Shown: in pieces, positions 1 through 20,951 of the stretch
How the letters are laid out: the number at the start of each line of letters is the position of its first letter
How positions within the stretch are numbered: the stretch's first letter is position 1
Made by a program: the position numbers and the translations under genes
Notes under the pieces: model-generated
What the model was told of the DNA's origin: nothing
What the model saw: the letters and a program-made list of their open reading frames with translations, nothing else
Database searches by the model: none
Origin: a virus
Strand: one strand, 5' to 3'
Virus record (IMG/VR): IMGVR_UViG_3300032435_000085
Span: 1 to 20,951 of that record
Length of the DNA stretch: 20,951 nucleotides

Positions 1-168
1 TTTCATGGCCAACACCAAACCAGTTACCAGTTACCGGTTACCGTGTCGAGTGAAATTTCCAAACAATCGCTAAGTCATTGGTGATCAAGTAACTAAAAAC
101 ACGTATCCAAATTTCCGTTACAAAATAGATCTAGACTCACCCACTTTTTGACGTAGACCGGTGACCCC
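1..168. other. AT-rich leader upstream of the replication operon
   Basis: Non-coding stretch before the first + strand gene. It holds a run of 7-bp direct repeats (21-41, listed separately) followed by a relatively AT-rich section (about 55-135). A replication-operon promoter would be expected here, but I see no convincing -35/-10 pair; the TTGACG at 148-153 has no matching -10 at a proper distance. No RNA gene is visible. The bases before the ATG at 169 carry no clear Shine-Dalgarno sequence. Confidence 0.4.
21..41. repeat. three tandem 7-bp repeats (CRGTTAC)
   Basis: The heptamer CAGTTAC occurs at 21-27 and 28-34, followed by CGGTTAC at 35-41, so three units are head to tail with one mismatch; the next seven bases (CGTGTCG) no longer match. 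Short tandem heptamers upstream of a replication operon could be operator or initiator-protein sites. That role is inference only. Confidence 0.6.
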
Positions 169-351
169 ATGACAGATAAACAAATCCAAGCACTCGACAC
201 GTGGTCCGCACTCGCTTTGTGCCACCGGCTAAAGATCAGGACCACGGGGCGCAAGCCCGCTATCCTCACCCGGTTGCAGATCTACGGCAACGCGCACCCC
301 CAGGAGTTGGAAGCGGCATATAACCGCACACCCCCTAGCGTGGGAATTTGA
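169..351 (+). CDS. small SAP-like DNA-binding protein (60 aa)
   Basis: The central part (about residues 9-40: LDTWSALALC, then GRKPAILTRLQIY) resembles the SAP motif, a helix-extended-helix fold that binds DNA, with the usual Leu spacing, the TGRK turn and a final Arg-Leu-x-x-Tyr. Family members include small phage DNA-binding proteins and domains fused to larger DNA enzymes. The last codons (RTPPSVGI-stop) are encoded by copy 1 of the 23-bp repeat, and the stop TGA overlaps a TTG that could start the next frame. Position as the first gene before the primase-helicase suggests a role in origin binding or replication control; that is inference. ATG at 169 is the only sensible start, without a clear ribosome-binding site. 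Confidence 0.65.
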   Translation: MTDKQIQALDTWSALALCHRLKIRTTGRKPAILTRLQIYGNAHPQELEAAYNRTPPSVGI

Positions 352-376
352 GACCCCCTACCGTGGGAATTTATGA
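331..376. repeat. direct repeat pair A (2 x 23 bp)
   Basis: Two head-to-tail 23-bp units at 331-353 and 354-376, sharing CCCCCTAsCGTGGGAATTT and differing at one base in this core. Unit 1 covers the end of the SAP-like gene, including its stop; unit 2 covers the region just upstream of the primase-helicase ATG. The 23-bp spacing is typical of iteron-type protein-binding sites. A second copy of the whole pair lies at 1045-1090. Confidence 0.9.
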
Positions 377-431
377 ACTACTACAAAGCGTTCCCTCGAC
401 CATGAGATACTCAGGCGGTGAGGGGCACAAC

Positions 432-2954
432 ATGGGTCTGGTCAAGACTCTGCCCCAGACAACTTTTGACGCCTTGGTCAAGGAGCAACTGGGTCACCCT
501 GTCCCACTTGCTCTAACCAAGGACGAGTTCATGGCACTCACGCCGGAGCGGCAGAATGCGGCCAAGATGACCCGCTACCTGACGCCGGGCTTCATCGCTG
601 GTGAGTCCCGGAGAAACGAGTATGTTGAGACGTGTAACTTAGTGTTCCTAGACATCGATGTCGAGTATGCTGACAAGGCTAAGACCCAAGTTCTCGCAGT
701 GCCAGCCGAACCGATCATGCGCCGGCTGGCGGACATGCCTAACATTCTCGCCCCCTTTAACTATGCGATCTACCGGACTGCAAGCTCCACTCCTAAACTC
801 CCTAGACTACGTATCGTCGTAGACGCTAACCAGATACCGGTTACAAGTTACCCGGCAGCGGTTAGCTACGTAGCCCGGATGCTGGGCTTGTCTAGCGTGA
901 CGTCTGAGTCGGTGAGAGTAGCCCAAGCGATGTTCCTTCCGGTGCTGTTCCGGGGAGAGCTGGAGCACCCGCTACTGGCCACCCGGTTCGATGGGAGAGC
1001 CTTGGTCCTGGGGGACTACGACGAGTCAGTGGATCTCCTAGGCACCCCCTCACGTGGGAATTTGAGAGCCCCTAGCGTGGGAATATATGACACCTTTGAG
1101 CACCTGCGACCGGCGTTGGACGAGGTGTCCATTGCAGACGTCGAAGGCGCACTAGCGAACATCGACCCAGACATTGATCGAGCTGACTGGATCCAGATAG
1201 GTGCAGGGCTCAAACACCAGTTCGGGGAAGAGGGTCTAGCTATTTGGGGCGCGTGGTCCCGCACCGGCGAGAAGTTCGAGGGTGACGACAAGTTGCAGAC
1301 CCAATGGGATAGCCTCAAAGGCACCCCCCGAGGCCGGGCCCCTGTCACCGTCCGCACGGTGCTCAAAATGGCGAGAGCTAATGGGTGGGCCAGTGATGAG
1401 GTAGCACAGCGATGCTTCCAGAGCACCTCAACGTGGATCATTGACCCCTCTCGCAGTGAGATCGAGTTGATGCAAGGTGGGGTGACCCGCATCGCCGGCA
1501 CCCCCCTGCTGACGACCGTCGAGAAAGGCGTGCTGCTCAACAAACTCTCACGGGCTCTACGACTCAAGGATGCCCCTATCAGCAGAGCCGATCTCACCAA
1601 AGGTTTACGCAAGGCTGAACGAGAGCTGCGTGGGCGAGGAGGGGACCACGAGGGAGTCAACGGGACTCAGCTACCTGAGTGGGCCAAAGGCATCACGTAT
1701 GTAGCCCAGTCTAATGAGTTTTACCGACAAGGCAGCAGTCAAAAGTGGAGCGTAGACGCGCTAAACAACAATTTCAGCATGTTTCTGGTCGCCGAAGGTC
1801 AGGACGAGGAGAACGCGAGACCGGCTATCCTACCTCAGCACTACCTGCTCAACATGGTCAAAATCCCTCGGGTGGATTACTACCTCTACGATCCCACCCA
1901 GCCTAATGAGGCTACCGTGGAGATTGAGAAGAGGTTCTACATCAACACTTACCGAGCGACGTATCCGGGTGGAGACGCCCCCAAAGAAGCCGCTGACAAG
2001 ATAGGTAAAACCATCCTCGATCACACCCACATGTTGTTCGGGGACACCCCGGAGGCACGGCAACTGATTGATTGGATGGCGTTTCAGGTGCAAAATCAAG
2101 GAGGTCGAGTGCTGTGGGCTCCCATGATCCAAGGGGCTGAGGGATGCGGCAAGACGCTCTATGCAGTGGTCCTACGGCTGGTGCTAGGCGAGGAAAACGT
2201 GAAAGAGGTCCAACCTAACGTAGTCATCCACTCAGACTGGAACGAGTGGGCTGCGAACTGCCAACTGGTTGTCCTCGAAGAAGTGCGCGTGGTCGGGGAG
2301 AACCGGCACGCAGTTATGAACAAGCTCAAGCCTTTGATCACCAACACCCACATATCGATCAACCAGCGTAACACGGATACCCGCGTCGTGCCGAACTACG
2401 CCAACTACTTCCTGACCAGCAACTTTGCAGATGCTCTAGCGATCACCGAGAACGACCGTCGATACTTCGTGATGTTTGCCCGGCAACAAACCAGGGCCCA
2501 AGTGCTGGCGATAGGTCAACCGTATTTCCGCAGCCTCTACGACCAGCTTCGTCGCAACCCCCAAGCCCTCCGCACCTGGTTGATGGAGTGGGACATCTCC
2601 CCGAGCTTTGACGCCATGTATTGCCCGACAACGGCTGACAAGTCACTCATGACAGAGGCCGCTTGCCCTCCGCTACAGCGTGCGGTGACCGAGATGATCA
2701 GCGACGGGGACAACCCGCTGGTCCAAGCGGATCTGGTGTCAGCTAAAGTGCTGCGTCAGATGATCGAGCAGGAGTCAAGGGGCTTGGGACGCTTCAGCGA
2801 CCAGTCTCTGACCTCTGTGCTACGCGAAATCGGCTACGAATCCGCTGGTCGCACACGTATCGATGGAGATAGACACTCAATCTGGGTGAAAAACCTTGAC
2901 CACGCATCAGCTTTAACACTCGCTCGCCTAAGAGCAGACCATTCTGACTTATAA
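432..2954 (+). CDS. primase-helicase (AEP-like primase, PriCT-2, D5/SF3 ATPase)
   Basis: Makes primers and unwinds DNA at the replication fork. Domains in order: an AEP/prim-pol-like N-terminus with the metal-binding FLDIDV (about residues 72-77) and a TPKLPRLRIVVDA strand; a PriCT-2 domain (about 230-315, with WIQIGAGLKH and AIWGAWS); and a C-terminal D5/SF3 ATPase (DUF5906-like) with Walker A GAEGCGKT (about 567-574), Walker B LVVLEEV, sensor strand FLTSNFADAL and DRRYF. I chose ATG 432 because GTGAGGGG lies 8 bases upstream and family members start close to the GLVKTLP segment. ATG 402, or TTG 348 overlapping the previous stop (TTGA), are possible and would give up to 868 aa. Repeat pair B sits in the linker between the primase and PriCT-2 domains. 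The downstream gene overlaps the stop by one base (TAATG). Confidence 0.93.
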   Translation: MGLVKTLPQTTFDALVKEQLGHPVPLALTKDEFMALTPERQNAAKMTRYLTPGFIAGESRRNEYVETCNLVFLDIDVEYADKAKTQVLAVPAEPIMRRLADMPNILAPFNYAIYRTASSTPKLPRLRIVVDANQIPVTSYPAAVSYVARMLGLSSVTSESVRVAQAMFLPVLFRGELEHPLLATRFDGRALVLGDYDESVDLLGTPSRGNLRAPSVGIYDTFEHLRPALDEVSIADVEGALANIDPDIDRADWIQIGAGLKHQFGEEGLAIWGAWSRTGEKFEGDDKLQTQWDSLKGTPRGRAPVTVRTVLKMARANGWASDEVAQRCFQSTSTWIIDPSRSEIELMQGGVTRIAGTPLLTTVEKGVLLNKLSRALRLKDAPISRADLTKGLRKAERELRGRGGDHEGVNGTQLPEWAKGITYVAQSNEFYRQGSSQKWSVDALNNNFSMFLVAEGQDEENARPAILPQHYLLNMVKIPRVDYYLYDPTQPNEATVEIEKRFYINTYRATYPGGDAPKEAADKIGKTILDHTHMLFGDTPEARQLIDWMAFQVQNQGGRVLWAPMIQGAEGCGKTLYAVVLRLVLGEENVKEVQPNVVIHSDWNEWAANCQLVVLEEVRVVGENRHAVMNKLKPLITNTHISINQRNTDTRVVPNYANYFLTSNFADALAITENDRRYFVMFARQQTRAQVLAIGQPYFRSLYDQLRRNPQALRTWLMEWDISPSFDAMYCPTTADKSLMTEAACPPLQRAVTEMISDGDNPLVQADLVSAKVLRQMIEQESRGLGRFSDQSLTSVLREIGYESAGRTRIDGDRHSIWVKNLDHASALTLARLRADHSDL
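1045..1090. repeat. direct repeat pair B (2 x 23 bp), inside the primase-helicase gene
   Basis: Second copy of the 46-bp repeat pair, with units at 1045-1067 and 1068-1090. It matches pair A at 41 of 46 positions (unit 1 differs at two bases, unit 2 at three). It lies 714 bp (238 codons) downstream of pair A in the same reading phase and encodes the linker TPSRGNLRAPSVGIYD between the primase and PriCT-2 domains. A TTG at 1062 sits at the same place in this pair as the TTG at 348 in pair A. Confidence 0.9.
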
Positions 2955-3304
2955 TGAAGACCACTGTCATCACCCGCAACGCTTTCAAGCTCTGGCCCAT
3001 CCACTATACAAGGGGGCACGTTATAGCAGCCAAGATCGAACTGCTGCCAGCATACTTGAGACCTGCAGTCGCAAGCATAGTAGCCTATGACAATTTCGAG
3101 CACCGGACCCGGACCAAGAGCTTAGTTAAATCCGTCTCGGTAGCGATGGACAAATGGGCTTACGACTACCAAGCATCCGCTGACCCCAGCCTCAACGACA
3201 TCGAAGCGGGTCTGATGCAGGTGGGCTACACACAGGAGCAGGTCACCGAGCGGATGCGCTCCGTGCGACTCGGTAACTGCAGCGTAGTTAAAAAATCACT
3301 CTAG
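2954..3304 (+). CDS. hypothetical protein, 116 aa
   Basis: I do not recognise the family. The product is soluble, helical-looking and basic, with no signal peptide or membrane segment. The C-terminal part (about residues 80-105: PSLNDIEAGLMQVGYTQEQV) could be a small helical bundle. The ATG overlaps the primase-helicase stop by one base (TAATG), so translation is probably coupled to it, and a primase-helicase accessory role is a reasonable guess. It ends in an AT-rich stretch that also begins the next intergenic region. No cysteine cluster or known catalytic motif is visible. Confidence 0.75.
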   Translation: MKTTVITRNAFKLWPIHYTRGHVIAAKIELLPAYLRPAVASIVAYDNFEHRTRTKSLVKSVSVAMDKWAYDYQASADPSLNDIEAGLMQVGYTQEQVTERMRSVRLGNCSVVKKSL

Positions 3305-3322
3305 TCGATAATATATCTCGAC
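3284..3322 (+). promoter_or_regulatory. possible promoter / small hairpin before the linker-protein gene
   Basis: After the 116-aa gene comes an AT-rich stretch with TAATAT at 3309-3314 as a -10-like element. It lies in the loop of a small inverted repeat, GTCGA (3304-3308) with TCGAC (3318-3322). The expected -35 position (about 3286-3291) is a poor AGTTAA. This is one of the few non-overlapping junctions in the operon, so an internal promoter is plausible but weakly supported. Confidence 0.25.
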
Positions 3323-3351
3323 AATCCAACCCAACCCGAAAATAACAACTC

Positions 3352-3774
3352 ATGAGCCTAGAAACCGTATTACAAAACCTCGCTGACGCTATCAACCGCG
3401 TCGCTGACAACATGCCCTCCACGAAGGAAGCTGTCCCCTCTGCCCCTTCCCCCGCTACCGAGGCTGCCGAGAAGCCCGCTACCCCTTCACCCGCTGCCGA
3501 GAAGCCCGCTGCCGAGAAGCCCGCTGCCGAGAAGCCCGCTGCCGAGAAGCCCGCTGCCGAGAAGCCCGCTGCCGAGAAGCCCGCTGCCCCCAAGGAGCCT
3601 GCGGCTACCATCTCCCTTGCTGACCTCCAATTGCTAGGAGCACCGTTGGTCGCAGCTGGTCGCCATGGCGAGCTGAAGAAGGTCATCGTGGACCACAAGG
3701 GGACGAAGTTGTCCACTCTCCCTGAGAGCACCTACCCCAGCGTCAAAGCTGCTCTGGAGGCACTGCTGGCATGA
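3352..3774 (+). CDS. AEKPA-repeat linker protein with conserved C-terminal domain (140 aa)
   Basis: Three parts are visible. A short N-terminal helix (MSLETVLQNLADAINRVADN) looks like an oligomerisation segment. A long Ala/Pro/Glu/Lys-rich linker (about residues 24-82) includes six perfect AEKPA repeats. A C-terminal domain (about 88-140: ADLQLLGAPLVAAGR, then TKLSTLPESTYPSVKAALEA) resembles a short module at the end of many phage DNA-associated proteins, where a conserved small domain follows a low-complexity linker. Its role is unknown; a flexible tether in the replication complex is a guess. No Shine-Dalgarno precedes ATG 3352. The stop overlaps the next start (ATGA at 3771-3774), so it is probably co-expressed with the DUF2800 nuclease. 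Confidence 0.85.
   Translation: MSLETVLQNLADAINRVADNMPSTKEAVPSAPSPATEAAEKPATPSPAAEKPAAEKPAAEKPAAEKPAAEKPAAEKPAAPKEPAATISLADLQLLGAPLVAAGRHGELKKVIVDHKGTKLSTLPESTYPSVKAALEALLA
3493..3582. repeat. six perfect tandem 15-bp repeats
   Basis: GCTGCCGAGAAGCCC is repeated six times head to tail without a mismatch, encoding AEKPA units. An isolated seventh copy lies at 3463-3477. Perfect identity at third codon positions points to recent expansion by slippage or recombination, so copy number may vary between related phages. Confidence 0.95.
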
Positions 3775-4961
3775 GTGTTCACGCGCTACTGTCCCCTAGT
3801 GGCAGCAGTCGGTGGCTGGGTTGTGGCGGTTCAGTGAACCGTATCGAGGAGCTGCGCCTCGAAGGTCGTATCCCTCAAGAGGACAACTCGGTCTACGCTG
3901 ACGAAGGCACTACCGCCCACGAACATCTGTCGGGAGCGTTCCTGATGGGGTTTAACCCCGCATTGATCCCCGATCCCTTCATGGCTATCCACATCAAAAA
4001 GGTGGTGGACTACTTAGAAGGTTTCGCAGGACCTGAAGAAATCCACGTTGAGGAGCGAGTTCCGCTCTTTTACTCGACGGATGACGGCGGCACGGTCGAT
4101 GCTTGGGTTCACGTAGGGGACCACCTCCATATTGCTGACTTGAAATATGGGGAGGGTATCGCCGTTGATGCTGAAGGTAACACCCAACTTGCCATCTACG
4201 CCGAGTCTCTGATCCAGTCGGGGGCAGTCGGGTCATCTGTGACTATGGACACTTTAGTGTCGATGCACATCATGCAACCTCGATGCCGGGAAGGCGAACC
4301 CTTCAAGCAGTGGACCATCACCCGTCGTGAGCTGCAGGACTTCACCGACCCCATTTGGAGCAGTGCAAAGCAGCACCAAGACAACGTGCTTGAGCTGCCC
4401 TGCACCGCGGGCCCGAAGCAATGTATGTTCTGCCCGGTAAAAAAGGCTGGACTCTGCGCCGAGCACATCGCATGGGCGGCAAAAGGCTTGCCCCCTGAGA
4501 TCAAGAATGCGGTGGTCACCGACTCCGTGCTACCTGACATCGGGACGCTGACTCACGATCAGATCGCCTCGATAGCAGTGGTCGTCCTTAGAGGCAATTT
4601 CGCCTCCTGGATGAAGCGGGTAGGAGAATACGCTCTGGATCAAGTCGTTGCAGGTAATATGACGGTCCCCGGTTACAAGGCTGTTAAAGGCCGCAAGAAC
4701 AAGAGCTGGACCGATGAGATCGAGGTGGCCAAGCTGCTGAAACAAAAGCTGCGGAAAGATCAAATGGTGTCAGAGAAACTCTTGACACCTACCCAAGCCG
4801 AGGCTCTTCTCGTGCGCATGGACCTCTCCTCCCGCTGGAAAAACAAGTTCTACTCACTGGTAGACATCCCCGAAGGGGCCCCCACCTTCGCAAAGGATTC
4901 GGATAAGAGGGAAGCACTGACGCCCCCGACCGCCGAGTCGGAGTTCGGTGATCTCCTGTAA
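3771..4961 (+). CDS. DUF2800 family PD-(D/E)XK nuclease (396 aa)
   Basis: RecB/Cas4-like nuclease family common in phage replication modules. The N-terminus (HALLSPSGSSRWLGCGGS) and DEGTTAHE at about 44-51 are typical of DUF2800. The PD-(D/E)XK core is visible as GGTVDAW (D110), ADLKYGEG (D123 and K125) and NTQLAIYA (Q139). Cysteines around residues 211-231 (C-x6-C-x2-C-x7-C) could hold an iron-sulphur cluster or zinc, as in Cas4/AddB-type nucleases. Its likely job is end processing or recombination together with the ssDNA-binding protein encoded nearby. The C-terminus ends ESEFGDLL, nearly the same as a segment near the end of that ssDNA-binding protein. ATG 3771 overlaps the preceding stop (ATGA). 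Confidence 0.9.
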   Translation: MSVHALLSPSGSSRWLGCGGSVNRIEELRLEGRIPQEDNSVYADEGTTAHEHLSGAFLMGFNPALIPDPFMAIHIKKVVDYLEGFAGPEEIHVEERVPLFYSTDDGGTVDAWVHVGDHLHIADLKYGEGIAVDAEGNTQLAIYAESLIQSGAVGSSVTMDTLVSMHIMQPRCREGEPFKQWTITRRELQDFTDPIWSSAKQHQDNVLELPCTAGPKQCMFCPVKKAGLCAEHIAWAAKGLPPEIKNAVVTDSVLPDIGTLTHDQIASIAVVVLRGNFASWMKRVGEYALDQVVAGNMTVPGYKAVKGRKNKSWTDEIEVAKLLKQKLRKDQMVSEKLLTPTQAEALLVRMDLSSRWKNKFYSLVDIPEGAPTFAKDSDKREALTPPTAESEFGDLL

Positions 4962-4964
4962 CTT

Positions 4965-4995
4965 TGGTCGAGGTTTTTGGTATTCTCCTCGACCA
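4965..4995. other. 9-bp perfect hairpin after the DUF2800 gene
   Basis: TGGTCGAGG (4965-4973) pairs perfectly with CCTCGACCA (4987-4995) around a 13-base loop. It begins 3 bases after the stop of the nuclease gene. No T-run follows on the + strand, so it is not a classical intrinsic terminator; RNA processing, 3'-end protection or an operator are alternatives. Confidence 0.6.
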
Positions 4996-5022
4996 TGCTA
5001 GAAAGGGGTTTCTATGCGATCC

Positions 5023-5050
5023 TGAGCAAGATCTAAAAAGGCTCAAATTT
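5023..5050 (+). terminator. weak terminator-like hairpin
   Basis: TGAGC (5023-5027) pairs with GCTCA (5041-5045) and is followed by AATTTT-type sequence up to about 5050. The 5-bp stem and 13-base loop make this weak. It lies between the DUF2800 gene and the DUF6197-like gene. Confidence 0.25.
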
Positions 5051-5057
5051 TAATGCT

Positions 5058-5333
5058 ATGAAATACAAAACAGTCGAAGAACTCCTGAGTGACCCCAAAC
5101 GCTGGACACAGAAAGCTAATGCACGAGACTCCGATGGGGCTGAAGTCCGATTTGACAGCGATGACGCAGTCTGTTGGTGCCTGTGGGGTGCCATGGCGAA
5201 GGTTATACCCATGCATGACCGGACAAGGGTTCATGCGGATATCAACAATCTTATCGAAGAGGGTGCGGTGCAGTTCAATGACACCCACACCCACGCTGAG
5301 GTGCTCGCTCTCGTAAAGGAAGCCGGTATCTGA
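5058..5333 (+). CDS. DUF6197-like phage protein (91 aa)
   Basis: The layout (LLSDPKRWTQ near the start, an AVCWCLWGAMAKV core, FNDTHTHAEVLALV near the end) matches a widespread small protein family of unknown function (DUF6197-type) found in phages and some bacteria. The WTQ, CWC-x-x-G and THAEV positions look intact, so this is a full-length member. It sits alone between two hairpin-rich intergenic regions, unlike its tightly overlapping neighbours, and may be regulated separately. ATG 5058 gives the family-typical start; a shorter + strand frame beginning at 5089 is out of phase and rejected. No clear ribosome-binding site. Confidence 0.85.
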   Translation: MKYKTVEELLSDPKRWTQKANARDSDGAEVRFDSDDAVCWCLWGAMAKVIPMHDRTRVHADINNLIEEGAVQFNDTHTHAEVLALVKEAGI

Positions 5334-5357
5334 TCCACAAGTCTCACCTGGTTAACA

Positions 5358-5383
5358 ACCTCACACTCTCACCGGTGTGGGGT
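5358..5383. other. hairpin 1 upstream of the ssDNA-binding protein gene
   Basis: ACCTCACAC (5358-5366) pairs with GTGTGGGGT (5375-5383) with one G-T pair and an 8-base loop. Only TTT follows before CCC, so it could be a weak terminator of the DUF6197-like gene or part of a structured leader. Confidence 0.5.
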
Positions 5384-5388
5384 TTCCC

Positions 5389-5410
5389 GGTGCAGCAATT
5401 CCGCTGCACC
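5389..5410. promoter_or_regulatory. hairpin 2 upstream of the ssDNA-binding protein gene
   Basis: GGTGCAGC (5389-5396) pairs perfectly with GCTGCACC (5403-5410) around AATTCC. It ends 14 bases before ATG 5425. The sequence between (AACTATAAAGAATT) has no Shine-Dalgarno but includes a TATAAA. The hairpin could act as an operator or as a translational control element of the ssDNA-binding protein, which often autoregulates in phages; that is inference. Confidence 0.5.
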
Positions 5411-5424
5411 AACTATAAAGAATT

Positions 5425-5988
5425 ATGTCAGATCAAATCGTAAAAGGTAGAGGTATCCGCGTTGCTTTCCCACATCTTGTGGAGAAGCACGCCAGTAAGA
5501 AGCACCCCAACTCGAAGGCCAAGTTCGGCATCCAGTTGCTGTTGCACAAGAAAGACAACGCAGAAATCATCGCTAGGATTGATGCTGCCACCGACGTGCT
5601 GTGCGCCGAGATGGGCTGGACCAAGAACACGGTCAAAGCCCTAGCCTACGTAGAGGCCGATTCGGTGGTCAATGACGCCGGTGAAGCTCTCGTTGGTTAC
5701 GACTCCAAACATCTCAGCTTGTCGGCTAAGAGTGACAACCGACCCAGCGTCTTTGGGCGTGATGGAGGCGTCCTGTCATCTGAGGAGATCACCTCCACCG
5801 TATACGGTGGCTGCTACTGCATGGTCAGCATGGCCATCTATGCAGCTAAGGCTTACCGCAAGATCTGCGTTGAGCTGCGAGCAGTGGTGTTCGACCGAGA
5901 AGGTGAACGCTTCGGAGGAGGTGGGGCACCGGTATCGGATGCCAAGTCTGAGTTCGGCAACTTCCTCAGCGACGAAGATCTGTTCTAA
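5425..5988 (+). CDS. phage ssDNA-binding protein, DUF2815/Enc34 type (187 aa)
   Basis: Coats single-stranded DNA during replication and recombination. The opening (GRGIRVAFPHLVEKH), the KAKFGIQLLLHK strand, the central SLSAKSDNRPSVFGRDGG and the GGCYCMVSMAIYAA strand match the DUF2815/Enc34 ssDNA-binding family, an OB-fold protein usually encoded beside DUF2800 and a family A polymerase, as here. The C-terminus is acidic and ends in Phe (FLSDEDLF), as in SSB tails that recruit partner proteins. SEFGNFL just before it resembles the end of the DUF2800 nuclease. ATG 5425 follows a strong hairpin and a TATAAA element; the gene is closed by a terminator at 6001-6031. Confidence 0.9.
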   Translation: MSDQIVKGRGIRVAFPHLVEKHASKKHPNSKAKFGIQLLLHKKDNAEIIARIDAATDVLCAEMGWTKNTVKALAYVEADSVVNDAGEALVGYDSKHLSLSAKSDNRPSVFGRDGGVLSSEEITSTVYGGCYCMVSMAIYAAKAYRKICVELRAVVFDREGERFGGGGAPVSDAKSEFGNFLSDEDLF

Positions 5989-6000
5989 AAACCCCCCGGC

Positions 6001-6031
6001 ACCGCAGCGGATATATCTGCGGTTTTATTTT
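6001..6031 (+). terminator. intrinsic terminator after the ssDNA-binding protein gene
   Basis: ACCGCAG (6001-6007) pairs with CTGCGGT (6017-6023) around a 9-base loop and is followed by TTTATTTT up to 6031. The T-run touches the ATG of the next gene at 6032, so partial read-through would be needed to express the polymerase from upstream promoters. Confidence 0.65.
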
Positions 6032-6244
6032 ATGAAAAGCGCACACGAAGTAGCTGAAGAAATCGCCGCACTGCTCGAAGACCGAGTCGCTGCAGCCTTG
6101 GTTAAGAGTATCATGCCTGACTTGATTGATCGCCTAGGCTTACAGCCATACATCGATGAGCTGAAGGTTGCCGATAAAGGTAAACTCGATGAAGCCTACC
6201 GGAGTGGTTACGAAGACGGTCTATACGACGGTCATAATGTCTGA
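6032..6244 (+). CDS. hypothetical acidic helical protein, 70 aa
   Basis: Small, acidic, helical protein (EVAEEIAALLEDRVAAALV near the start; SGYEDGLYDG near the end). The Tyr-Gly-Asp-Gly-rich end resembles small phage proteins of unknown function. I do not recognise the family. Its ATG abuts the T-run of the terminator, leaving no room for a normal ribosome-binding site, and its end overlaps the polymerase start by 8 bases, suggesting it acts as a coupling leader gene for the polymerase. The frame is open further upstream, but that part reads against the ssDNA-binding gene and is not coding. Confidence 0.65.
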   Translation: MKSAHEVAEEIAALLEDRVAAALVKSIMPDLIDRLGLQPYIDELKVADKGKLDEAYRSGYEDGLYDGHNV

Positions 6245-8270
6245 CTACCACGTAGATTACGAGACGTTCAGCCGCACCGACCTTTGTCAGGTCGGTGCGT
6301 ATCGCTATGCTGAAGACGAGAGCACTGAGGTGCTGATGATGGCTATCTGCAAAGACGACGGCGACGTGAAGCTGTGGTTGCCGGATAAATATCGCTGTAT
6401 CCCTCATGAGAGCGACGAAGCTATGGCCTTGATCAAAGAGCTTCGCATGGACCCGAGTGCCTTGGTTTGGGCGCATAACGCAAACTTTGAGAAAGCGATC
6501 TCATCCTTTGCACGGAGCCCTATCAGCTTCATGCGCCAGCGGCCTGAGTCATGGCGATGCACGGCAGCCCTATGCCGTAAAGCTAACCTCCCTAACGCAC
6601 TGGACAAAGCTGCCAGTTACCTGCGACTAAGTAGCCAGAAAGACTCAGCAGGATCCGGTTTAATCCGCAAATTCACCCGCCTTACATCCACTGGTAAACT
6701 CAAAGGCACACGACTACTGCCTGAAGATGACGTAGAGGCTTTCGAGAAGTTTGGCCAATACTGTCGCACGGATGTAGTCGTGGAGAGACAGCTCCATGCC
6801 AAGCTCAGACCTTTTGAGCTGAAAGGCGCGTCTCTGGACGCATTTCTGTGTGAGGGTCGAATCAACGACCTCGGCATCCCGGTCAATTTACCAGCCCTCA
6901 GCCATGCGCAAACCTTGATAGACGAGATCGAGGATGAGAAATTCATGCAATTCGAGGCTATGACCAACTTACGACCTACCCAGAAGCAGAAGTTCAAGGA
7001 GTGGCTACACGATAGAGGGATCACGTTACCAAATGTGCAAGGTGACACTGTGCTAGAAGCTCTGGAGAAGCTGGACACCAGCGACGCTGCTAGCGCGTTG
7101 ACGCTTTACAGCGAGCTGAACTACTCAGCAGTCAAGAAAGTGTCGTCTATGCTAGCTTGCGCTAACTCTGACGGTCGTGTGCGGGGCACTCTGATGTTTG
7201 AAGGGACTGGACCCGGTCGATTCTCAGCGGGTTTGATTCAACCCCAGAATTTCAAGAAACCCACGATCAAAAACACCGATCTAGCCTACACCATGATCAA
7301 GGGTGGTGCTACGGTGGAGGACCTCGACCTCATCTTCGGTAACCCTTACGAGGTGATCAGTTCCACCATACGCCACTTCATTGATGCAGGATCACCTCTA
7401 CTCGATGGTGACTATGCGGGGTTGCAGGCGCGTGTTATTAACTGGTTGGCTGGTCAGGAAGACGCCTTAGACCGGTTCCGGAAGAATATCGACCCGTATT
7501 GTCTGCTGGCTAGCCACATCTTCGGGGTGCCGGCTAGTGAGATCCTGAAACCATCCCGCGAGCGGGACATTGGCAAAGAAGGTGTGCTAGGCTGTGGCTT
7601 CGGCTTAGGGGTTGGGGGTTTCCTCCTTAACTGTCACGAAAAGCGGAAGATGACCTGGGTGACTAAAGACATGGCATCTCTCACCGTTAAAGCTTACCGC
7701 GAGACTCACCGCGATGTTGTCCGGTTTTGGAACAACTGTGAGAACGCTGCTAGGGAAGCCGTCGTCAGGCCGAACCACTGGCATCCTGTCGGACAGCACT
7801 GCGCCTTTGCCACCCGTCGCCTCAATGGGGTCAACTTCCTGCTGGGTCGTCTTCCTTCAGGTCGTTGCATCGCCTACGCTGACCCTAAGATAGAGACCTG
7901 GTATAAGCGGGACAAAAAGACCAATAAGGTGTTGGATGTCAAAGAGAACAACCTCACCTACTACGGTAAACCCACTACGGCCACCGGCGGATCCGGGAGC
8001 ACATTCTTGCGGGTCCCCACCTACTCCGGCAAGTTGGCCCAGAACCTCACGATGGGAGTAGAGGCTGACATCATCTCCATCGGCACCAAGAACTGTCTCG
8101 ATGCGGGCTACAACATATTCACGCTGATCCATGATCAAGGATTAGCCGAAAAAAAAGCTGGACAGACTGCCAAGAAGTTTTGCAGTCTGCTGACCGACCT
8201 CCCGAGCTGGGCAACCGGACTACCGATTGTAGCGGATGGAGGCGAAACACCCTACTATCAGAAAACATGA
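6237..8270 (+). CDS. family A DNA polymerase with 3'-5' exonuclease (677 aa)
   Basis: Replicative polymerase of the phage. An N-terminal DEDD exonuclease is visible: DYE at 7-9 (exo I), AHNANFE at 79-85 (exo II) and YCRTD at 175-179 (exo III). Polymerase domain: GTGPGRFS at about 323-330; motif A GDYAGLQAR with D392; motif B R443-D-I-G-K447 with F455 at the O-helix Tyr position; motif C IHDQ with D633. The conserved Glu of motif A (E710 in E. coli Pol I) is Gln397 here, and the Glu after the motif C Asp (E883) is Gln634. Both metal-binding aspartates remain, so the enzyme may still be active. ATG 6237 begins right at the exonuclease; the 23 codons upstream in frame lie in the preceding gene. 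Its stop overlaps the next ATG (ATGA). Confidence 0.93.
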   Translation: MSDYHVDYETFSRTDLCQVGAYRYAEDESTEVLMMAICKDDGDVKLWLPDKYRCIPHESDEAMALIKELRMDPSALVWAHNANFEKAISSFARSPISFMRQRPESWRCTAALCRKANLPNALDKAASYLRLSSQKDSAGSGLIRKFTRLTSTGKLKGTRLLPEDDVEAFEKFGQYCRTDVVVERQLHAKLRPFELKGASLDAFLCEGRINDLGIPVNLPALSHAQTLIDEIEDEKFMQFEAMTNLRPTQKQKFKEWLHDRGITLPNVQGDTVLEALEKLDTSDAASALTLYSELNYSAVKKVSSMLACANSDGRVRGTLMFEGTGPGRFSAGLIQPQNFKKPTIKNTDLAYTMIKGGATVEDLDLIFGNPYEVISSTIRHFIDAGSPLLDGDYAGLQARVINWLAGQEDALDRFRKNIDPYCLLASHIFGVPASEILKPSRERDIGKEGVLGCGFGLGVGGFLLNCHEKRKMTWVTKDMASLTVKAYRETHRDVVRFWNNCENAAREAVVRPNHWHPVGQHCAFATRRLNGVNFLLGRLPSGRCIAYADPKIETWYKRDKKTNKVLDVKENNLTYYGKPTTATGGSGSTFLRVPTYSGKLAQNLTMGVEADIISIGTKNCLDAGYNIFTLIHDQGLAEKKAGQTAKKFCSLLTDLPSWATGLPIVADGGETPYYQKT

Positions 8271-8443
8271 ACGACACTCAAAGACTTGACTGGCTCACCC
8301 GAAAGATTGTAGCCGTAACAAAAGAGCCCGTATATGGGGTCAAATACTGCGTGTTTACTGCCAGCCCTGACCTCACGCCAGGGGATGAGGCGCAGTCTAA
8401 CCTCCGCATGAAGATCGACCTCGCTATGCGGGCGGGGCTATGA
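8267..8443 (+). CDS. hypothetical protein, 58 aa
   Basis: Short protein starting MNDTQRLDWLTRKIVAVT; the N-terminal TQRLDWL is seen in several small phage proteins of unknown function. It overlaps both neighbours by ATGA (8267-8270 and 8440-8443), which makes it a believable gene of the coupled operon. No signal peptide, membrane segment or catalytic motif. The frame is open upstream to 8180, but that lies within the polymerase. Confidence 0.65.
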   Translation: MNDTQRLDWLTRKIVAVTKEPVYGVKYCVFTASPDLTPGDEAQSNLRMKIDLAMRAGL

Positions 8444-8742
8444 GGAACCCATTCATCCGCAAGCAGCGGGAGTCATCGCTAGAAAGACACGTCGGTGTGT
8501 TCTGCGCGAAGCATGACATCTTATATTGGAAGTTCACCTCACCTAGCCGGAACGGCGTGCCTGATCGAATCTTAATCGGTAGAGGCAAAGTAGCCTTCCT
8601 TGAACTGAAAACCGGAAACAACAAACTCACCGTCTTGCAACTCCATCAGATATGCAACATCAAGACAGCCGGCGTCCCCGCTACTTGGTGCAACAACTAC
8701 GAAGACATCTGTAGCTGGATAAGGGAGACCTTTCAGCTATGA
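8440..8742 (+). CDS. VRR-NUC nuclease (100 aa)
   Basis: Compact PD-(D/E)XK nuclease of the VRR-NUC family, proposed to cut branched DNA such as Holliday junctions. Visible motifs: an N-terminal Glu in ESSLERHV (about residue 11-16), GVPDRILIG (catalytic Asp about 43), FLELKTG (Glu-x-Lys about 55-57) and LTVLQLHQ (Gln helix). The length of about 100 aa is typical for phage stand-alone members. It is joined to both neighbours by ATGA overlaps. It probably resolves replication or recombination intermediates before packaging. Confidence 0.9.
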   Translation: MRNPFIRKQRESSLERHVGVFCAKHDILYWKFTSPSRNGVPDRILIGRGKVAFLELKTGNNKLTVLQLHQICNIKTAGVPATWCNNYEDICSWIRETFQL

Positions 8743-9128
8743 TCCACTTACTTCTCACTATGATCTCTCCTATACTCCTCCCAATCTATTCGTCACAGCT
8801 GATATCAGCCATCGAATTTGTCGAAAGTTCAGGAGACCATACCGCCGAGGGCGACGGTGGTCTCGCGTTAGGCATCTTACAGATCCACCAAGGCGTCATT
8901 GACGACGTAAACAGGGTCTACCAGCTCAAGTGGCAGCACAAAGATGCCTTTCACCCTCTCTACGCACGAATGATCTTCCGGCGATACATGATGATCTACG
9001 CCACTGAAGCGCGTCTGGGTCGCAAGGTCACCGACGAGGATAGAGCGCGTATCTGGAACGGTGGGCCGAACGGTCACCTGAAGCCACACACGTTAGCATA
9101 CTGGGAGAAAGTGAGGGCCCGGCTATGA
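8739..9128 (+). CDS. putative lytic transglycosylase / lysozyme-fold protein (129 aa)
   Basis: Hydrophobic N-terminus (residues 1-16, MIHLLLTMISPILLPI), probably a signal or signal-anchor segment. This is followed by a lysozyme-like pattern: AIEFVESSGD with the likely catalytic Glu29, GLALGILQIHQ (the G-x-x-Q-I motif of SLT enzymes) and ARIWNGGPNG in place of the usual YNaG motif, then a C-terminal YWEKV. It would cleave peptidoglycan outside the membrane, either at lysis or during entry. It is unusual in being embedded, with ATGA overlaps on both sides, between a VRR-NUC nuclease and a helicase operon. It could be the endolysin of this phage, since no other clear muramidase is visible here. 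Confidence 0.7.
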   Translation: MIHLLLTMISPILLPIYSSQLISAIEFVESSGDHTAEGDGGLALGILQIHQGVIDDVNRVYQLKWQHKDAFHPLYARMIFRRYMMIYATEARLGRKVTDEDRARIWNGGPNGHLKPHTLAYWEKVRARL

Positions 9129-9295
9129 CACCCCGACGAATCTCCTTAGTGATTAAGCTCGACATGGCTACCGGTGAAACCGGTGGCGAAGTAGCTGCGC
9201 GTATGCAAAAGTTTCTGGACTACTACCACCCGCACTTACACGGACAGGTGGAAGCGAAACCAGTGATCGAGGAGCCAGAAGAAGACTTGATGTGA
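9125..9295 (+). CDS. small hypothetical protein, 56 aa
   Basis: Reads MTPRRISLVIKLDMATGETG at the start, with a VAARMQKFLDYY helix and an acidic end (IEEPEEDLM). It fills the gap between the transglycosylase and the helicase exactly: its ATG overlaps the previous stop (ATGA, 9125-9128) and its stop overlaps the GTG of the helicase (GTGA, 9292-9295). That coupling is the main reason to call it real. Function unknown. Confidence 0.65.
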   Translation: MTPRRISLVIKLDMATGETGGEVAARMQKFLDYYHPHLHGQVEAKPVIEEPEEDLM

Positions 9296-10686
9296 CTTAC
9301 GAGTTAGCTGACTACCAGTTACTGGCAAAGAAATGGGTGCTGGAACACGATTCCTGTGCCCTTTTTATGGGCATGGGCATGGGCAAGACCCTCACCGTGC
9401 TCGATGTGATGAACGAACTGTTCCATGATGGGGCTAGTAGCGGCGTGCTTGTGGTCGCCCCGTTGCGGGTAGCCCTGCTCACGTGGCCCCATGAGATCAA
9501 GCAGTGGTTCCCTTGGATGAAGATATGCAACTTGCGAGATCCTAAGCAACTCCAAGCAGTGTTGGACGGGGACCGGTTCCATTTCTACTTGATAAACTAC
9601 GAGGCTCTGATGAGTCGCGATGTGAGACGCAACGGGGAGAGTCAGCACTACTCTGGCGTCATCGAGAAACTGCTCTGGGAGAACCAAGATTGGCCCTTCG
9701 ACACAGTCGTTTTTGACGAACTGACTAGGTTGAAGTCCCATTCCTCAGCGTCTCTCAGGACGCTGAAACCTTTTCTAGGTCAGTTCGATCGGATAATCGG
9801 TCTCACTGGCACACCAACGCCTAACGGATACCTCGATCTATGGGCACAGCTCTACGTGCTGGATCAAGGGGCTACGTTACGTAATACCTTCTACGCCTAC
9901 CGTAACCGGTGGTTCGAGGTAAGCTACAGCGGCTTCAGCTACACGCTATGTGCTGGAGCGAAGAAAGAGATTGATGAGCTAGTGTCTCACACCTGTCTCA
10001 CGCTTCGTGCGTCGGACTACCTCGACATTCCGGACACCACCTTCATCGACGTGGAGGTGCCCCTGCCAGCGAAAGCCCGTAAAGACTACAAGACGATGGA
10101 GAAAGAGCTTCTAGTGCTGCTCCAGGAGGGTAGTAACGCAATCGTCGCCCTCAACGGTGCCGTGCTGGCAAGCAAACTGCTACAGATGACGGGAGGCTAC
10201 GTCTACGACGAAGAGCGTAACATCCACTGTGTCCATGACGCACGGATAGCCCGGCTCATCACGCTTGTCTCCAGTATCGATGAACCTGTGCTAATCGCTT
10301 CCTGTTTCCGGCACGAAAAGGATGCGATCATAGCCGCGATACCCGGTTGCGTGAGGTGGGAAGACTCGATGCTCGACGACTGGAAGGCCGGCAAAATAAA
10401 AGCAATCGTCGCGGATCCACGGTCAATCGGTCACGGGCTTAACTTACAGGACGGTGGGTCTACGGTGATCTGGTTCACCCGTAACTGGTCGCGGGAGACC
10501 TACGACCAGTTCAACGACCGCGTTTGCGGCGTCCGTGCGTTGCGCTCAGGACGCAAGCCTACCGTCTACCACCTCACCACCCCGGACACCATCGACGACG
10601 CCATTAGTGAGGCTTTGCGCGGGAAAGGTGATGAGCAGGCCGGTCTGCTGAAAGCTTTGACCTCCCTCCAAGAGATGAGGCGGTGA
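9292..10686 (+). CDS. SNF2-like SF2 helicase/translocase (464 aa)
   Basis: ATP-driven DNA translocase typical of phage replication modules. RecA-like domain 1: Q-motif region YELADYQLLAKKW, Walker A FMGMGMGKT (about 24-32), motif Ia VVAPLRV, DEAH-equivalent VVFDELTRLKS (about 140-150) and motif III GLTGTPTPNG. Domain 2: GLNLQDG (motif V) and QFNDRVCGVRALRSGRKP (motif VI), then the family-typical PDTIDDAI. Motif VI has several extra residues between the arginines, and Arg replaces the usual Gln of the R-x-GQ element. GTG 9292 overlaps the previous stop (GTGA). It ends 5 bases from the stop of the opposing gene with no visible terminator. Confidence 0.92.
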   Translation: MTYELADYQLLAKKWVLEHDSCALFMGMGMGKTLTVLDVMNELFHDGASSGVLVVAPLRVALLTWPHEIKQWFPWMKICNLRDPKQLQAVLDGDRFHFYLINYEALMSRDVRRNGESQHYSGVIEKLLWENQDWPFDTVVFDELTRLKSHSSASLRTLKPFLGQFDRIIGLTGTPTPNGYLDLWAQLYVLDQGATLRNTFYAYRNRWFEVSYSGFSYTLCAGAKKEIDELVSHTCLTLRASDYLDIPDTTFIDVEVPLPAKARKDYKTMEKELLVLLQEGSNAIVALNGAVLASKLLQMTGGYVYDEERNIHCVHDARIARLITLVSSIDEPVLIASCFRHEKDAIIAAIPGCVRWEDSMLDDWKAGKIKAIVADPRSIGHGLNLQDGGSTVIWFTRNWSRETYDQFNDRVCGVRALRSGRKPTVYHLTTPDTIDDAISEALRGKGDEQAGLLKALTSLQEMRR

Positions 10687-10691
10687 TCCCT

Positions 10692-11114
10692 TTAGGTAGC
10701 GGACAGTGATCGAGGTCGCGTGGGCCGGATAGACCGGTGCCCGCACAACTTGACGGCGGTGTAAAAGTATCGTGCGCGTATGGTCCTCCACCAGCTACTG
10801 CTCCCTCCCGTAGGGATACGGGACATGTATTCGAGGAGCACTTTGTCGGCTGCGTCTTTGTCGGCCGGTGACAGGTGGCCGTCTCGAATGGCTCGGTAGA
10901 GAGCATCGTGGATCAGGCCGGGGACCATCGTGTTTGGCGTATCGATGGTGGGGCCGCTGGTGCCGTCCCAGATGAAGCCTTTTTCGATGTAAAGCACTCC
11001 CTGCCCCATCCAATACCAGTCGGAGGTGAAGCCTTTGTGATGCTCGAACGCTGGCAGGTAGAAGCAGACTGTTAGAGTCGTCTGGTATTTACCGTTTACC
11101 TTGCGGTATTTCAT
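10692..11114 (-). CDS. DUF1353-like phage protein (140 aa)
   Basis: The pattern EKGFIWDGTSGPTIDT, then LIHDALYRAIR and a final ARYFYTAVKLCG follows a common phage protein family related to DUF1353 that is often encoded near the lysis or tail-end genes; its function is unknown. The HDALY motif with conserved His-Asp suggests metal binding. It is the last gene of the - strand block. Its start overlaps the stop of the previous (one-TM) gene by 4 bases (ATGA). The last residues (about 125-140, rich in Arg/Pro/Ser) look unlike the family and may be a recent extension toward the opposing helicase gene. Confidence 0.75.
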   Translation of the reverse strand: MKYRKVNGKYQTTLTVCFYLPAFEHHKGFTSDWYWMGQGVLYIEKGFIWDGTSGPTIDTPNTMVPGLIHDALYRAIRDGHLSPADKDAADKVLLEYMSRIPTGGSSSWWRTIRARYFYTAVKLCGHRSIRPTRPRSLSAT

Positions 11115-11383
11115 TGGGTGCTGATATATTTATACGGATTGGGAACTTCAAGATCGCGGTTGGCAGCGGCTAAATCAGCCGCCCACGCAGCCTGCTCTTT
11201 TCCAGCCCACTGGTCTTGGTAGACGTCTTTGGTCAGGCTTGATACATCGGCCTGAATGCCTCTGATGACGGTAGCCGCTTGCCATACTAGGGTGCCAGTT
11301 ACGATCATGCCACTAACGAAGAAGGCACCGACCAACCACACCGTTCGGAGAATCAGCCCGAGCTGTTTATCGGTCAGTCCCAT
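11111..11383 (-). CDS. single-TM membrane protein, holin or i-spanin candidate (90 aa)
   Basis: One strong membrane segment (about residues 11-35: LRTVWLVGAFFVSGMIVTG followed by a hydrophobic run), then a polar helical region rich in Ala, Asp and Lys (about 40-75) that could form a coiled coil. Next to a lipoprotein and a peptidase-like protein, this fits a lysis protein: a holin, or the inner-membrane part of a spanin pair. I see no family-specific motif to decide. It is coupled to both neighbours (ATGA downstream; its start overlaps the previous stop by one base, TGATG). Confidence 0.6.
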   Translation of the reverse strand: MGLTDKQLGLILRTVWLVGAFFVSGMIVTGTLVWQAATVIRGIQADVSSLTKDVYQDQWAGKEQAAWAADLAAANRDLEVPNPYKYISTQ

Positions 11384-11625
11384 CAGGGTGCTTTCTCAAT
11401 AGGTGTCTTGCGGACAAACTTCACCTTTGGCAGCCAGATGTTGTTATGCGTCAGAGTTGCCACTCGCTTGCCGTTGACCTCCTCAACCGTGAACGTTGTG
11501 TCGCTAAACTTACCCGTGACATGAGCCTCGGTTATGCCGAGAGCTTCATACTCGGCAAGCTTCTCAGGAGTGGACACGCACCCCGTTAGCAGGGCTGATG
11601 TAATAAGAATCAAGAATCGTTTCAT
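11383..11625 (-). CDS. small phage lipoprotein, possible o-spanin (80 aa)
   Basis: Signal peptide MKRFLILITSALLTGC with a lipobox LTGC, so Cys16 is the expected lipidation site. The mature part (about 65 aa: GKFSDTTFTVEEVNGKRVAT, then WLPKVKFVRK) looks beta-rich rather than the Pro-rich form of classical Rz1. An outer-membrane anchored o-spanin or other lysis/superinfection lipoprotein is plausible from size and place. A lipoprotein of this form supports a Gram-negative host. It overlaps the preceding gene's stop by 4 bases (ATGA). Confidence 0.7.
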   Translation of the reverse strand: MKRFLILITSALLTGCVSTPEKLAEYEALGITEAHVTGKFSDTTFTVEEVNGKRVATLTHNNIWLPKVKFVRKTPIEKAP

Positions 11626-12107
11626 GAGTAGATTTCGTATGATTTGTTTGGGTAGTCGATAAACGGCACGTCGAACATGTTCCGCTTAATAGATTGAGGT
11701 TCAATGACGACAAAATCCTCATCGAGTTCGATCAGGTTGATTGCGTGATTGCCATCTGATACACCGGCCCAAGGGATGAGGTTTTTCACGCAGTGAACGA
11801 ACACCAGCGGAGATGCTTTCACACGAGACTTAGCAGCCTCGATACAGACGAACTGCACTAGAGCAGATGCATAGTTCTCACAGTCGAATGCCTCCGACGT
11901 ATAGTCCGGCAGGTCCCAGAAGTGTTTACGCATAGCGTCTTGGGTGGACCGAGCGTAAAACCACTTAGATGAGATCGTCGTATAAACAGAGTCTCGCAAT
12001 GCTGGGTATGTCCCCGTGAGGGCGTGCACACCTTGGAGGGTTTCGAGATACGATCGGCGAACACCTGTATCAATGAAAGGCAGAGGTTTGCGTGTAAACC
12101 AGCTCAT
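11622..12107 (-). CDS. papain/transglutaminase-like cysteine hydrolase candidate (161 aa)
   Basis: A Cys-His-Glu arrangement typical of papain/transglutaminase-like folds is visible: FDCENYASALV (Cys76 at the start of a helix), DGNHAINLIE (His121) and FVVIEPQ (Glu136). The Asp-Cys-Glu opening and His-Ala strand are the usual landmarks of bacterial transglutaminase-like peptidases and related phage proteins. No signal peptide. Lying between the receptor-binding fibre gene and the lipoprotein/TM pair, it may be a cell-wall peptidase used in lysis or entry; that is inference. Its ATG overlaps the fibre stop by one base (TAATG). Confidence 0.65.
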   Translation of the reverse strand: MSWFTRKPLPFIDTGVRRSYLETLQGVHALTGTYPALRDSVYTTISSKWFYARSTQDAMRKHFWDLPDYTSEAFDCENYASALVQFVCIEAAKSRVKASPLVFVHCVKNLIPWAGVSDGNHAINLIELDEDFVVIEPQSIKRNMFDVPFIDYPNKSYEIYS

Positions 12108-13609
12108 TAGATTACGTTAGTGCGGGTGTAAGTGAGGGCGTAGGTCACGGAGCCCGCGCCGCTGGCCTTGCTCCATACGGCGGTGGTAGTTGGCACGGCG
12201 GCCCCGGCCACGATGGTGAGATCCTTGGCGGTGCCTGCTGTGAGTGCGGTGGTCCCGACGAGTTGCGCGCCTGCGCTCGCGTTCCCGACATCCACGGAGA
12301 TTGAGGTGGTAGACTTGGCGACTGCGCTTTGCAGTCTCCACTCACGGTCGGGCAGGATTGCTTGTCCGTTGATTTGCAGATTCCCCGCCGAGCCGTGAAC
12401 TACGGTTGCAGTGACTTGCAGGATGTCGGCTTCACGGAGTCGTTGCACTCCCGTGGTCGAAAGCGTCATCGGGCGTTTGCCACCGCTGAGGTCGCGCTGC
12501 TGGTAGCCTGCGCCGGTGCTGAAGTCCCATGATCCGGCGACGCCGATAGCCGCCACTGTCAGCGTGTTTATATCAACAGTGCCGGTGCCCAGAATCCGCA
12601 GCCGGAAAGAGTCAGTTTTATCAGCCACAACCCGCACGGCACCCACTAATCCAGTCGCGAGGACTTGTGAGCCCCCAAATATTATTTGCGCACTCGGACC
12701 AGTGGACGTGAGATCATACGTGATGAGGTATTCTTTGCCTGTAAAAAGCCAAGAGGGTGTATTAAGATAAACCCCTTGGCCATAGGATGCGGAAGTGAAC
12801 GAGTTTGCGTCGTCAATGGTCCCGCCTGATAGGGCCAGCCATCCGCTAGTGAGATCCCACCCTGCAATCACATCCGCTTGCGCTCCCCCTGCAAGGAGAT
12901 ACTGAGGCAACGCAGCCCAGCCGTATTGGTGCAGCGTGAGCACCTCGGCGGCGGTGAGGGCGACGTTGCCGTATTCGGCGTCAGTAATCGTGCCAGTATG
13001 CGGGTTGGTCCCAGATCGCTCGCCGATGACAAAGTTGGTTGAGGTAACAGACCCAGCCCAAGTTGGGGCTTCTCCGGCGACGCCCTCCGTTGCAGCAACG
13101 GATACCCCGTTGATATACGCTGTAACACTTGGCGTGCTGGCATTACGCACCACAACCAAATCAATAATCTTCCCGCCGTAAGTTGTAACAATATTTGGCG
13201 TTACGAAAAATTGCAGGATATCCCCGGTTGAGGCACCGTAAAGATAAATCCAGATTGCGCCGGTGGATGTAAGAAATCCCGAAAACGCATTTGAACTAAG
13301 GCTACTCGATGACGAACTTGAGAAAAAGAATAACCCGTTAGTCCCAGAGGGGTTACTTGTTGGAACAATAAATTTAACCCGCACAAAAAAGTCACTGGTG
13401 CCAATACTAATGCCGCTTGCCAGTCCTTTGCTTGCGTTCTTCCCGTTAAAATAGATCCCCGAGTCCGGCGACCGGGCGGCGAACCGCGACGTGAAGAAAC
13501 TCGCGGGTAACTTGCGAACGGCTTCAGTCGCCCCATCGACCATGAAGAAGTCGTCAGTCGCGGGGCTAGTCGCTGTCGTTGAAATGTCTTTGATGCGTTT
13601 GGTGGGCAT
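12107..13609 (-). CDS. receptor-binding tail fibre with LamG-like domain (500 aa)
   Basis: The N-terminus (KRIKDISTTAT, then DDFFMVDGATEAVRKLPASF) is the attachment module of many phage fibres. Residues about 47-240 resemble a LamG/concanavalin-like jelly roll (GIYFNGKNASKGLA early, TAYINGVSVAA and FVIGERSG later, TAAEVLTLHQYG at the end), a carbohydrate-binding fold. A second beta-rich part follows (about 245-390), then a C-terminal domain with LREADILQVTATVVHGSA and NLQINGQAILPDREWRLQ. A serine run (about residues 99-108) lies in the LamG part. Likely role: host recognition. No Shine-Dalgarno precedes ATG 13609; there is a 1-base gap to the previous gene. Confidence 0.8.
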   Translation of the reverse strand: MPTKRIKDISTTATSPATDDFFMVDGATEAVRKLPASFFTSRFAARSPDSGIYFNGKNASKGLASGISIGTSDFFVRVKFIVPTSNPSGTNGLFFFSSSSSSSLSSNAFSGFLTSTGAIWIYLYGASTGDILQFFVTPNIVTTYGGKIIDLVVVRNASTPSVTAYINGVSVAATEGVAGEAPTWAGSVTSTNFVIGERSGTNPHTGTITDAEYGNVALTAAEVLTLHQYGWAALPQYLLAGGAQADVIAGWDLTSGWLALSGGTIDDANSFTSASYGQGVYLNTPSWLFTGKEYLITYDLTSTGPSAQIIFGGSQVLATGLVGAVRVVADKTDSFRLRILGTGTVDINTLTVAAIGVAGSWDFSTGAGYQQRDLSGGKRPMTLSTTGVQRLREADILQVTATVVHGSAGNLQINGQAILPDREWRLQSAVAKSTTSISVDVGNASAGAQLVGTTALTAGTAKDLTIVAGAAVPTTTAVWSKASGAGSVTYALTYTRTNVI

Positions 13610-13610
13610 A

Positions 13611-14075
13611 TCAGTAAGTGAGTTCGGTGATTAGGAAGGAGTCGCCTGACTCGTCAACTATCTGGTCGCCTGACTCGTCTACTAGCTCCCAGCCCGAGAA
13701 CTGGACTCTAGCGGCTAGGATAGTGGTAAGGTCGAGTGCCGCTGAAGTCTCAGCTGCTTTCTCAGTGTCAGCGACGTCGAAGTCGCTGGTGACTGCTACC
13801 TCGGCTGCTGCTGCTGCTGCCTTCTCGGTGTCAGCGACGTCGAAAGCACTCCCCACCTGTAGCTCTGCGTCCGATGCGGTCAGCTTGTCAGCGGTTGCCA
13901 GCCACTCTGTCGTGACTGCCGCTGACCCTGAAGCCTCTGCCGCCTTGTCTGCGACGATCTCCAGCGAGCCGGTAACGGCTACTGCAGTCGCTGGCAGCGG
14001 AGTGAGCGTGATGCCGTCTACCTCCAGCGTGGAGGACGGACGGTCCACTGAGGAGGTGATGACAGGACGGGCCAC
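13611..14075 (-). CDS. repetitive Ala-rich virion protein (154 aa)
   Basis: Low-complexity protein rich in Ala, Asp, Thr and Val. It contains two FDVADTEKAA units 21 residues apart (about residues 78-110) and a DESGD duplication near the end, followed by SFLITE; the DESGD-SFLITE ending recurs at the C-terminus of small phage structural proteins. Probably a fibre or tail accessory component. The start is GTG at 14075, 7 bases after the stop of the previous gene; no ATG is available in frame. Function otherwise unknown. Confidence 0.65.
   Translation of the reverse strand: MARPVITSSVDRPSSTLEVDGITLTPLPATAVAVTGSLEIVADKAAEASGSAAVTTEWLATADKLTASDAELQVGSAFDVADTEKAAAAAAEVAVTSDFDVADTEKAAETSAALDLTTILAARVQFSGWELVDESGDQIVDESGDSFLITELTY
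13759..13844. repeat. internal duplications and CTG run in the Ala-rich gene
   Basis: A block of about 22 bases (TTCTCrGTGTCAGCGACGTC) occurs at 13759 and again at 13822, 63 bp apart (21 codons). A CTG run (about 13805-13819) between them encodes an alanine stretch. A 15-bp unit (GTCGCCTGACTCGTC) is also duplicated nearby at 13641 and 13665. These look like slippage-driven expansions. Confidence 0.7.
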
Positions 14076-14082
14076 AAGATGC

Positions 14083-14493
14083 TTAGGCGTTAGCTACAGT
14101 GAAGGTGAGACTGCCGATGGGAATTGAGACGGTGATGCCAGTGGCGTCAACGGTGACGTTCGGGGTGATCAGCGAACCGAACCGCACGTTGCCGTCGGTT
14201 GCAGCATCCATGAGCCGGATGGCGTCAACCGTGCCCCAGGAGCCCGAGGACTGAGGGAAAGTGATCGTCGTGCCATTGGATACCACCCCGGCAGAAGCTG
14301 CCGGGAAATTGGTCTGGTTGTTGGTGATCGCTACTCGTGCATACGAGTTGCCGGTGGCTTCAGTGCCGTCGGCGATGCCGGTGGACGCTCCGATGAACAG
14401 AGCTGCGTAGTAAGTGGCAAGGCCAGAGTAGGCTACGCCCCCGAAGGCTGAGCTGGCAATGGCGTTGAGGTCGGTGGTGGATGTAGTGCTCAT
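14083..14493 (-). CDS. phage structural protein, tail/fibre-associated (136 aa)
   Basis: The layout ALFIGASTGIADG, then SYARVAITNNQTNFPAAS, TTITFPQSSGSWGTVDAIRL and VRFGSLIT matches a widespread family of small beta-sheet phage virion proteins, usually near connector or fibre genes. It probably packs in the particle as a decoration, tail or fibre base protein; the exact position cannot be told from sequence. No signal peptide. ATG 14493 overlaps the previous stop (ATGA). An AGGAG lies 15 bases upstream, which is far for a ribosome-binding site. Confidence 0.7.
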   Translation of the reverse strand: MSTTSTTDLNAIASSAFGGVAYSGLATYYAALFIGASTGIADGTEATGNSYARVAITNNQTNFPAASAGVVSNGTTITFPQSSGSWGTVDAIRLMDAATDGNVRFGSLITPNVTVDATGITVSIPIGSLTFTVANA

Positions 14494-14840
14494 CGGACGT
14501 TAAATGCTCCTGTGGATGTGGTGATTATTGATCCAGCTGCGTTAGTTAAGACTACTTTGAGCGGATACGACGCTCCCGCAACTAGGGAATTGGATTGTGA
14601 GAGTGACAGGTTGAGTGTGAGAGTGCCCCCTGACGTGCTGACCACATTGATGCCATCGCCTGAAGTGCGGGTGAACAGTGCTACGGCGGATCCCAGCCGC
14701 TCGTAGACGGTGGCGGTGACTGAGCAACCAGCTAAGTCATACGCGCCCCCCGCCGCCGTGGTGACGGTCAGAAGAATAGGTGCCGTGTCGCCTGAATACC
14801 AGCCGACTACGTTGATTGATGCTAGGACTGAGAGGCTCAT
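14490..14840 (-). CDS. BppU-N-like Ig-fold structural protein (116 aa)
   Basis: Beta-rich protein with YSGDTAPILLTVTTAAGGAY, then LAGCSVTATVYERLG and YPLKVVLTNAAG. This is the pattern of the N-terminal Ig-like domain of baseplate-upper/fibre proteins, a small domain that attaches fibres to the virion. Here it stands alone. I placed the start at ATG 14840 because it overlaps the connector stop (ATGA) and has GGGAGG 8 bases upstream; a GTG at 14849 is possible but less likely. It may act as an adaptor between the connector/neck and fibres. Confidence 0.65.
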   Translation of the reverse strand: MSLSVLASINVVGWYSGDTAPILLTVTTAAGGAYDLAGCSVTATVYERLGSAVALFTRTSGDGINVVSTSGGTLTLNLSLSQSNSLVAGASYPLKVVLTNAAGSIITTSTGAFNVR

Positions 14841-15466
14841 GAGGTCCACCCTCCCACCTTGAAGCTGTCTATGATGCTCTCAGCTGCTTTCATATCGCTG
14901 CCAGCTTGAGCGTTTGGGTTGCCATTAGGGTTCTCTTCCCGGCAGATCAGTAGCATGGCCTGCCGTAGGGATGCGGGAACGTCGCGTGGGGCGTTGCCGT
15001 AGCCGGCGGTGAAGGTGATGGTGACTGCATCCGGGCGGGTCGAAGTCTCAGGTAGGTCGTAGCTGCTCTTAAGGTAGACCATACCCGGCTCGGGGTCGGT
15101 GCATACAATGTAGTTGGTTGTGGCGATTGTCTGCAACACGTCGTCGGTATCGTAATACTGGACGCTGGTGACCGAGACGAGGGGTGAGCGTGGCAACTCG
15201 ATCACACGGCTGGGTGACCCTGTAGCCAGTTTCGGCCAGAACGAATAGGTAGCTCGGAAAGTAGCTGTCAGCATGGCCCTGCCAGACCGACGCTCAATCA
15301 TCTCAGATGCACGCTGGATCAACAGGTTTATGGCTTCCAGATCCTCTGATAAGTCAGTGCGGAGGTAAGCGGATACTCCCTCTACGTCGATAGCGTAGAC
15401 TTGGGAGGAGCTGGTCCTGACGATGCCATCCACTAGGACGTCAGCGTCTGAGTAGCGCAGGTTCAT
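14837..15466 (-). CDS. head-tail connector, gp6/phiE125 gp8-like (209 aa)
   Basis: Ring protein joining portal and tail. The helical part (about 30-65: YLRTDLSEDLEAINLLIQRA and ERRSGRAM) is the conserved start of gp6-like connectors, followed by a beta part with ELPRSPLVSVTSVQYYD, then TFTAGYGNAPRDVPASLRQA and a C-terminal helix. These are hallmarks of the HK97 gp6 / phiE125 gp8 family, slightly longer than average. The start has a good Shine-Dalgarno (GAGGAGG, 7-8 bases before ATG 15466) and overlaps the previous stop (ATGA). Confidence 0.85.
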   Translation of the reverse strand: MNLRYSDADVLVDGIVRTSSSQVYAIDVEGVSAYLRTDLSEDLEAINLLIQRASEMIERRSGRAMLTATFRATYSFWPKLATGSPSRVIELPRSPLVSVTSVQYYDTDDVLQTIATTNYIVCTDPEPGMVYLKSSYDLPETSTRPDAVTITFTAGYGNAPRDVPASLRQAMLLICREENPNGNPNAQAGSDMKAAESIIDSFKVGGWTS

Positions 15467-15651
15467 AGGAGATCCTCCTCTACCACCTTACGTTTGCCTC
15501 TCTTTTTAGGGGCGACGACTGCCTGTTCTACCGCTACGCAATATTCGCAGTCGATCCACTGGCGGGCTTGCACGTCATTGATTTCCTCGGTGCTGCCGCT
15601 GGAATGAGATGAGATTACTGTTGAGACTGATGTGAGGAATTTGACTCTCAT
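15463..15651 (-). CDS. small virion-region protein (62 aa)
   Basis: Short protein MRVKFLTSVSTVISSHSSGS, with EEINDVQARQWIDCEYCVAV in the middle and a Lys/Arg-rich end (KKRGKRK). The pattern of a strand, an acidic turn, then A-x-x-W/L-I-D-x-x-x-A occurs in small proteins often found between capsid and connector genes. The function is unknown. It starts 7 bases beyond the terminator hairpin, with no Shine-Dalgarno, so translation may depend on read-through transcripts. Confidence 0.65.
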   Translation of the reverse strand: MRVKFLTSVSTVISSHSSGSTEEINDVQARQWIDCEYCVAVEQAVVAPKKRGKRKVVEEDLL

Positions 15652-15657
15652 TACACC

Positions 15658-15691
15658 AGAAAACCCAGCAGCTCCGGAGAGACTGCTGGGT
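15658..15691 (-). terminator. terminator downstream of the capsid genes (- strand)
   Basis: Read on the - strand, ACCCAGCAG (15691-15683) pairs perfectly with CTGCTGGGT (15671-15663) around an 11-base loop, followed by TTTCT. A 9-bp GC-rich stem with a short T-run fits a leaky intrinsic terminator. It is placed to reduce transcription after the abundant capsid proteins. Confidence 0.6.
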
Positions 15692-15711
15692 AGTGCCTGG
15701 ATGTATAGCCT

Positions 15712-16122
15712 TTAGATGGCTAAGCCTTCAGTGCCTGTGGGCTGCGTCCGTGGTGCGCTACGTGCCCCATAGAGGAGGTAGGTCGCAGTCATCGTCGCAT
15801 TCTGGGTTGCCCGGTCGCAGAATAGGCGAACGTATTGCTTGGCTGGGCGGTGGTAGTCCAGAAACTTGATCTGGTTATCGTCGTCATCAGCCACTGCAAC
15901 AGTAGACGATGCGACGTCTGTCCAAACTGAGTCGTCTTCAGACTCCTGAAGTTTGAGGGAGGTGATCGCGCCAGTGACGATGGCCCCGAGCTGAACGACG
16001 AAGGCTACACCCTCGAAGTTTGCTAGGTTAACCGTAGCCCCTGTGATGTCGGTGGCAGCGGCGGCACCAGCTGAAACGCTGATAGCAACACCGATGGATT
16101 TGTCAGAGATGAATTGATTCAT
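15712..16122 (-). CDS. capsid accessory/decoration protein (136 aa)
   Basis: Beta-rich protein with ATVNLANFEGVAFVVQLGAI, LKLQESEDDSVWTDVASST and LDYHRPAKQYVRLFCDRAT. It resembles small proteins commonly encoded directly after the major capsid protein, thought to be decoration or head proteins. It starts 31 bases after the capsid stop and is followed by a terminator, so it shares the high-level capsid transcript. No signal peptide or catalytic motif. ATG 16122 has only a weak GAAAG upstream. Confidence 0.7.
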   Translation of the reverse strand: MNQFISDKSIGVAISVSAGAAAATDITGATVNLANFEGVAFVVQLGAIVTGAITSLKLQESEDDSVWTDVASSTVAVADDDDNQIKFLDYHRPAKQYVRLFCDRATQNATMTATYLLYGARSAPRTQPTGTEGLAI

Positions 16123-16153
16123 TGTGAATTTCTTTCGTGGTTAGGTCAGCTTC

Positions 16154-17383
16154 TTACGAGGCAGCACCGTGGGTGAATGTCGTGATCGCAGCAGCGTCAG
16201 TGAGGCGACCGTCAGTCCGCTTGGACATCCGGAAGTAGACTTGACCGTTGAGAGCACCAAGCTCATTCAACCGCATCAAGCTGAGTCCAACACGATCCGC
16301 GATGAAGTATTTGGAGAGATCCCCAAAGATGATAGACTTAGCGTCAGCTGCTGGAGCGGTGGCGAAGTCCGAGACCATCACGGGACGACCAAGGATCGCG
16401 TCTGGCTGGCCGGCGGTGAGACCGGGCTGCCAGATGTATTGACTGTCCCCATCCTTGAGCTTGCGGATGAGCTTGACCATCGTGTCAGAGGTCAGGAACG
16501 TCCCGCGAGTGCGGTAGCGACGACCTAGACTGTGGAACAGATCAATCAAGTTGTCCCCGGTGATGGCGGCGGCGGCCGAGACTGCGCCAGTGATGCCACC
16601 CACGTTGACGTTGGCTACCGAAGTTACGGTGAACAGACCTTCAGGCTTGCCGGCACCATTGCCAGCCGCAAAGGCCGCGTTTTCAAGATCGGCGACGGCT
16701 TGGACACCGGTGTCTTGGATGAAGGATTCGACGTTGGACCCAGAGTCGGCGAGCAACTCGTCCGATACGGGAATGTAGCCCCCTAGCTTGTGAGCTGCAA
16801 GGACAACGCGGCCCACTTCAGGGTTCACAGATCCGTAGGAACCGTTCTCCCCTAGCCAAGAGAAAGTAACTCCACCCGTTTGGACGGGGATGTTACGGTC
16901 GTTGGACAGAGTCATGACCGTAGCAGCTGCACGGATTGGGTCGTCGTTGTAGAGCAACCTCATGATCTCTGCCTCATACTCTTCAGGAACGAGGTAGCCA
17001 CCGTCCCCGTCGATGCCGGTCTGGAGGACGTTGAAGATGTCGTGACTGATGTTAGTCACGATTCCTTTGTTGCGGATGAGACCACCCTTGCCGAAGAAGG
17101 CGTCGCGATACTCTTTGGTAGCGCGTGGCTTGGTCGAATCAGCGTTGTCAAGCGCAGCTCGGTAGTTGGAGTCACGTGTGGCGGAGAGTTCAACCTCACG
17201 TGCGGTCAACTTCTGGCTACGGTCGATTTGTGCGCCAAATTTGTCCAGATCGGTTTCGAGCTGGTTATACTTTGTCTGCTCATCGGCAGTGAAGACGCGA
17301 TCCTCTTTCAAGGTCAGGTCGTTAAGGCGATTCATTTCCGTGAAGAGCCCCTTACGTTTGTTCTGTAGTTCTTTGATGTCCAT
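16154..17383 (-). CDS. HK97-type major capsid protein (409 aa)
   Basis: Forms the icosahedral shell. The N-terminal part (about 1-95: MDIKELQNKRKGLFTEMNRL, Lys/Glu-rich coiled coil) is the scaffold-like delta domain normally removed by the prohead protease. The core begins about residue 110 with GIDGDGGYLVPEEYEAEI, followed by the E-loop region (NIPVQTGGVTFSWLGENGS), GGYIPVSDELLADS and the A-domain segment NGAGKPEGLF. All are landmarks of the phage_capsid family and the length is typical. It follows the protease gene by 9 bases, without a Shine-Dalgarno. Confidence 0.95.
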   Translation of the reverse strand: MDIKELQNKRKGLFTEMNRLNDLTLKEDRVFTADEQTKYNQLETDLDKFGAQIDRSQKLTAREVELSATRDSNYRAALDNADSTKPRATKEYRDAFFGKGGLIRNKGIVTNISHDIFNVLQTGIDGDGGYLVPEEYEAEIMRLLYNDDPIRAAATVMTLSNDRNIPVQTGGVTFSWLGENGSYGSVNPEVGRVVLAAHKLGGYIPVSDELLADSGSNVESFIQDTGVQAVADLENAAFAAGNGAGKPEGLFTVTSVANVNVGGITGAVSAAAAITGDNLIDLFHSLGRRYRTRGTFLTSDTMVKLIRKLKDGDSQYIWQPGLTAGQPDAILGRPVMVSDFATAPAADAKSIIFGDLSKYFIADRVGLSLMRLNELGALNGQVYFRMSKRTDGRLTDAAAITTFTHGAAS

Positions 17384-17392
17384 AATTTTGGG

Positions 17393-18100
17393 TTATTGGA
17401 TGTTGTGGAATTTCCCAAACAGTGTTAACCGACGCCGGATGGCGTGGGCTTTACATGGCTCTTGGGGAAGGTGGTCCGGGCTCTTAGTGTAACCTAGCGC
17501 GGATAAAGTGGTGGTGTCTGCACAAGCAGCGATCAATGACGCCTTAGACACGCTGGTGATATATTTGGCTTCGAGTGCTTCCTTGGCTGTAAACCAAGTC
17601 TCATCGGTCATTGCTGTGGCTATGTTCTCTCGGTCTAAGCCCGTGCGGGACTCGTAAGTGTTGATCAGCGTCTCTTTGATTTGATCAAGGAGGTCCGCCT
17701 CTCTACGCATCTCCGAGGCTCTCCCCATGAGACCTGACATTGGATCATGGATCATGAACATAGCGTTCTCCGCCATGATGATCTCATTCCCTGCGAGAGC
17801 GATCACTGATGCAATAGACGCAGCTAGACCATCGATGTAGGTCGTGACTACTGCTTTATGGTTGATCAGCGCGTTGTAGATGGCGACGCCATCAAACACT
17901 GACCCTCCAGGGGAGTTGATACGCAGGTTGATCTTATCTACCTCCAGAGCGTTGATTTGCTTGACGACGGTCACTGCGTCGTTACCTGCCCAACTGTCCC
18001 CCACCACATCGTAGATATAGACGTCAGCGGATTTGTTCGCGATGTTTTTAATCGAGAACCACTGGGTCTTAGCTTTTGGGAATGGGATCACGTTCTTCAT
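17393..18100 (-). CDS. ClpP-like prohead protease (235 aa)
   Basis: Serine protease that trims the capsid N-terminal arm during maturation. Oxyanion-side motif INSPGGSVFDG (about 61-71), nucleophile region DGLAASIASVIALAG (about 89-103; Ser around 94-97), and His in MFMIHDPMSG (about 118). An Asp further on (DLLDQIKET) is a candidate third residue. These match the ClpP/S49-type head maturation protease family, and the position between portal and major capsid protein is standard. ATG 18100 overlaps the portal stop (ATGA). The C-terminus (about 210-235) is basic and not conserved. Confidence 0.93.
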   Translation of the reverse strand: MKNVIPFPKAKTQWFSIKNIANKSADVYIYDVVGDSWAGNDAVTVVKQINALEVDKINLRINSPGGSVFDGVAIYNALINHKAVVTTYIDGLAASIASVIALAGNEIIMAENAMFMIHDPMSGLMGRASEMRREADLLDQIKETLINTYESRTGLDRENIATAMTDETWFTAKEALEAKYITSVSKASLIAACADTTTLSALGYTKSPDHLPQEPCKAHAIRRRLTLFGKFHNIQ

Positions 18101-19314
18101 TGAGTTGGAGAATTAACTTGCACGATGGGTCGCCCTGCTTCATCAAGCAACTGCACATTTTGCGAAATAACGAACAGGTCCCCGCCTTCGACTGGGTTGT
18201 AGTCTTCGGCCAACCTGATTTCGTTGCGGGTTAGGACTCCCATTTGGAGCATCTTCTCATAGTAAGCCGCCCGCTTATCTGACTCGCCTCTCAGTAAACC
18301 TCTGAAATCAAACTGGAAGAAGTAGCGTTTACGCTCAAACGGGTTGAGCAGTTGCTTGTTCAGGCACTGCTCCCACTGTGTAGCCCACCCGATCAGGGTG
18401 TCATTTACGTAGTTCTGGTTCTCCTGTTCGACGTTGTTAAAGTGGGCTGCGTCAGTGATACCTGCTTTGATCTGAGGGACTCCAAATAACTGGCACAGTC
18501 CCTTGTCCTGATATATCTTAGCTTCTAGAAACTGACTCTGCTGGTTGTTGGTCTGGGGTCGTGAAGCAAACTTAGCTCCTCCCCATAAGATGGCTCTTTT
18601 GTGGGCGTTTGCATTGCCACTATTGGCTGCGTCCCACTTCTTGGCGAACTCTTTTAGTTGCTCGGGCGTGAGGTTGGTGGGGATCTCTATGGCTACGCTG
18701 GGCGTAGATGCGTTCTTGAAGAAGCTCGAACCATGATCTTGTAAAGCCATAGCGAGACCTAAGCACTCCTTCCCTACTCCTATGTTATCCACCCCTACGA
18801 CACCATCGAAAGTCATTCCTTTGATATGTATGATCCGCTCCTTGGCCGTGCGCTCGCCATTCAGGTTATAAAATAACTTCCCGTCTGCATCCCGTTTAGG
18901 CTCGATCTCCCGGTTAGGGATTGGGATTAGCTCTGCTACGTCTCCATTCCCGTTCCGGACAATTAACGCAAAGGCTTGGTTGCGGAGAGTCGCGTTAGCT
19001 TGCATCGACCGACGGAAGTCCCCGCTAGTCATATCCTCGTTGGGTGAGTCGTGTAGCAGGTAATAATACGGGTGATCTGATGCGAGTTCCTTACCTCCAT
19101 CGGGCCTACGCTTGTAGAACTTGAGTGGGAGTGAACTCATCGATCTGCTCACTGCATTCACACACGCGAACACCGTGGGGACGCCGAGTGCGGTCAACGC
19201 GGATACCTTCATACCTGACGCGGAAGCAGCTCCTGTCAAAGCTTCCACCAACCATTGGGTGGGTTGGGTCAAGGTGACATTCTTGGGTCTGAACATATTA
19301 AACCATCTAGCCAT
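18097..19314 (-). CDS. HK97-type portal protein (about 405 aa)
   Basis: Dodecameric ring at the unique capsid vertex through which DNA passes. Family landmarks are visible: VFACVNAVSRSMSSLPLKFY near the start, HPYYYLLHDSPNEDMTSGDF, then ALIVRNGNGDVAELIPIPN, IIHIKGMTFDGVVGVDNIG, the C-terminal region LCQLFGVPQIKAGI and TLIGWATQWEQCLNKQL. I chose ATG 19314 (MARWFNMFRPK), a typical portal start. A TTG at 19350 would add 12 residues; neither has a clear Shine-Dalgarno. No large terminase gene lies upstream, where it is usually found. Confidence 0.93.
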   Translation of the reverse strand: MARWFNMFRPKNVTLTQPTQWLVEALTGAASASGMKVSALTALGVPTVFACVNAVSRSMSSLPLKFYKRRPDGGKELASDHPYYYLLHDSPNEDMTSGDFRRSMQANATLRNQAFALIVRNGNGDVAELIPIPNREIEPKRDADGKLFYNLNGERTAKERIIHIKGMTFDGVVGVDNIGVGKECLGLAMALQDHGSSFFKNASTPSVAIEIPTNLTPEQLKEFAKKWDAANSGNANAHKRAILWGGAKFASRPQTNNQQSQFLEAKIYQDKGLCQLFGVPQIKAGITDAAHFNNVEQENQNYVNDTLIGWATQWEQCLNKQLLNPFERKRYFFQFDFRGLLRGESDKRAAYYEKMLQMGVLTRNEIRLAEDYNPVEGGDLFVISQNVQLLDEAGRPIVQVNSPTQ

Positions 19315-19394
19315 TCGTGTCAAAGTTGATTGGTTTTGTGAAGTAGGCAACTGGCTATTATTTTCTTGACCCGTCGGCTACCTAGAACTTGCTC

Positions 19395-19784
19395 TTAGCT
19401 GGGCTTCTTCAGATCCTCTCGAACATCTTTCGCGGCATTAAACAGTGATCGGTGGCCTTGTTTGATCTTCTTCTCTGACGATTGTGGCGCGGGGCCGAAG
19501 TCGCTCACCACGCCGAGTTCTTTTGCGGCCGCGTAGAAAATAGCCTGATCGGTCGCTTTCGGGTTCCGTTTGCTACCAAACCATTCGTCAAAATCGTCTC
19601 CGCTTAGCCGCACAACAGCAACCAAGGGCGATGCTGCCCGCTTAATTTTGGCGTAGTTGCGATCAGTGTAGACCTTGAACTCACCATAGGCGCGAGGGGT
19701 TTCCGTATCTATTTCCCACCGAACAAGCTTCCAGTATGCAGCAGTCAATCCGTTGCGGAGGTCGGTATCAATTTCAAAGGCCAT
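19395..19784 (-). CDS. tail-associated hypothetical protein (129 aa)
   Basis: Starts MAFEIDTDLRNGLTAAYWKL, followed by YGEFKVYTDRNYAKIKRAAS and a C-terminal Lys-rich helical part. The pattern of a Tyr-Trp strand, a 'vYtdr..y' strand and a small C-terminal domain is seen in phage proteins encoded next to tail-tip or fibre genes; their role is unknown. It begins 4 bases after the stop of the FN3-type tail protein, so it is probably the last gene of the tail module. Cytoplasmic or virion protein, no signal peptide. Confidence 0.65.
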   Translation of the reverse strand: MAFEIDTDLRNGLTAAYWKLVRWEIDTETPRAYGEFKVYTDRNYAKIKRAASPLVAVVRLSGDDFDEWFGSKRNPKATDQAIFYAAAKELGVVSDFGPAPQSSEKKIKQGHRSLFNAAKDVREDLKKPS

Positions 19785-19788
19785 AGTG

Positions 19789-20951
19789 TTATGCGTTTTG
19801 GTAAAAGTTGGCGGCGATGCGGTAGCTTAGGCTAGCGGTGATATTACTACCGTCCGCCATATAGAAATAGATGCGGATCGATGAACTCGTGTTGTCCACG
19901 TGATCCCAATCGTAACGCCACAGTAGGCCGTTGCTCGCGGTCGATTTTCCGCCGTCGGGACCATCAGGCTTGGTCGTAAACCCAGCAGGAAGGGACACTG
20001 ATACGATTTCCGAAACCGCCCCGCCGGTCAGTGTGCCCGAAGTGTGAACGGGACCGTCTGCCACAATCTTCGTGGCAGAATCAGAGTTTCCCGTGCGTCT
20101 ACCGCTCATCTTTGCATCGGTTCGGTTCTGGGTGGCCATTGTCGCCGCCCCCTTCGTTGTCGCACTATTGCACTGCCCAAGGTATTTCCAGGGGCTGAAA
20201 TTACCGCTATTATCGACAATACGGACGCGGGCGTGGCCCGAGGTGGGAGCGGGGGGGTTAGTGTAGACCAACAACTCAGCTCGCACGGACCTAAGAGGCA
20301 TTTCCCACCCGGTCGAACTCCATGTGTAGGTTATAGAGTCGTCCGAATTATCGTTGGTTACCTTTATTTCCCAGTGTGAGAAATCTATAGGCACGGTTGG
20401 GTCCCAATATAAACGGCAGCCGAATTGCAGCTCACCTGTCCCTGGGGAGACTGATGGCACCACGTTTTCGGAACTGACCCCTCCACTGGAGGGTGCACTC
20501 GGCGTCGATGTGTCACCTGCTGCGACCACTGACTCCGTAGGTGTCCACGCCGATGATACCCCTAGAGTGTTAACTGACTTCAGCCGGACGTCGTAGTTCT
20601 GGCCTGTGACTATTGCGGTGATGAACATTTCTTCCTCATCTCCCAGTAAGGTGGCCACGTGGTTCCATTCGGTCGCTGCGTTCAGTTTATACTCAACCCA
20701 TGTTCGACCACCTGAGTTTACGAACTCGTCAGCCGGTGCAGTGAACTCCACTTTGATGCGAGGGACTACTGTCCCGTCGGCTTGGAGTGACGTGGTGGAG
20801 GCTCCACTTGTGAGCGTTACGCTAGTAGGTGCCGCCACCGTGCGCGGGTTGGGTAGGTTGGTGTTAGGTGCTGGGTCAACTGTAGTCTCTTCCCCATTGC
20901 TCCAGTCCCACACTGCGCTTGCGGTCTCGCGTAGTGTCAGGTCGTAGCCTA
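19789..20951 (-). CDS. tail-tip/central fibre protein with FN3-like domains (C-terminal part, start outside the window)
   Basis: The frame stays open to the window edge (upstream residues read GYDLTLRETASAVWDW), so a GTG at 20913 is probably not the real start and the protein continues beyond 20951. Two FN3-like units are visible: one from about APTSVTLTSGAS to SAWTPTESV (with WVEYKLNAATEWNH and NYDVRLKSVNTLGVSS), and a second with HWEIKVTNDNS and ARVRIVDNSGNFSPW. A beta-rich C-terminal part follows (SEIVSVSLPAGFTTKPDGP to the end). This resembles the C-terminal half of J-like central tail fibre / tip attachment proteins of siphophages, which contact the host receptor. Confidence 0.75.
   Translation of the reverse strand, partial: GYDLTLRETASAVWDWSNGEETTVDPAPNTNLPNPRTVAAPTSVTLTSGASTTSLQADGTVVPRIKVEFTAPADEFVNSGGRTWVEYKLNAATEWNHVATLLGDEEEMFITAIVTGQNYDVRLKSVNTLGVSSAWTPTESVVAAGDTSTPSAPSSGGVSSENVVPSVSPGTGELQFGCRLYWDPTVPIDFSHWEIKVTNDNSDDSITYTWSSTGWEMPLRSVRAELLVYTNPPAPTSGHARVRIVDNSGNFSPWKYLGQCNSATTKGAATMATQNRTDAKMSGRRTGNSDSATKIVADGPVHTSGTLTGGAVSEIVSVSLPAGFTTKPDGPDGGKSTASNGLLWRYDWDHVDNTSSSIRIYFYMADGSNITASLSYRIAANFYQNA

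Follow-up and report, generated by a model that had tools for sequence, protein, structure and literature searches.

Paired 23-bp repeats around a phage primase domain are most likely protein-binding control sites and carry a motif found in other environmental phages

Why should the primase-like domain of a phage primase–helicase lie between two copies of the same paired repeat? The window, a 20,951-bp stretch of viral DNA (IMG/VR record IMGVR_UViG_3300032435_000085), encodes a portal, a major head protein, PolA, an SNF2-type helicase, a DUF2800 exonuclease and a single-strand binding protein, along with the primase–helicase itself (402–2954, + strand), which is formed by an N-terminal primase-like domain (PHROG primase match), PriCT_2 and a DUF5906 helicase-like part. 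Four 23-bp units are present, all on the + strand: A1 (CCCCCTAGCGTGGGAATTTGAGA, 331–353; motif score 25.0) and A2 (CCCCCTACCGTGGGAATTTATGA, 354–376) constitute pair A (331–376), and B1 (CCCCCTCACGTGGGAATTTGAGA, 1045–1067) and B2 (GCCCCTAGCGTGGGAATATATGA, 1068–1090) constitute pair B (1045–1090). As the first-pass annotation had described, the pairs agree at 41 of 46 positions, with an offset of 714 bp and units 23 bp apart in each. The likeness spans 48 bp (329–376 and 1043–1090), with sharp edges and nothing beyond. Allowing up to three mismatches on both strands, these four are the only copies of CCCCTANCGTGGGAATTT in the window (0.03 expected by chance), a number reached by none of 100 shuffles. 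Exact patterns of the window units found no match in the other DNA searched. Two other features were seen in passing: positions 26–41 (ACCAGTTACCGGTTAC) and 829–844 (ACCAGATACCGGTTAC) are identical at 15 of 16 bases, the former belonging to a short repetitive tract at the start of the contig, and 3352–3774 encodes a protein of 140 aa that contains a series of AAEKP repeats.

Alignment with 19 full-length relatives places the primase start at ATG 402 (MRYSGGEG, against MNPRYFGGEP and similar); TTG 348 is therefore no start, pair A lies 26–71 bp upstream of the gene, and the symmetry earlier drawn between TTG 1062 and TTG 348 loses its meaning. Pair A had also been taken to separate a SAP-like ORF from the primase. 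It is indeed upstream of the primase, but the 60-aa ORF (169–351, + strand; a weak Pfam SAP match, E = 0.009, below cut-off) ends inside A1, which overlaps its last codons and stop (349–351). In relatives this position is held by a small Cro-like or HTH ORF. A SAP gene as common neighbour of the motif was considered and dropped, the small ORF in the L002 group not being SAP-like by eye.

Pair B, both units of which follow the primase-like domain, corresponds to residues 214–229 of a hypervariable linker that differs in sequence and length between relatives. The window linker has 72 aligned residues, within the relatives' range of 63–81, and so pair B occupies the linker without lengthening it. 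Nor can amino-acid constraint account for the likeness of B1 and B2, because the 23-bp spacing puts the units in different reading frames (PSRGNL and APSVGIY).

The first-pass annotation had offered a recombination cassette as one reading, in which loss of 714 bp, a length divisible by three, excises the primase domain without a frameshift; the two pairs are similar enough for recombination between them. We find this scarcely credible: both parts are present in all 19 full-length relatives (798–880 aa), not one of which is primase-less, the deletion would take out the true start at ATG 402, and the relative G021 is without the repeat at its linker. The repeats are most likely a protein-binding control site rather than a deletion cassette.

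G021 (36,717 bp; stretch L161, found with our third search pattern) resembles the window phage in its primase (48% identity), portal (50%), SNF2 helicase (48%), PolA (42%) and head protein (39%). Upstream of its primase, the divergent region contains a five-unit array, and a further strong site with a degenerate partner lies nearer the gene; all sites are upstream and in one orientation, and the primase linker holds no repeat. A 59-aa HTH ORF also lies upstream of the primase, and a 370-bp low-complexity CCCGTCCGCCCGTCCA tract (L161:1215–1585) directly precedes the array. Direct relatives of the window primase were found neither by exact peptides nor by DNA, and a search with the window and G021 primases returned G021 plus 24 further loci, 23 of these with a usable match. 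The exact array is absent from 23 of the 24 related loci, G021 being the sole carrier, and from 10 more distant relatives, which makes the motif patchy in the window primase family. One of these 23 loci, L189, has three copies of a variant, CCCCTAGCGTTGGGTTATT, in reverse orientation upstream of its distantly related primase (L189:4205–4280). The Casjensviridae-type phages AH2, BcepNazgul, JS26 and FoX4 share with the window a small DNA-binding ORF followed by a primase–helicase, with a DUF2800-kind exonuclease nearby; unlike the window, they have no repeats at either boundary.

The motif recurs elsewhere. Dozens of contigs from uncultured phages, belonging to three or more unrelated groups, carry tandem arrays of 2–8 units spaced 15–37 bp apart, with the consensus CCC-N3-CGTGGGAA followed by A/T; the motif is asymmetric and requires no dyad. 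Of the 18 stretches matching a first pattern (two CGTGGGAAT 23 bp apart), nearly all have CCC or CCCC preceding the core; a leading CCCC and a trailing TTG/TGA recur although the pattern did not demand them. A looser pattern gave 85 stretches, mostly tandem arrays with commonest spacings of 19, 21, 23 or 25 bp. Arrays differ in spacer sequence and in spacing but retain the core. Repeats in L009, L056, L068, L086, L048 and L087 were dropped as chance matches (GC-rich or coding). The carriers range from about 43 to 60% GC and have differing replication genes and gene orders, the arrays often lying just upstream of early or replication operons. Groups A, B and C belong with lineages 7, 11 and 30 to one broad set (related by T7-like replication genes, or by terminase/structural genes). 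BLAST of group D and the window group against this set revealed no replication or regulatory gene in common and no common binding protein, the tape-measure protein being the only match. Downstream of the main array in group A and C carriers there is a small sigma-70 region 4 protein (for example, L080:2398–2973).

Among isolates, CRP-6 is nearest to the broad set by primase; CRP-6-like phages and the Zobellviridae roseophages have primase–helicase and PolA in common with group A–C carriers, yet arrays are absent from the genomes checked (isolates CRP-4, -5, -6, -13, ICBM2 and SIO1, and the assembled genome T5S1). Blastn against cultured phages and plasmids gave no motif match, a search in which low-complexity filtering may hide repeats. 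The site is no commoner than background in 385 sampled alphaproteobacterial genomes (3 hits; control, 3), and a literature search found no report of the motif. Bacteroidetes chromosomes (Tannerella, Porphyromonadaceae; L107, L114, L117, L122, L124, L125) contain 21-bp intergenic minisatellites, CCCCTACGTGGGAAATTGTCT, between ordinary genes; these are strikingly like the phage unit and may be convergent. Prevotellaceae and Xylanibacter stretches (L100, L101, L103, L105, L119) have tandem TTCCC-N-GGGAA palindromes, apparently intergenic.

A weight-matrix scan finds 4–15 sites per record (some records being incomplete), against a control mean of 0–0.6. Within a record every strong site has the same orientation, and overall only two weak sites depart from it. 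Early genes are read in the direction of the sites and late genes in the opposite direction, as at the endolysin pair described below. Isolated weak sites were dropped as evidence of genome-wide spacing; that at 23291 in G004 falls where three records resemble one another, probably because of the protein sequence encoded there, and others are not conserved.

In several lineages the arrays have a defined position relative to promoters. In A1, A5, A6, A10, C1 (here lineage labels) and G021, sigma-70 TTGACA-like boxes lie 14–31 bp past the start of the last core, the G021 array ending before TTGACG-N17-GATAGT (shuffle p 0.005). Group A arrays are mostly upstream of the −35 box and not in the spacer. 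In B, C2, C3, C4, X7 and X30, the 17-bp sigma-70 spacer is taken up by a single unit, degenerate in some cases, in a register where, counted from the start of the core, the −35 box occupies −10 to −5 and the −10 box +13 to +18. Seven chosen lineages give 54 of 84 matches in this register, where the best register of shuffles averages 33 and none of 2,000 shuffles reached 54; these lineages were picked after the pattern of a unit in or near the spacer had been seen, and in L040 the register is shifted by a single base. Pair B, the endolysin pair and the group D arrays lie away from the promoters of surrounding genes. Within the window, a weak promoter may span A2 (TTGAGA-N18-TATGAA, 348–377, + strand; 9/12 matches) and another B2 (TTGAGA-N16-TATATG or N18-TATGAC, 1062–1091, + strand; 9/12 matches); a promoter scan tool run on the window reported none at either pair.

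Evidence of selection comes from an M15 endolysin gene. In some group A phages it contains two units on the opposite strand, antisense to the gene. A homologue search using the catalytic domain only gave 44 sequences, of which 35 have the pair, 8 are without it and 1 is not comparable. Variation is 0.064 at silent third positions of the core, compared with 0.280 at degenerate third positions of the catalytic domain (25 distinct carriers; P = 0.00095, approximate since the sequences are related, the comparison being within the same genes), and residues adjoining the core change freely. The motif in this gene is under selection at the DNA level. Across these endolysins (L193–L236), the two-unit array is present or absent in frame, in the linker that joins the membrane anchor to the catalytic domain.

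What, then, do the repeats do? The other reading in the first-pass annotation was of iterons, the arrays forming an origin bound by the initiator with pair B as an accessory array, comparable to lambda ori or P4 ori1/crr. The iterons of lambda ori are direct repeats with CCC and GGGAA halves, in the linker of gene O, and both lambda and P4 type I iterons resemble the window repeats in their location, close to or within a replication-protein gene. Spacings of mostly 19–25 bp (against about 17–24 bp for iterons), a location beside and inside a replication gene, and uniform site orientation all agree with such a role, as do main arrays within about 2 kb of the cumulative GC-skew minimum in G015, G011, G004 and G010. 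However, skew minima coincide with divergent gene starts and so give no independent evidence for an origin, and the minimum in the window, at 3628, is away from the repeats. The full range of spacings (15–37 bp) is not helically phased, and, unlike lambda and P4 iterons, the motif is tied to promoters in other lineages and accompanies unrelated replication proteins (a T7-like primase–helicase with PolA in groups A–C, a PriCT_2/DUF5906 primase in the window) while failing to track the window primase family. An origin is rather unlikely. The half of this earlier reading that holds is a binding-site array beside a replication gene, in keeping with the arrays elsewhere, their place upstream of early or replication operons and the DNA-level selection; the evidence is better for promoter operators than for the other half, an origin.

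A short selfish repeat, drifting by slippage or template switching and surviving where harmless (gene ends and linkers), would suit several observations: the near-identical young arrays of L042, L014 and L011, the presence or absence of the pair in the endolysin linker, the abrupt limits of the 48-bp match between pairs A and B, and the look-alike Bacteroidetes minisatellites. Yet silent core sites are conserved against the endolysin gene's own rate, cores persist while their surroundings diverge, and several lineages have a fixed promoter register; we judge this reading quite improbable. A role in RNA, as a hairpin pair or in antitermination or translation control, is very unlikely: CCC and GGG can pair, but neither window pair folds unusually (z −0.8 and −0.9) and the endolysin pair is antisense to its gene.

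We consider it somewhat more probable than otherwise that the repeats are protein-binding sites, each pair acting as a two-site operator for early and replication genes. Pair A, just upstream of the primase–helicase start, would most likely control transcription of this early replication gene, in parallel with arrays in other phages that put a unit in the promoter spacer or lie just upstream of the −35 box. Pair B would be a second copy of the pair in a tolerant linker, and may be an operator acting at a distance, a roadblock to transcription or an additional binding site. The array would be read by a putative protein, presumably phage-encoded and perhaps a repressor rather than an activator, with most copies at the early promoter and few elsewhere.

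The operator reading has a precedent in the operators and stoperators of cluster A mycobacteriophages, bound by L5 Rep (PMC6550527, PMC9283540). The L5-type system has an asymmetric site of 13–14 bp, 20–30 sites per genome and a phage HTH repressor, and its stoperators follow transcription (PMC6550527, PMC9283540). The sites described here are likewise asymmetric, of similar length, several per genome and mostly in one orientation, with some inside an early promoter (in other lineages; in the window the candidate promoters are weak) and others in or between genes. They differ in forming tandem arrays, in numbering 4–15 per record rather than 20–30, in an orientation that follows the DNA strand and so runs against the late genes, and in a motif common to unrelated phage groups, its repressor being putative.

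That last difference bears on how widely the motif is used. A phage operator normally co-evolves with a single repressor, and unrelated phages have different ones. In the present case, tailed phages of three or more unrelated groups, whose replication systems differ, would share one DNA-binding specificity, which could amount to a common early-gene control code, a proposal that we put forward tentatively and regard as doubtful. If true, it would perhaps bring cross-immunity among phages that are unrelated, or place them under a mobile regulator common to all; should one protein family read the motif, such phages living in the same waters could hold early-gene control in common, or compete for it. 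The motif also makes it simple to search uncultured phages for early promoters.
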